Source of the DNA: an uncultured Bacteroidota bacterium
Lineage (GTDB): Bacteria > Bacteroidota > Bacteroidia > Flavobacteriales > Flavobacteriaceae
Assembly (NCBI GenBank): GCA_902590705.1
Contig: CACIXU010000011.1
Coordinates: 1-50,213 of the forward strand
DNA: 50,213 nt
Direction: 5' to 3'
How positions within the stretch are numbered: the first letter of the stretch is position 1; every line of letters starts with the position of its first letter. Positions 1-50,213 of this stretch are shown one piece after another. Below the pieces are notes generated by a model. The model had not been told where the DNA came from. It did not search any database and saw only the letters and a program-made list of their open reading frames with translations. Made by a program: the position numbers and the translations under genes.

Positions 1-93
1 CTCAAACACATCAACCTTATAACCTTTCTTTACAAGTCTTATCGCGCTTGCTATTCCAGCAATGCCAGCTCCAATTACTACTGCTTTTCTCAT
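1..93 (-). CDS. CrtI/CrtD-like carotenoid desaturase, N-terminal fragment
   Basis: Only the first 31 codons lie in the window; the rest runs off the left edge. The protein opens with MRKAVVIGAGIAGIASAIRL, an FAD-binding Rossmann motif GxGxxG followed by a second helix, then KKGYKVDVFE, which ends in the acidic residue that binds the FAD ribose. This N-terminus is typical of phytoene desaturase-type oxidoreductases. The ATG overlaps the stop codon of the CrtA-like gene by 4 bp (ATGA), so the two are translationally coupled. A full phytoene desaturase gene sits at 1924-3381, so this copy is more likely a second carotenoid desaturase of the CrtD type. That is an inference from context; the fragment alone shows only an FAD-dependent amine-oxidase-like fold. 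Confidence 0.7.
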   Translation of the reverse strand, partial: MRKAVVIGAGIAGIASAIRLVKKGYKVDVFE

Positions 94-791
94 GAACCTT
101 TTCTAGTGTTAATGAATCCAGTATCCGATAGAACCTGAAATCTGGCAAAAAGATCCTCGCTATACCATTTCTGCTTTCTAGTTTTTTTAATAATATCAGA
201 ATGAATCTTACTTGAATATGCAAAATTATTTACTGAGTCAAAGCTATCCCATAAGCTTAAAGTAGCTTGCTGAATAAAGGGCCATTCTCCTATACCCTTG
301 AAATATTTGACTCCTTTTGCTTGCTCTATTGCAGCACTTGCAGCTGGAACGGATTTCCAAAAAGAAATCAATTTTGAGAACCGTAAAGTGGCTCTGGTAA
401 TAATAGCAACTGGCATTTTTTTTGCACTTTTATTAGGTTTTTGCTCAGGAAATGGATTTTGACCACTCCAAAATCCGTTACTTTTTAGAGATATCATTTT
501 TATTGTTCTAGTTGCAAATGCTTTGCTTTTATATCGGTTGATTGTCTCATTTTTTTCAAAAAATTCAGAAGCTGCATTTTCTGATTCCCACACTCCTAAA
601 AGAGCATAAGTCCCAAAATCTGGTCGTAAACTGAACCCATTTCCACCTCCTGTTCCCAATAATTTTAGAAAAAAAAGTCCATTTGTTTTTTGAATTTTTC
701 TATGTAATAGACCCATTTGAGTAAACGCCCAGGGTTTATTTTTTTTAAATTTGAAAAAAGTAATTGTTGTCAAACTCACCGTCCACTTCAT
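90..791 (-). CDS. crtA: CrtA-like (spheroidene monooxygenase family) protein
   Basis: This 233-residue protein resembles CrtA, the oxygen-dependent carotenoid ketolase/hydroxylase family. The clearest signature is TRATLRFSKLISFWKSVPAA around residue 130-155, matching the family pattern of a TRA box, then a basic strand and a W-x-x-VP segment. The N-terminal block with LGTGGGNGFSLRPDFGTYALL also fits. There is no signal peptide, as expected for a cytoplasmic or membrane-associated enzyme. It is the first gene of a minus-strand unit whose second member is an FAD-dependent carotenoid desaturase-like gene overlapping it by 4 bp. CrtA homologues in Bacteroidota are thought to add oxygen to acyclic or monocyclic carotenoids, but the exact substrate cannot be read from sequence. 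No good -7 element was found upstream. Confidence 0.72.
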   Translation of the reverse strand: MKWTVSLTTITFFKFKKNKPWAFTQMGLLHRKIQKTNGLFFLKLLGTGGGNGFSLRPDFGTYALLGVWESENAASEFFEKNETINRYKSKAFATRTIKMISLKSNGFWSGQNPFPEQKPNKSAKKMPVAIITRATLRFSKLISFWKSVPAASAAIEQAKGVKYFKGIGEWPFIQQATLSLWDSFDSVNNFAYSSKIHSDIIKKTRKQKWYSEDLFARFQVLSDTGFINTRKGS

Positions 792-1137
792 AAAAATTCA
801 AGAGTATAAAATTATGAATAAATCATTTAATTTTTATAAAATTTAGGCCTTAGAATGACTCTACTAGGATTTTAGAATTTATCTTTACAAGATATAATTG
901 CGAGGGCATCAATTAAAATAGTAAGAAATAACCACTTAAATATGATTACAAAAGTTTTTATAAAAATTGTTAAATAAAATAAGAAATGAATTTGAGATGG
1001 GTTCTGAGTTTTTTTAAATTGGTTATCTTTAAGAAAATATAAAGTTATGTCTCCATCATTTGTAGCCTTTGTTGTTATAGTTACCACTTTAGGTGTTCTA
1101 ATTGGTATTTTTATAGACATTTCCAAAAAATAAAATA
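792..1137. other. 346-bp AT-rich gap between crtA-like and K+ channel genes
   Basis: This is the only gap over 300 bp. It separates a minus-strand gene from a plus-strand gene, so it should hold both promoters, yet no perfect TAnnTTTG element was found. The plus strand carries a 28-codon membrane-segment ORF at 1047-1133, described separately. A minus-strand ORF across 872-1153 exists but looks spurious. No tRNA-like fold or strong terminator was seen. Confidence 0.5.
1047..1133 (+). CDS. possible 28-residue single-pass membrane peptide
   Basis: The ORF starts with ATG at 1047 and would encode MSPSFVAFVVIVTTLGVLIG and then IFIDISKK. About 20 uninterrupted hydrophobic residues are followed by a basic tail, which looks like one transmembrane helix. 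Its stop codon lies 4 nt before the TTG start of the potassium channel gene, a spacing compatible with translational coupling. The ORF is too short for statistics and AT-rich DNA easily gives hydrophobic codons, so it may be chance. I do not recognise a family. Confidence 0.25.
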   Translation: MSPSFVAFVVIVTTLGVLIGIFIDISKK

Positions 1138-1848
1138 TTGAAGTCCTTTTCAAAATTAGATAGATTCATATACCTACTTATCATTGTGAATGTAATTGCG
1201 ATGATATTAGAGTCCCACGAAAACATAAGCAATCTTTATGGCAATAGTTTATTCATTTTTGAAGCGATATCGATTTATATTTTTTCTTTTGAATACTTAT
1301 ACAGGGTTTATTTAGCCTTCAGAGAGAAAAAATTTAAAGGAGTATTGAAATATATTTTTAGTGTCTATGGATTAATTGATCTTATTTCCATTTTACCATT
1401 CTACTTGTACCAATTTGTAAAGTTAGATGGACGGTTTTTTAGGATACTTAGACTATTTCGATTGACTAGAATATTTAAGTTAGGTAGAGATAGCGAATCT
1501 TTAAAGCTTTTTATAAAAGCTTTAACAGCTGTAAAAAGCGAACTAAAATTTACGCTTTTCTTATCTGTACTTACCATCTTATTTTCTGCCTCTGCAATTT
1601 ACTATTTAGAAAATGAAGCACAACCAGAAAAGTTTTCAAGTATCACAGAATCAATTTGGTGGGCAACAGTTTCTCTGGCTACAGTTGGTTATGGAGATGT
1701 TTATCCAATAACAGCAGGAGGTAAAATCTTTGCTTCTATAATTTCATTAATAGGCATAGGAGTTGTTGCTATTCCAACTGGAATAATTAGCGCCTCTTTT
1801 GTAGAAGAAATTCACTCTCAAAGAAGAAGTAAAAATATAGATAATTAA
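1138..1848 (+). CDS. voltage-gated-type potassium channel (ion transport domain)
   Basis: A 236-residue, six-helix ion channel. The selectivity filter TVGYGD is at residues 182-187, followed by the last pore helix (GKIFASIISLIGIGVVAIPT). Before it lies an S4-like helix with regularly spaced arginines (RFFRILRLFRLTRIFKLGR, about residues 98-116), the hallmark of the voltage sensor. It should form a K+-selective tetramer in the inner membrane. The chosen start is TTG at 1138: an in-frame stop lies at 1114, no ATG occurs in between, and the first internal ATG (1201) would remove part of helix S1. There is no cytoplasmic RCK/TrkA domain; the protein ends shortly after the pore. It stands alone between two carotenoid transcription units, with no functional link evident. 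Confidence 0.9.
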   Translation: MKSFSKLDRFIYLLIIVNVIAMILESHENISNLYGNSLFIFEAISIYIFSFEYLYRVYLAFREKKFKGVLKYIFSVYGLIDLISILPFYLYQFVKLDGRFFRILRLFRLTRIFKLGRDSESLKLFIKALTAVKSELKFTLFLSVLTILFSASAIYYLENEAQPEKFSSITESIWWATVSLATVGYGDVYPITAGGKIFASIISLIGIGVVAIPTGIISASFVEEIHSQRRSKNIDN

Positions 1849-1909
1849 TTGTTTCTGATTTTAGAATTTTAAATACTAAATTCTTTAGTTAAATAAACTA
1901 GTTAATTAA

Positions 1910-1917
1910 TAATTTTG
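1910..1917 (+). promoter_or_regulatory. -7 element of crtI (TAATTTTG)
   Basis: TAATTTTG is a perfect match to the Bacteroidota -7 consensus TAnnTTTG. It lies only 6 nt upstream of the crtI ATG at 1924, so transcription would start at or next to the start codon. The TTG inside it is in frame and can be mistaken for the start codon. No clear -33 TTG was found at the usual distance. Confidence 0.45.
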
Positions 1918-1923
1918 TATAAA

Positions 1924-3381
1924 ATGAAAAAGAAAATAACCATTATAGGTTCTGGCTTCTCATCTTTATCTGCTGCATGTTACCTAGCTAAATCTGGTTA
2001 CCAAGTAAATATTTATGAGAAAAATAGTTCCCCAGGTGGTAGAGCTAGGCAATTAGAAAAAGATGGATTTACATTTGATATTGGACCTTCTTGGTATTGG
2101 ATGCCAGACGTGTTTGAAAGGTTTTTTAATGATTTTGGAAAGTCAGTTGATGATTACTATGAATTAGAGAGGTTAGATCCAGGCTATCAAGTTTACTTTG
2201 GTAAAAATGATTCTATTTATATTGGAGACCATTTAGAAAAGATTTACAATGTATTTGAGGGAGTTGAAAAGGGTAGTGCGCAGAAATTAAAAAAATTCAT
2301 TCGAAAAGCTTCAGATAATTACAAAATAGCGATGAATGATCTAGTTTATCGTCCTGGCATTTCACCACTTGAGCTTATAACGCCTGAAACCATTAAAAAG
2401 TTAGGTTACTTTTTTTCAAACATCAAAAAAGAGGTTACTAATGAATTTAAAAATCCTAAACTAATTCAAATTCTGCAGTTTCCTGTTTTGTTCCTTGGCG
2501 CAAAACCCGCTGATACCCCCGCATTTTATAATTTTATGAATTTTGCAGACTTTGGTCTGGGAACTTGGCACCCAAAAAACGGAATGTATAGTATCGTGGA
2601 AGCAATGGTCAGCTTGGCCAAAAGCCTAGGGGTAAAGATTTTCTTAAATAGCCCTGTTAACAAGATTTTATTAGAAAAAAATAAAGCTATAGGGATTAAA
2701 ATCAAGAATGAAATAATTTTATCAGATATTATTTTGAGTGGGGCAGATTATCACCATACAGAAACTCTGATTCCTGCAAATTTCCGAGCATATAGTGAGG
2801 CCTATTGGGATAAAAAAGTTTTTGCTCCCTCTTCATTGCTTTTTTACATAGGTATAGACAAGAAAGTTAAAAACGTTTCTCATCATACATTATTTTTTGA
2901 TGTTAATTTTGACTCCCATGCAAGTGCAATTTATGATAATGCAAAATGGCCAGATGAACCACTTTTTTATGCAAATTTCCCCTCTATTTCAGATCCTAAT
3001 ATGGCACCTGAGGGAAAGGAAACATGTTTTCTTCTTATACCAATTGCTCCAGGACTGGAAGATAGTGAATCGCTTAGAAAAAAATATTTTGATATCGTTT
3101 TTAATCGATTGGAAAAATTAACTGGTCAACAACTTAGAAACGATATTCTATTTAAAGAATCTTTTTGTGTAAATGACTTTATTTCTGCTTACAATTCATA
3201 TAAAGGAAATGCTTACGGAATGGCTAATACATTATTTCAAACCGCTTTTCTTCGTCCTAAATTAAAGAGCAAAAAAGTAAAAAATTTATTTTTTTCGGGA
3301 CAGCTTACAGTTCCAGGACCAGGTGTACCTCCTGCACTTATTTCAGGTAAACTAGTTGCTGGACTAATTGAAAAGAATTAA
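1924..3381 (+). CDS. crtI: phytoene desaturase CrtI
   Basis: A 485-residue FAD-dependent phytoene desaturase, which introduces double bonds into phytoene to give lycopene. The protein begins MKKKITIIGSGFSSLSAACY with the dinucleotide-binding motif GSGFSSL, then the CrtI box PGGRARQLEKDGFTFDIGPS near residues 36-55. Near the C-terminus are GNAYGMANTLFQTA (about residue 427) and the CrtI signature FFSGQLTVPGPGVPPALISG. I chose ATG 1924 because the beta strand of the FAD motif starts at once; an in-frame TTG at 1915 belongs to a -7 element. Flavobacterial crtI is commonly followed by crtB, but here the next gene is convergent and unrelated. Its stop codon overlaps that of the next gene (shared TTAA). 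Confidence 0.95.
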   Translation: MKKKITIIGSGFSSLSAACYLAKSGYQVNIYEKNSSPGGRARQLEKDGFTFDIGPSWYWMPDVFERFFNDFGKSVDDYYELERLDPGYQVYFGKNDSIYIGDHLEKIYNVFEGVEKGSAQKLKKFIRKASDNYKIAMNDLVYRPGISPLELITPETIKKLGYFFSNIKKEVTNEFKNPKLIQILQFPVLFLGAKPADTPAFYNFMNFADFGLGTWHPKNGMYSIVEAMVSLAKSLGVKIFLNSPVNKILLEKNKAIGIKIKNEIILSDIILSGADYHHTETLIPANFRAYSEAYWDKKVFAPSSLLFYIGIDKKVKNVSHHTLFFDVNFDSHASAIYDNAKWPDEPLFYANFPSISDPNMAPEGKETCFLLIPIAPGLEDSESLRKKYFDIVFNRLEKLTGQQLRNDILFKESFCVNDFISAYNSYKGNAYGMANTLFQTAFLRPKLKSKKVKNLFFSGQLTVPGPGVPPALISGKLVAGLIEKN

Positions 3382-4226
3382 AACCACCACCATATGATTG
3401 TAATTTCATCATCCTTTACCTTAATTACAGAGTCCAGCTTCCTTATGCTTTTAGTTAATGTAACGTCATAGTCAACCAATTGCTCTGAAACTTGAGTCCA
3501 TAGATTTAGCCTTTTAAAAAGATTGTATTTTAGATATTTATCTTTTTGAATATATTTACGATTTTCTACAAAAAAATCCATTTCATATAAATCAATAAAG
3601 TCAAGATCAAAAATCCATTTGGTCGCTATTCTATCTTCAAACTGATCTACATAAAATTGTTCTTCACGATCTGTATTTAGCATTAAATATTTCAAGTCCG
3701 TTCCGTCATAAATATTGTTTACCACCCTTCCAATTTCTGAGCCTAAAAACCTGAAAGTCCCATCTAGTTTAATTGCTTCATAGACAACTCTTGGGGGATT
3801 AAACGGATTATAATTACTATAAATCGATAATGGAGACCAGGGTAAACCGTCATATTCATCAATCCAAACATAAACACTATCATTTTTTATCTCCCAGCTA
3901 TCATATAATTGCTGAAAGGTTTTTCTAACCCAACTATTCTCCTCAATATATTCTTGAGTATAATTCTTAATATCATTCATCTCATCCCTTAAATTTACTA
4001 GGTTATCAATGTTAGATTCTCTATCTCCAAATTCTTCACCTTGATTCTCAACACTGAATGAAACTAATACACCAAAAAATACAATTAAAAACTCAACAAA
4101 ACCCTTTTTGATTCTATCGTAAAAGTCCTGATATGAGAAACGATCACCAAGTGTAATAATTCGGAGAAACCAATTTAGCTTCCTTTTATCTATACCTTTT
4201 TCTTTTTTGTTTATCTCTTCATCCAT
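3378..4226 (-). CDS. unknown single-TM protein, DUF6090-like architecture
   Basis: A 282-residue protein with a charged N-terminus, one transmembrane segment (FVEFLIVFFGVLVSFSVENQ, about residues 43-62) and a long region rich in acidic and aromatic residues. The layout of a membrane segment directly followed by ENQGEEFGDRES and then a helix with LRDEMNDIKN resembles the DUF6090-type membrane-anchored proteins common in Bacteroidota, whose function is unknown. No enzyme motif was found. The positive residues before the helix and the lack of a signal peptide suggest that the bulk of the protein faces the periplasm, but this is an inference. It is a single-gene unit between crtI and addB; its 3' end overlaps crtI by 4 bp tail to tail. 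Confidence 0.6.
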   Translation of the reverse strand: MDEEINKKEKGIDKRKLNWFLRIITLGDRFSYQDFYDRIKKGFVEFLIVFFGVLVSFSVENQGEEFGDRESNIDNLVNLRDEMNDIKNYTQEYIEENSWVRKTFQQLYDSWEIKNDSVYVWIDEYDGLPWSPLSIYSNYNPFNPPRVVYEAIKLDGTFRFLGSEIGRVVNNIYDGTDLKYLMLNTDREEQFYVDQFEDRIATKWIFDLDFIDLYEMDFFVENRKYIQKDKYLKYNLFKRLNLWTQVSEQLVDYDVTLTKSIRKLDSVIKVKDDEITIIWWWF

Positions 4227-4280
4227 ATCATAAATTTAAAAATATATAATAGTAAATATTAAAATTTGACTTAAAATCAT

Positions 4281-7010
4281 TCAAATACTAGCTTTAAAGG
4301 GAATTCTTGAATTAAATATTTCACCTATTAGCTCAAATAATACCTTTTCAAAGTTTTTCAAGTTATCATTACTAAGGGCATAACTGTTGTCAATATTTAG
4401 TTCAAAGGGCATAAAATATTCAGGAAGATTTCTAAAAGAAATTATTCCTGCTGAGGATTCATTGTAACCAGAAATTCTATTTGCATGAACATAAGAATAG
4501 ATAAGGATCTGGAATAAATAAGCTAAATCAGTATCCACTCTTAAAGCTTTCCAATCTGATAATCGCAGCTGTTTGGGTTTTATTAATCCAGTTTTATAAT
4601 CAATAATTCTCAAAGTACCATTAAATTGATCCATACGATCAACAATACCAATTAACTTTATTGGAAAATCAAGTTCAGGGATGTTTATGCTGTGTTCGAA
4701 GGATTTTTCGAGGTCTAATATTTTAATCTCATTTCCCTGATTAATCGAGGCTTCCTCTATATCAAGAAAATCTAGAATAGACTTTTTGAGAACTTCAAAA
4801 ATAATGTAGTTTCGCCCTGTTCTCCTATTATTTCCATGGTAGATTGATTGGTATTTTTCTTCCATTACAGGAAATAGCTTGTAACGCATTTCATCAAAAT
4901 CAGAGGCTTTTAAAATCTTATTTTGATATGGTAAATACAAACTTTCTAAAATCTCATGAACTAAGTTTCCTCTATCCATGCTGTTAATGGTAACTTCTAG
5001 TGTTTGATTTTCTCGAATCCCCAATACTCTTTGATGATAAAAATCTAAAGGATCTTTGAGAAATAAGGAAAGTGAAGAGGGGGAAAATCCTTTTTTAGCA
5101 ATTCTTTCTAATCGATCCATAATTAAATCTGTTTTCTTTACTTCAGAAACAGGGGTTATAGGTAGGCGGTAATCCACTACTAGCTGCTTTTCTATAATCT
5201 GATGATTAGGTAGTGCATGGTATTTTAATTGATAAAGAAAACGACTTTTTTCCCCAGCATTTAAACCTTCACTCTCAGTGTTATGTAGCAGAAAAATACG
5301 TTTCGATCTTTGCAATAATCGGTAAAAGTGATAGGTGTAGATGGCATCATTTTCTAGAAATGTGGGAAGATTAAATTTTTTCTTGACATCAAAAGGTAGA
5401 AAAGATTGATACTTTTTTCCTGAAGGCAAGATGCCCTCATTAACGTTGGTGATAATAAGGTTTTCGAAGTCCAACAGCCTTGTTTCTAATAGGCCCATGA
5501 TCTGAATTCCCTCCAAGGGCTCTCCAAAAAAATTTATTTTCTCCTCCCCAATAACCTCCCGAAGAAAAAGTAAAAGCGATGGTAGTGTATGAATTGCATT
5601 ATAACTTTGGCTAGTTAAAATTATTTGGTTGAAAATTTCTTTGAAACGCTGAAAACAAGAACGATCTAAATAAGCTATTTCAGCCTTAGACTGATCCAAA
5701 AACTCAATAAAGGCATCACTGATTTGTATACATCGTTTAAGAAACATAACCATATCTGAGGTTACACTAAAAAACAAGTAGTTAATTGATTCGATGGATG
5801 AGGACTCAAACAAATAATTACTGTGAAATCGATAAAGATTCTTTTTTTCTAATTCCTCTAGTTTAGATTTGGGATTAAAACCTCTGGATTCAAGCAAATT
5901 CATACACCAAGGACTTGTGAAAAGGGCCTTAAGGTCTTTGTAAAAAAAATAATTTTTAGATGCATTGATATGAAGGTTGAAAAAAGCCTCAAAAAATGTA
6001 GATACTGAAGTTTCTGCAATTGGCAAGCCCATCGTAACATTCCAATCGGATGACGTATCAGAAATTGCCGATAGCGTTGGGATTAGCAAGGCCTCATTGC
6101 CTAAAACTACAGCAGTTTTCTCATCTGGAAATTTTTCCGATAATTCTGTAGCCAACTGACCAGCGTATTTTGCTTGCGTAATATTCTTACTAACAGATAT
6201 CATTTCAATGACTTTGGGCTGAGAAAAGTTATCCTTTAATGAAACCTTAGAACCTCTTAGAGTTTTCCAATCGCGATAATATTTACGAATAAATTTTCCT
6301 GCAGAATGAACTTTATCTTCATAAAAAAAACGGTCGATATCCCAAATTACATTCCCTCGTTTGGCCGTCAAAAACTCCTGAATAATTAGTTCCTCAGCTT
6401 CATTAAGGGCATTGAATCCAACAAAATAATGATAGTTATTATTGTTTTGTAGATAGTGCTCTAAGTTATTGACCGCCTCTCGAAAAAGCATTCCTGAAGT
6501 GCCTTGATGATTTAGCCACAATAACTCTTTTAATCCATTGTAAAGCTCAGGCATTTGTCTCCAAAATTCAAGTTGATTTTTTATCATTGGGTTGACATCT
6601 TCTTTCATAGCCCACTGCTGTAATTCCTCAAAAGAATACTGAAAATCAAAAAAAGTTTTTTGATCCACTAAATAAGCATCAATCTGATTAAAGTCGGATA
6701 AAATCATACTAGACCATCCCAAAAATTGATCGAATGTATCTCGATTATTTTCAGTTGTTTTATCCTTGTAAACAGAATAAAGCATGTAAATAAGGTCAAC
6801 CGGCAAGGATTTTTTTAATCCTGAAATTTCTTCTATGAATGTTTCTATACTTATGATTTCTGGAGCAAAGGCAGGGAGATTAATTTGATTAGAAAGAGAA
6901 TTTTTTAAGAATAGTGTAGCTCTCTTACTAGGAACAATAATTTTTATTTCTTTAAAAGAATGACCTGAATTAATAATTTCTTTCGCTACCTCATCTAAAA
7001 AACTTTTCAT
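4281..7010 (-). CDS. addB: AddB-like exonuclease subunit (PD-(D/E)XK nuclease)
   Basis: A 909-residue inactivated-helicase/nuclease protein, partner of the AddA-like helicase encoded 24 bp upstream on the same strand. The C-terminus carries the RecB-type nuclease: GNLVHEILESLY (His motif), then LIGIVDRMDQF and IIDYKTG (D and D-x-K catalytic residues). The N-terminus aligns by position with the AddB P-loop, but reads IIVPSKRATLFLKN, with no GxxGxGKT. AddB proteins of Firmicutes hold a 4Fe-4S cluster using four cysteines around the nuclease; this protein has only three cysteines in total, all in the middle, and the equivalent site reads FLKDPLDFY. So a Fe-S staple is excluded. Role inferred: processing of double-strand DNA ends for recombination. 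An alternative name would be generic PD-(D/E)XK nuclease family protein. Confidence 0.85.
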   Translation of the reverse strand: MKSFLDEVAKEIINSGHSFKEIKIIVPSKRATLFLKNSLSNQINLPAFAPEIISIETFIEEISGLKKSLPVDLIYMLYSVYKDKTTENNRDTFDQFLGWSSMILSDFNQIDAYLVDQKTFFDFQYSFEELQQWAMKEDVNPMIKNQLEFWRQMPELYNGLKELLWLNHQGTSGMLFREAVNNLEHYLQNNNNYHYFVGFNALNEAEELIIQEFLTAKRGNVIWDIDRFFYEDKVHSAGKFIRKYYRDWKTLRGSKVSLKDNFSQPKVIEMISVSKNITQAKYAGQLATELSEKFPDEKTAVVLGNEALLIPTLSAISDTSSDWNVTMGLPIAETSVSTFFEAFFNLHINASKNYFFYKDLKALFTSPWCMNLLESRGFNPKSKLEELEKKNLYRFHSNYLFESSSIESINYLFFSVTSDMVMFLKRCIQISDAFIEFLDQSKAEIAYLDRSCFQRFKEIFNQIILTSQSYNAIHTLPSLLLFLREVIGEEKINFFGEPLEGIQIMGLLETRLLDFENLIITNVNEGILPSGKKYQSFLPFDVKKKFNLPTFLENDAIYTYHFYRLLQRSKRIFLLHNTESEGLNAGEKSRFLYQLKYHALPNHQIIEKQLVVDYRLPITPVSEVKKTDLIMDRLERIAKKGFSPSSLSLFLKDPLDFYHQRVLGIRENQTLEVTINSMDRGNLVHEILESLYLPYQNKILKASDFDEMRYKLFPVMEEKYQSIYHGNNRRTGRNYIIFEVLKKSILDFLDIEEASINQGNEIKILDLEKSFEHSINIPELDFPIKLIGIVDRMDQFNGTLRIIDYKTGLIKPKQLRLSDWKALRVDTDLAYLFQILIYSYVHANRISGYNESSAGIISFRNLPEYFMPFELNIDNSYALSNDNLKNFEKVLFELIGEIFNSRIPFKASI

Positions 7011-7034
7011 CTTTTTTGAATAATTTTTAATCCA

Positions 7035-10000
7035 TCAAAACACTGGTTTTACTGAAATTTTTTTACCGATATAAACCAAAAACTTTTTGCATTGCTCTTG
7101 AGTCATATCATGCATTATTTCACTATACCGGTTAATTTGATTTTCGTGTTTAACACTATATTTCCCAGTCTTATAATCAATGATAGCCCAATGGGAATCT
7201 GTTCTTATAACACGATCGGGACGGATAAAGGACTTCTCAGGAACTAAGATATCTTGTTCTTTATATATAATCAAATCTTTGTTAAAATACCCTTTCAACT
7301 TAGGGTGATTAACTATATTCAATAAAAGGTTTGTGTAATGTTCTTTTTCAGATCGACTTATCCTTCCTAGTGCTAATGCATTTTCAATTACCGAACCAAT
7401 CTGTTCTTGATAGTCAACTTCCCCCAGTAAATCGTGAATTAATATTCCCTCTTGTCGAACTTCTCCCTGTTGTCTTTGATGCTTGAATGAAAGTTGGATC
7501 CAGAGTCTATTTTCCCATCTTGAATCCATTTTAAATTTCGGCTGGATCGGATTTATACCAAAATCTTTTCCTTGACATTTAACTTTCTCACTTGATCCCC
7601 ATTGAAAAACTTGCTCTAAAGAAGGTTCATTACCTTGACTCCTAACAAAGTGATTAAGCAGAGTAGCATAGCTTTTATCAGCCGAAAGTTTATCATTCTC
7701 CAAGTTTGTAATAATGTAAACTTCTGCAACCGCACGTGTAAGAGCAACATATAGAAGATTCAGCGCATCCATTTTTTCCTCATCTATTTTTTGGTTATAA
7801 AAATCCTCACCCTCATCACCTAAATATTTTAACTTATCTGAAAAACTTATCCTTGCCCATTCGAAAGAGGTGTCAAAGTTTTTAGCAATTGGATACCAAA
7901 CTTTCCTACTGCCTAAATTGGATAATTCCTCTGTAGCAAATGGAATAACTACAACAGGGAATTCCAATCCTTTCGCTTTGTGAATAGTCATAATTTTAAC
8001 GGCTTCAATGCCCTGAGGTATTACAATACTTTGATGCCTCCCTTTTTTTTCCCAATAATCAAGATAACTTACAAAATCAGAATTATTGTTGGTTTTGAAT
8101 TCAAAAACATTTTCAAGAAAAGCACTCAAATGGGCATCTACATCTGCTTCAAGTCCAAAGCTAGCAATGGAATACTCCAATGCATTATAAATTGGTTTTT
8201 TTGAAAAATGATCAAAGTCAAATAAAACCCCAAATTCATGGTTAAGCTTTTTTTGAAATAAAGAAAATGGACTAAAAATTAGCTCATTTAATAAAACATC
8301 ATAATTCTTATTTTTTCCATTTTCTAAATATAGAAATGCAATTACCTTCTTTCTTTCTTCATAATCTTCTGGATACGATACCAATCGAATCAATGAAATT
8401 AAAAAATTAACATGCATTGAACTTTCAAGGGACAATGATTCCGAGGAAACAAATGGGATATCATTTTCTTGTAAAGCAGAGGCGATAGTAGCTGCTTGAT
8501 CTCTCTTTCTTACCAATACTGCCATATCACTCCATAAAAAATTAGCTGCTTTAGCCTCATTTAAAAAGGCTATAGTTTGGTTCTTATAAAACGGTATCGC
8601 TATTTCCTTTCTCCTTTTTTTTTCAATAAAGCTTATTGCTACTCGACCACCTTCTTTTTCATTAAAACCCTGTTGGGCATCACTGCCAAACATCTTTCTT
8701 TGTTCTAAACTATCAATTTGAGAACCGACAAAAGCAAAAAACTTATTATTAAAATCAACTATAGCCTTCTTACTTCTATAATTTTTAGGAAGAAGAGTCA
8801 CTTCAGGTTTAATTTGAAATGGGCTCTCCTTATTTAACAAGTTCAAAAACTGCTGGTTGTCACCGCCTCTCCAACGATAAATTGCCTGTTTGGGATCCCC
8901 AACAAGCAATAATGATCCCGGTGTTTGAGAATCATCAAGACTTTCAATAGCATTGGAAATAAGTGGTATCAAATTTTTCCATTGCAAGCGAGAAGTATCT
9001 TGAAATTCGTCAATAAAATAATGACGGTATTTCTCACCCAAACGTTCATATATGTAAGGAGAACTTAAAGTTGAAATTTCCTTATTAATGATTTCATTAA
9101 AACGACTTAATAGGAGTCTATTAAAGGGTAATTGGAGTGCTTCCAATCCTCTTTCCATTTCACCAATTAGCGACAAGGGGGTCCACTGATTCAAAATATT
9201 TTTTAATACAAAAAGTCTTCCGACCTTTAACTTTGCTTTCTTGTAATGATCGAAAAGTTCAGGAAGAATTTCATCAATTTTTATCTTTTTTTCTGCTGCT
9301 AATGATTTGTTGTAAATATTCGTAGGCTGCTGGAAATTCTGATCTAATTTATTTTCATAAAGCCGATCCAATTGTCCATTAGAAATTTTTTCAAAATGGT
9401 TAAAAACAGCTTTTCTTGAAAAATCGTCTTGAATCAGTCCATTATCAGAAATTAATTTTAAAGCTTCTATTCCAATCTTCTTGAGCTGTTCAAAAGCATT
9501 CTGATATTGCTTATCAAACTTTGCTTTTTGACCTTTAAAATCGGCTGGATTCTTGTTTTTAAAACTTAAAATTGGGATACGGTCATTTTCATTGAGTAAT
9601 AGTTTAGAAATATCGAATAAGTCCATTCCAATATTCCAACTTTTAAGCTCAGCTATTTTACTCAAACTAAAATCCACCAATAGCTTGGTTAGTTTTTTTT
9701 CAATTCCTGCTTTATCTAAAATAGACTCTATCATTTCTTCCAATAATTGATCTGCCTCTAACATTACCTCAAAACTTGCTGGAATTTTTAAATCCTTTGC
9801 AAATGTTCTAATAAGTTTTTGAGTAAAACTATCTAAAGTGATCACTTCAAATGCGGCATATTCATGAAGAATTTTTTTTAAAACATTACAAGCTTTTTCT
9901 TCTATTGCTTTTTTATCTAAACTTAAGTCTACTATTAAGCTGGATCGATAACCGCTTATTTCTTCAAGGTCAATTTTATAGGCCAACAAATAAAGACTTT

Positions 10001-10178
10001 TTAAAATCCTGTACTTCATTTCATGGACGGCCTTGTTGGTAAAAGTCAAAGCAAGCATCTTTTGATAACTGCTTGAATTGCTTGACGAAAGTAATTTCTT
10101 TAGGTATGCATAGACTAAAGAATAAGTTTTACCTGATCCGGCTGCTGCGTTTATAATAAGAAAAGGACTAGATTTCAC
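7035..10178 (-). CDS. addA: AddA-like UvrD/Rep helicase-nuclease
   Basis: A 1047-residue superfamily 1A helicase with a C-terminal nuclease. The motifs appear in order: Walker A AAAGSGKT (residues 11-18), motif II FIDEFQDTSRLQ, motif III GDPKQAIYRWRGGD, motif IV LPKNYRS, motif V MTIHKAKGLEFPVV and motif VI LLYVALTRA. The C-terminus has EGILIHDLLGEV and RPDRVIRTDSHWAIIDYKTG, a RecB-type PD-(D/E)XK nuclease. With the downstream AddB-like gene it should form the helicase-nuclease that resects double-strand breaks before RecA loading. The start is GTG at 10178, placing the P-loop ten residues in, as usual for the family; no ATG is available upstream. The gene is divergent from sodA across a 96-bp gap that contains an inverted repeat. 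Confidence 0.92.
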   Translation of the reverse strand: MKSSPFLIINAAAGSGKTYSLVYAYLKKLLSSSNSSSYQKMLALTFTNKAVHEMKYRILKSLYLLAYKIDLEEISGYRSSLIVDLSLDKKAIEEKACNVLKKILHEYAAFEVITLDSFTQKLIRTFAKDLKIPASFEVMLEADQLLEEMIESILDKAGIEKKLTKLLVDFSLSKIAELKSWNIGMDLFDISKLLLNENDRIPILSFKNKNPADFKGQKAKFDKQYQNAFEQLKKIGIEALKLISDNGLIQDDFSRKAVFNHFEKISNGQLDRLYENKLDQNFQQPTNIYNKSLAAEKKIKIDEILPELFDHYKKAKLKVGRLFVLKNILNQWTPLSLIGEMERGLEALQLPFNRLLLSRFNEIINKEISTLSSPYIYERLGEKYRHYFIDEFQDTSRLQWKNLIPLISNAIESLDDSQTPGSLLLVGDPKQAIYRWRGGDNQQFLNLLNKESPFQIKPEVTLLPKNYRSKKAIVDFNNKFFAFVGSQIDSLEQRKMFGSDAQQGFNEKEGGRVAISFIEKKRRKEIAIPFYKNQTIAFLNEAKAANFLWSDMAVLVRKRDQAATIASALQENDIPFVSSESLSLESSMHVNFLISLIRLVSYPEDYEERKKVIAFLYLENGKNKNYDVLLNELIFSPFSLFQKKLNHEFGVLFDFDHFSKKPIYNALEYSIASFGLEADVDAHLSAFLENVFEFKTNNNSDFVSYLDYWEKKGRHQSIVIPQGIEAVKIMTIHKAKGLEFPVVVIPFATEELSNLGSRKVWYPIAKNFDTSFEWARISFSDKLKYLGDEGEDFYNQKIDEEKMDALNLLYVALTRAVAEVYIITNLENDKLSADKSYATLLNHFVRSQGNEPSLEQVFQWGSSEKVKCQGKDFGINPIQPKFKMDSRWENRLWIQLSFKHQRQQGEVRQEGILIHDLLGEVDYQEQIGSVIENALALGRISRSEKEHYTNLLLNIVNHPKLKGYFNKDLIIYKEQDILVPEKSFIRPDRVIRTDSHWAIIDYKTGKYSVKHENQINRYSEIMHDMTQEQCKKFLVYIGKKISVKPVF

Positions 10179-10231
10179 TATTTTATTTATTATTTAAATT
10201 TAAGTGATTTGATTTGTAGCTTTACGAATTG

Positions 10232-10255
10232 AACAAAAGAAATTTTACTTTTGTT
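10232..10255. promoter_or_regulatory. inverted repeat overlapping the sodA -7 element
   Basis: AACAAAAG at 10232-10239 and CTTTTGTT at 10248-10255 form a perfect 8-bp inverted repeat with an 8-nt spacer. It lies in the gap between divergent addA and sodA, and its right arm overlaps the sodA -7 element. This is a plausible operator, but A/T-rich arms reduce the significance. Confidence 0.4.
10246..10253 (+). promoter_or_regulatory. -7 element of sodA (TACTTTTG)
   Basis: TACTTTTG matches the Bacteroidota -7 consensus TAnnTTTG exactly and lies 21 nt before the sodA ATG, leaving a short leader. A TTG at 10229-10231 is only 14 nt upstream, closer than a usual -33 element. Confidence 0.55.
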
Positions 10256-10274
10256 TTAAATAAAAAAAAAAATT

Positions 10275-10883
10275 ATGGCTTTTGAACTACCACAATTACC
10301 CTACACATATGACGCATTGACGCCTCATATTGATGCTAAAACAATGGAAATCCATCATGGAAAGCACCACGGTGGATATACTACAAAATTAAACGTTGCA
10401 CTTGAAGGATCAGAAATGCAGGATGATTCAATCGAAAACATCCTTAAAAAAATGGATATGAATAATGGCCCGTTAAGAAATAATGGTGGCGGTTATTTCA
10501 ATCATTGTTTATTTTGGGAAACCATGTCGCCGAATGGAGGCGGAAATCCCAAAGGTGCTATAGCAGAGGCTATTGACATTACCTTTGGTTCCTTTGATTC
10601 TTTCAAACAGGATTTTTCAAATGCTGCGGCTACAAGGTTTGGATCCGGTTGGGCTTGGCTTTGTGTTCACGAAGGTGGAAAACTAGAGGTCTGTTCTACC
10701 GCTAATCAAGATAATCCTTTAATGCCAGGCATTGGTTGTGATGGAGTACCTATCTTAGGAATTGACGTTTGGGAGCATGCATATTATCTAAATTACCAAA
10801 ACAGAAGACCAGATTACATTTCAGCTTTTTTTAAAGTAGTTAACTGGAAAAAAGTAGGGGAATTATTTGATCGTAGTAAATAA
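10275..10883 (+). CDS. sodA: superoxide dismutase, Mn type
   Basis: A 202-residue Fe/Mn superoxide dismutase, converting superoxide to oxygen and peroxide in the cytoplasm. The four metal ligands are visible: H27 (in HHGKHHGG), H77 (in [13 protein letters not shown]), D164 and H168 (in [13 protein letters not shown]). Metal preference can be argued from second-shell residues: glycine in NNGGGYFNH and glutamine Q145 in [10 protein letters not shown] are the Mn-type arrangement, whereas Fe enzymes place the glutamine in the first segment. Cambialistic use cannot be ruled out. There is no signal peptide. The gene is monocistronic: it has its own -7 element, and a strong hairpin terminator follows 37 nt after the stop. 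Confidence 0.96.
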
Positions 10884-10920
10884 ATATATTTTCTGAAGAA
10901 TTTTATATTTAGTAATAAAT

Positions 10921-10948
10921 AAAAAGGGAGGATAAATCCTCCCTTTTT
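10921..10948. terminator. bidirectional intrinsic terminator between sodA and purF
   Basis: A perfect hairpin with 12-bp arms, AAAAAGGGAGGA and TCCTCCCTTTTT, around a TAAA loop. The GC-rich core is flanked by A5 and T5, so it can end transcription in both directions: sodA from the left, and purF or a small RNA from the right. It is the only classical rho-independent terminator I found in the window. Confidence 0.92.
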
Positions 10949-10992
10949 GCCCCAAATCTTACCATGAACTTAACCTACTTATGTTCTGGTAA
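10921..10992 (-). ncRNA. candidate small RNA or structured purF 3' UTR
   Basis: Read on the minus strand, an imperfect hairpin (TTACCAGAAC at 10992-10983 pairing with GTTCATGGTAA at 10969-10959, one bulge) is followed by a short G-rich linker and then the perfect terminator hairpin at 10948-10921. A -7-like TACTTTTA (one mismatch at the last base) lies just upstream at 11003-10996, which would start an RNA of about 70 nt. Alternatively the block is the structured 3' UTR of purF, which ends at 11113. The density of structure in an otherwise featureless 229-bp gap is the main argument. No family assignment is made. Confidence 0.4.
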
Positions 10993-11112
10993 ATGTAAAA
11001 GTAGAGATTAATGTTTAAATACCAAAAAAAAGTTACAAATAGTTTATTTAAAATGTTTTACTTCAAGAATTTATTTGCTAATTTTTAAATTCCTAACAAC
11101 GAGAATTGTTAT

Positions 11113-13011
11113 TTAATATGCTCTTACTGACTTTCCCTCGTAATAATTCATAAAAGCCCTATTAACAACTCGATTGCCCCCAGGGGTTGGGTAGTTTCCT
11201 GAGAAATACCAGTCCCCTAAATTCTTTGGACAAGCCTTGTGCAAGCCATCAATTGTTTGAAAAATTATCTCAACGTCGGATTTTATAATTTCTCCTTTAA
11301 GCATAGAGGCAATCTTATCTGAAATTTGCTTATCTGTGAAGGGTTCATAGAGAGCCTTTAATTGATTTTCTACTTTGTCCAATGAAACTTTCATACTCTT
11401 AATACAGCCATCATATATTTCATCTAAGATTTTGTCAAGTGTCCCCAAATCTTCATGTAGTTTTAAAGTAGCTCTAAAGGCAATAAAATTTTGGATTTTG
11501 GCCATATCAATTCCATAACAATCTGGATATCTAATTTGAGGAGCGCTAGAAACGACGATAATCTTTTTGGGACTAAGTCTATCAAGCATTTTTAAAATAC
11601 TTTTTTCCAAAGTTGTCCCTCTGACAATACTATCGTCAATAATTACTAAATTATCAGTAGGTTTAATCACCCCATAAGTTATATCATAAACATGGGCAAC
11701 AAGATCGTCTCTACTTGCATCCTCAGTAATGAAAGTTCGCAGTTTTGCATCTTTAATAGCTATCTTTTCGATTCTTGGTCTGATAGACAAAAGTTTTTTT
11801 AAATTGCCGTTCTTTAAATTATCTTCATTATTTAATGCTTCAGACAAAGACTTTACAATATTATCTTGAACTGCTCCAAGTAATCCATAAAAAGAAGTCT
11901 CTGCAGTATTGGGTATGAATGAAAATACAGTATTTTCCAGGTCGTTTGAGATAGCTTTTTGAATCTGTGGAAACAGCAACCTACCCAATTTTTTCCTTTC
12001 CTTGTATATGGTTGCATCTCCTCCTCTTGAAAAATAAATTCGCTCAAATGAACAAGATTTTCGCTCAACTGGTTCTTGAATTTTACTAATACTCATAGCA
12101 CCACTTTTTTTAGTCAAAAGGGCATGACCAGGAGGGATTTCTTGAACATCTTCAAAAGGAATATCGAAAACAGTTTGTATTGCAGGACGTTCAGAAGCAA
12201 CTACTAATAATTCATCATTATCGTAGTAATACGCTGGTCTTATTCCTGCTGGATCTCTTATTACAAAGGAGTCCCCGTGTCCAAGCATTCCTGCAATTGT
12301 ATATCCTCCATCCCAATTTTTTGAAGCTTTTCTTAAAACCTTTTTCATATTCAAACGCTCTGCAATCTGGGGGGAGGCATCCGCTTTATTATAGCCCTCT
12401 TTCTTAAGAGTCTTATATATTTTGGCGACTGCATCATCTAAAAAATGTCCAATTTTTTCCATGACAGTAATTGTATCTGACCTCTCTTTAGGGTGCTGCC
12501 CTAAATCAACTAAAGTGTCAAATAGCTCATTTACATTTGTAAGATTAAAATTTCCTGCAACAATCAAATTTCGATGCATCCAGTTATTTTGTCTTAAAAA
12601 GGGATGTACACTTTCAATACTATTTTTTCCAAAAGTACCATACCTAAGATGACCTAAAAGTATTTCACCAGCAAAAGGAACCTCACGTTTAAATATATCT
12701 GGATTTTCTAATAAATCAGGATAATCTTTTTTTACTTGAGATATTCTTTTATTTATTTTATTAAAAATGTCTTGAATCGGCTGTTGACCATTTGAGCGAA
12801 CTCTACCGATATAACGTTGGCCAGGTTTCACATTTAACTTTACACATCCTAAGCCTGCTCCGTCCTGACCACGATTGTGCTGCTTCTCCATCATCAAGTA
12901 CATCTTATTTATTGCAAACATAGAGGTGCCATATTTCTCTTTAAAATATGCCAAGTCTTTTTTTAAATGGATTAGTGCAATCCCACATTCGTGTTTAATG
13001 GCATCACTCAT
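11113..13011 (-). CDS. purF: amidophosphoribosyltransferase, long form
   Basis: Glutamine phosphoribosylpyrophosphate amidotransferase, first step of purine synthesis. The catalytic cysteine of the N-terminal glutaminase domain is C9 after a short propeptide (MSDAIKHE before CGIALIH), and HNRGQDGAG follows. The C-terminal phosphoribosyltransferase domain has the PRPP loop VIIDDSIVRGTT near residue 460. At 632 residues it is about 130 longer than the E. coli enzyme; inserts include a lysine-rich stretch after the glutaminase core and an extended C-terminus ending GDWYFSGNYPTPGGNRVVNR. Long PurF-like proteins of this kind are known in Bacteroidota. It is followed by the terminator at 10921 and preceded, 24 bp away, by a PfkB kinase gene in the same direction. 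Confidence 0.9.
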   Translation of the reverse strand: MSDAIKHECGIALIHLKKDLAYFKEKYGTSMFAINKMYLMMEKQHNRGQDGAGLGCVKLNVKPGQRYIGRVRSNGQQPIQDIFNKINKRISQVKKDYPDLLENPDIFKREVPFAGEILLGHLRYGTFGKNSIESVHPFLRQNNWMHRNLIVAGNFNLTNVNELFDTLVDLGQHPKERSDTITVMEKIGHFLDDAVAKIYKTLKKEGYNKADASPQIAERLNMKKVLRKASKNWDGGYTIAGMLGHGDSFVIRDPAGIRPAYYYDNDELLVVASERPAIQTVFDIPFEDVQEIPPGHALLTKKSGAMSISKIQEPVERKSCSFERIYFSRGGDATIYKERKKLGRLLFPQIQKAISNDLENTVFSFIPNTAETSFYGLLGAVQDNIVKSLSEALNNEDNLKNGNLKKLLSIRPRIEKIAIKDAKLRTFITEDASRDDLVAHVYDITYGVIKPTDNLVIIDDSIVRGTTLEKSILKMLDRLSPKKIIVVSSAPQIRYPDCYGIDMAKIQNFIAFRATLKLHEDLGTLDKILDEIYDGCIKSMKVSLDKVENQLKALYEPFTDKQISDKIASMLKGEIIKSDVEIIFQTIDGLHKACPKNLGDWYFSGNYPTPGGNRVVNRAFMNYYEGKSVRAY

Positions 13012-13035
13012 TAATTTATCTAATTGTTTTTTTTA

Positions 13036-13962
13036 TTAAAAATCAATTTCAAAGGTAGTTAATTCTTTAAAGGCTTTTAGTCGATTAGCCATACTAGAAT
13101 ATGAATAATTAATTAAACTATCTGTTCCGAACTTCTCAACTGTAAAAGAAGCCATTGCAGATCCATAAACCACTGCTGATTTCATATTATTAAATGAAAA
13201 ATCCAGAGTCTGAGTTAAGTAACCTGCAAATCCTCCTGCAAAACTATCTCCTGCACCTGTGGGGTCAAGTACTTTAGCTAATGGAAGTGCTGGTGCAGAA
13301 AAAATTTCATTATGATGAAAAAGTAATGCACCATGTTCACCTTTTTTAATGATTACATATTTCGGGCCTAATTGATGAATTAATTTGGCAGCATCAACTA
13401 GGGAATGCTCTCCCGTCAATTGACGAGCCTCCTCGTCATTAATCGAAATTACATCTACTTTTTTAATAACCTGATCTAATTTAGAGCGGTAGTGATCCAT
13501 CCAAAAGTTCATCGTGTCTAATATAATCAAGTTTGGCCTATTTTTTAATTGCTCAAGTGCTTTAATTTGAATTTCAGGAGATAAGTTTCCAAGCATTACT
13601 ACTTCAGGAGACCTGAGTCTGCTAGGAATAATTGGTTTAAAATTTTCAAGTACGTTTAATCGGGTTTCTAAAGTAGTTCTAGTGTTAAGATCTTTATGGT
13701 ACTTTCCGCTCCAAAAAAAAGTTTCTTGACCTTTAACTATTTCCACTCCAGAAACGTCAATTTTATTATCTTTAAACAATTGGATGTGTCGCATGTCGAA
13801 GTCTTCACCAACAACTGAAATCACGGCTGAGTCTAATGAAAATTGACAAGCCGATAACCCTATGTAAGTTGCTGCCCCTCCAAGTATCTTATCTACTTTC
13901 CCAAAAGGGGTTTCAATTGCATCGTAGGCCATTGTTCCTACTATCAGTAATTTATTTTTCAT
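13036..13962 (-). CDS. PfkB-family sugar/nucleoside kinase
   Basis: A 308-residue ribokinase-like kinase. The family signature 2 DPTGAGDSFAGGFAG (near residue 235) supplies the catalytic aspartate and anion hole, and GGAATYIGLSACQF near residue 30 is the substrate-side glycine motif. The substrate (ribose, adenosine, fructose-type sugar) cannot be read from the sequence. It precedes purF by 24 bp, so a role in nucleoside or ribose salvage is reasonable but inferred. I chose ATG at 13962: the first beta strand KLLIVGTMAYDAI begins immediately, and the in-frame TTG at 13968 lies inside a perfect -7 element. The protein is cytoplasmic. Confidence 0.88.
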   Translation of the reverse strand: MKNKLLIVGTMAYDAIETPFGKVDKILGGAATYIGLSACQFSLDSAVISVVGEDFDMRHIQLFKDNKIDVSGVEIVKGQETFFWSGKYHKDLNTRTTLETRLNVLENFKPIIPSRLRSPEVVMLGNLSPEIQIKALEQLKNRPNLIILDTMNFWMDHYRSKLDQVIKKVDVISINDEEARQLTGEHSLVDAAKLIHQLGPKYVIIKKGEHGALLFHHNEIFSAPALPLAKVLDPTGAGDSFAGGFAGYLTQTLDFSFNNMKSAVVYGSAMASFTVEKFGTDSLINYSYSSMANRLKAFKELTTFEIDF

Positions 13963-13965
13963 AAA

Positions 13966-13973
13966 CAAATTTA
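13966..13973 (-). promoter_or_regulatory. -7 element of the pfkB-purF unit (TAAATTTG)
   Basis: On the minus strand TAAATTTG matches TAnnTTTG exactly and ends only 3 nt before the ATG at 13962. If active, the mRNA would have essentially no leader, since the kinase fold leaves no room for a later start. Confidence 0.4.
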
Positions 13974-14039
13974 CTAAAGTTATTAGGCGTTAAAAATATT
14001 TTTTTTAAAGATTTATTTATGCCATCTAACGGTTTAAGA

Positions 14040-14519
14040 CTATATAATCCCTTTAATATTGTTCTCAAAATAATAATCAATTTTCTTGTTCTTTTCTTTT
14101 GCAGCATTTACTGCTAATATATCACATCGCTCGTTTTGAGGATGTTTATTGTGTCCTTTAACCCATTGAAATCTTACCCTGTGTTTACGATGAATTAATA
14201 AATATCTTTGCCATAAGTCCTGGTTTTTCTTTCCGCTAAACTGTTTTTTTTCCCAATTAAATACCCATTTTTTCTCTACAGACTCAATAACATATTTTGA
14301 ATCCGAAAAAATTATTACATCCATAGGTTGAATTTTTAGTGATTCCAAAGCAATAATTACAGCTAATAGCTCCATTCGATTATTTGTTGTCAATTGGTAT
14401 CCAGCAGAAAATTCTTTTATATATTTTTTATTTACCCATTCCATTATAATTCCATATCCGCCAGGACCAGGATTACCAATTGCTGAACCATCAGTATAAA
14501 TATTTACTCTGTTTGACAT
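14040..14519 (-). CDS. rnhA: ribonuclease HI
   Basis: A 159-residue RNase HI that cuts the RNA strand of RNA-DNA hybrids. The catalytic acidic residues are visible: D10 in YTDGSAIGNPGPGG, E50 in TTNNRMELLAV, D73 in FSDSKYVI, and the last aspartate in ERCDILAVNAA, preceded by the conserved loop KGHNKHPQNE. Its length is the usual one for a stand-alone RNase HI without an extra hybrid-binding domain. The gene starts with ATG 3 nt after the purN stop codon, so the two form an operon; it is followed after 77 bp by the separately promoted PfkB gene. Confidence 0.95.
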   Translation of the reverse strand: MSNRVNIYTDGSAIGNPGPGGYGIIMEWVNKKYIKEFSAGYQLTTNNRMELLAVIIALESLKIQPMDVIIFSDSKYVIESVEKKWVFNWEKKQFSGKKNQDLWQRYLLIHRKHRVRFQWVKGHNKHPQNERCDILAVNAAKEKNKKIDYYFENNIKGII

Positions 14520-14522
14520 ACT

Positions 14523-15116
14523 TTAATAAAAAAGAAGCTTATTTATAAGCTTGGGGTAATAGGTGTACTCTAGTTTATGGACTTTATTAGCTATTTCATC
14601 AACTGAATCTTGGCTCGCAACATCTACTGATGCTTGAAAAATAATCTCTCCTTGATCAAAATATTCGTTGACTAAGTGAATTGTAATTCCTGTTATTTGC
14701 TCACCAGCATCTTTTACACTTTGATGAACTCTACTTCCATACATTCCCTTTCCACCAAATTTTGGTAATAAAGCTGGATGAATGTTAATTATTCTTTTAG
14801 GGAATGCTTTTACAAATTCCTTTGGTATTTTAAGTAAAAAACCTGCTAAAATGATCAAATCTGGATTAATTGTTATAATCTTTCTTAAAAGAGATTGATC
14901 TAATAATTCTCGCTTTGAAAACAACATTAATGGTTTCTTAAGTTTTTCTGCGCGTCTTACAACACCAGCATTAGGATTATTTGTCAATATTAAAGTTATT
15001 TCAACAGCCTTATTACCATCAAAATATTTGATGATATTTTCAACATTAGTGCCTGAACCAGAGGCAAAAAAAATAATTCTTTTAACAGTTTTATGTCCCA
15101 TCTTTTTTACCAACAT
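14523..15116 (-). CDS. purN: phosphoribosylglycinamide formyltransferase
   Basis: PurN transfers a formyl group from 10-formyl-THF to GAR in purine synthesis. The fold starts with FFASGSGTNVENII (phosphate-binding loop), and carries the catalytic cluster NIHPALLPKFGGKGMYG with the N-x-H-P motif, then GITIHLVNEYFDQGEII holding the catalytic aspartate. The length of 197 residues is typical. An alternative ATG at 15101 (MGHKTVKR) would shorten the protein by five residues, and either is possible. Its downstream partner is rnhA; upstream it is divergent from acpP. With purF on the same strand about 1.5 kb further on, the stretch is enriched in purine genes. Confidence 0.93.
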   Translation of the reverse strand: MLVKKMGHKTVKRIIFFASGSGTNVENIIKYFDGNKAVEITLILTNNPNAGVVRRAEKLKKPLMLFSKRELLDQSLLRKIITINPDLIILAGFLLKIPKEFVKAFPKRIINIHPALLPKFGGKGMYGSRVHQSVKDAGEQITGITIHLVNEYFDQGEIIFQASVDVASQDSVDEIANKVHKLEYTYYPKLINKLLFY

Positions 15117-15213
15117 GGCTTAAACACTGTGTTTTTTTATTTTATTTAACAATTAACTTCACAAAGAAAAGTTATAATTTTTATCCTAAATAGTGATTTC
15201 ATGCAAAGTTTTA

Positions 15214-15221
15214 TATTTTTG
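15214..15221 (+). promoter_or_regulatory. -7 element of acpP (TATTTTTG)
   Basis: TATTTTTG matches TAnnTTTG exactly and lies 29 nt upstream of the acpP ATG. A second, weaker match CAATTTTG at 15240-15247 is next to the start codon. The gap to divergent purN is 134 bp and shows no clear -33 element. Confidence 0.5.
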
Positions 15222-15250
15222 TCCACAGTAACTTTAAATCAATTTTGATT

Positions 15251-15484
15251 ATGTCTGACATTTCATCAAGAGTAAAAGCAATTATCGTTGACAAACTAGG
15301 TGTTGACGAAAACGAAGTGGTTACTGAAGCCAATTTCACCAATGATCTAGGTGCTGATTCCTTAGACACGGTTGAACTAATTATGGAATTTGAAAAAGAA
15401 TTTGATATTCAGATTCCTGATGACCAAGCTGAAAATATTGCCACTGTTGGGCAAGCGATTCAATTTATCGATCAAGCAAAATAA
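15251..15484 (+). CDS. acpP: acyl carrier protein
   Basis: A 77-residue acidic acyl carrier protein, the shuttle of growing chains in type II fatty acid synthesis. The phosphopantetheine attachment serine is S37 in the canonical motif [15 protein letters not shown]. The start is ATG 15251 ([17 protein letters not shown]), which gives the usual length; a TTG two codons upstream is probably not used. It is followed after 13 bp by fabF, the typical pairing. Helix II is rich in glutamate, as needed to dock with synthase partners. Expression is expected to be high; a perfect -7 element lies upstream. Confidence 0.98.
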
Positions 15485-15497
15485 ATACTTGGCTTAA

Positions 15498-16748
15498 ATG
15501 AAACCAAGACGTGTAGTAATTACCGGATTGGGAGCCTTAACTCCTATTGGAAATACCCTCCCTGAATATTGGGAGGGTTTATTGTCTGGAGTCAGTGGTG
15601 CTGGACCAATCACACATTTTGATGCATCAAAGTTTAAAACACAATTTGCTTGTGAATTAAAAAATTTTGATCCTTTAAACTTTATGGATAGAAAAGAGGT
15701 AAGGAAATATGACCGCTTTGCTCAATATGCTATTGTAAGTGCAGAAGAGGCCATCATCGACTCAGGTTTAGTATTTGAAAAAGAGGATTGTGATCGAATA
15801 GGGGTTATTTGGGGTGCTGGAATAGGTGGTTTAGAAACTTTTCAAAATGAAGTTCTAGACTTTGCCTCTGGAAATGGTACTCCAAGATTTAATCCCTTTT
15901 TCATTCCTAAAATGATTGCGGATATTGCCCCTGGACTAATTTCTATCAAACACGGGCTAAGAGGGCCAAACTTTACCACTGTATCTGCCTGTGCCTCCTC
16001 TGCAAATGCACTAATTGATTCCTTAAATTATATTAGAATGGGTTATGCCGATGTACTAGTTTCTGGTGGATCTGAGGCTGCTATTACTATTGCAGGTATT
16101 GGGGGATTCAACGGTATGCATGCTTTATCAACTAGAAATGATGACCCCAAAACCGCTTCTCGACCATTTGATAAAAATCGAGACGGTTTTGTTTTAGGCG
16201 AAGGTGCTGGAGCATTAATAGTTGAGGAATACGAACATGCCAAAGCGAGGGGTGCAAAAATATATGCCGAATTAGCCGGAGGTGGACTTTCAGCAGATGC
16301 TCATCACATGACTGCTCCTCATCCAGAGGGACTTGGTGCAAAAAGTGTAATGTTAAATTGCCTTAAAGATGCTAATATTAAGCCTGAAGAAGTTGATACA
16401 ATCAACATGCATGGCACCTCTACCCCTTTGGGAGACGTGGCTGAAACCAATGCAGTAAAATCTGTTTTTGGTGAGCACGCTTATAAAATTAATTTAAACT
16501 CTACTAAGTCAATGACTGGTCATCTTCTTGGAGCTGCAGGAGCAATTGAATCAATTGCATCGATAATGGCAATACAAAATGATATAGTTCCTCCAACTAT
16601 TAATCACCAAACTAATGATGATCAAATAGACACAAAAATTAATTTTACATTTGGAAAACCACAGAAAAGAAGAGTTAATATCGCAATTTCCAATACCTTT
16701 GGATTTGGAGGGCATAATGCCTGTGTGCTTTTCAAAAAAATTAGCTAA
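15498..16748 (+). CDS. fabF: beta-ketoacyl-ACP synthase II
   Basis: A 416-residue condensing enzyme that elongates acyl-ACP with malonyl-ACP. The catalytic triad is visible: the nucleophile in VSACASSANALIDS (about residue 164), the first histidine in NMHGTSTPLGD (about 303) and the second in KSMTGHLLGAAGAIE (about 340). The C-terminal NTFGFGGHNACVLF is the family tail. It lies 13 bp after acpP and 8 bp before rnc, in the common bacterial order acpP-fabF-rnc. FabF rather than FabB is supported by the length and by the pairing with acpP. Nothing is unusual in its active site. Confidence 0.97.
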   Translation: MKPRRVVITGLGALTPIGNTLPEYWEGLLSGVSGAGPITHFDASKFKTQFACELKNFDPLNFMDRKEVRKYDRFAQYAIVSAEEAIIDSGLVFEKEDCDRIGVIWGAGIGGLETFQNEVLDFASGNGTPRFNPFFIPKMIADIAPGLISIKHGLRGPNFTTVSACASSANALIDSLNYIRMGYADVLVSGGSEAAITIAGIGGFNGMHALSTRNDDPKTASRPFDKNRDGFVLGEGAGALIVEEYEHAKARGAKIYAELAGGGLSADAHHMTAPHPEGLGAKSVMLNCLKDANIKPEEVDTINMHGTSTPLGDVAETNAVKSVFGEHAYKINLNSTKSMTGHLLGAAGAIESIASIMAIQNDIVPPTINHQTNDDQIDTKINFTFGKPQKRRVNIAISNTFGFGGHNACVLFKKIS

Positions 16749-16756
16749 TTTAGAAT

Positions 16757-17488
16757 GTGAATTTTCTTAACAAAATAATAAGATCATCTAATACAAGAGA
16801 AAGGATGTTCTTTGTTAGATTAAAGAAAATTACTTCCCTAAAAATCGTTAATGTTGAAATTTACCAAAAAGCTTTTACTCACAGATCTTCAAACTTAAAA
16901 GATGATAATGGCAACTCAATAAATTTCGAGAGATTAGAGTTTTTAGGGGATTCAATGTTAAGTGTAGTTATATCAGCCCTATTATTTCAATCATTTCCTG
17001 AAGCAAAAGAAGGAACTCTAACCAAGTATAGAGCTAAAATTGTAAGTCGGGAAAATCTTAATAATATTGGGAAAAAACTTGGTTTAATTGAATTCATAGA
17101 TGGTGATATAAAAGCAAATTTGGGAAATAACATCCATGGAAATCTATTGGAGGCTTTGGTTGGAGCAATTTTTATTGACCGTGGTTATGTTAAGTGTAAG
17201 GAATTCATTTTAAAAAAAATAGTAACTGATTATGTTGACCTAGATCAGTTAAAACACACTATACTTAGCTACAAAGGTTTACTATTGGAATGGGGTCAAA
17301 AAAATAAGAAAATAGTTCAGTTTAAAACTGATAGAGATAAAGGTTTGGATCCTAAATTTAACTATACCACCAGTGTTTATCTTAATAATAGGTTAATTGT
17401 CAAAGCTCGTGAAATTTCCAAAAAAAAATCAGAAGAAAAATCTGCACGACGAGCTTATCATGCCATGAATATCAAATATAAAATTTGA
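16757..17488 (+). CDS. rnc: ribonuclease III
   Basis: A 243-residue double-strand-specific RNase. The catalytic domain has the signature NFERLEFLGDSMLSVVI (around residue 55) and the second acidic motif LLEALVGAIFIDRGY (around 135). The C-terminal part, from about residue 170 (YKGLLLEWGQKNKKIVQFKT) to the end, is a dsRNA-binding domain with a typical KKSEEKSARRAYHAM helix. The start is GTG at 16757, nested in ATGTGA, where the overlapping ATG is immediately closed by TGA; the N-terminal extension before the RNase III domain agrees with flavobacterial homologues. The stop overlaps the next start by one base (TGATG). Confidence 0.95.
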   Translation: MNFLNKIIRSSNTRERMFFVRLKKITSLKIVNVEIYQKAFTHRSSNLKDDNGNSINFERLEFLGDSMLSVVISALLFQSFPEAKEGTLTKYRAKIVSRENLNNIGKKLGLIEFIDGDIKANLGNNIHGNLLEALVGAIFIDRGYVKCKEFILKKIVTDYVDLDQLKHTILSYKGLLLEWGQKNKKIVQFKTDRDKGLDPKFNYTTSVYLNNRLIVKAREISKKKSEEKSARRAYHAMNIKYKI

Positions 17489-17955
17489 TGAATAAAAAAA
17501 AACGCTACATATTAGATGATATTGATGAAGGAGAATTCAAACTGATATCTATCCATTCTAACTGTGAAGATTTCAAATTAGCTTATCTAATTAATCTAAC
17601 TTGCAATTCCAGATTCTCTAAATTAAAGAAAAAAGTTTACGAAAATAGATCAAAAGTTGAATTCCAGATTTTCGAATGGATTGATATAGCCAGGGGAATA
17701 TGTTGCTACTTATTCTCAAATCGATCTTTATCATTTAAAGTTGATTTAGAAAAGGGAGGAGGCTTATTTGATATACCTAAAACAAAAGAATTATCTTTGA
17801 TTCAAGATTTGAAAGACGCGGACTACATAATTAAAATTAATTCAGGAATTGATGCAGCTTCATTAGTTAAAGAATTAGAGACAATTAAGGAAGTCTCATA
17901 TTGTTATCAGCCTCGTCAAAGCAAAATAACCCTTGACCTTAGTGTAAATTTTTGA
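17488..17955 (+). CDS. IPExxxVDY-family protein, function unknown
   Basis: A 155-residue protein recognised as the IPExxxVDY family by its position between rnc and pyk in a flavobacterium and by the motif-like segment IQDLKDADYIIKI near residue 110. Here the naming motif is degenerate: P is replaced by Q, E by D and V by A, while the final DY is kept. The protein is soluble, with no signal peptide, helix bundle or enzyme motif visible; it begins MNKKKRYILDDIDEGEFKLI. Start ATG 17488 overlaps the rnc stop by one base, so translation is coupled, and pyk follows after 3 bp. Function is not known to me; constant neighbourhood suggests a housekeeping role. Confidence 0.75.
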   Translation: MNKKKRYILDDIDEGEFKLISIHSNCEDFKLAYLINLTCNSRFSKLKKKVYENRSKVEFQIFEWIDIARGICCYLFSNRSLSFKVDLEKGGGLFDIPKTKELSLIQDLKDADYIIKINSGIDAASLVKELETIKEVSYCYQPRQSKITLDLSVNF

Positions 17956-17958
17956 TTA

Positions 17959-19386
17959 ATGAGTGAAAGAAAAAAAACCAAGATTGTTGCTACTTTAGGT
18001 CCTTCAACAGATTCCCCCCTAATAATTAAAAAAATGATTTTAGAGGGAGTAGACGTATTTCGCATTAATTTTTCGCATGCTGACCACAGTGAAGTTGAAA
18101 ATCGAATTAAAATTATTAGGGAAGTAAGTGAAAAACTTCAATCTAATACTTCAATTTTAGCTGATCTTCAAGGTCCTAAGCTAAGAATTGGTGAGGTTGA
18201 GGATGGAATAAGTTTAGAGCCAGGAGACCTAATTACTTTTCAAAACGGTGAAACTTTTATAGGAGACAGGCAAAAAGTCTTTATGAATTATAAAAATTTC
18301 TCCAAAGATGTTAAGCCTGGAGAAAGAGTGTTATTGGATGACGGTAAATTAATATTTGAGGTAGTTTCCACTGATAAGAAATCGATAGTTGAAGCAAAAG
18401 TAATTCAAGGAGGAAGTCTAAAATCAAAAAAAGGTGTTAACCTTCCTAATACTAAATTATCATTGCCTGCTCTTACTGCAAAGGACGTAATTGATGCTGA
18501 ATTTGCAATTAAACAAGATGTTGACTGGATTGCCCTTTCTTTTGTAAGAAACAGTAATGATATAATGGACTTAAAAAATTTAATTGATCAACATACCGTT
18601 CACAAAATTCCAATTATTGCTAAAATTGAAAAACCTGAAGCAATTGAGAATATTGATAAAATTATTTCATACTGTGACGGCTTAATGGTCGCAAGAGGTG
18701 ATTTGGGAGTTGAAATTCCTCCCGCTGAAGTCCCTCTAATTCAAAAAGAATTGGTCAAGCGTGCTAAAAAAGCTAGAATTCCTGTAATCATCGCTACTCA
18801 AATGATGGAAAGTATGATTGATTGCTTAACAGCTTCAAGGGCAGAAGTTAATGATGTTGCTAATTCTGTTATGGATGGAGCTGATGCAGTAATGCTCTCT
18901 GGGGAAACTTCTGTTGGAAAATATCCTGTTGAAGTAATCCAAACCATGAGCTCAATCATTCACAGCGTAGAAAATTCCGAATTAATTACTGTTCCTCAAA
19001 AACCACCAAATATTAGGACTGTAAGGTTTGTTACTAAATCTATTTGTTACCATGCTGTTCATATTGCAAATGATGTTCAAGCAAAAGCTATTTGTACATT
19101 AACTAATAGTGGATATACTGCATTTCAAGTTTCAGCTTGGCGACCTAATTCACATATTCTGGTATTTACCTCAAACAAACGTATACTAACTCAACTAAAT
19201 TTGATTTGGGGTGTAAAAGCTTTTTTTTATGACAGCTTCGAAAGCACTGATAAAACAGTAGAACAAATAAATAAAATTGCAAAAGACAAGGGGTATGTAG
19301 ATAAAGGAGACTTGCTAGTTAATCTTACTGCAATGCCAATAATAGATAAGGGAATGGTAAACACTTTAAGGGTTTCAATTGTTTGA
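17959..19386 (+). CDS. pyk: pyruvate kinase
   Basis: A 475-residue enzyme making pyruvate and ATP from phosphoenolpyruvate. Recognisable blocks are TKIVATLGPSTDSP, VFRINFSHADHSEV, the B-domain, IIAKIEKPEAIENID with the catalytic lysine, GLMVARGDLGVEIP, and GADAVMLSGETSVGKYPVE. The substrate-site box usually reading PTRAE is here ASRAE, so the conserved catalytic threonine is serine at residue 293. The C-terminal allosteric domain is present and of normal length. The gene ends the acpP-fabF-rnc-IPExxxVDY-pyk string. The 91-bp gap after it has no strong terminator. Confidence 0.96.
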   Translation: MSERKKTKIVATLGPSTDSPLIIKKMILEGVDVFRINFSHADHSEVENRIKIIREVSEKLQSNTSILADLQGPKLRIGEVEDGISLEPGDLITFQNGETFIGDRQKVFMNYKNFSKDVKPGERVLLDDGKLIFEVVSTDKKSIVEAKVIQGGSLKSKKGVNLPNTKLSLPALTAKDVIDAEFAIKQDVDWIALSFVRNSNDIMDLKNLIDQHTVHKIPIIAKIEKPEAIENIDKIISYCDGLMVARGDLGVEIPPAEVPLIQKELVKRAKKARIPVIIATQMMESMIDCLTASRAEVNDVANSVMDGADAVMLSGETSVGKYPVEVIQTMSSIIHSVENSELITVPQKPPNIRTVRFVTKSICYHAVHIANDVQAKAICTLTNSGYTAFQVSAWRPNSHILVFTSNKRILTQLNLIWGVKAFFYDSFESTDKTVEQINKIAKDKGYVDKGDLLVNLTAMPIIDKGMVNTLRVSIV

Positions 19387-19477
19387 GGAAAAAAATATTT
19401 TAATTTAAGAATCTTAAAAAAATTTGCTAACAGTATTTTTTTATTCATAACAATTTATGAATTTTAATTTTTAGTTT

Positions 19478-19913
19478 ATGAAAAAAGAAATCGAAAGAAA
19501 ATTTTTAGTGAGAGGTAATCTATTTAAAAAGTTCTCCATTGAAAAAAAGCATATTTTACAAGGCTATCTCAATAAAGATCATAATAGAACAGTAACAGTT
19601 AGGCTTATAAACGAGGTGGGGTATTTAACGATTAAGGGTAGAAGCAATAAAGAGGGTACCTCAAGACTTGAATGGGAAAAATTTATCCCAATAAGTGAAG
19701 GAAAATAATTACTTGGATTAGCAATGGATATGCCATTTGAAAAAATCATATATATTATTACAGATGGTGCCTTAACAATTGAGGTTGATGAGTTTTTAAG
19801 TCATAAAAAAGGATTAGTTTTAGCTGAAATTGAATTGCTTATTGAAAATACACCTTTTAAAACAAGATTGGTTAGGAAAAGAATTAACTGGAAATCCTAA
19901 TTATTATAATTAA
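19478..19913 (+). pseudogene. CYTH-domain triphosphatase, broken by a nonsense codon and a frameshift
   Basis: The start MKKEIERKFLVRGN holds the CYTH ExExK motif, and basic/acidic strands follow (TVTVRLINEVGYLTIKG, SRLEWEKFIPI). An in-frame TAA at 19706-19708 stops the ORF after 76 residues, where homologues continue; the same frame resumes with LLGLAMDMPFEKIIY and TIEVDEFL, GLVLAEIEL. CAA to TAA (Gln to stop) is the simplest explanation, as EGKQLLGLA fits the family. A second lesion lies in the A run at 19859-19862: dropping one A restores the expected C-terminus KQDWLGKELTGNPNYYN, ending at the TAA at 19911-19913. CYTH enzymes hydrolyse inorganic or nucleoside triphosphates. Two independent lesions favour a real pseudogene over one base-call error. 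Confidence 0.88.
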
Positions 19914-19986
19914 AATGTTTTAGCATTTTTATTTTTAAATCTAAGTCAATTCTTAAAAAATTATATACTCCATAAATCTTATATAG

Positions 19987-20424
19987 ATGTATGCACTAAT
20001 TAAAATCTTAGATTGTTATTGGGGTTATATAACTTTATTGGTTTTAATATATGCTGTTTTTAACGCTTTAATGGGTAAAATTAAAAGTAAAGATTTTGAG
20101 TCAAAAGATCTTAGAATTGCACTTTTTGGACTAATTTTTTCTCACTTTCAATTACTAATCGGACTAATGTTATATTTATTATCGCCTTGGTTTGATCAGT
20201 GGTCTATGCAGAATGATGTTAATCTAATGTCAAATAGTCAAATTCGTTTTTATTTAGTCGAACATCCTTCTTTAAATATAATTGCAATTGTTTTAATTAC
20301 CGTGGGATGGTCATTACACCAAAAACAAAGTGACCCAGGAAAAAAATTCATAAGAATTGCTATTTTCTATGGTTTGGGGCTTTTACTTACAACAACTAGA
20401 ATATATTGGGAAAACTTCCATTAA
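19987..20424 (+). CDS. small four-helix membrane protein, cytochrome b-like family
   Basis: A 145-residue integral membrane protein with about four hydrophobic helices: residues 12-30, 46-66, 93-110 and 122-138 approximately. Histidines H52 (IFSHFQLLIGLML) and H92 (EHPSLNIIAIVL) lie near helix ends, and similar small Bacteroidota proteins are sometimes annotated as cytochrome b-like, but no proven heme-binding pattern can be claimed. There is no signal peptide beyond the first helix. The gene ends 14 bp before the gpsA ATG and the two are probably cotranscribed. Its role is unknown. Confidence 0.65.
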   Translation: MYALIKILDCYWGYITLLVLIYAVFNALMGKIKSKDFESKDLRIALFGLIFSHFQLLIGLMLYLLSPWFDQWSMQNDVNLMSNSQIRFYLVEHPSLNIIAIVLITVGWSLHQKQSDPGKKFIRIAIFYGLGLLLTTTRIYWENFH

Positions 20425-20438
20425 AATACTCATTAACT

Positions 20439-21476
20439 ATGAATCAATCGATTAGAAGACCTTACATTAATCATATCCTTTTAAAAAATAAACTTAAAAT
20501 TGCTGTATTAGGTGGAGGAAGTTGGGCCACCGCTTTAATAAAAATTATTACAGAAAATAAAAGAAAGGTTGGGTGGTATGTTCGAAAAGATATCAATATT
20601 GAATTAATCAAAAAATATCATCACAACCCAAATTACATTAGCTCAACAAGTCTCAATACAAAGCAGCTCAAGATAAGTTCAAACATTAATGAGGTAATTG
20701 AGGATGCTGATATTTTAATTATTGCAATTCCATCGGCATTTATTTCGTCTGAATTTGCAAAAATCGAAACCTCAATAAATGAAAAAATAATATTTACAGC
20801 AGTTAAGGGAGTTGTACCACAAAGTATGTTAATTGTTGGTAAATATTTACATGAAAAATTTAAGGTTCCATTTGAAAAAATTGGTGTGATAACTGGTCCT
20901 TGTCATGCAGAGGAGGTTGCAATGGAACGACTTTCATTTCTAACCGTAGCCTGCTCAAATAAAAATTTAGCAAAAGTAATTGCCTTAATGTTGAAAACTA
21001 AATACATACGCATTAAAATTTCCAATGATATTATTGGAACTGAATACGCAAGTATGCTCAAAAACATTTATGCAATAGCAGCAGGAATTGCTCATTCAAT
21101 AGGTTATGGGGATAATTTTCAAAGTGTTTTGATGAGTAACGCGATCCGAGAGATGAAAAGGTTTATAATGGATGTCTACAACCTTAAAAGTAATATTAAT
21201 AACTCTGCTTACTTGGGCGATCTATTGGTTACTAGTTACTCTGTTTTTAGTCGTAACCGAACCTTTGGTAGCATGATAGGAAAAGGTTATTCTGTAAAGG
21301 CTGCCCAAACGGAAATGCAAATGATAGCAGAGGGCTATTATGCAACTAAGTCAGCTAAAATAATCAACAGTGATTATCCTTCACGTATTCCAATTATTGA
21401 TGCGGTCTTCAGCATTCTTTATGAAGGTAAAAATGCGGATAAGGTTTTTAAAAAATTAGTAAAAAAATTAGATTAA
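20439..21476 (+). CDS. gpsA: NAD(P)-dependent glycerol-3-phosphate dehydrogenase
   Basis: A 345-residue enzyme reducing dihydroxyacetone phosphate to sn-glycerol 3-phosphate for phospholipid synthesis. The NAD motif is [15 protein letters not shown], the phosphate site is TAVKGV then [14 protein letters not shown], and the catalytic lysine lies in [19 protein letters not shown], followed by [20 protein letters not shown] chose ATG 20439; this leaves about 18 residues ([18 protein letters not shown]) before the Rossmann strand, an extension not usual for GpsA, and no closer ATG exists. An in-frame TTG at 20406 would overlap the previous gene. Its stop codon overlaps that of convergent pheS (shared TTAA). 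Confidence 0.94.
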
Positions 21477-22489
21477 ACTCCTGACTTAAATTGGGTTAAA
21501 AAACGAACGTCATTTTCAAAAAATAATCTAATATCCCCTACTTGATAAAGCAACATTGCAATGCGCTCAATTCCCATTCCAAAAGCATAGCCAGAATAAA
21601 TATCAGGATCGATATTACAATTTTTTAAAACATTTGGATCTACCATACCACAACCCATGATTTCCAACCAACCAGTTCCCTTGGTAATCCTATAATCGGT
21701 TTCGGTGTCTAAACCCCAATATATATCAACTTCTGCACTTGGTTCCGTAAATGGAAAATAGGAGGGCCTTAGGCGTATTTTGGACTTTCCAAATAGAGCT
21801 TTAGTTAAATAAATTAAAGTTTGCTTTAAATCTGAAAACGAAACTTTTTTATCAATGTATAAACCTTCTACCTGATGAAATATACAATGAGATCTTGCAG
21901 AAATTGCCTCATTTCTAAAAACTCGTCCAGGAGAAATTGTTCGTATAGGTGGTTGATTATTTTCCATATACCTGACCTGAACAGATGAGGTGTGGGTTCT
22001 CAATAATACATCAGGACTTGTTTGAATGAAAAAAGTATCCTGCATGTCTCTTGCAGGGTGGTGTTCCGGAAGGTTTAGAGCGGTGAAATTATGCCAATCA
22101 TCCTCAATTTCAGGTCCGTGAGAAATATTAAATCCGATTTGTGCAAATATATCCACTATTCTGCTTTTAACCAAGGATAGAGGATGTCTGGAGCCTAAAT
22201 CAATAGGGAAACCCGGTCTAGTTAAATCATCAGAACAGCCAATAGACGACGAGGTATCCATTCTTAATTGAAAGGCCTTCACTTTATCTGTTACTGCTTT
22301 CTTTAGAAGATTTAATGACTGCCCATATTTCTTCTTTTCAGAAGGTGGTAACACTTTAAATTGAGTAAAAAAGTTATTTAAAATACCCTTTTTTCCCAAG
22401 TACTTAATTCTAAATGCTTCGGCCTCCTCGTTTGATTCTGCGCTAAATGCCTTAACCAATTCCAAGTTTTCATTAATTTTTTTAATCAT
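21473..22489 (-). CDS. pheS: phenylalanyl-tRNA synthetase alpha subunit
   Basis: The 338-residue catalytic subunit of the (alpha beta)2 phenylalanyl-tRNA synthetase. The N-terminal coiled-coil region (first 90 residues) binds tRNA. The class II core has motif 1 ([19 protein letters not shown]), motif 2 ([19 protein letters not shown]) and motif 3 ([18 protein letters not shown]), together with [12 protein letters not shown]-like residues ([15 protein letters not shown]). It starts 17 bp after a small conserved gene transcribed in the same direction. pheT is not in this window. The 3' end overlaps gpsA by 4 bp tail to tail. Confidence 0.96.
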
Positions 22490-22506
22490 CGTTTAAAAAT
22501 AAACAT

Positions 22507-22875
22507 TTATTGGATTATATCTCGTTTTAAAAAATAAGTTACCAGTGCTTCTTTCATCAATATGCTTTGCTCACCAGGCTTGAGTGATGGCAATGGTTCC
22601 AGAAGCTCAAAATGAGGCCAACCATCGTCATCATAGTAATGAAAACGATAATATCCATAGGGCTCTAAAACACTACATATTCCAATATGAATTAAATTTA
22701 CATTGTCATCCTTTCTCATTTTACGATGCACTTGACCCAATTCTTGCAAACCAACCAAATAAAGAACACCTTCAACATCAAGTGTTTCACGATCAGAAAA
22801 CTTATCGCTCAAAAAAACAACCAAATTCTCCCACCGTTCTTTTAATTTTTGATCTCGACTTACATTTTTTTGCAT
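22507..22875 (-). CDS. conserved hypothetical, first gene of the pheS unit
   Basis: A 122-residue soluble protein with no signal peptide. Visible blocks are LDVEGVLYLVGLQELGQ, HIGICSVLEPYGYYRFH and YYDDDGWPHFELLEPLPSL. The mix of alpha and beta with a conserved-looking DDDGWPHFE segment suggests a small folded domain, but I do not recognise a catalytic motif. It precedes pheS by 17 bp and has its own -7 element. Position suggests shared expression with translation genes; the function is unknown. Confidence 0.7.
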   Translation of the reverse strand: MQKNVSRDQKLKERWENLVVFLSDKFSDRETLDVEGVLYLVGLQELGQVHRKMRKDDNVNLIHIGICSVLEPYGYYRFHYYDDDGWPHFELLEPLPSLKPGEQSILMKEALVTYFLKRDIIQ

Positions 22876-22879
22876 CTTA

Positions 22880-22887
22880 CAAAGATA
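22880..22887 (-). promoter_or_regulatory. -7 element of the hypothetical-pheS unit (TATCTTTG)
   Basis: On the minus strand TATCTTTG matches TAnnTTTG exactly and lies 4 nt before the ATG at 22875. It is the third case in the window of a -7 element almost touching a start codon. Confidence 0.42.
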
Positions 22888-22905
22888 CTTGCTTTGAGAA
22901 AATCT

Positions 22906-22933
22906 AGTACTTTCTTCCTAAAAATAAAGTACT
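22906..22933. promoter_or_regulatory. paired AGTACT palindromes in the cvpA divergent gap
   Basis: AGTACT occurs at 22906-22911 and 22928-22933, 22 bp apart start to start, about two helical turns. Each is followed by TT, and as a whole AGTACTTT and AAAGTACT form an 8-bp inverted repeat. The right copy overlaps a near -7 element (TACTTTAG, 22930-22937) upstream of cvpA. This fits a dimeric regulator site but is unproven. Confidence 0.3.
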
Positions 22934-22941
22934 TTAGTAAT

Positions 22942-23451
22942 GTGAATGTATTTGATATTATTGTTAGCCTTGCTTTAGGATTTGGATTTTTTAAGGGTTT
23001 TAAAAGAGGTCTTGTTGTTGAAGTTGCTAGCCTAGGTGCCTTATTTTTAGGAATCCTAGGGGCGGTTAAATTTTCCAGTTTTGTAGCACAACAAATTAAA
23101 GGTTTTTTTGATTGGACTCCCATGGCAATTAAAATAATTTCCTATTTATTCGTATTCATCCTTATTGTTTATGGAGTATCAGTTTTAGCAAAAGGTTTGA
23201 CGAAAATATTAAGCCAGGCCTCCCTAGGTTTATTCAACAAGTTTCTCGGTTCTGTTTTTGGAGTTTTAAAATGGGCTGTTCTGACTAGTGTCGTTCTATT
23301 TTTTATTATAAAAATAAATCAATGGATAACGATTATCGACCAGGAAATGATTAATCAGTCTATATTATATGGCCCAATCACCGAGCTGGGAGAATATCTT
23401 TTTAATTGGGGTAATAAGTTTACTGAAGAAATACCCAATGATATTATTTAA
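22942..23451 (+). CDS. CvpA-family membrane protein
   Basis: A 169-residue protein with four membrane helices, matching the CvpA (colicin V production) family: FDIIVSLALGFGFFKGFKRGLVVEVASLGALFLGILGA style N-terminus, of which GFFKGFKRGL is the usual hairpin, then helices near residues 60-80 and 105-125. CvpA proteins have been linked to envelope integrity; their mechanism is not settled. I chose GTG 22942 (MNVFDII), because the upstream in-frame stretch has no family-like sequence and lies in the divergent promoter region. The ATG at 22941 is at once closed by TGA. The 3' end overlaps batE by 8 bp tail to tail. Confidence 0.85.
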   Translation: MNVFDIIVSLALGFGFFKGFKRGLVVEVASLGALFLGILGAVKFSSFVAQQIKGFFDWTPMAIKIISYLFVFILIVYGVSVLAKGLTKILSQASLGLFNKFLGSVFGVLKWAVLTSVVLFFIIKINQWITIIDQEMINQSILYGPITELGEYLFNWGNKFTEEIPNDII

Positions 23452-24211
23452 ATCCTTTAAGACTTCGAACGCTTCCATCCTTAATCCAGCCCTCAGAGCC
23501 ATTGGCAATTCTTATTTTTTGCCATTCTTGGAGGGCATCCAAAAGCTGAACTTTTGTTCCCTCGTGGAGAATAAATAAGCTTTCAGCTCTAGTATTGGGC
23601 TCTGCCCAAACTTCAATCTTTTCATTAAACAAGATACCATAGGACGTGGAAGCTTCGTCAGCAGATTTTATAACTGAAATAGATACAGAACTAGCTAATA
23701 ATAAAGCCGTAAATATTGTACTAACAAAGAAAACCCTTTTAAATAAGGGTGTTTTATTTTTCAAATAAAGTCCCCAAAAAATAACCAATAACCATGACAA
23801 AAGTATTAAAACCAAAGCCCAGCCTTCTTGATTAAATAATTCAACTAGGCCCTCCTTTAATTTAGTGACTTGAGATATAGGCAACAACTCTACGGCATCT
23901 ATCGCCATATTCTGAGCAAAAACACTATTGACTAATATGTCTTCGTCAAAGGGTTTCAATTGTTTGGCTTTTTCGAAAAAGAAAATACTTTCTGCAACAT
24001 TATTTAAACGGTAATAACAATTGCCAATATTGAAGTAAAGAGCTGCACTGTGTTCCCCAGATTCTAAAATTTTTTTGTATAATATTAATGCCTTTTCAAA
24101 CTGCCCTGCATTGTATGCAGTATTTGCATTTTGAAACTTCTGACCATTGTCTTGTCCAAAACCCACACAGATAAAAAGCATTGCAAAAAGTAATATCAAT
24201 AGCTTTCTCAT
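23444..24211 (-). CDS. batE: BatE, TPR and SH3-like protein
   Basis: A 255-residue exported protein, last gene of the Bat operon. An N-terminal signal peptide (MRKLLILLFAMLFICVGFG) is followed by TPR repeats (FQNANTAYNAGQFEKALILY, AALYFNIGNCYYRLNNVAES), then two transmembrane helices (about residues 130-150 and 160-182) and a C-terminal SH3-like domain (KIEVWAEPNTRAESLFILHE). This order is the BatE architecture. Bat proteins were described as aerotolerance factors in Bacteroides and are thought to form a periplasmic/inner-membrane complex; the molecular role is unresolved. Start ATG overlaps the batD stop by 4 bp (ATGA). Confidence 0.92.
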   Translation of the reverse strand: MRKLLILLFAMLFICVGFGQDNGQKFQNANTAYNAGQFEKALILYKKILESGEHSAALYFNIGNCYYRLNNVAESIFFFEKAKQLKPFDEDILVNSVFAQNMAIDAVELLPISQVTKLKEGLVELFNQEGWALVLILLSWLLVIFWGLYLKNKTPLFKRVFFVSTIFTALLLASSVSISVIKSADEASTSYGILFNEKIEVWAEPNTRAESLFILHEGTKVQLLDALQEWQKIRIANGSEGWIKDGSVRSLKGFK

Positions 24212-25971
24212 AATTTATTATCAATATTTGAGATTACCTGAAGCGCTTGATCAAAGTCTTGTTGCATTTTAACATCAGTAGCGGGCGAATATCTAGCGAT
24301 TTCACAGTTCTCTAAAAGCGCCACAAATGAACTTATTTCCATTGGAGATAGTTTTTTGACGGCTAATAATTCCATTATTTTTTCTTTGCTAAAATCATCC
24401 GTTTTAATTTTTAATTTTGCTTTTAAATAATTGTAAAGTGCTCGCTCTAAAGCATCATAAAAAAGGGATTTATTGCTAATGTTCTTTTTTGCCTCACCAA
24501 GGTACTTTTTAGCCAACCGGTTTGCTACCCTCAATCTCAATCCCTCAACATCATTTGAAATTCTCTGGTTGCGTCTCGTAAACATAACAAAGGCAAGCAG
24601 TAAAATAAATGGTGAAGCAATCAGATTAAAAAATAATTTACTATTCCAAAATCTCTCCTTAAAAATGGGCTCAAGGTTGGGTTTTAGCTTAATAAATCGG
24701 AAGGATTCATTTGTGTTAGTTACCAGCTGTTTACTTGTAGAAGAAATATTTTTATCCGTATTAGGTAAAACAGGACCTCCATATACATCTACGATTTGAT
24801 CATTAGAGCGCAAAGTAAAATAACGTTCTTTTTTAGGGTCGAAATATGAAAAAGAAATTACCGATATGGGGTATTTCCCTTGAAAGCGAGGAACAACAGT
24901 ATAGTTGTCCTCTATGCTGCCCTGCATGCCATTTAGAGTCGTTTTAACATTTTCGCTATGCTCAGGTTCAAAAACTTCAAGCGTATTTGGCAATACAAGC
25001 TTTGGTAAATTAAAAAGCTTCAAGTTCCCATTACCTGATACTTTTAATTTGACTTCAAAAGATTCAGTTGCCTTCAAAGAATTTTTATTGATCAAAGCGT
25101 CAAAATTGAACTGGCCCACTGCACCAAAAAAATTAGAGGGTTTTCCTCTTTCCGGCAATGATTGGACATCGATTGTTCTTTTACCAGCAGATACCGTTCT
25201 CGAAGATTGCTGAACAACCCTATTCCCAAAAAAATCTCTTCTTTTGGAAGGTAAATCAATCACTAAACTCAAGCTCAGTGGCTCAATAGTCAGTTTTCCC
25301 GTTTTCTGAGGATATAAAACACTCTTTCGCCAAACTACTACATTATAATCTTCCCCTTTGTAAGTTCCTGATTCAACTTTTAGCTGGGGGATATTAATGT
25401 TGTGACTCCAAAAATCTTGAAACTGAGGATTTTCAACAGCTCGTCCATCGGATATTCTAAGTGGGTTTCTGAAATACAGTTTATAAATTACCGTTATGGA
25501 CTCATTTAGATAGGGACGGCTGTTTGAAATCTCAGCAACCAGGTGTAGGTTATCATCAATTAAATACTCTGGACTGTTTGGGTCCCTTGGAACCGCAACC
25601 GCTTGGGTAACTGTAATATCGACCGGAGTCGTCTTATAAACTTCCCCTCCGATATTGATTGTAGCTTGTTTGATCTTTAAAGCACCCTTTTCCTTTGGTG
25701 TGAGAAAATAAGTATAGGTTTTTGAAAAACTTCTTTTTCCATTCACCCATGAATTACTGATTGATTGATTTGGACCACCAACAACTCTAAATCCAGAAAA
25801 ATCTGGAGGAGTAAAGTCATCCCCATTTTGATTCATAATAAAATCTACCCGAAGCCTTTCATTCAAGCCAAGATTTCGCTTGCTAACTTTCGCATCAAAA
25901 CTTACTCCTTGGGCAATCGTTTGAACAATTCCCATAAATACCATTAAAACAAAAATCCCGATTTTTTTCAT
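24208..25971 (-). CDS. batD: BatD, oxygen-tolerance-type Ig-like protein
   Basis: A 587-residue protein with a signal peptide (MKKIGIFVLMVFMGIVQTIA), a long beta-rich periplasmic region that starts VSFDAKVSKRNLGLNERLRVDFIM, and one membrane helix near residues 440-460 (FFNLIASPFILLLAFVMF) followed by a cytoplasmic helical tail ending in a YLKAKLKIKTDDFSKEKI type segment. This is the BatD domain order. The repeated pairs of long beta stretches suggest stacked immunoglobulin-like modules. It lies 10 bp after batC and overlaps batE by 4 bp. Function is inferred only from the operon. Confidence 0.92.
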   Translation of the reverse strand: MKKIGIFVLMVFMGIVQTIAQGVSFDAKVSKRNLGLNERLRVDFIMNQNGDDFTPPDFSGFRVVGGPNQSISNSWVNGKRSFSKTYTYFLTPKEKGALKIKQATINIGGEVYKTTPVDITVTQAVAVPRDPNSPEYLIDDNLHLVAEISNSRPYLNESITVIYKLYFRNPLRISDGRAVENPQFQDFWSHNINIPQLKVESGTYKGEDYNVVVWRKSVLYPQKTGKLTIEPLSLSLVIDLPSKRRDFFGNRVVQQSSRTVSAGKRTIDVQSLPERGKPSNFFGAVGQFNFDALINKNSLKATESFEVKLKVSGNGNLKLFNLPKLVLPNTLEVFEPEHSENVKTTLNGMQGSIEDNYTVVPRFQGKYPISVISFSYFDPKKERYFTLRSNDQIVDVYGGPVLPNTDKNISSTSKQLVTNTNESFRFIKLKPNLEPIFKERFWNSKLFFNLIASPFILLLAFVMFTRRNQRISNDVEGLRLRVANRLAKKYLGEAKKNISNKSLFYDALERALYNYLKAKLKIKTDDFSKEKIMELLAVKKLSPMEISSFVALLENCEIARYSPATDVKMQQDFDQALQVISNIDNKL

Positions 25972-25981
25972 CGATAGAATT

Positions 25982-26800
25982 TTACCAATCCTTTGTACCT
26001 CTTAAAGGAGTTCCCTTAGCCTTTTCTGCATTGACTTTATCTTGAACTTCTTTCTCTTGGTTATTCATTGCCTCTAACAAGCTTTTAACTTGCTCAGGGG
26101 ATAATTCCTTTTGTCGAGGTTGCTGCGGCTGTTGATTTTGCTTTTTATCTTTTTCATCTTTTGGTTGGTTATCTTTTTGCTGATCCCCTTCACCCTTTTT
26201 ATCCTCTTTATCCTCTCTTTCACTATCATCATTATTCTCTCTAGAATCCTGATCTTTGTCACTTTCCTTATCTTGATCTTTGTTTTCCTGATTATCCTGG
26301 TCCTTTTGGTTTTTCTGATCTTTATTGTCTTGATTTTGGTCCTGATTATCCTGTTGTTGCTGTTCTTTTTCTAGTAATTCCTTTGCCACGGCATAGTTGT
26401 AGCGAGTTTCCTCATCTTGGGGATTATTTCTCAGTGCATTTTTGTAGGTCTCTACGGCTTTGGCATAATCTTTTTGTTTCATAAATACATTACCCATATT
26501 GTGAAATGCATGGTGCTTACTAGAATTATTTTCAGCAAATTTTTGGGTTTGAAAATACCGTTGTTTCGCCTCTTCATAATCTTGCTCATTAAAATGTGTA
26601 TTGCCTAGGTTGTATAATGCCTCTGTTCTTTCAGGGGATTTAGATAGTGCCTTACGGAAAGCCATTTCAGCCTCATCAAATACCTGCGTATCAAAGAGTT
26701 TGTTCCCCTCATAAATTTGGTTTGTAACTTCGCTGTCCTGTGCCTTAATTGACCCTATGACAAAGAAAAATAAAACCAATAAAGTAGTTCTTGATGCCAT
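25982..26800 (-). CDS. batC: BatC, TPR protein with charged low-complexity tail
   Basis: A 272-residue exported protein. After the signal peptide (MASRTTLLVLFFFVIGSIKA) come three TPR units: NKLFDTQVFDEAEMAFRKAL, EALYNLGNTHFNEQDYEEAK and AFHNMGNVFMKQKDYAKAVE. From about residue 165 to 235 the sequence is a low-complexity run of Q, N, D, K and E, usual for BatC and probably disordered. The tail KELSPEQVKSLLEAMNNQEK is an ordered helix. On the opposite strand this run produces a long hydrophobic ORF that is an artefact. ATG overlaps the batB stop by one base (TAATG). Confidence 0.93.
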   Translation of the reverse strand: MASRTTLLVLFFFVIGSIKAQDSEVTNQIYEGNKLFDTQVFDEAEMAFRKALSKSPERTEALYNLGNTHFNEQDYEEAKQRYFQTQKFAENNSSKHHAFHNMGNVFMKQKDYAKAVETYKNALRNNPQDEETRYNYAVAKELLEKEQQQQDNQDQNQDNKDQKNQKDQDNQENKDQDKESDKDQDSRENNDDSEREDKEDKKGEGDQQKDNQPKDEKDKKQNQQPQQPRQKELSPEQVKSLLEAMNNQEKEVQDKVNAEKAKGTPLRGTKDW

Positions 26801-27834
26801 TATTTTTCGTTAAATAAATTAAGACGTTGTACCCATTTAGTTTTAGTTTCAAAGAGAAATAACTCTAACAAAATTAATATGAATCCAGCAAAAAGAAAAG
26901 CCTGGAACTGATCTTTATAGCTCACAAATTTCTTTGCTTCAAATTCTTTTTTATCCATATTCTTAAGTGTATCTACTACAAAATCCACTACCGTTTGTGT
27001 ATCATTACCATCAATATATTCACCCTCAGCTGCATTAGCTATTTGCATTAGAATCTCTGGATTTCTTTTGGTAATAACCGTTTCCCCATCCAAGTTTTTC
27101 TTGTAGGACTCTACGACTCCTCTCCTTTTTATCGGTATTGGAGCGCCTTCTTCTGACCCTACCCCAAAAGTAAAAATTCTTATCCCCATTTCTGAAGCCC
27201 TATTGGCGGCAGATTCCCCCTCTTCGGAGTGATCCTCCCCATCGGAAACTAAAAAAAGCACCCGATTGGTTTGGTCTTCATCATCAAAAAAGGTACCTGA
27301 TAAGTCCAAAGCAGCGTCAAGTGCCGTCCCTTGGGAGGACAACATATCGGTATTTAGTGCTTGTAAAAACATTTTAGCCGCACCATAATCAGTAGTAATT
27401 GGCAATTGAGGAATTGCCTTAGCTGCATAAGCAATTATCCCAACACGATCGCTAGTTAATTGATTAATAATAGCTGAAACTAGGCGTTTGGACTTTTCCA
27501 ATCGATTAGGAGCTATATCCTCTGCCAACATACTCTTAGATACATCTATTGCAAAAACGATATCTACACCCTCTCTTTTTACCGTTTCTAGCTGAGTTCC
27601 TATTTTGGGATTTACCAATCCCAGGATTAAAAGTGAAATCCCCAAAGTCATTAAGAGTAACTTAAAAGCTGGTTTAAATCTAGACTGATTTGGACTTAGT
27701 TTTTCCATTAAAGAAGGTTGGGCAAAGCGCATTTGTGTTGTACGCTTCCATTTTACAACCAGAAGAAAACCAACCCACAATATGGGCAGTATGCCAAATA
27801 AGTACAAATAAAAAGGTGCGTCCAGTTGATACAT
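26800..27834 (-). CDS. batB: BatB, VWA-domain membrane protein
   Basis: A 344-residue von Willebrand A protein. Two N-terminal membrane helices (PFYLYLFGILPILWVGFLL and LLLMTLGISLLILGLV) precede the VWA domain with its metal-ion site DVSKSM (in DIVFAIDVSKSMLAEDI), a conserved threonine in TTDYGA/GTALDAAL and the aspartate in VSDGEDHSE; a last helix follows near residue 320. I chose ATG 27834 (MYQLDAPFYLYLF), the usual BatB N-terminus, which leaves one base after the batA stop; an in-frame upstream start at 27879 would overlap batA by 44 bp. It probably pairs with BatA at the inner membrane. Confidence 0.93.
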   Translation of the reverse strand: MYQLDAPFYLYLFGILPILWVGFLLVVKWKRTTQMRFAQPSLMEKLSPNQSRFKPAFKLLLMTLGISLLILGLVNPKIGTQLETVKREGVDIVFAIDVSKSMLAEDIAPNRLEKSKRLVSAIINQLTSDRVGIIAYAAKAIPQLPITTDYGAAKMFLQALNTDMLSSQGTALDAALDLSGTFFDDEDQTNRVLFLVSDGEDHSEEGESAANRASEMGIRIFTFGVGSEEGAPIPIKRRGVVESYKKNLDGETVITKRNPEILMQIANAAEGEYIDGNDTQTVVDFVVDTLKNMDKKEFEAKKFVSYKDQFQAFLFAGFILILLELFLFETKTKWVQRLNLFNEK

Positions 27835-27835
27835 T

Positions 27836-28840
27836 TCAAATAAAGCTTTTAAATAGGGTATTTCTAGCCAACCACTCAATTAAAATTAAAGCCAAAGCCA
27901 CTAATATCAGGGGTCTAAATTTTTCATTATAATTATAATATTTAAATTCCTCGACTTCCGTTTTTTCTAATTTATTGATTTCACTATAAATCTCTTCCAA
28001 CTTTTTATTATCAGTTGCCCTAAAATAAAGACCCCCAGTATTCTTAGCAATAGTTTTTAATAACGCCTCATCAATTTCAACTTTTGTCAGTCCATATTGA
28101 AACTTTCCATTAGGTAAGATTCCCACTGGAGCTCTAGCAGTACCATTGCTGCCAAGTCCAATTGTATAGGTCTTAATCTGATATTCCACTGCAAGTTCAC
28201 TTGCTATCTTGGGGTCAATAAACCCAGAGTTATTAACGCCATCAGTAAGTAAAATGATCACTTTACTCTTAGCGCGACTATCTTTCAATCTGTTTACTGC
28301 GGTAGCAAGGCCCATACCTATAGCAGTTCCATCCTCAATAATACCGTCATATCGAATATCTTGTAAAGCGTTTTTTACAATCGCTTTATCACTGGTAATC
28401 GGTGTTTTGGTATAACTTTCTCCAGCATAAATAACCAACCCAATTCTGTCGCTTATTCGATCATCAATAAAAGATGAGGCTACCCTCTTTAATGAGGAAA
28501 GACGGTTCGGTTTCAGATCTTGAGCCAGCATACTAGAGGATATATCAATCGCCATAACTATATCTATTCCTTTGTTGGTTTTAGTTCTTGTTGAGACATC
28601 CATAGTTTGAGGGCGAGATAGTGCCAGAATTATCAAACTCAGTGAAAGGAGCTTCAAAACAGATAATAAGGGTTGGAGCTTAGCCAGAAAACTTGATTTT
28701 TTCTGAAAGCCTTTAATCGACGATATTTTTAAAACAGGTTGTACTTTTTTTGAGGTTAAAAAGTACCATACAATTATCAGCGGAAATGACAGAAAAAGCC
28801 ACATATAATTGGGATTCGCAAAGTAAACTCCTTCAAACAC
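27836..28840 (-). CDS. batA: BatA, VWA-domain membrane protein
   Basis: A 334-residue VWA protein with two N-terminal helices (YMWLFLSFPLIIVWYFLTS, and SVLKLLSLSLIILALS) and the VWA domain from about residue 90. The metal-ion site is DISSSM in DIVMAIDISSSMLAQDL, with supporting residues in EDGTAIGMG and LTDGVNNSG. One C-terminal helix (FRPLILVALALILIEWLA) closes the protein, so the VWA domain should sit in the periplasm between membrane anchors, as in BatB. It begins 5 bp after the 544-residue gene. BatA and BatB are paralogues by arrangement and motif. Confidence 0.94.
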   Translation of the reverse strand: MFEGVYFANPNYMWLFLSFPLIIVWYFLTSKKVQPVLKISSIKGFQKKSSFLAKLQPLLSVLKLLSLSLIILALSRPQTMDVSTRTKTNKGIDIVMAIDISSSMLAQDLKPNRLSSLKRVASSFIDDRISDRIGLVIYAGESYTKTPITSDKAIVKNALQDIRYDGIIEDGTAIGMGLATAVNRLKDSRAKSKVIILLTDGVNNSGFIDPKIASELAVEYQIKTYTIGLGSNGTARAPVGILPNGKFQYGLTKVEIDEALLKTIAKNTGGLYFRATDNKKLEEIYSEINKLEKTEVEEFKYYNYNEKFRPLILVALALILIEWLARNTLFKSFI

Positions 28841-28845
28841 TTTTC

Positions 28846-30480
28846 TTATAATTCTTTTATTAATTCAAAGCTTTCCATAACTCTTTTTTCTATTTCAGGA
28901 CCATAGCGATCTTCCTTCTCATACATTAAAGTCAAATTAATCCCACCTTTATCAAAATCAAATAAATGGGTCATATAATTGCAACGAATCCGTTTATCTT
29001 TTCCTTTTTTTGGATAGTCCAGAGTCCCGTAAATTTTTAAGGCTGGGATTCCTGACAAGGTTGTAAATTTCTCTTCTTTGATAAGAATGTTTACCGCACC
29101 ACGAGATTGGAAATCATTAATTATTTCATTAATTAATAATTGTACAGCCTCATTATTTTTAACACGTTGCTCATCATCAGTAGGGTTTTCTTCTTGTTTC
29201 TGTTTAGGCAATTTTTTGGTGAAAACCAAATCAATGTAAAAAGGAGAATCGTAGTCCCCTGAAGAAAAACGTAATGCACCTCCCATTTCTGTTTTAACTC
29301 TGCGTAAAACTTCTGGGGTTGCTATTTTTACTGGAGGAGTTCCATATTGACTGATAATCCATTCTTTATTTTTAAGCTTTATTGTCGGATAACCAAGGAG
29401 GATATCTCTAACCGGATAAAACCCATAAACTGAAACAGCTGTTCCAAAGCTTATAACCATTAAAATCAACAATGAGACCAAACCCCATTTTAACTGTTGT
29501 TTTCTTCTTTTCTTTGCCAATAATTGTTGGTATTCCTCTCGTTCTCTGATCTCTTCAGTCGTTGGTTCCGGCAAGGCTTCATTGGTCTCGACTACTACCC
29601 CCTGTACCAATATCCTATCTTTTGCAGTAGTTCCGAATTCAGGAGTGGATAGGGCGAATTTTACCAAATCAGCTGTTTGTAAAACAGACTTAAGGTTCTT
29701 GATTGTCTCTCTTTCCAGCTCGAGTTTTCCAGATTTTTTTAAACCCTCTAATTTGAGTAACAATTCATCTGTAGTACTTTCCAAAGCAGTAATTTTTGCC
29801 TCTTCCTCTAAGTAACGTCTCACCACATCGGTCAGACGAGAATAATAATTTTTGTACTCCTCCTGCTCAGAAGGAGTGAAAGATTCTAGTGCTTTTAATT
29901 CCTCAATAGCGCGTTCAAAAGGTGGAAGTTTCTTTCTACTTTCTTCCCTCCTCTTTTTTGCAAAAAAGAAACTATATATTAACCCAATTAAAATCAAAAC
30001 CACTAATAGTCCAAATATTAGACTTTTGGTAAGAGCATCAAAGTTTTGCTCAACTTGGACAACGGGTTTTATATCAAATAATTTTTGCTTCAGGGTATCT
30101 ACTGGAACGGTTGCCACTTGAATCAGCAGAGAATCAGAGATTTTAGCAAATCCATCAACCAAGACTTTTTGTGGTGGCAACCAGTAGGCTCCAGAGTCAA
30201 ATTGAATCAAGGCATATTTCTTGGTAAAAAGGAATTGACTTTGGGCCCTCAAGGTATCAATCGTACTTTCCTCAAGGATTTCAAATGGAGCAAACAGGGC
30301 TTGTTCTGGAAAAATAACATTTGCAGTAGAATCGGCTTTTATTTGAAGCGTATAGTTAATTTGTTCGCCGATGCGCATTTTGGTGGTATCAACAGCTACA
30401 TTTAATTCCGGAGCTGTCTGTCCTCTCATTATGCAAAAGAAAAAAATCAATCCAAAAAACAGCAAGGTGCTTCTCTTCAT
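28846..30480 (-). CDS. unnamed Bat-operon protein (BatD-like N-terminus, two TM)
   Basis: A 544-residue protein found between the DUF58 gene and batA. It has a signal peptide (MKRSTLLFFGLIFFFCIMRG), a beta-rich periplasmic region resembling the start of BatD (LNVAVDTTKMRIGEQINYTL), a membrane helix near residues 152-172, a helical cytoplasmic segment of about 150 residues (PPFERAIEELKALES, YYSRLTDVVRRYLEEEA) and a second helix near residue 337-355. The last 180 residues are a separate alpha/beta region with no motif I recognise. The DUF4381-like helical segment is typical of this position. ATG overlaps the DUF58 stop by one base (TAATG). Confidence 0.8.
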   Translation of the reverse strand: MKRSTLLFFGLIFFFCIMRGQTAPELNVAVDTTKMRIGEQINYTLQIKADSTANVIFPEQALFAPFEILEESTIDTLRAQSQFLFTKKYALIQFDSGAYWLPPQKVLVDGFAKISDSLLIQVATVPVDTLKQKLFDIKPVVQVEQNFDALTKSLIFGLLVVLILIGLIYSFFFAKKRREESRKKLPPFERAIEELKALESFTPSEQEEYKNYYSRLTDVVRRYLEEEAKITALESTTDELLLKLEGLKKSGKLELERETIKNLKSVLQTADLVKFALSTPEFGTTAKDRILVQGVVVETNEALPEPTTEEIREREEYQQLLAKKRRKQQLKWGLVSLLILMVISFGTAVSVYGFYPVRDILLGYPTIKLKNKEWIISQYGTPPVKIATPEVLRRVKTEMGGALRFSSGDYDSPFYIDLVFTKKLPKQKQEENPTDDEQRVKNNEAVQLLINEIINDFQSRGAVNILIKEEKFTTLSGIPALKIYGTLDYPKKGKDKRIRCNYMTHLFDFDKGGINLTLMYEKEDRYGPEIEKRVMESFELIKEL

Positions 30481-31346
30481 TACCCTCTTGATTTAAAAAA
30501 ATTCAAAAGCTTTTTTACGTAGCTCTGATCCAATCGGCAATGTAGAGTTCCTGCACCATTTTTATGGAACAAGTTTTCAAATGCTTTCACTTGTATGGAA
30601 TATTGCTTGGCATAAGCCTTGCGAACTGCTGCTGACTGAGTATTAATATAGGCTGTTTGACCCGTTTCGTTATCTAGCATGGGGACTAAGCCTAAATTAG
30701 GGATGTTTTCCTCGTGGCGGTCATAAATTCTAATACCAGTCAAATCGTGTTTTTTGGCCACAATCCTTAAAGTTTTTTCATAGTCACTATCGATAAAATC
30801 TGACATCAAAAAAACGATAGCTTTCTTTTTCATTACCCCCGATAAAAATTCTAAAGCATTGCTGATACTTGTTTTTTGACTCTTAGGCTCGAACTCTAAA
30901 AGTTCTCGGATGATTCGTAAAACATGAGAACGTCCTTTTTTTGGCGGTATAAAAAGCTCTAACTGGTCAGAAAAAAGAATTAATCCCACCTTATCATTAT
31001 TTTGCATAGCAGAAAAAGAAAGCGTTGCAGCTATTTCTGTAAGTTCCTCCCGTTTAAATTGTCCTTCAGTTCCAAATAATTCGGATCCACTAACATCAAT
31101 CATTAACATAAGGGTCAGCTCTCTTTCTTCCTCAAAAACCTTTACATATGGTTCGTTATAGCGGGCAGTAACATTCCAATCAATACTTCTCACATCGTCT
31201 CCATACTGATATTGTCGCACCTCACTAAAGGTCATCCCTCTTCCTTTGAAGGTACTGTGGTACTCCCCACCGAATATATTATCACTAAGCCGTCGGGTCT
31301 TAATTTCAATCTTACGAACTTTTTTTAGGAGCTCCTTGGTATCCAT
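30480..31346 (-). CDS. DUF58 domain protein
   Basis: A 288-residue soluble DUF58 protein. The hallmark is YGDDVRSIDWNVTARYNEPY near residue 50, preceded by GRGMTFSEVRQY; a VWA-like region follows with MLMIDVSGSELFG, where DVSGS replaces a full metal site, and FLMSDFIDSD. DUF58 proteins usually stand next to MoxR ATPases and VWA proteins; the set is thought to act as a chaperone-like maturation system. It lies 37 bp after moxR in the same direction. No signal peptide, so it should be cytoplasmic. Confidence 0.93.
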   Translation of the reverse strand: MDTKELLKKVRKIEIKTRRLSDNIFGGEYHSTFKGRGMTFSEVRQYQYGDDVRSIDWNVTARYNEPYVKVFEEERELTLMLMIDVSGSELFGTEGQFKREELTEIAATLSFSAMQNNDKVGLILFSDQLELFIPPKKGRSHVLRIIRELLEFEPKSQKTSISNALEFLSGVMKKKAIVFLMSDFIDSDYEKTLRIVAKKHDLTGIRIYDRHEENIPNLGLVPMLDNETGQTAYINTQSAAVRKAYAKQYSIQVKAFENLFHKNGAGTLHCRLDQSYVKKLLNFFKSRG

Positions 31347-31383
31347 TGGTGCTTAAATTAGTAATGATTTAGAATTTTATTTC

Positions 31384-32391
31384 CTATGGCACCTCTACTT
31401 CATTGATGATTTGGCTGATCAAATCCTCACTAGTAACGTTTTCTGCTTCTGCCTCGTAAGTCAATCCAATACGGTGTCTTAAAACGTCATAGATTACTTC
31501 CCGGACATCCTCCGGGATTACGTAACCACGGTGTTTTAGAAAGGCATGGCACTTTGCTGCAGTAGCTAGGTTGATACTTCCCCGTGGAGAGGCTCCGAAA
31601 CTGATCAGGGGCTTAATTTCAGCTAAATTATATTTTTCCGGATATCGGGTCGCAAAGATCAAATCGAGAATATACTTTTCAATTTTCTCATCCATGTAAA
31701 TTTCTATAACAGTGGCTTGCGCTTTTTCAATTTGCTTTGTTGTCACTACGGGTTTTATTTTTTCCTTTACGTTATTGAGATTAGAGCGAATAATTATTTG
31801 TTCTTCGTCAAGCTTGGGGTAATCGATCACAGTTTTCAACATGAATCTATCTACCTGTGCCTCAGGCAAAGGGTAGGTGCCTTCTTGCTCCACAGGATTT
31901 TGGGTCGCCATTACCAAAAAAGGCGAGGGGAGTTTAAAGGTCGAATCACCAATAGTAACCTGCTTTTCCTGCATGGCTTCCAACAAGGCAGACTGTACTT
32001 TGGCCGGGGCACGGTTGATTTCATCAGCCAGTACAAAGTTGGCAAAAACTGGCCCTTTTTTTATCGTGAAATCATTCTCCTTGATATTGTAGATCATCGT
32101 ACCTACAACATCGGCAGGCAACAAATCAGGGGTGAACTGTACCCTGCTAAAAATACCTTTTACCGATTGACTCAGCGTATTAATAGCAAGAGTTTTGGCC
32201 AAGCCTGGAACTCCCTCTAAAAGGATATGTCCCTGACCCAACAGTCCGATTAACAATCTTTCGACCATATGTTTCTGACCAATAATAACCTTGTTAATTT
32301 CCATGGTCAAAAGATCGACAAAGGCACTTTCCTTTTCAATCTTTTCATTGATTGCTTTAATATTAACATTCTTATTTATAGTATCTTCCAT
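31384..32391 (-). CDS. MoxR-family AAA+ ATPase
   Basis: A 335-residue MoxR ATPase, first gene of the Bat operon. Walker A is GVPGLAKT (around residue 60), Walker B VLADEINRAPAKVQSALLEA, sensor 1 ATQNPVEQEGTYPLPEAQ and the arginine finger region FGASPRGSINLATAAK. MoxR proteins act with VWA-domain partners, as magnesium chelatase-like remodelling machines; here the partners are BatA, BatB and DUF58. Starts with ATG at 32391. The 228-bp gap upstream contains a 12-bp palindrome that may regulate the operon. Confidence 0.95.
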   Translation of the reverse strand: MEDTINKNVNIKAINEKIEKESAFVDLLTMEINKVIIGQKHMVERLLIGLLGQGHILLEGVPGLAKTLAINTLSQSVKGIFSRVQFTPDLLPADVVGTMIYNIKENDFTIKKGPVFANFVLADEINRAPAKVQSALLEAMQEKQVTIGDSTFKLPSPFLVMATQNPVEQEGTYPLPEAQVDRFMLKTVIDYPKLDEEQIIIRSNLNNVKEKIKPVVTTKQIEKAQATVIEIYMDEKIEKYILDLIFATRYPEKYNLAEIKPLISFGASPRGSINLATAAKCHAFLKHRGYVIPEDVREVIYDVLRHRIGLTYEAEAENVTSEDLISQIINEVEVP

Positions 32392-32453
32392 TATCTCTAA
32401 CGATTAAAACATTATTTTTGGGAAAGCAAAATTGAAAAATTTTTTTATGCCCC

Positions 32454-32465
32454 ATTGTTAACAAT
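32454..32465. promoter_or_regulatory. 12-bp perfect palindrome upstream of moxR
   Basis: ATTGTTAACAAT reads the same on both strands. It lies 63 bp upstream of the moxR ATG in the hflX-moxR gap, next to a degenerate repeat of its half (ATTGGTTAA). On the minus strand a near -7 element CAATTTTG follows at 32434-32427. A dimeric regulator could bind here; chance cannot be excluded in AT-rich DNA. Confidence 0.3.
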
Positions 32466-32590
32466 TGGTTAAAAATATTGTGCTTATGGGTTTTATTAGC
32501 ACCGAAGTAGTTATAATTTATAAAATCGAAATTAATGGAAATTAAAAAAATGACAAAGTGCTCAGCAATAATATCTTTAATTATCAACTG

Positions 32591-32617
32591 CTTTAATAGT
32601 TATTTGAGTTATTAAAG
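32591..32617 (-). terminator. weak hairpin after hflX
   Basis: CTTTAATA at 32591-32598 and TATTAAAG at 32610-32617 can pair with an 11-nt loop, starting 2 nt after the hflX stop codon. The stem is all A/T except one pair at the base and there is no T run, so it would be a weak terminator or a 3'-end stabiliser at best. Confidence 0.25.
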
Positions 32618-32619
32618 AT

Positions 32620-33831
32620 TTAAATTTCTTTTTTTTGCTCTGGATAAAGAAAGTTATTGTAAGGAAAACGTGTAATATGAATTTTTCGGGTTGCTTTATA
32701 CACCCTTTCTCTAAAAAGATCTAAGTTTTCTTTACTTACAGCAGATATAAATAGTGCCCTGTTATTCATTCGGTGCATCCAAGTTTTTTGCCACTCTTCC
32801 AATGAATAATGATTTTTTGTTCGCTCTTCAACCAAATCAGTTTCGTCCCACGGGTCTGGTTCATATAAATCTATTTTATTGAATACGATTAGTGTAGGCT
32901 TATCAAGGCTATTAATATCTTTTAAAATTTGGTTAACAGATTCAATATGCTCTTCAAAATTTGGATGAGAAATATCAACTACATGAAGCAGAAGGTCTGC
33001 TTCTTTAACCTCATCCAATGTGCTTTTAAAAGACTCTACCAACTGTGTGGGTAGTTTACGAATAAAGCCTACTGTATCACTCAATAAAAAAGGAAGATTC
33101 CCTATAACTACTTTTCGAACAGTAGTATCTAGAGTAGCAAATAGTTTATTTTCAGCAAAAACATCACTTTTGGAAATAATATTCATTAATGTAGATTTAC
33201 CAACATTAGTATAACCTACCAATGCCACCCTTACAAGTGCACCACGATTACCCCTTTGAGTAGCCATTTGTTTATCGACAACCTTTAATTTCTTTTTAAG
33301 TAATGATATTTTGTCCCTCACAATACGCCGGTCAGTTTCAATCTCTGTTTCTCCAGGTCCGCGCATTCCTATCCCACCACGTTGTCTCTCCAAATGAGTC
33401 CACAAGCCTTTAAGTCGGGGTAATAAATATTCATATTGTGCGAGTTCTACCTGGGTTCGGGCATAACTAGTTTTCGCTCGCTGGGCAAATATATCTAATA
33501 TCAATCCGGTTCTATCCAGAATTTTACAACGTAAAATTTTTTCAATGTTTCCTTGTTGTGCAGGAGTAAGTTCGTCATCAAAAACAACGGTAGTCACTTC
33601 TTTTTCCCTAACGTATTTCTCAACTTCTTGCATTTTACCAGAACCAATAAATGTTTTAGGGTTTTTGATTTGCATATTTTGAACAAATCGTTTAAGAACT
33701 TTTCCTCCAGCAGTATGAGCCAAAAAAGCTAGTTCATCAAGGTAATCTTTAGAGTTGTTCTCTTCCTTTTTGCTACTGATGATACCAATAATAATTGTTT
33801 TTTCAAGAATAAGCGATTTAGCTTCAATCAT
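32620..33831 (-). CDS. hflX: GTPase HflX
   Basis: A 403-residue ribosome-associated GTPase that splits stalled or stressed ribosomes. The N-terminal domain shows GSGKMQEVEKYV, ELTPAQQGNIEKIL and the long linker RQRGGIGMRGPGETEIETDR; the G domain has G1 GYTNVGKSTLMN, G3 DTVGFIRKLP and G4 NKIDL. These are HflX signatures in the right order. The start overlaps the end of lpxH by 8 bp, so the genes are cotranscribed. The tail ends FPYNNFLYPEQKKEI, short compared with some homologues. Confidence 0.96.
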   Translation of the reverse strand: MIEAKSLILEKTIIIGIISSKKEENNSKDYLDELAFLAHTAGGKVLKRFVQNMQIKNPKTFIGSGKMQEVEKYVREKEVTTVVFDDELTPAQQGNIEKILRCKILDRTGLILDIFAQRAKTSYARTQVELAQYEYLLPRLKGLWTHLERQRGGIGMRGPGETEIETDRRIVRDKISLLKKKLKVVDKQMATQRGNRGALVRVALVGYTNVGKSTLMNIISKSDVFAENKLFATLDTTVRKVVIGNLPFLLSDTVGFIRKLPTQLVESFKSTLDEVKEADLLLHVVDISHPNFEEHIESVNQILKDINSLDKPTLIVFNKIDLYEPDPWDETDLVEERTKNHYSLEEWQKTWMHRMNNRALFISAVSKENLDLFRERVYKATRKIHITRFPYNNFLYPEQKKEI

Positions 33832-34597
33832 TGGAAATAGGATTTTTCCATTTTTCTAAAAGAAAAGATTTACCGTCAAAAACACCAAATGTAAAATGTG
33901 TAATCCAATCACCTAGGTTGATATAATTTGAGTTCATTCCTAGATCAATTTGCAGTGGTAGATGTCGGTGTCCAAAAATAAAATAGTTATAATGCTTCTC
34001 TTCCAATTTTTTTTTACAATATGCAACGAGCCACTCTTTTTCCTTTCCCTTAAACTTAATATCCTGATCTCCTGAAATCAATTTATTCTTTTGTGAAAAA
34101 TAGTTCCCAAGTCGTATTCCAACATCGGGGTGAACTAAACTAAAAAGCCATTGGAAAAAGCGATTTCTAAAAATTTTTTTCATTCGCTTATAACCTAAAT
34201 CCCCTGGACCCAATCCATCACCATGGCCAATCATAAAAATACTGTCATTGATTTTTATATCAATTGGATTATGATGTATTTTGACCCCAAGCTCTTTTTT
34301 AAAATAATCTTTCATCCACAAATCGTGATTACCAACGAAAAAAGTTACTGGAATTCCCCTATCAGTCAATTCAGCTAATTTTCCTAATACCCTAACAAAA
34401 CCCTTTGGGACTACTTTTTTGTACTCAAACCAAAAATCAAATAAGTCTCCTAAAAGATAAATTGCTGCGGCATCTTTACTAACCTTATCTAACCATTCTA
34501 CAAAAAATTTTTCTCGCTCTTTACTAGACAATTCTGCATTTAAACCAAGATGATTATCAGAGGCAAAATATACTTTTTTATTTTTTGGAAGTTCCAT
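33824..34597 (-). CDS. lpxH: UDP-2,3-diacylglucosamine diphosphatase
   Basis: A 257-residue metallophosphoesterase of the LpxH type, which removes UMP from UDP-diacylglucosamine in lipid A synthesis at the inner membrane face. All five metal-site blocks are present in order: ASDNHLG (about residue 11), LLGDLFDFWFEY, FVGNHDLWM, MIGHGDGLGPG and FGHRHLPL. The DNHLG form (instead of DLHL) is common in Bacteroidota. It begins 16 bp after metB and overlaps hflX by 8 bp, making metB-lpxH-hflX one transcription unit. Confidence 0.92.
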   Translation of the reverse strand: MELPKNKKVYFASDNHLGLNAELSSKEREKFFVEWLDKVSKDAAAIYLLGDLFDFWFEYKKVVPKGFVRVLGKLAELTDRGIPVTFFVGNHDLWMKDYFKKELGVKIHHNPIDIKINDSIFMIGHGDGLGPGDLGYKRMKKIFRNRFFQWLFSLVHPDVGIRLGNYFSQKNKLISGDQDIKFKGKEKEWLVAYCKKKLEEKHYNYFIFGHRHLPLQIDLGMNSNYINLGDWITHFTFGVFDGKSFLLEKWKNPISND

Positions 34598-34613
34598 GCT
34601 ATTTTAAACTTCG

Positions 34614-35771
34614 CTAGATCAAGCTAATGGCCTGATCCAAATCTTCAATCAAATCTTGCTCATCCTCAATTCCTACACTTAATCTAATCAATCCATCCAC
34701 TACTCCACTTTTTTCTCTAATTTCTTTTGGTATTGAGGCATGGGTCATAGAAGCTGGATGTCCTGCCAAACTCTCCACACCTCCCAAAGATTCGGCTAGT
34801 GTAAATATTTTCAGGTTTTCAATAATCTTAAAAGCTTCAGCCTTATCCCCCCCTTTTGGGACAAAAGAAATCATTCCACCAAAAGATTTCATTTGAATTT
34901 TAGCAATGTCGTGATTGGGATGATCAGAAAAACCAGGCCAATAAACTTTTTCAATTTTTGGGTTATCCTTTAAAAATTTAGCAATCACAGAACCATTCTC
35001 AGAATGCCTTTGCATTCGAATATGTAAAGTTTTAATTCCTCTAAGAGTTAAAAAGCAGTCCATGGGCCCAGGTACTGCACCACTTGAATTCTGTATAAAT
35101 GCTAATTTTTCGAAAAGAGCAGCATCGTTAACTGCCACTAAACCCAAGACTGTATCACTATGTCCTGCAAGGTATTTTGTTGCAGAGTGCATAACAATTG
35201 AAGCCCCAAGCTCAAGGGGTTGTTGGAGATATGGAGAAGCAAAAGTATTATCAACTGCTACAACTATCTTGTGAGCATTACCTATTGCTGAAATCAGTTT
35301 AATATCAACAACATTCATCATTGGATTGGTAGGAGTTTCGACCCAAATTAATTTAGTTTTTTTTGTTATTAGAGCTTCAACTGATTCAAGATCTTGCATA
35401 TTAACAAAATGAATTTTTATTCCGTATTTCTTAAAAATTTGCGTAAAAAGCCGGAAGGATCCGCCGTATAAATCGTTAACAGAAATAATCTCATCATTAG
35501 GATCAAACATTTTAATTATAGCATCCATAGCAGCCAATCCAGAGGCAAATGCCAATCCGTATTTACCGTTTTCCAAGGCAGATATAGACCGCTCTAAAGC
35601 ACTCCTTGTTGGGTTATGAGTTCGACTGTACTCATAACCTCTATGCTTCCCTGGACTTTTTTGAGCATATGTTGAAGTCTGATAGATTGGGGGCATAACT
35701 GCACCATACCCCTTTTCCTCTTCTTGTCCACCATGAATGGTAGAACTATTAAAACGGAGTTTTTTGGTCAT
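34614..35771 (-). CDS. metB: cystathionine gamma-synthase or lyase (PLP enzyme)
   Basis: A 385-residue PLP enzyme of the Cys/Met metabolism family. The phosphate-binding segment is YEYSRTHNPTRSALE with SALENGKYGLAFASGLAAMD, and the PLP lysine is in MHSATKYLAGHSDTVLG near residue 200. Family members include cystathionine gamma-synthase and gamma-lyase, which are hard to separate by eye; the length and the N-terminus TIHGGQEEEKGYGAVMPPIY fit synthase-type annotation. It is the first gene of the metB-lpxH-hflX unit and has a perfect -7 element upstream. No riboswitch-like fold was seen in the 130-bp divergent gap. Confidence 0.88.
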   Translation of the reverse strand: MTKKLRFNSSTIHGGQEEEKGYGAVMPPIYQTSTYAQKSPGKHRGYEYSRTHNPTRSALERSISALENGKYGLAFASGLAAMDAIIKMFDPNDEIISVNDLYGGSFRLFTQIFKKYGIKIHFVNMQDLESVEALITKKTKLIWVETPTNPMMNVVDIKLISAIGNAHKIVVAVDNTFASPYLQQPLELGASIVMHSATKYLAGHSDTVLGLVAVNDAALFEKLAFIQNSSGAVPGPMDCFLTLRGIKTLHIRMQRHSENGSVIAKFLKDNPKIEKVYWPGFSDHPNHDIAKIQMKSFGGMISFVPKGGDKAEAFKIIENLKIFTLAESLGGVESLAGHPASMTHASIPKEIREKSGVVDGLIRLSVGIEDEQDLIEDLDQAISLI

Positions 35772-35792
35772 AAGTTTGATCTTTCAACATTG

Positions 35793-35800
35793 CAAAGGTA
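35793..35800 (-). promoter_or_regulatory. -7 element of metB (TACCTTTG)
   Basis: On the minus strand TACCTTTG matches TAnnTTTG exactly and lies 21 nt before the metB ATG. A TTG is present 12 nt further upstream, closer than a standard -33 element. Confidence 0.5.
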
Positions 35801-35901
35801 TTGGATTTTAGACAATTTTAATTATTATAGTGATATCTTTGAAAAATTTAAAAAAGCATTTTGAATGTAATCTTTAAAAAAAATTTTGGTTTTTAAATAA
35901 G

Positions 35902-36258
35902 ATGAATTTTTTTCTTCATTTGAGTACTTGCAGTAGTTGTAAGCGTATAATTAAAGAGTTGAATCTCCCCAATAACGTTGATATTATTGACGTTAAAAAT
36001 TTTCCAATTACGTTGACTCAAATAGAGAAGCTAAAAACAAAAAAAGGAAGCTATAAATCTCTAATAAACAATAGAGCACAACTTTTTAAGCAACTTAACA
36101 TTGATTCTAAAAAACTAACTGAGGAAAAAGCAAAACAATTGCTAAATGACCACTATACTTTTTTAAAGCGACCTGTTCTTTTTTACAAGGGAAAAGTATT
36201 TGTGGGTAACCGCAGGGAAGAGATTGAATCAGCGAAAAAATGGATAAATGAACAATAG
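35902..36258 (+). CDS. ArsC/Spx-family thioredoxin-fold protein
   Basis: A 118-residue ArsC-like protein. The N-terminal loop HLSTCSSCKRII carries the redox cysteines C10 and C13, and the second family motif TFLKRPVLFY occurs near residue 90, with KGKVFVGNRREE after it. Members include arsenate reductases and the Spx regulators, as well as many uncharacterised reductases; the C-x-x-C arrangement favours a redox protein over classical ArsC. No arsenic genes are near. The end overlaps the EamA transporter gene by 11 bp, so they are cotranscribed. Confidence 0.85.
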   Translation: MNFFLHLSTCSSCKRIIKELNLPNNVDIIDVKNFPITLTQIEKLKTKKGSYKSLINNRAQLFKQLNIDSKKLTEEKAKQLLNDHYTFLKRPVLFYKGKVFVGNRREEIESAKKWINEQ

Positions 36259-37138
36259 GCTACTTGCCCTTTTATCTGCAGGTTGTGCTACTTTGATTTA
36301 CGGATTAAACCATACAATTGCAAAAGAGGTAATGCCGGATCATGTTGGGGCATTTGGTTTCATCTTCATTAGAACTGCAGGCGCTACAATACTTTTTTGG
36401 TTTGCAAGTTTATTTGTTACCTTCGAAAAAATTGATAAAAAAGACTATTTAAAATTCTTTATTACTGCACTTCTAGGAATGTGCTTGAATATGCTTTCTT
36501 TTTTTAAGGGCCTGGAACTTTCAACACCAGTAAATAGCGGAATATTTGCTACAACAAATCCAATAATTATTTTATGTCTGTCATATTTTTTTCTTCAGGA
36601 AAAAATTGGATTTAAAAAATTTATTGGAATAACACTAGGTTTTATTGGGGCTTTAATTTTGGTTATCCAAGGAACTGAAAACTCATTAAGAGCGCCTAAT
36701 GTCCCTCTAGGTAATTTTCTGTTTTTACTTAACTCAATATTCTTTTCAAGTTTTATTATTATGGTTAAACCACTTACTCAAAAGTATAATACAATAACAA
36801 TAATGAAATGGTTATTTCTTATAGGTTTTTTTATGAATTTACCCGTAACAAGCAAAGAATTTAGTGAAATTAATTGGATTAATATGCCATTTGACGCGAT
36901 TTGGAGAATCATATTTGTTGTGTTGGGTACTACATTTTTAACCTATATATTAAATCTTTTTGCTTTAAAAAAACTTCAGGCTTCAACTGTTGGTGCTTTT
37001 GCTTATGCGCAACCCATAATAGCAATTTCCTTTGCCATTATTACTGGAAATGATTATATAAGTTTTGGAAGAGGCCTTGCATGTTTAACCATAATAGTTG
37101 GGGTTTATCTTGTTTCACAAAAACCAAATTACAATTAA
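36248..37138 (+). CDS. EamA-family (DMT) transporter
   Basis: A 296-residue inner-membrane protein with ten predicted helices in two repeats, the drug/metabolite transporter layout. Repeat 1 starts SAGCATLIYGLNHTIAKE and contains the segment FATTNPIIILCLSYFFLQEK; repeat 2 starts LGNFLFLLNSIFFSSFIIMV and contains VGAFAYAQPIIAISFAIITG. These paired P-x-I/x-E motifs are typical of EamA. The substrate is unknown. It follows the ArsC-like gene with an 11-bp overlap; the azurin gene 49 bp on has its own -7 element. Confidence 0.9.
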   Translation: MNNRLLALLSAGCATLIYGLNHTIAKEVMPDHVGAFGFIFIRTAGATILFWFASLFVTFEKIDKKDYLKFFITALLGMCLNMLSFFKGLELSTPVNSGIFATTNPIIILCLSYFFLQEKIGFKKFIGITLGFIGALILVIQGTENSLRAPNVPLGNFLFLLNSIFFSSFIIMVKPLTQKYNTITIMKWLFLIGFFMNLPVTSKEFSEINWINMPFDAIWRIIFVVLGTTFLTYILNLFALKKLQASTVGAFAYAQPIIAISFAIITGNDYISFGRGLACLTIIVGVYLVSQKPNYN

Positions 37139-37163
37139 CTAATTAAAATCTATAATTCTTTCT

Positions 37164-37171
37164 TACTTTTG
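37164..37171 (+). promoter_or_regulatory. -7 element of azurin-like gene (TACTTTTG)
   Basis: TACTTTTG matches TAnnTTTG exactly, 16 nt before the ATG at 37188. The azurin-like gene thus appears to be transcribed separately from the EamA gene upstream. Confidence 0.52.
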
Positions 37172-37187
37172 AAAAAAACTCCAAATT

Positions 37188-37697
37188 ATGAAAAACTTAA
37201 TTTTATTTACTTTCTCAATTCTTTTAATTATAAGTTGTGGCAGCGATGAAAAGAAAGAAAAAAAAGAAAAATTTAAGTATGAAAGGACAAAAGAAGTCTC
37301 AGAGAAAATTCCAATAAATAATCCTAATGATTTCAGGGTAATTCTTAATTCTTTTGATAACATGATTTACGATAAAAATAAAATCGAGGTTAATTCAGGT
37401 AAAAATATAATATTGACTCTAAATCATAAGGGCAAGGTATCTAAAGAATTCATGGGTCACAATTTTGTGTTGCTAAAAAAAGGGGTTAATGTCGATGAAT
37501 ACGCAAAAAAAGCAGTTTTAGCTAAATCAAACGATTATATTCCAGACTCTGATGAAGCTATCGCTTATACTAAGATGCTAGGAGGGGGGGAATCAACAAC
37601 TATAAGCTTTTTAGCTCCCGAGGCTGGTATCTACACTTATATTTGTTCTTTTCCTGGTCATTACATGATGATGAGGGGAGAATTAATAGTGAAATAA
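37188..37697 (+). CDS. azurin-like cupredoxin lipoprotein
   Basis: A 169-residue exported blue-copper protein. The signal peptide ends in a lipobox (LLIISC, C17) followed by GSDEKKEKKEK, an acidic-then-basic spacer that may direct it to the outer membrane surface. The mature domain begins IPINNPNDFRVILNSFDNMI; the copper ligands are the histidine in FMGHNFVLL and C, H and M in YICSFPGHYMMMRG. That spacing is the azurin pattern. Azurins carry single electrons between periplasmic redox partners. Its stop lies 3 nt from the stop of the convergent GMC dehydrogenase small subunit, suggesting but not proving a link. Confidence 0.92.
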   Translation: MKNLILFTFSILLIISCGSDEKKEKKEKFKYERTKEVSEKIPINNPNDFRVILNSFDNMIYDKNKIEVNSGKNIILTLNHKGKVSKEFMGHNFVLLKKGVNVDEYAKKAVLAKSNDYIPDSDEAIAYTKMLGGGESTTISFLAPEAGIYTYICSFPGHYMMMRGELIVK

Positions 37698-37700
37698 ATT

Positions 37701-38348
37701 TTATAAAGACCAAATCTTTCCTCCAGTAGTTTCCATTAGGTCCACGCATCCTCTTTGTTCACCAGGAATGGGAGCATATGCCAATACGTTTTCCCCTATG
37801 TACTCATTAGTCCTAAATGCAGTTATAGACAAAGAGCGTAATTGGTTTGCAAAATCATAAGCTAATGCCTCACTAGGTAATTTAGGAGAGTTACTTTTAT
37901 TTTTTAAAGCTTTTTGATAGTCAGAATACTCTTTTTTCCAAGAATTTTTTTTCTTAACGTCTGCTTTAAGGTATTTAGCTAATTGAAAATCTAAATCTTC
38001 ATTAGTCAATTTATCAGCTTTACTTTTCGCAGTATCAAAAAGAGCAACATCTATAAAGCTATCTAATCCTTTTGATATCTTTTTTTGGCTTTCCTCAGAA
38101 TAAATTGTGTAAATATAACCATCCAAAAATTCAGGTAATTTAAGATTGATAGCACCTGGAATTTCAGTCTCAGGAAGTATTAGCTCCATTAATTGAGATA
38201 CAATAGCAAACTGTTTCTTATTGAAGTACTCAAGAACAAAGTTAGAAGAGTTGTTTTGACAGCTATGAAAAAGTCCAACGACTGCTGGAGTCAAAGTGAT
38301 AGCTCCTGAGCCATATCCAATTGTTTTTAATGCTTTTCTTCTATCCAT
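37701..38348 (-). CDS. gluconate 2-dehydrogenase subunit 3-family protein
   Basis: A 215-residue small subunit of a GMC dehydrogenase. It starts with a twin-arginine signal (MDRRKALKTIGYGSGAITLT), so it should be exported folded, carrying the catalytic subunit with it in the usual hitch-hiker way. Blocks QFAIVSQLMELILPETEIPG and KLPEFLDGYIYTIYSE are the subunit 3 signature. The C-terminus ends GEQRGCVDLMETTGGKIWSL. It follows the GMC gene after 15 bp. A cysteine at residue 30 is not preceded by a canonical lipobox. In characterised glucose or glucoside dehydrogenases this subunit is a chaperone/export partner. Confidence 0.9.
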   Translation of the reverse strand: MDRRKALKTIGYGSGAITLTPAVVGLFHSCQNNSSNFVLEYFNKKQFAIVSQLMELILPETEIPGAINLKLPEFLDGYIYTIYSEESQKKISKGLDSFIDVALFDTAKSKADKLTNEDLDFQLAKYLKADVKKKNSWKKEYSDYQKALKNKSNSPKLPSEALAYDFANQLRSLSITAFRTNEYIGENVLAYAPIPGEQRGCVDLMETTGGKIWSL

Positions 38349-38363
38349 TATTAATAATTTAAA

Positions 38364-40058
38364 TTAAAGGTTCATCTTTTTTAATTCTTTTACTGCATGA
38401 TTTACAGCTCTTGCTGTAATTGCCATATAAGTTAGCGAAGGGTTAACATTACCCGAAGAGGTCATGCAGGATCCATCTGTAACAAAAACATTTTTCACAG
38501 AATGAATCTGATTAAACTTGTTTAAAACAGAAGTTTCTTTATCACGTCCCATTCTTGCAGTTCCCATTTCATGTATTCCAGCACCATAATAATATCCATT
38601 ATCACGAGTCTTAACATTTTTAAAGCCTGCCGATTCAAGCATTTCTCCAATCTGTTGTAGTAAGTGCTTTCTCATTGAGTATTCGTTTTCTTTTATCTCA
38701 GCATCAAATGTAACCGTGGGTAGTCCCCACTTATCTTTTTTATCATAATCAAGATACATCTTGTTATCATGATAAGGTAATATTTCCCCAAAACCGCCAA
38801 GGTTTATTTTCCATGGTCCAGGAGTCTGAATTGCTTTTTTAAATTTAGATCCATATGCTTCATCGGAACCATTACCTTTATTTTGGCCTCTTTTCGCACT
38901 TCCCTGAAAGCCATATCCTCTTACAAAATCCTTGACATTAGTTGAACCACCAATATTTACAAATCTTGGAATGTAAATTCCCCCTGGTCTTCTTCCAGTG
39001 TAATAAGAATCCTCGAAACCCTCAATATCAGCACTAGCACCTAGTCTAAGATGATGATCCATCAAATTATGTCCTAGTTCTCCTGAATCATTACCAAGTC
39101 CATTAGGGAAACGATCCGATACTGATTGTAATAGAATTGAGGTAGAAGCAATAGTTGAAGCACATAAAAAGATAATTTTAGCTTTGTACTCTGTTACTTC
39201 ATTTGTCTCTGAATCAATTACTCGAACTCCACTTGCCCTATTATTTTTTTCATCATAAATGATTTGAGTAACAATTGAATTCGGTCTAAGTGTCATATTT
39301 CCAGTAGCATCTGCAGCAGGTAAGGTAGATGAGTTACTACTAAAATATGCACCATAAGGACAACCTCTTCTACATCGATTCCTGTATTGACATGTAACAC
39401 GGCCTAGTCCGGGTTTAGTTCCCTCAGTAATATGAGCAACCCTAGCATTTGTTATAAGGCGGTCATCGTATTTATTTGCTATTTCATTTTTAAATTTTTC
39501 TTCAGCACATGTTAATTCCATAGGTTTTAAAAACTCACTGTCTGGGAGTTGAGGCAACCCTAACTTTTCTCCAGAAACACCGATATATTTTTCAACATAA
39601 CTATACCAAGGTGCTAAGTCTTTATATCTTATTGGCCAATCAATGGCAATACCCTCTTTAGCATTAGCCTCAAAATCAAATTCGCTCAATCTGTAAACTT
39701 GCCTTGCCCACATTAAAGATTTACCACCAACGTGATATCCCCGAACCCAATCGAAAGGCTTATCCTCATTGTAAGGATGTTCATCATCATCTACAAAAAA
39801 ATGAGAGGTTGATTCATGAACTGCATACCTGGTCGATCTGATTTGCTTGTATTGTTTCTTTTCAATTTCATGGGTAGTTTTATCCCCACCTTTGAAGTCC
39901 CAAGGGTCCATATTTGCCGTGTGATAATCAACTATGTGCCTGATCATTCTTCCTCTTTCGAGAACAAGTGTTTTCAATCCCGCTTCACACAACTCTTTGG
40001 CAGCCCATCCTCCACTTATCCCTGTTCCTATTACAATAGCATCAAATTCTTGATTCAT
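38364..40058 (-). CDS. GMC-family FAD sugar dehydrogenase, large subunit
   Basis: A 564-residue flavoprotein. The FAD motif is IVIGTGISGGWAAKELCEAG, and the active-site histidine and asparagine lie in GIHEMGTARMG and NVNPSLTYMAITARA, the GMC pair. Cysteines C223, C229 and C233 form C-X5-C-X3-C (CQYRNRCRRGC), the spacing described for the 3Fe-4S cluster of the FAD glucose dehydrogenase of Burkholderia cepacia, so direct electron export to a periplasmic acceptor is likely. With the subunit 3 partner, export is by the Tat pathway. Substrate is probably a sugar or glycoside oxidised at C3, inferred from the divergent Gfo/Idh-TIM-DUF1080 operon. No cytochrome c subunit is encoded nearby. Perfect -7 element upstream. 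Confidence 0.9.
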   Translation of the reverse strand: MNQEFDAIVIGTGISGGWAAKELCEAGLKTLVLERGRMIRHIVDYHTANMDPWDFKGGDKTTHEIEKKQYKQIRSTRYAVHESTSHFFVDDDEHPYNEDKPFDWVRGYHVGGKSLMWARQVYRLSEFDFEANAKEGIAIDWPIRYKDLAPWYSYVEKYIGVSGEKLGLPQLPDSEFLKPMELTCAEEKFKNEIANKYDDRLITNARVAHITEGTKPGLGRVTCQYRNRCRRGCPYGAYFSSNSSTLPAADATGNMTLRPNSIVTQIIYDEKNNRASGVRVIDSETNEVTEYKAKIIFLCASTIASTSILLQSVSDRFPNGLGNDSGELGHNLMDHHLRLGASADIEGFEDSYYTGRRPGGIYIPRFVNIGGSTNVKDFVRGYGFQGSAKRGQNKGNGSDEAYGSKFKKAIQTPGPWKINLGGFGEILPYHDNKMYLDYDKKDKWGLPTVTFDAEIKENEYSMRKHLLQQIGEMLESAGFKNVKTRDNGYYYGAGIHEMGTARMGRDKETSVLNKFNQIHSVKNVFVTDGSCMTSSGNVNPSLTYMAITARAVNHAVKELKKMNL

Positions 40059-40090
40059 GAATTATAAAATTGTTAAGTTTTTTATGTTGT

Positions 40091-40098
40091 CAAAAATA
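40091..40098 (-). promoter_or_regulatory. -7 element of the GMC operon (TATTTTTG)
   Basis: On the minus strand TATTTTTG matches TAnnTTTG exactly, 32 nt before the GMC start codon. The 158-bp divergent gap also serves the plus-strand sugar operon. Confidence 0.5.
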
Positions 40099-40182
40099 AG
40101 GACTTATAAAATATTAAAGCCCTTAATTATGGAAAAAAATAATTATGAATTAATATCGATTTTAGTTTTAATAAATTAATCC

Positions 40183-40190
40183 TATTTTTA
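40183..40190 (+). promoter_or_regulatory. near -7 element of the Gfo/Idh-TIM-DUF1080 operon
   Basis: TATTTTTA differs from TAnnTTTG only at the last base and lies 26 nt before the ATG at 40217. It is the best candidate promoter on this side of the divergent gap. Confidence 0.3.
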
Positions 40191-40216
40191 CGATAATCAG
40201 ATTTAAAATAAAAAAA

Positions 40217-41356
40217 ATGAGTAAAATACGTTTAGGTGTATTAGGCGGAGGCGGTGACTCACTAATTGGAGTTCTTCACCGAGTTGCGTCTTTTATGTAT
40301 GATCGCTACGAAATTGTAGGTGGCGTTTTTAATCCGAATTATGATGAAAATATAAAGTTTGCAAAGCAAATTGGAATTAGTACTGAGAGAGTTTACGAGA
40401 ACTTTGATAAATTTATTAATGAAGAGGCTGCAAAACCCGAATCCGAAAGAATGGAAGCTGTTTCGGTTTTAACCCCAAATTTCTTGCATTTTCCTATGGC
40501 TAAAAAACTTTTGGAAAATGGTTTTAACGTTATCTGTGAAAAACCACTAACGACTTCACTTGAAGAAGCGAAAGAATTAGAGGCTTTACAGAAAAAAAAT
40601 AATACAATTTTTGCTGTTACATACACATATACTGGTTATCCTATGGTCCGCGAAATGAAAAATATGATCGCAAATGGACTAATTGGAGAAATTCATAAAG
40701 TGGATTTACAATATTATCAAGGATGGATTAACCCTGTAATTCATGACAAAGAAAAAAGAAGTAAAGTTTGGCGATTGGATCCAAAAAAGGCTGGAATTAG
40801 TTCATGTATTGGTGATATAGGAACTCATATTTTTAATATGGTTGAATATGTGACAGGAATGGAAGTCAAAGAATTACTTTCTGATTTAAATACATTGTAT
40901 GATGACAACCCGCTTGATATAGATGGTTCCATCTTAATTCGTATGTCCAATAAAGTTAAAGGATTGCTTCGTGCAAGCCAGATTGCAACTGGTGACGAGA
41001 ACAATATTACTGTAGCCATATACGGAAGAAAAGGAGCTTTAAAATGGGAACAGGAAAACCCTAACTATTTATATTTCTTAAAAGATGATGAACCCAGAAG
41101 ACTAATCAAACCTGGAAATGTATACAATACTGATGTATCACTGGACGGAACTAAACTTCCAGCAGGTCACCCAGAGGGAATTTTTGATGCCATGGGGAAT
41201 ATTTACAAAGGGGTTGCTAAAGCATTAAGAGGTGAAAAATCCTTCAACGGAGAATTTCCAACCATATATGAGGGTGTTAGAGGAATGATGTTTATAGAAA
41301 AAGTAGTTGAATCCAATAAAAAAGGTAATATATGGATAAGCATGGAAAATCAATGA
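40217..41356 (+). CDS. Gfo/Idh/MocA-family oxidoreductase
   Basis: A 379-residue NAD(P)-dependent sugar oxidoreductase. The N-terminal Rossmann motif is RLGVLGGGGDSLIGVLH, and the catalytic lysine sits in the family signature VICEKPLTTSLEEAKELE near residue 105. The C-terminal half has the expected DIGTHIFNMVEYVTG segment. Members oxidise, reduce or hydrate sugars and cyclitols. With the downstream TIM-barrel and DUF1080 genes and the divergent GMC dehydrogenase, a role in 3-keto-sugar turnover is inferred. The stop overlaps the next ATG by 4 bp (ATGA). No signal peptide. Confidence 0.92.
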   Translation: MSKIRLGVLGGGGDSLIGVLHRVASFMYDRYEIVGGVFNPNYDENIKFAKQIGISTERVYENFDKFINEEAAKPESERMEAVSVLTPNFLHFPMAKKLLENGFNVICEKPLTTSLEEAKELEALQKKNNTIFAVTYTYTGYPMVREMKNMIANGLIGEIHKVDLQYYQGWINPVIHDKEKRSKVWRLDPKKAGISSCIGDIGTHIFNMVEYVTGMEVKELLSDLNTLYDDNPLDIDGSILIRMSNKVKGLLRASQIATGDENNITVAIYGRKGALKWEQENPNYLYFLKDDEPRRLIKPGNVYNTDVSLDGTKLPAGHPEGIFDAMGNIYKGVAKALRGEKSFNGEFPTIYEGVRGMMFIEKVVESNKKGNIWISMENQ

Positions 41357-42405
41357 AAACAATAAAAGGTCCTGCCGTATTTTTAGCTCAATTTGTAGAT
41401 AAGAAAGCCCCCTTCAATTCTCTAGATGGAATGTGTAAATGGGCAGCGGATTTAGGATACAAGGGAATTCAAATACCTACTTGGGAAAACTTTTTAATAG
41501 ATCTAGACAAAGCAGCTGACAGTCAAACTTATTGCGACGAGTTAAAAGGGAAAATAAATTCATATGGTTTAGAGATTACAGAACTGTCAACCCACCTACA
41601 GGGGCAATTGGTTGCAGTACATCCCGCTTATGATTTGATGTTTGATAATTTCGCTCCAGATGCCTACAAAAACAACCCAAAAGCCAGAACTGAATGGGCG
41701 GTTGAAACAATGAACAAAGCAGCAATTGCAAGTGGTCGACTTGGTTTGAATGCTCATGCAACTTTTTCTGGAGCATTACTTTGGCACACATGGCACCCCT
41801 GGCCTCAGAGACCAGATGGATTAGTTGAGATGGGTTTTAAAGAATTGGCTAAAAGATGGTTGCCAATACTTAACACCTTTGATGAACATGGTGTTGATGT
41901 CTGTTATGAAATTCATCCAGGTGAAGACCTCCATGATGGGGTTACTTTTGAACGTTTCTTGAAAGAGACCGGTAATCATAAAAGGGCAAATATACTTTAT
42001 GATCCTAGTCACTTTGTATTACAACAATTAGACTACCTAGATTATATTGATCATTATCACAGCTTTATCAAATCCTTCCACGTTAAAGATTCTGAATTTA
42101 ATCCTACTGGAAAAAAAGGAGCTTTTGGTGGATATGGTGACTGGATAGACAGAGCTGGAAGGTATCGCTCATTAGGCGATGGACAAATCGATTTTAAGAG
42201 TATATTTACGAAACTAACTGAATACGGCTGTGATGTGTGGGCAGTAATGGAATGGGAATGTTGCATTAAGAGTCCTGAACAAGGTGCTCGTGAAGGTGCT
42301 CCTTTTATCCAATCTCACATAATTGAAGCCACTCAAAAAACTTTTGATGATTTTGCTGGATCTGAAATTGATGAAAATCACTTAAAAAAGATATTAAACC
42401 TTTAA
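41353..42405 (+). CDS. TIM-barrel sugar isomerase/epimerase
   Basis: A 350-residue member of the AP endonuclease 2-like TIM-barrel family. Metal-site residues are visible in CYEIHPGEDLHDG, YDPSHFVLQQLDY, FHVKDSEFN and VMEWECCIKS. The start is ATG 41353 (MKTIKGPAVFLAQF), overlapping the previous stop by 4 bp; an earlier in-frame ATG at 41332 would add seven residues inside the preceding gene. Family members interconvert keto and aldo sugars or act on inositol derivatives. Such genes often accompany Gfo/Idh/MocA oxidoreductases in 3-keto-sugar and inositol pathways. The DUF1080 gene follows after 8 bp. Confidence 0.9.
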   Translation: MKTIKGPAVFLAQFVDKKAPFNSLDGMCKWAADLGYKGIQIPTWENFLIDLDKAADSQTYCDELKGKINSYGLEITELSTHLQGQLVAVHPAYDLMFDNFAPDAYKNNPKARTEWAVETMNKAAIASGRLGLNAHATFSGALLWHTWHPWPQRPDGLVEMGFKELAKRWLPILNTFDEHGVDVCYEIHPGEDLHDGVTFERFLKETGNHKRANILYDPSHFVLQQLDYLDYIDHYHSFIKSFHVKDSEFNPTGKKGAFGGYGDWIDRAGRYRSLGDGQIDFKSIFTKLTEYGCDVWAVMEWECCIKSPEQGAREGAPFIQSHIIEATQKTFDDFAGSEIDENHLKKILNL

Positions 42406-42413
42406 AACTTATC

Positions 42414-43142
42414 ATGAAAAAAATTCTGATTACAATCCTTACATTACTTACTATTTCTTGCAATGAAACACCTAAGAAAAAAGGTGATCAAACTGAAAAA
42501 ACCTCACAAAAAGAATGGGTAACACTTTTTGACGGGAAGTCATTTGATGGGTGGCATCAATTTAATGAAACCAAAATGAGTAGTGCATGGTATATAGTAG
42601 ATGACGCAATGGTTTTCGATCCAAGTAAACAAATGGACAAAAAACAAAATAATGATCTTGTAACAGACATGGAGTATACTAATTTTGAGCTTTCTTTAGA
42701 ATGGAATATAACTAAGGGTGGAAATAGTGGAATTTTTTGGGGAGTAAAAGAAGGAGAGAAATATAGAAAACCTTATACTACAGGACCTGAAATTCAAGTT
42801 TTAGATAATGAAAGACACCCAGATGCCCTAGCCAACCCAAAATTTCATCAAGCGGGTGCACTTTATGATATGGTTCAACCTACCCAAGATGTATGCAAGC
42901 CTGCTGGTGAGTGGAACCATGTTTTATTAAGTATTGACTATAAAAGTAATAAGGGAAGTGTTGCTCTTAATGGGGTTGAAATTGTTACCTTCCCCGTATC
43001 TGGAGAAAAGTGGGATGAACTTGTCGCCAACTCTAAATTTTCAGACTGGGATCACTTTGCTAAATTTAAAACGGGGAAAATTGGATTACAAGATCACGGA
43101 GATATGGTCTCCTACCGCAATATTAAAATTAGGGAACTATAA
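42414..43142 (+). CDS. DUF1080 (3-keto-disaccharide hydrolase family) lipoprotein
   Basis: A 242-residue lipoprotein with signal peptide MKKILITILTLLTISC (lipobox cysteine 16) and a lysine-rich spacer. The DUF1080 domain starts WVTLFDGKSFDGWHQF and includes GNSGIFWGVKEG, GPEIQVLDNERHPD, GEWNHVLLSIDYKSNKG and a final KIGLQDHGDMVSYRNIKI. The fold is a concanavalin-like beta sandwich. Some DUF1080 proteins cleave 3-keto-glycosides, which fits the sugar dehydrogenases beside it. It ends the Gfo/Idh-TIM-DUF1080 operon, 6 bp before yicC. Cell-envelope location means the cleavage would happen in the periplasm or at the surface. Confidence 0.93.
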   Translation: MKKILITILTLLTISCNETPKKKGDQTEKTSQKEWVTLFDGKSFDGWHQFNETKMSSAWYIVDDAMVFDPSKQMDKKQNNDLVTDMEYTNFELSLEWNITKGGNSGIFWGVKEGEKYRKPYTTGPEIQVLDNERHPDALANPKFHQAGALYDMVQPTQDVCKPAGEWNHVLLSIDYKSNKGSVALNGVEIVTFPVSGEKWDELVANSKFSDWDHFAKFKTGKIGLQDHGDMVSYRNIKIREL

Positions 43143-43148
43143 TTTTAG

Positions 43149-44006
43149 ATGGTTAAATCTATGACTGGCTTTGGTAAAGCCGAAATTCAAATCGAAAATA
43201 AGAATTACATTTTAGAGATTAGATCCCTAAATAACAAGGGGCTTGAGTTAAGTTGCAGATTACCTGCTCAATTCAGAGAAATTGAACTTCATTTAAAAAA
43301 AATTATTGTTGAGTCCCTTAAACGAGGAAAAGTAGATTTAAGCTTGAATGTTGAAAATATTGATCAGCCTAATGCAAGGAATATCAATCTCGCTGCAGTA
43401 AATCAATACATCGAACAGCTTAGTAAAATTCAAGATGCAGATCGGCTAGAGTTACTCAAAATAGCTATAAAACTTCCTGACACTCTTAAGACTGAAATAA
43501 ATGATATTGATGATAAGGAAATCAAAATAATTGAAGGTCTTTTAAGGAAGGCCCTCATAAGTTTAAATGAATTTAGATCTCACGAGGGTGACAGTCTGGC
43601 GAAAGATTTTAAAATCCGATTAACTAATTTACAAACTTTGATTGACCAAATAAATAAGGAAGATCCTGAGAGAATAGAAAAAATTGAAAATAAGCTCAAA
43701 GCCTCTTTAGAGGAATTACAAATTGAGATTGATCAAAATAGATTTGAACAAGAACTAATATATTACATTGAGAAATTGGATATCACTGAGGAAAAAGTAC
43801 GATTAAGTAATCATATTGAATACTTCACTAATACAATGGAGAACCCAGGTTCAAGTGGAAAAAAATTAGGTTTTATCGCCCAAGAGATGGGCAGAGAAAT
43901 TAATACTATTGGTTCAAAAGCCAACCATGCTGGTTTACAGAAAATAGTCATCCAAATGAAAGATGAATTAGAAAAAATTAAAGAACAACTCCTGAATGTC
44001 TTATAA
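43149..44006 (+). CDS. YicC-family endoribonuclease
   Basis: A 285-residue YicC protein. The N-terminal family signature is MVKSMTGFGKAEIQ and LEIRSLNNKGLEL; the C-terminal DUF1732 part has GSSGKKLGFIAQEMGREINT and SKANHAGLQKIVIQ. YicC proteins were recently shown to act as RNA-cleaving enzymes in E. coli and relatives; the target here is unknown. Common neighbour of gmk, as here, where the TTG start of gmk directly follows the stop. A coiled helix region lies around residues 160-200. Confidence 0.9.
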   Translation: MVKSMTGFGKAEIQIENKNYILEIRSLNNKGLELSCRLPAQFREIELHLKKIIVESLKRGKVDLSLNVENIDQPNARNINLAAVNQYIEQLSKIQDADRLELLKIAIKLPDTLKTEINDIDDKEIKIIEGLLRKALISLNEFRSHEGDSLAKDFKIRLTNLQTLIDQINKEDPERIEKIENKLKASLEELQIEIDQNRFEQELIYYIEKLDITEEKVRLSNHIEYFTNTMENPGSSGKKLGFIAQEMGREINTIGSKANHAGLQKIVIQMKDELEKIKEQLLNVL

Positions 44007-44573
44007 TTGAAAGAGGGAAAATTCATTGTGGTGTCAGGTCCTTCAGGAAGTGGAAAAACCACTCTTGTTAAGGCACTTCTATCAGAGAACCTACCTCTTT
44101 CATTTTCAATATCCGCAACTTCTAGAGAACCTCGCGGAAATGAGGTTAATGGTGTTGACTACTACTTTCTTAGTGCTATTGAGTTTAAAAACCACATAAA
44201 ACAAGAGGCTTTTATTGAATATGAAGAAGTTTATCCAAATAAATTTTACGGGTCTTTAAAAACAGAGGTTGAGAGAAACTGGAAGTCCGGTAAACACGTT
44301 ATTTTTGATATTGATGTAATTGGAGCTCTTAACATTAAGAAAAAGTACCCGAATCAAACATTATCTATATTTATTAATCCTCCAAGTATAAATGTATTAG
44401 AGGAAAGACTTAGTTTGAGAGGAACGGACAGTGAAACAGCTCTACTTGAAAGAATTCAAAAAGCCAACGAGGAAATTAAATTTTCGGAAAAGTTTGATAA
44501 ATCGATTATAAATGATGATTTGAAAAAATCAAAAAAACAAATCATCAAGGTGGTTAAAGATTTTATTGGTTAA
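44007..44573 (+). CDS. gmk: guanylate kinase
   Basis: A 188-residue GMP kinase. The P-loop GPSGSGKT is at residues 11-18, followed by the GMP-binding ISATSREPRGNEVNGVDYYF and VIFDIDVIGALNIKK segments, and the lid region LSLRGTDSETALLERI. Length is typical. The start is TTG at 44007, contiguous with the yicC stop; the P-loop distance from the N-terminus fits no other start. yicC-gmk-nadD is a common gene order and the three are probably cotranscribed. Confidence 0.96.
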   Translation: MKEGKFIVVSGPSGSGKTTLVKALLSENLPLSFSISATSREPRGNEVNGVDYYFLSAIEFKNHIKQEAFIEYEEVYPNKFYGSLKTEVERNWKSGKHVIFDIDVIGALNIKKKYPNQTLSIFINPPSINVLEERLSLRGTDSETALLERIQKANEEIKFSEKFDKSIINDDLKKSKKQIIKVVKDFIG

Positions 44574-44589
44574 TAAGTATTGAAACGAT

Positions 44590-45171
44590 ATGAAAAAAAT
44601 TGGACTTTTTTTCGGCACCTTTAATCCCATTCATAACGGACATCTGAAAGTGGCTAATTATTTTGTAGAAAAAGTGGAGTTAGAAGAGGTCTGGTTAGTT
44701 ATTAGTCCTCAAAGCCCATTCAAGAAAATAGAATCGCTTATCGAAAATAATCAAAGACTAGCAATGCTGAATCTTGCTTTAAAAGACTTTCCAAAACTTA
44801 AAGTTTGCGATGATGAGATTAACCTGTCTAAACCCAATTATACAATTAATACACTCTTTCATCTTAAAAATAAATTTCCAAATTATGACTTTGTTTTAAT
44901 ATTTGGACAGGATATATTAAGTTATTTCCATGAATGGAAAAATTATAAGGATATACTAAAAAATTATAAAATTTATGTGTACCCCAGAGGTGAATCAAAC
45001 TTAACTCTAGATGAATTAAAAGATCATAGAAATATTCATTTTTTCACTGCTCCAAAAATAGAAATTTCTTCCACGGAGGTTAGAAAAATGATTTTAAAAG
45101 GAGAGGTCCCAGTTAACCTCATACCAAAAATGGTCAAAGATTATATTGCAATCAACAAACTTTTTTTATAA
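44590..45171 (+). CDS. nadD: nicotinate-nucleotide adenylyltransferase
   Basis: A 193-residue NaMN adenylyltransferase, making deamido-NAD. The nucleotidyltransferase motif is FFGTFNPIHNGHLKVA (GxFxPxHxGH) and the second signature is ISSTEVRKMI near residue 158; the central FVLIFGQDILSYFHEW matches the D-x-x-x-x-F/W substrate pocket. It ends the yicC-gmk-nadD string. ATG start and length are normal. It is followed by an inverted repeat and the cupin gene. Confidence 0.95.
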   Translation: MKKIGLFFGTFNPIHNGHLKVANYFVEKVELEEVWLVISPQSPFKKIESLIENNQRLAMLNLALKDFPKLKVCDDEINLSKPNYTINTLFHLKNKFPNYDFVLIFGQDILSYFHEWKNYKDILKNYKIYVYPRGESNLTLDELKDHRNIHFFTAPKIEISSTEVRKMILKGEVPVNLIPKMVKDYIAINKLFL

Positions 45172-45211
45172 AATTGAATTTTGGATCTTATTTCAAAAAA
45201 ATATTTTAACC

Positions 45212-45234
45212 TCAATTAAACCTTATTTAATTGA
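45212..45234. promoter_or_regulatory. 9-bp perfect inverted repeat upstream of cupin gene
   Basis: TCAATTAAA at 45212-45220 and TTTAATTGA at 45226-45234 pair perfectly around a 5-nt spacer, ending 20 bp before the cupin ATG. There is no T run after it, so it looks more like an operator than a terminator for nadD. Confidence 0.35.
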
Positions 45235-45254
45235 AAACTAAATCAATAAATATT

Positions 45255-45602
45255 ATGAAAACATTTGGATCAAGTAAATCTTTTTTTAGCGGAGCAAAAA
45301 TGAAATGGGAAACGGTTGACCCCGGAGTTAAACGAAAAATCATGGGTTATGATGACAAAATCATGATGGTTCATGTTATTTTTGAAAAAGGTGGAGTCGG
45401 GTCGATTCACAAGCATCATCATTCACAAGTCTCATTTGTCAGTTCGGGAGTCTTTGAAATCACAATTGACGAAGAAACTCAAAAACTTGAAGAAGGTGAT
45501 TCATTTTATGTGCCACCAAATACCCTTCATGGAGCTTTTTGCGTTGAAGCTGGTGAACTTATTGATGTTTTTAGTCCAATAAGGGAAGATTTCATGTTAT
45601 AA
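45255..45602 (+). CDS. KdgF-like cupin
   Basis: A 115-residue single-domain cupin. Motif 1 is GGVGSIHKHHHSQVSFV with the metal histidines, and motif 2 is PPNTLHGAFCVEAGEL; the ending DVFSPIREDFML is the typical KdgF-like tail. KdgF enzymes convert unsaturated monouronates from alginate or pectin to linear ketouronates. No other polysaccharide gene is nearby, so this assignment is by motif only. I chose ATG 45255 (MKTFGSSKSFF); an in-frame TTG at 45231 overlaps the inverted repeat. The stop is directly followed by the stop of the convergent glycosyltransferase. Confidence 0.85.
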   Translation: MKTFGSSKSFFSGAKMKWETVDPGVKRKIMGYDDKIMMVHVIFEKGGVGSIHKHHHSQVSFVSSGVFEITIDEETQKLEEGDSFYVPPNTLHGAFCVEAGELIDVFSPIREDFML

Positions 45603-46886
45603 CTACAACTGCTCTTTGGAAATTATATCAATGAGATCCTTTGTAAGCTCATACCTGCTCCATTTCTCAATTCCTGGGAGTTTATTCCCTGCTTTGCCCT
45701 TTTCTTTTATGGCTTTAATTATGAAATTTTGTATAGATTTTTTATCATTACTTGGAATCATTTCAGCAAAAGACGCCTCACTGAATATGTTTCCAACGTC
45801 AGAATTAGAATTGCCAATTGAAAGGACGGGTATCTCGGTAGCCAAATACTCAAAAAGTTTTCCTGAAATCATATCCTCATGAGCAGATTTGAAAATGAAG
45901 TTCAAAAGTAAATCTCCACTTTTCATAAGTCTAAGGGCATTTTCATGACTAAGATAACCCTTATAATCTATCTCTACTTTGGGTAGTTCATCTTTAAAAT
46001 AATTTAAAATAGATTCGGAAATTTGTCCAGCAAGAGAAAAACATATCCTATTGTTTTTACTTAATTCAGCCAAGGCCTTGGTAAAAATGCGATAATCTTG
46101 ATTTTCGGTCAACAAACCAGTATATACAATATGAAAATTGGGAACATTGGTTCTTTTGATGCTTGCCATCAGCTTTGCATCATATCCATTAGGTAAAACA
46201 TGAAAGGTCTGTTTAGGTGATTTAGTTCGAAGTTTTTGAATTAGTCTACCCCCCTTAGTGGTCAATATAGCATCAGCCGTACATAATATCTTTTTTTCCA
46301 AACGGGTATCTTTTTTTTTTGCCCAATTAGACCGATACAAATCTTTGTTGTAAAAAATAGCTGTCCAAGGATCTCTAAAATCTGCAAACCACTTGATGTC
46401 AAACAAGCTCTTTAGTCTACTGCCAATTAAATGAGTGGAGTGGGGAGGACCGGTTGTAATAATAATTTTAATATTTTCCTTTTTAATAAGCTTTATCGCC
46501 TCATCACCAGCAAATGCATTCCATCCTTTTCGCGCATCGGGAATAAAAAAATTCCCGCGTATAAACGCTGTGAATTTACTTAGGAAACCATTCTTTTTTA
46601 CTTCTCCTTGTGGAATTCCTCTTTTTTTTGAACCCGTAAAAAGTAAGGAATACCATTTCAAGAGCTCTCTTGATTTGGTTTTAGTTACATGAATATCATT
46701 TACTTCAGTGACTAAGCTTTTATCCAAAACCCTATATGAAGCGTATTTCTCGTCAACTGTAATGACAAAGGGAATCCACCCATGCTTTTTAAGGTATTTG
46801 GCGAAATACATCCATCGTTGAACTCCTGAACCTCCTGAGGGAGGCCAGTAATATGTCATGATCAAAACTTTTTTTGAGGTTTTCAA
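45603..46886 (-). CDS. glycosyltransferase, GT4-like
   Basis: A 427-residue GT-B glycosyltransferase. The N-terminal strand and glycine loop are VLIMTYYWPPSGGSGVQRWM, and the C-terminal donor domain has FHIVYTGLLTENQDYRIF and a glutamate-containing KLFEYLATEIPVLSIG segment, the GT4 E-x7-E-like region. It probably adds a sugar to an envelope glycan. The chosen start is TTG 46886; the next in-frame ATG at 46859 would delete the first beta strand. It lies 24 bp after the DUF2480 gene in the same direction, so it may be read through from the suf cluster. Confidence 0.85.
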   Translation of the reverse strand: MKTSKKVLIMTYYWPPSGGSGVQRWMYFAKYLKKHGWIPFVITVDEKYASYRVLDKSLVTEVNDIHVTKTKSRELLKWYSLLFTGSKKRGIPQGEVKKNGFLSKFTAFIRGNFFIPDARKGWNAFAGDEAIKLIKKENIKIIITTGPPHSTHLIGSRLKSLFDIKWFADFRDPWTAIFYNKDLYRSNWAKKKDTRLEKKILCTADAILTTKGGRLIQKLRTKSPKQTFHVLPNGYDAKLMASIKRTNVPNFHIVYTGLLTENQDYRIFTKALAELSKNNRICFSLAGQISESILNYFKDELPKVEIDYKGYLSHENALRLMKSGDLLLNFIFKSAHEDMISGKLFEYLATEIPVLSIGNSNSDVGNIFSEASFAEMIPSNDKKSIQNFIIKAIKEKGKAGNKLPGIEKWSRYELTKDLIDIISKEQL

Positions 46887-46910
46887 AAATTATCTCTTGC
46901 TCAAAAATAA

Positions 46911-47420
46911 CTATTTCTTTTTTTTAAAAAGTGGAACAGAGGAACAGGCTTCACCGTAGAACAAGCTTTTTACTACAGGTTGTAACTTGGTAATCAACTG
47001 AACATAAGCATCTTCAGGTACAGATTTATCACTGCATCCCTTTATAATCACGGATTTGTCTTTAAATGGTTTAAGATCTATATTTTTAATTTTATCTGAA
47101 AACAATTGAGTCTCCAAATCTGCAAGCGTGCCCATTACCACTTTTCTCGCGTAAGGTTGCAAATAGGTCGTCACCAAAAGGGAGGCCCAGGCAGGTAAAA
47201 CCGCATCCGATGAACAAAAAAGCGCTATCAATTGGTCTTGATAAGCTTTCCAATCGTGATCCTTTAATTTTGTTCTAAAGTCTTTTTCTCTCAAGACGAT
47301 GCCATGGTCGAGCCATTGTGATAAGTCTAACGCTTTTCGGGTTCCGATTTGGTATAATTTTTCCAAATCGAAAGTAATCAGAGAACTTTTCGCCACGCGA
47401 TTTACAATTGTATCGGCCAT
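46911..47420 (-). CDS. DUF2480-family protein
   Basis: A 169-residue soluble protein of the DUF2480 family, found beside suf genes in Bacteroidota. Recognisable blocks are NRVAKSSLITFDLEKLYQIG, WLDHGIVLREKDFR, SSDAVLPAWASLLVTTYLQP and VIIKGCSDKSVPEDAYVQLI. The function is not known. It follows the DUF59 gene after 1 bp in the sufD-sufS-sufE-DUF59-DUF2480 string, implying a role in iron-sulfur metabolism. A lysine tail (FKKKK) closes the protein. Confidence 0.9.
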   Translation of the reverse strand: MADTIVNRVAKSSLITFDLEKLYQIGTRKALDLSQWLDHGIVLREKDFRTKLKDHDWKAYQDQLIALFCSSDAVLPAWASLLVTTYLQPYARKVVMGTLADLETQLFSDKIKNIDLKPFKDKSVIIKGCSDKSVPEDAYVQLITKLQPVVKSLFYGEACSSVPLFKKKK

Positions 47421-47421
47421 T

Positions 47422-47748
47422 TTAGAGCAGTCCCAGTTCTAATTTGGCTTCCTCACTGATTAGATCCTGAGACCAGGGAGGGTCAAACGTAATTTCCACC
47501 TCGGCATCTTTAACCTCATCCAAAGACTTAACTTTCTCTTCGACTTCCTTTGGTAATGTTTCGGCTACTGGGCAGTTTGGAGTTGTTAGAGTCATTAATA
47601 TTTTAACTTCGAAGTCTTCATTTACAAAAACATCGTAGATCAATCCCAACTCATAAATATCAACTGGGATTTCAGGGTCAAAGATGGATTTTAGTACCCC
47701 TACAATTTTATCTCCAAGATCAGCTGTTTCAATAATTTCCTCAGACAT
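47422..47748 (-). CDS. DUF59/MIP18-family Fe-S assembly protein
   Basis: A 108-residue protein of the MIP18 (SufT-like) family, implicated in maturation of Fe-S proteins. The signature is DPEIPVDIYELGLIYDV and TLTTPNCPVAETLP, with the single conserved cysteine in the latter; the tail is EVEITFDPPWSQDLIS. It lies 5 bp after sufE and 1 bp before DUF2480, so it is part of the suf operon. Confidence 0.94.
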   Translation of the reverse strand: MSEEIIETADLGDKIVGVLKSIFDPEIPVDIYELGLIYDVFVNEDFEVKILMTLTTPNCPVAETLPKEVEEKVKSLDEVKDAEVEITFDPPWSQDLISEEAKLELGLL

Positions 47749-47753
47749 AGTCC

Positions 47754-48179
47754 TTAGTTTAATTGGGTTTTAAAAGCAATGGCATACATTTTGAGCTGTT
47801 TGATCATTGAAACCAAACCGTTGGCGCGGGTGGGAGATAAATGTTCCTTTAATCCTATCTTATCAATGAAAGAAGTATCAGCCCCTAAAATAGCATCTGG
47901 ATGTTGATTGGAAAATACACGGATTAAAACAGCAATGATTCCCTTGGTAATTATTGCGTCACTATCAGCAGTAAAAACCAGTTTATCTCCTTCCAAATCC
48001 GCGTGAATCCATACCTTACTTTGACACCCTTTGATAATATTCTCTTCAGTTTTATATTCTGGGTCAATTAGTGGGAGTGTTTTTCCCAATTCTATCATGT
48101 ACTCATAACGTTGCATCCAGTCGTCAAATAAGGAAAACTCTTCCACAATTTCCTCTTGAATCGCATTGATTTTATTCAT
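47754..48179 (-). CDS. sufE: SufE sulfur acceptor
   Basis: A 141-residue SufE, which takes persulfide sulfur from SufS. The acceptor cysteine is in NIIKGCQSKVWIHA near residue 51, and the family start is EEFSLFDDWMQRYEYMIELG. Its length is usual. It follows sufS by 16 bp in the same direction. Confidence 0.95.
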   Translation of the reverse strand: MNKINAIQEEIVEEFSLFDDWMQRYEYMIELGKTLPLIDPEYKTEENIIKGCQSKVWIHADLEGDKLVFTADSDAIITKGIIAVLIRVFSNQHPDAILGADTSFIDKIGLKEHLSPTRANGLVSMIKQLKMYAIAFKTQLN

Positions 48180-48195
48180 TTTTAAAATTAATAAT

Positions 48196-49407
48196 TTATT
48201 TCAACATCTGAACCGCCTTCTCAACGGCCTTTACCATCGTATCAATCTCTTCAAAAGTATTGTAAAATGAAAAGGAAGCTCTTACGGTTCCAGGAATTCT
48301 ATAAAAGTCCATAATGGGCTGGGCACAATGATGTCCTGTTCTTACTGCTATGCCTAATTTGTCGAGGATACTTCCGATATCATAAGGGTGAATGCCTTGA
48401 ACATTAAATGAAATCACGGCAGTCTTATTTAGAGCCTCACCATAAACTTTTAATCCTGGGATTTTCTTTAGAGCTGCCGTTCCATATATCAAAAGTTCCT
48501 GCTCATACTCAGCTATTTTTTCCATACCAATAGAATTTAAATAATCCAAAGCTGCTCCAAATGCAATACCTCCTGCTATATTTGGTGTTCCAGCTTCAAA
48601 TTTATGTGGCAAATCAGCATAAGTAGTCTTTTCAAAAGTTACCTCAGCAATCATTTCTCCGCCCCCTTGATAAGGTGGCAGTCGTTTGAGTGAATTCTCC
48701 TTTCCGTATAATATTCCTATACCAGTTGGACCACAAATTTTATGAGCCGAAGTGACGTAATAATCAACATTTATTGATTGGAGATCTGCTTTTATATGAG
48801 GGGAGGCCTGAGCTCCATCAATTAAAACCTCCGCTCCTACATCATGAGCTTTGTTAATAATTTCTTCAATTGGATTAATTGTTCCTAAGGCATTTGAAAC
48901 ATGATTGACAAAGACTAATTTGGTCCGCTCAGAAAGTAAATCATCATAAGCATCCATTAACAATACTCCATCCTCATTCATAGGAATTACTTTTAATTGT
49001 GCACCTGTTTTTTCACAAAGCATTTGCCAAGGAACAATATTAGAATGGTGTTCTAGTGCAGAAACAATAAGTTCATCCCCTTGAGTAAGTAATTCACCAT
49101 ATCCATTACTTACTATATTTATGGCATGTGTCGTACCAGAGGTAAATATTACCTCATAAGGCTGAGCAGCATTAAAGTGGTGCTGAATCTTTTGTCTAGC
49201 GCCCTCATATGCATTGGTTGCCTCTTGACTAAGCGCGTGAACCCCGCGGTGAATATTAGCGTTATAATTTTCATAATAATCCACAATTGTATTTATCACC
49301 TGAGTAGGAGTCTGGGAGGTTGCAGCATTATCAAAGTAGATTAATGGCCTGCCATTTACTTTCCTATTTAAAACAGGAAAATCTTTTCGAATTTTAGTTA
49401 CGTCCAT
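48196..49407 (-). CDS. sufS: cysteine desulfurase SufS
   Basis: A 403-residue PLP-dependent cysteine desulfurase that supplies sulfur for Fe-S clusters. The N-terminus is FPVLNRKVNGRPLIYFDNAA, the PLP lysine is in TSAHKICGPTGIGILYG, and the persulfide cysteine is in VRTGHHCAQPIMDF near residue 360, the SufS (group II) type motif. It follows sufD by 4 bp and precedes sufE by 16 bp. Nothing is missing. Confidence 0.97.
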   Translation of the reverse strand: MDVTKIRKDFPVLNRKVNGRPLIYFDNAATSQTPTQVINTIVDYYENYNANIHRGVHALSQEATNAYEGARQKIQHHFNAAQPYEVIFTSGTTHAINIVSNGYGELLTQGDELIVSALEHHSNIVPWQMLCEKTGAQLKVIPMNEDGVLLMDAYDDLLSERTKLVFVNHVSNALGTINPIEEIINKAHDVGAEVLIDGAQASPHIKADLQSINVDYYVTSAHKICGPTGIGILYGKENSLKRLPPYQGGGEMIAEVTFEKTTYADLPHKFEAGTPNIAGGIAFGAALDYLNSIGMEKIAEYEQELLIYGTAALKKIPGLKVYGEALNKTAVISFNVQGIHPYDIGSILDKLGIAVRTGHHCAQPIMDFYRIPGTVRASFSFYNTFEEIDTMVKAVEKAVQMLK

Positions 49408-49411
49408 TTAC

Positions 49412-50213
49412 TTAAAGATCAAAACCTAAATTTACTCCCAATTTTTTAGCAATGAGTATGTTGATTCGCCTTTTTAAAATTGGTAACTCAACACTCTCCA
49501 GCACATTGTTAGCAAAGGCATAGGTCATTAATGCCTTGGCTTCTTTTTTTGGAATCCCTCTGGATTGTAAATAGAATAGTGCCTCCTCGTCAAGTTGTCC
49601 AACGGTACAACCATGTGAGCATTTCACATCATCAGCAAAGATCTCTAATTGAGGCTTAGTATTTACTGTTGCCTTATCATCTAGGAGGATATTATTGTTT
49701 TGCTGAAAGGCGTTTGTTTTTTGTGCGATTTGATCCACATGAATCTTTCCGTTAAAGACACCAACAGCACCCTCAGAAAATACTCCTTTGTAGTCTTGGT
49801 GGCTCTCACAATTGGGTTTAATGTGATCAACTAAAGTGTAATGATCAACGTGTTGCTTCTCGTCTAGAATAGTAACGCCTTTCAGTGTAGCATTAGCATT
49901 GGTTCCCTTCAAATAGAAATTTAAATTATTACGCGTCAATTTCCCCCCAAGAGAAAAGGTGTGCATACTGACATTACTATTTTTTTGTTGAGAGATATAG
50001 GTATTATCTATTAGAGAAGCCGTTGAAAAATCATTTTGAATTTTATAGTAATCCAAAAAAGAATCTTGATGCGCAAATATTTCCGTTACTGAATTTGTAA
50101 CTACCTGGTGGGGTTTTAAACTCTGATGACGCTCTAAAATTTGAACTTGTGCATTTTTGTCAACTACTATAAGGTTTCTAGGTTGCAACCATAAAGACTT
50201 CTCCTTACCTGTA
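49412..50213 (-). CDS. sufD: SufD, C-terminal part
   Basis: The 3' part of sufD; the reading frame stays open to the right edge of the window, beginning inside GKEKSLWLQPRNLIVVDKNA, so about 266 residues are seen. The beta-helix scaffold core is followed by the conserved ending FADDVKCSHGCTVGQLDEEA and LQSRGIPKKEAKALMTYAFA. SufD joins SufB and SufC in the SufBC2D complex that builds Fe-S clusters. Apparent TTG starts near 50188 are internal codons. Order on the minus strand is sufD-sufS-sufE-DUF59-DUF2480; sufB and sufC should lie beyond the window. Confidence 0.96.
   Translation of the reverse strand, partial: TGKEKSLWLQPRNLIVVDKNAQVQILERHQSLKPHQVVTNSVTEIFAHQDSFLDYYKIQNDFSTASLIDNTYISQQKNSNVSMHTFSLGGKLTRNNLNFYLKGTNANATLKGVTILDEKQHVDHYTLVDHIKPNCESHQDYKGVFSEGAVGVFNGKIHVDQIAQKTNAFQQNNNILLDDKATVNTKPQLEIFADDVKCSHGCTVGQLDEEALFYLQSRGIPKKEAKALMTYAFANNVLESVELPILKRRINILIAKKLGVNLGFDL

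Follow-up and report, generated by a model that had tools for sequence, protein, structure and literature searches.

A predicted glycoside 3-dehydrogenase module of a Flavobacteriaceae bacterium in which an azurin-like lipoprotein probably takes the place of the cytochrome c acceptor

Which protein takes the electrons from a periplasmic sugar dehydrogenase when no cytochrome c gene is linked to it? This question is raised by a locus in the window (the whole stretch of DNA analysed, 50,213 nucleotides) of an uncultured Flavobacteriaceae bacterium. A mono-haem cytochrome c takes the electrons from glucoside 3-dehydrogenase (PMC9915066), and azurin is the natural acceptor of a quinohaem alcohol dehydrogenase (PMC8348568).

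The first-pass annotation had described six genes here as a possible 3-keto-sugar module lacking a cytochrome c subunit and had proposed, from gene position, an azurin as the electron acceptor of the GMC dehydrogenase. The positions and families of the six genes were borne out by the ORF coordinates and Pfam profiles (Table 1), and no cytochrome c gene is linked to GMC at this locus. The gap of 3 nt between the azurin and small subunit genes was also found, between the two stop codons, with a convergent orientation on which the annotation had laid no stress. Since these genes lie tail to tail they cannot share a promoter, and a single-operon reading of the azurin and GMC pair was rejected. No structured RNA was detected at the two stop codons, where the fold was no better than that of shuffles (z 0.66), the promoter and terminator scans gave 18 vs 14.1 expected and 3 vs 2.2 expected, respectively, both near background, and no tandem repeats were found in the sequence scan. 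The EamA transporter gene is not thought to belong to the 3-keto-sugar module.

Table 1. Features of the locus, in positions of the window.
Feature	Positions	Strand	Evidence or remark
EamA transporter	36248..37138	+	conserved neighbour upstream of carrier gene
Azurin-like lipoprotein	37188..37697	+	Copper-bind E 7e-14; 1cuo E 3e-19; TIGR02695 97.2 bits
Small subunit ("hitchhiker"-type), Tat signal	37701..38348	-	Gluconate_2-dh3 E 3e-17; convergent with azurin gene
GMC FAD dehydrogenase large subunit	38364..40058	-	PF00732 and PF05199; C-x5-C-x3-C from residue 223
Gfo/Idh/MocA oxidoreductase	40217..41356	+	3v5n "Oxidoreductase" E 9e-89
TIM-barrel protein, 2-hydroxy-3-keto-glucal hydratase relative	41353..42405	+	8ro4 E 3e-163; first ATG of the frame at 41332
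DUF1080 lipoprotein (3-keto-disaccharide hydrolase domain)	42414..43142	+	E 3e-48; PDB matches
Allele exchange tract: azurin second half, small subunit, GMC	37350..40100		DNA identity, sliding windows

The large subunit scored above the cut-offs for both of its Pfam profiles, matched fructose dehydrogenase 8k6k (E 1e-36) and FAD-GDH 6a2u (E 2e-32) in the PDB sequence search, and holds what we take to be the GMC His/Asn region. The C-x5-C-x3-C motif, a 3Fe-4S site with the BcGDH spacing, was present in the window GMC and in 63/64 GMC rows overall, in the hand-selected set of rows used for the tree and alignment. In BcGDH these cysteines are Cys212/218/222, and the site is the electron exit (PMC6719666). 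The small subunit scored 63.6 bits with PF13618 (cut-off 23.4), and its twin arginine (R3 R4) was invariant in 32/32 aligned sequences. It gave nothing significant against the PDB, by sequence or by fold; a fold shared with the BcGDH gamma subunit was rejected, the best PDB match of the AlphaFold model (pLDDT 78.5) being not significant (E 0.61). Among the best 15 of 691 plasmid GMC matches, all were "GMC family oxidoreductase" or unannotated, with no named characterised GMC.

The match of the TIM-barrel protein to the solved hydratase 8ro4 covers residues 8-356 of 357, which makes 41353 a likelier start than the first ATG; the hydratase name retrieved no paper in the literature search. The DUF1080 protein scored 165 bits with PF06439 (cut-off 26.8) and matched the PDB entries 4hxc (E 9e-36), 8rr2 (3e-33) and 8tda (3e-33). 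The Gfo/Idh/MocA protein is probably a cytoplasmic 3-keto-sugar reductase. The hydratase match, the DUF1080 structures and the 3Fe-4S motif thus support the predicted 3-keto-sugar module well. No sugar transporter linked to the window cluster was found, the adjoining EamA not being sugar-specific; many relatives have a nucleoside-H+ symporter/MFS gene (c11) or an MFS gene (c23) at the cluster.

The carrier protein scored 97.2 bits with TIGR02695 (NCBIfam), below the curated cut-off of 105.1 bits, and is for this reason called azurin-like. It aligned to 1cuo in the PDB sequence search, and its His, Cys, His and Met ligands of type-1 copper are present in GHN and C-x4-H-x3-M, which we take to be the type-1 copper ligand pattern. 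Both patterns were found in 74/74 azurin rows, some genomes being counted twice. No dedicated linked cytochrome c was found elsewhere in the source genome, which is 83% complete. Its five PF00034 matches were, by our reading of the sequences, an ActA-like protein, two quinoprotein-like proteins, a large lipoprotein of another type and a 133-aa cytochrome c located in another sugar cluster. Two further CxxCH proteins, of 365 and 184 aa, are encoded close to the ActA-like protein.

Comparison of 20 loci of the genus, which is apparently marine, showed that the azurin-GMC pairing is conserved in 11/20, while in the other 9 the carrier is swapped. In sister species a cytochrome c of the kind absent here occupies the azurin's own slot. 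The slot held azurin only in 10 loci, azurin with a cytochrome c relic in one and a mono-haem cytochrome c lipoprotein in 9, with a single intact carrier in each locus. At E 1e-6 the slot cytochrome c had no full-length homologue in the 11 azurin-type genomes, and no azurin was found in the 9 cytochrome-type genomes or in G004. In G012 an intact azurin stands beside a decayed cytochrome c, a relic with 4 stops and CTTCQ replacing CxxCH. Azurin and cytochrome c occur in tandem in two relatives from other groups (L168 and L170), in which the cytochrome c frame is open. The two carriers have a common lipoprotein leader: the cytochrome c query found the azurin leaders of G002, G010 and G020 (54-69% identity, E 6e-10 to 7e-7), and in the reverse direction the azurin query matched the leader of the G005 cytochrome c (E 4e-5). 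The comparison suggests that azurin and cytochrome c do the same job, carrying electrons from the sugar-oxidising enzyme.

The carrier type changed once on the GMC tree of the 20 genomes, 4 times on the left-flank tree and 5 times on the right-flank tree, and twice on the tree of the distant marker ActB, which covers 16 genomes (G002, G003, G009 and G013 are omitted, the gene being missing or too short). A single azurin clade was rejected for both flanks and for ActB. The small-subunit tree does not track carrier type cleanly, with 3 carrier changes, one azurin clade rejected (p 0.004) and long branches for G012 and G016. In 300-base sliding windows, the DNA identity of the exchange tract to the azurin-type G010 and G014 was about 80-93%, as against 57-71% on the left of the tract and 72-82% in Gfo on its right. 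The flanks of G002 were 86-93% identical to those of cytochrome-type G001, and its GMC and small subunit were 86-90% identical to those of G000, G010, G014 and G020; G002, like others, is a metagenome bin in which a chimeric contig is possible, but a similar tract is present in G000. Against G001, identity fell to 68% for the G002 GMC and 65% for its small subunit, with a breakpoint inside the carrier leader. The DNA identity between G002 and G010 was 77% for azurin and 90% for GMC, so azurin and GMC were not always moved in the same event. The recent GMC-small subunit tract is missing from G016 and G012; their identity to G002 was 83% and 71% for GMC and 65% and 63% for the small subunit, respectively. 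Sites consistent with carrier type numbered 3 vs 0 opposite in GMC and 1 vs 0 in the small subunit at the 80% threshold, and 4 vs 1 in GMC at the 65% threshold; convergent interface residues by carrier type were rejected because the sites are too few.

Across 299 genomes of the family, a carrier was present in 153/161 genomes with GMC vs 85/138 without it (odds ratio 11.9, from raw counts that ignore kinship, completeness and genome size). When all 109 azurin rows (102 genomes) were joined to the 150 GMC matches listed, at least 49 of the 109 azurin genes lay less than 12 kb from GMC and, among these matches, 49/49 were convergent with it. The pairing thus extends to the family: azurin was within 12 kb of GMC in 48/63 genomes with both genes among the matches listed, a figure which omits 13 of the 76 azurin and GMC genomes, whose GMC coordinate is absent from those matches. 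The convergent arrangement of azurin and GMC recurs in two distinct chromosomal contexts. Of the 150 cytochrome c genes listed, 10 were linked to GMC, always convergently, and by genome the linkage occurred in 10 of the 78 with both genes among the matches listed; outside the genus cytochrome c is seldom linked to GMC.

No GMC was found at E 1e-170 in 26/102 azurin genomes, in one of which (G105) GMC is cut by the contig end. Both carriers keep their chromosomal locus even in genomes that lack GMC or have it at another site. With no adjacent GMC, cytochrome c was found in the EamA/metB region in L262-L267, L270 and L271 and azurin in L238, L246, L256, L257 and L261, and azurin was also found after the ilv genes, with GMC absent there. 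These extra loci, mostly picked for an absent or unlinked GMC, give no rates. A strict reading of the carrier as a dedicated subunit was rejected, since carriers exist without GMC. A close cytochrome c paralogue adjoins nosZ.

We favour, with a probability of about two in three, a glycoside 3-dehydrogenase module in which the usual mono-haem cytochrome c acceptor is replaced by a lipid-anchored azurin. By homology, GMC and its Tat small subunit would be co-exported and would oxidise glycosides at C3 in the periplasm; the electrons would pass from FAD to the 3Fe-4S centre, whose motif is present, and from there to azurin and the respiratory chain. Judging from relatives, the DUF1080 lipoprotein would cleave the 3-keto-glycoside, the TIM-barrel hydratase would hydrate 2-hydroxy-3-keto-glucal and Gfo would reduce the 3-keto-sugar. 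Azurin and cytochrome c would be alternative carriers for one slot, and the azurin-type GMC allele would have spread among azurin-bearing genomes by recombination. The proposal of azurin as the acceptor gained comparative support from the slot alternation, the cytochrome c decay and the tracking of the GMC tree, and the azurin-like lipoprotein is probably the electron acceptor of GMC. It probably does not serve this enzyme exclusively; azurin and cytochrome c persist where GMC is absent. GMC probably has the carrier as its main acceptor, and the carrier would serve other periplasmic redox enzymes too.

Azurin and cytochrome c could instead be general periplasmic carriers between respiratory complexes, with GMC passing its electrons to quinone or elsewhere and lying beside them in an old conserved region. 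The carriers that stay in the EamA/metB region or after the ilv genes without GMC, the 85 GMC-less genomes that still have one, the cytochrome c linkage in 10 of 78 genomes among the matches listed and the paralogue adjoining nosZ all agree with such a role, and much of the linkage in context A may be old synteny between housekeeping genes. However, a carrier is present in all but 8 of the 161 GMC genomes, azurin and GMC converge in two different contexts, and in the genus carrier type follows GMC and not the flanks. A general carrier could also take electrons from GMC. We consider this alternative rather unlikely. A neutral swap, in which the carrier moved along with GMC and the small subunit only through adjacency and has no functional tie to the enzyme, appears to us still less probable. 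Physical linkage suffices for co-transfer, about 0.7 kb separates the carrier from GMC in those members of the genus that the family-wide join covered, and independent events are few (two changes on ActB). Yet G000 and G002, the two cases looked at, show that Gfo stayed behind at about 0.15-0.25 kb from GMC, as did EamA at about 0.1 kb from the carrier; moreover, cytochrome c is decaying beside azurin in G012, and GMC and carrier types were never mixed (0 of 20 loci).

LacB of the Caulobacter LacABC enzyme is a cytochrome. The favoured module resembles the FAD glucoside 3-dehydrogenases of Rhizobium radiobacter and Caulobacter (LacABC) in its GMC, Tat small subunit, 3-keto-glycoside role and separate small one-electron carrier (PMC9915066, PMC9007349), but here the carrier is a convergent azurin lipoprotein, cytochrome c being found only in sister species. 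As no cytochrome c gene is linked, we class it as a variant of these systems rather than an ordinary member. The Agrobacterium GlycDH-AtOGE-AtHYD-Gfo operon for glycoside deglycosylation likewise combines GMC and a Tat protein with a TIM-barrel hydratase and a Gfo reductase (PMC10628242), whereas the present module has DUF1080 as cleavage gene, an azurin carrier and lipoprotein parts. Burkholderia FAD-GDH and Gluconobacter fructose dehydrogenase share the GMC with C-x5-C-x3-C spacing and a small hitchhiker subunit, but they have a tri-haem cytochrome c subunit that is absent here, and neither sequence nor fold search linked the small subunit to its counterparts there. ADH IIB and aromatic amine dehydrogenase are PQQ or TTQ enzymes, and 2h47 and 2iaa are presumably aromatic amine dehydrogenase-azurin complexes. 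Azurin is the physiological acceptor of these periplasmic dehydrogenases, as is proposed here for GMC, but no GMC flavoenzyme is among them. Among the matches listed from the open-access literature, no paper was found that pairs azurin with a GMC glucoside dehydrogenase. In an azurin survey that used an operon predictor and included 10 Bacteroidetes genomes, the associated genes were always different, except in one Flavobacteriaceae pair (PMC8779525); a convergent partner would escape such a predictor.

If the favoured reading is true, a sugar-oxidising periplasmic family known for cytochrome c also uses a copper protein, and azurin in the Flavobacteriaceae gains a conserved genomic partner. 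The 20 genus loci form a natural experiment, with one locus, two metals and one decaying cytochrome c, in which the question of the partner is directly testable. Plastocyanin, a copper carrier, and cytochrome c6, a haem carrier, can stand in for one another, but in a photosynthetic chain, while the carriers described here have a common lipoprotein leader and locus. We tentatively suggest, as a possibility short of even odds, that marine Flavobacteriaceae interchange iron and copper carriers at one locus, with a common leader and matched recombining dehydrogenase alleles, as a respiratory, sugar-oxidising counterpart of that swap, possibly driven by iron scarcity in seawater.

The six genes of the putative 3-keto-sugar module described in the first-pass annotation were all found in the window and belong to the families named there. 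The window corresponds to contig 11 in an 83% complete, 1.93-Mb genome (G000), whose genus is probably marine, judging from isolate names. The GMC protein matched fructose dehydrogenase and FAD glucose dehydrogenase. Its C-x5-C-x3-C motif, present in 63 of 64 GMC rows (all except locus L016), is spaced like the 3Fe-4S ligands Cys212, Cys218 and Cys222 of the Burkholderia enzyme, in which, according to PMC6719666, the cluster relays electrons from FAD to a cytochrome c subunit. The TIM-barrel protein aligned over nearly its full length with a 2-hydroxy-3-keto-glucal hydratase (8ro4), the DUF1080 protein matched structures of putative glycosyl hydrolases as well as 8rr2, a protein with a 3-keto-disaccharide hydrolase domain, and the best match of the Gfo protein was 3v5n. 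The reported spacing between the azurin and small subunit genes was correct, but the two genes face each other. This small genome holds five more DUF1080 genes, on contigs C16 (L002, L005, L095), C1 (L003), C2 (L004) and C8 (L006), two of which lie near each other and near a Gfo-type gene, and a second GMC gene of 50% identity (C1:226729-228408, L092) with no azurin or CxxCH gene in the surrounding 19-kb stretch.

Convergent gene pair of the module in the window
Feature	Position	Strand	Remark
Azurin	37188-37697	+	stop 3 nt from small subunit stop
Small subunit	37701-38348	-	runs towards azurin gene

Comparison of 20 loci (L007-L026) from a sample of 22 genomes of the genus showed that an azurin gene adjoined the small subunit gene, with no cytochrome c, in 10, while a mono-haem cytochrome c lipoprotein of about 159 aa, likewise convergent with the small subunit, occupied this slot in nine. 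The azurin of G012 (L017) was accompanied by a cytochrome c relic with four in-frame stops and CTTCQ at the haem motif site. At the search cut-offs used, no full-length homologue of the slot cytochrome c was found in the 11 azurin-type genomes, and no azurin in the nine cytochrome-type genomes or in G004, where contig ends interrupt the locus; at these cut-offs the two carriers are mutually exclusive in the genus. Neither carrier was found in the remaining genome, G007 (65% complete). In G004, two similar slot cytochrome c genes (C29 and C43; L272, L273) each lie at the end of a contig and may represent a repeat at which the assembly broke.

A manual count over 80 named loci holding a GMC relative, seven of them again from genomes of the genus, gave 21 with azurin only, nine with cytochrome c only, three with both (one broken) and 47 with neither carrier within the fetched flank. 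Both carriers stood in tandem with open frames in L168 and L170, from other groups. Wherever azurin was present (24 loci) it was convergent with GMC, as was cytochrome c in 11 of its 12 loci; the exception, a co-directional cytochrome c, is L162:10344-10844. In L154 (9702-11174) EamA directly follows the small subunit, and no carrier gene separates them. Open frames 653 to 1179 aa long in G022, G023 and G032 (L062-L067) also contain azurin-like domains.

Carrier type changed once on the GMC tree, as against four and five times on the left and right flank trees (20 genomes each), and twice on the tree of the distant marker ActB (16 genomes). Carrier type therefore follows GMC, in a comparison that holds few independent events. 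The small subunit tree required three changes. A single azurin clade was rejected by ActB (p = 2e-19) and by the left (6e-70) and right (9e-104) flanks, and less strongly by the small subunit (p = 0.004). The genus azurins themselves formed one clade (support 99).

The lipoprotein signal and following stretch are similar between many azurins and cytochromes c. A cytochrome c query matched the azurin leaders (about 39 residues) of G002 (69%, E = 6e-10), G020 (54%, 4e-7) and G010 (56%, 7e-7). The 147 aligned bases upstream of the G002 azurin gene were 84% identical to those of the G001 cytochrome c gene versus 58% to those of the G010 azurin gene, and its first 60 bases 88% versus 63%, while the next 60 were 90% identical to G010 versus 61% to G001. 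The G002 flanks (DUF1080, TIM, Gfo, EamA, metB, lpxH, hflX) were 87-93% identical to those of G001; its GMC and small subunit genes were 90% and 89% identical to those of G010 and 68% and 65% to those of G001. This tract is not common to all azurin types, GMC and small subunit being more distant in G016 (83% and 65%) and G012 (71% and 63%). Between G000 and G010, identity was 57-70% as far as mid-azurin, rose to 80-93% between that point and the start of GMC, and was 72-82% in Gfo. The azurin genes of G002 and G010 share only 77% DNA identity, which means that azurin was not always acquired along with GMC.

The azurin-GMC pairing also recurred across 299 evenly drawn Flavobacteriaceae genomes (E <= 1e-20 for azurin, 1e-170 for GMC and 1e-24 for cytochrome c), of which 102, 161 and 194, respectively, had these genes. 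Among the matches listed, at least 49 of 109 azurin genes lay within 12 kb of GMC, in 48 of the 63 genomes with both, compared with 10 of 150 cytochrome c genes, in 10 of 78 genomes. Azurin is therefore usually linked to GMC in the family and cytochrome c usually is not. All 49 and all 10 close pairs were convergent. Both azurin and GMC occurred in 76 genomes, azurin only in 26, GMC only in 85 and neither in 112 (odds ratio 3.9), and at least one carrier was present in 153 of 161 GMC genomes versus 85 of the 138 without GMC (odds ratio 11.9, p = 3e-13), statistics that ignore kinship, completeness and genome size.

The pair recurs in two places. Context A, that of the window, reads hflX-lpxH-metB-arsC-EamA-carrier / small subunit-GMC ... 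DUF1080-yicC-gmk-nadD (names partly assigned by reading sequences). In context B (L249, L251, L253, L230), ilvD-ilvB-ilvN-ilvC-ilvA-aldehyde dehydrogenase-azurin faces DUF1080-small subunit-GMC, the aldehyde dehydrogenase being missing in some. Carriers without adjoining GMC were cytochrome c in region A (eight loci: L262-L267, L270, L271), azurin in region A (five: L238, L246, L256, L257, L261) and azurin in region B (twelve: L226, L232, L234, L236, L237, L239, L240, L242, L250, L252, L258, L259), counts that give no rate since most of these loci were picked for an absent or unlinked GMC. Beside nosZ lies a close paralogue of the slot cytochrome c. Given the carriers that persist without GMC and this paralogue, the slot carrier is best regarded as a one-electron carrier of the periplasm that has GMC as a main but not exclusive client. 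In L268, L269, L278, L279 and L280 the paralogue lies near nosZ-like, fasciclin-domain and other nos-like genes (Pfam for L280 only). Two quinoprotein-like dehydrogenases of G000 (C5, L041; C41, L043; identified by sequence reading), each with a CxxCH motif, could be further azurin users.

The exported GMC complex would oxidise a glycoside at C3, electrons would pass from FAD through the 3Fe-4S cluster and azurin to the respiratory chain, and DUF1080, hydratase and Gfo would carry the pathway through cleavage and reduction, hydratase and Gfo acting like their Agrobacterium counterparts (PMC10628242). The chain may continue in G000 at an alternative-complex-III-like locus with oxidase-like genes after it (L094; names by sequence reading). 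Its ActA-like protein (C4, L094:9421-10680) carries six CxxCH motifs; the first falls within a cytochrome c-like region at the N terminus that the slot cytochrome c query matched. Mono-haem CYTc is given as electron acceptor of FAD glucoside 3-dehydrogenase in PMC9915066, and azurin as natural acceptor of a quinohaem alcohol dehydrogenase in PMC8348568. Like gene content and motifs, the alternation, relic and tree behaviour are direct observations, whereas the reactions and the electron step are all inferred. Alternation, relic and tree behaviour strengthen, short of proof, the first-pass proposal that azurin would accept the GMC electrons. The module reads as a variant of the known system, with an azurin as proposed carrier in place of cytochrome c.
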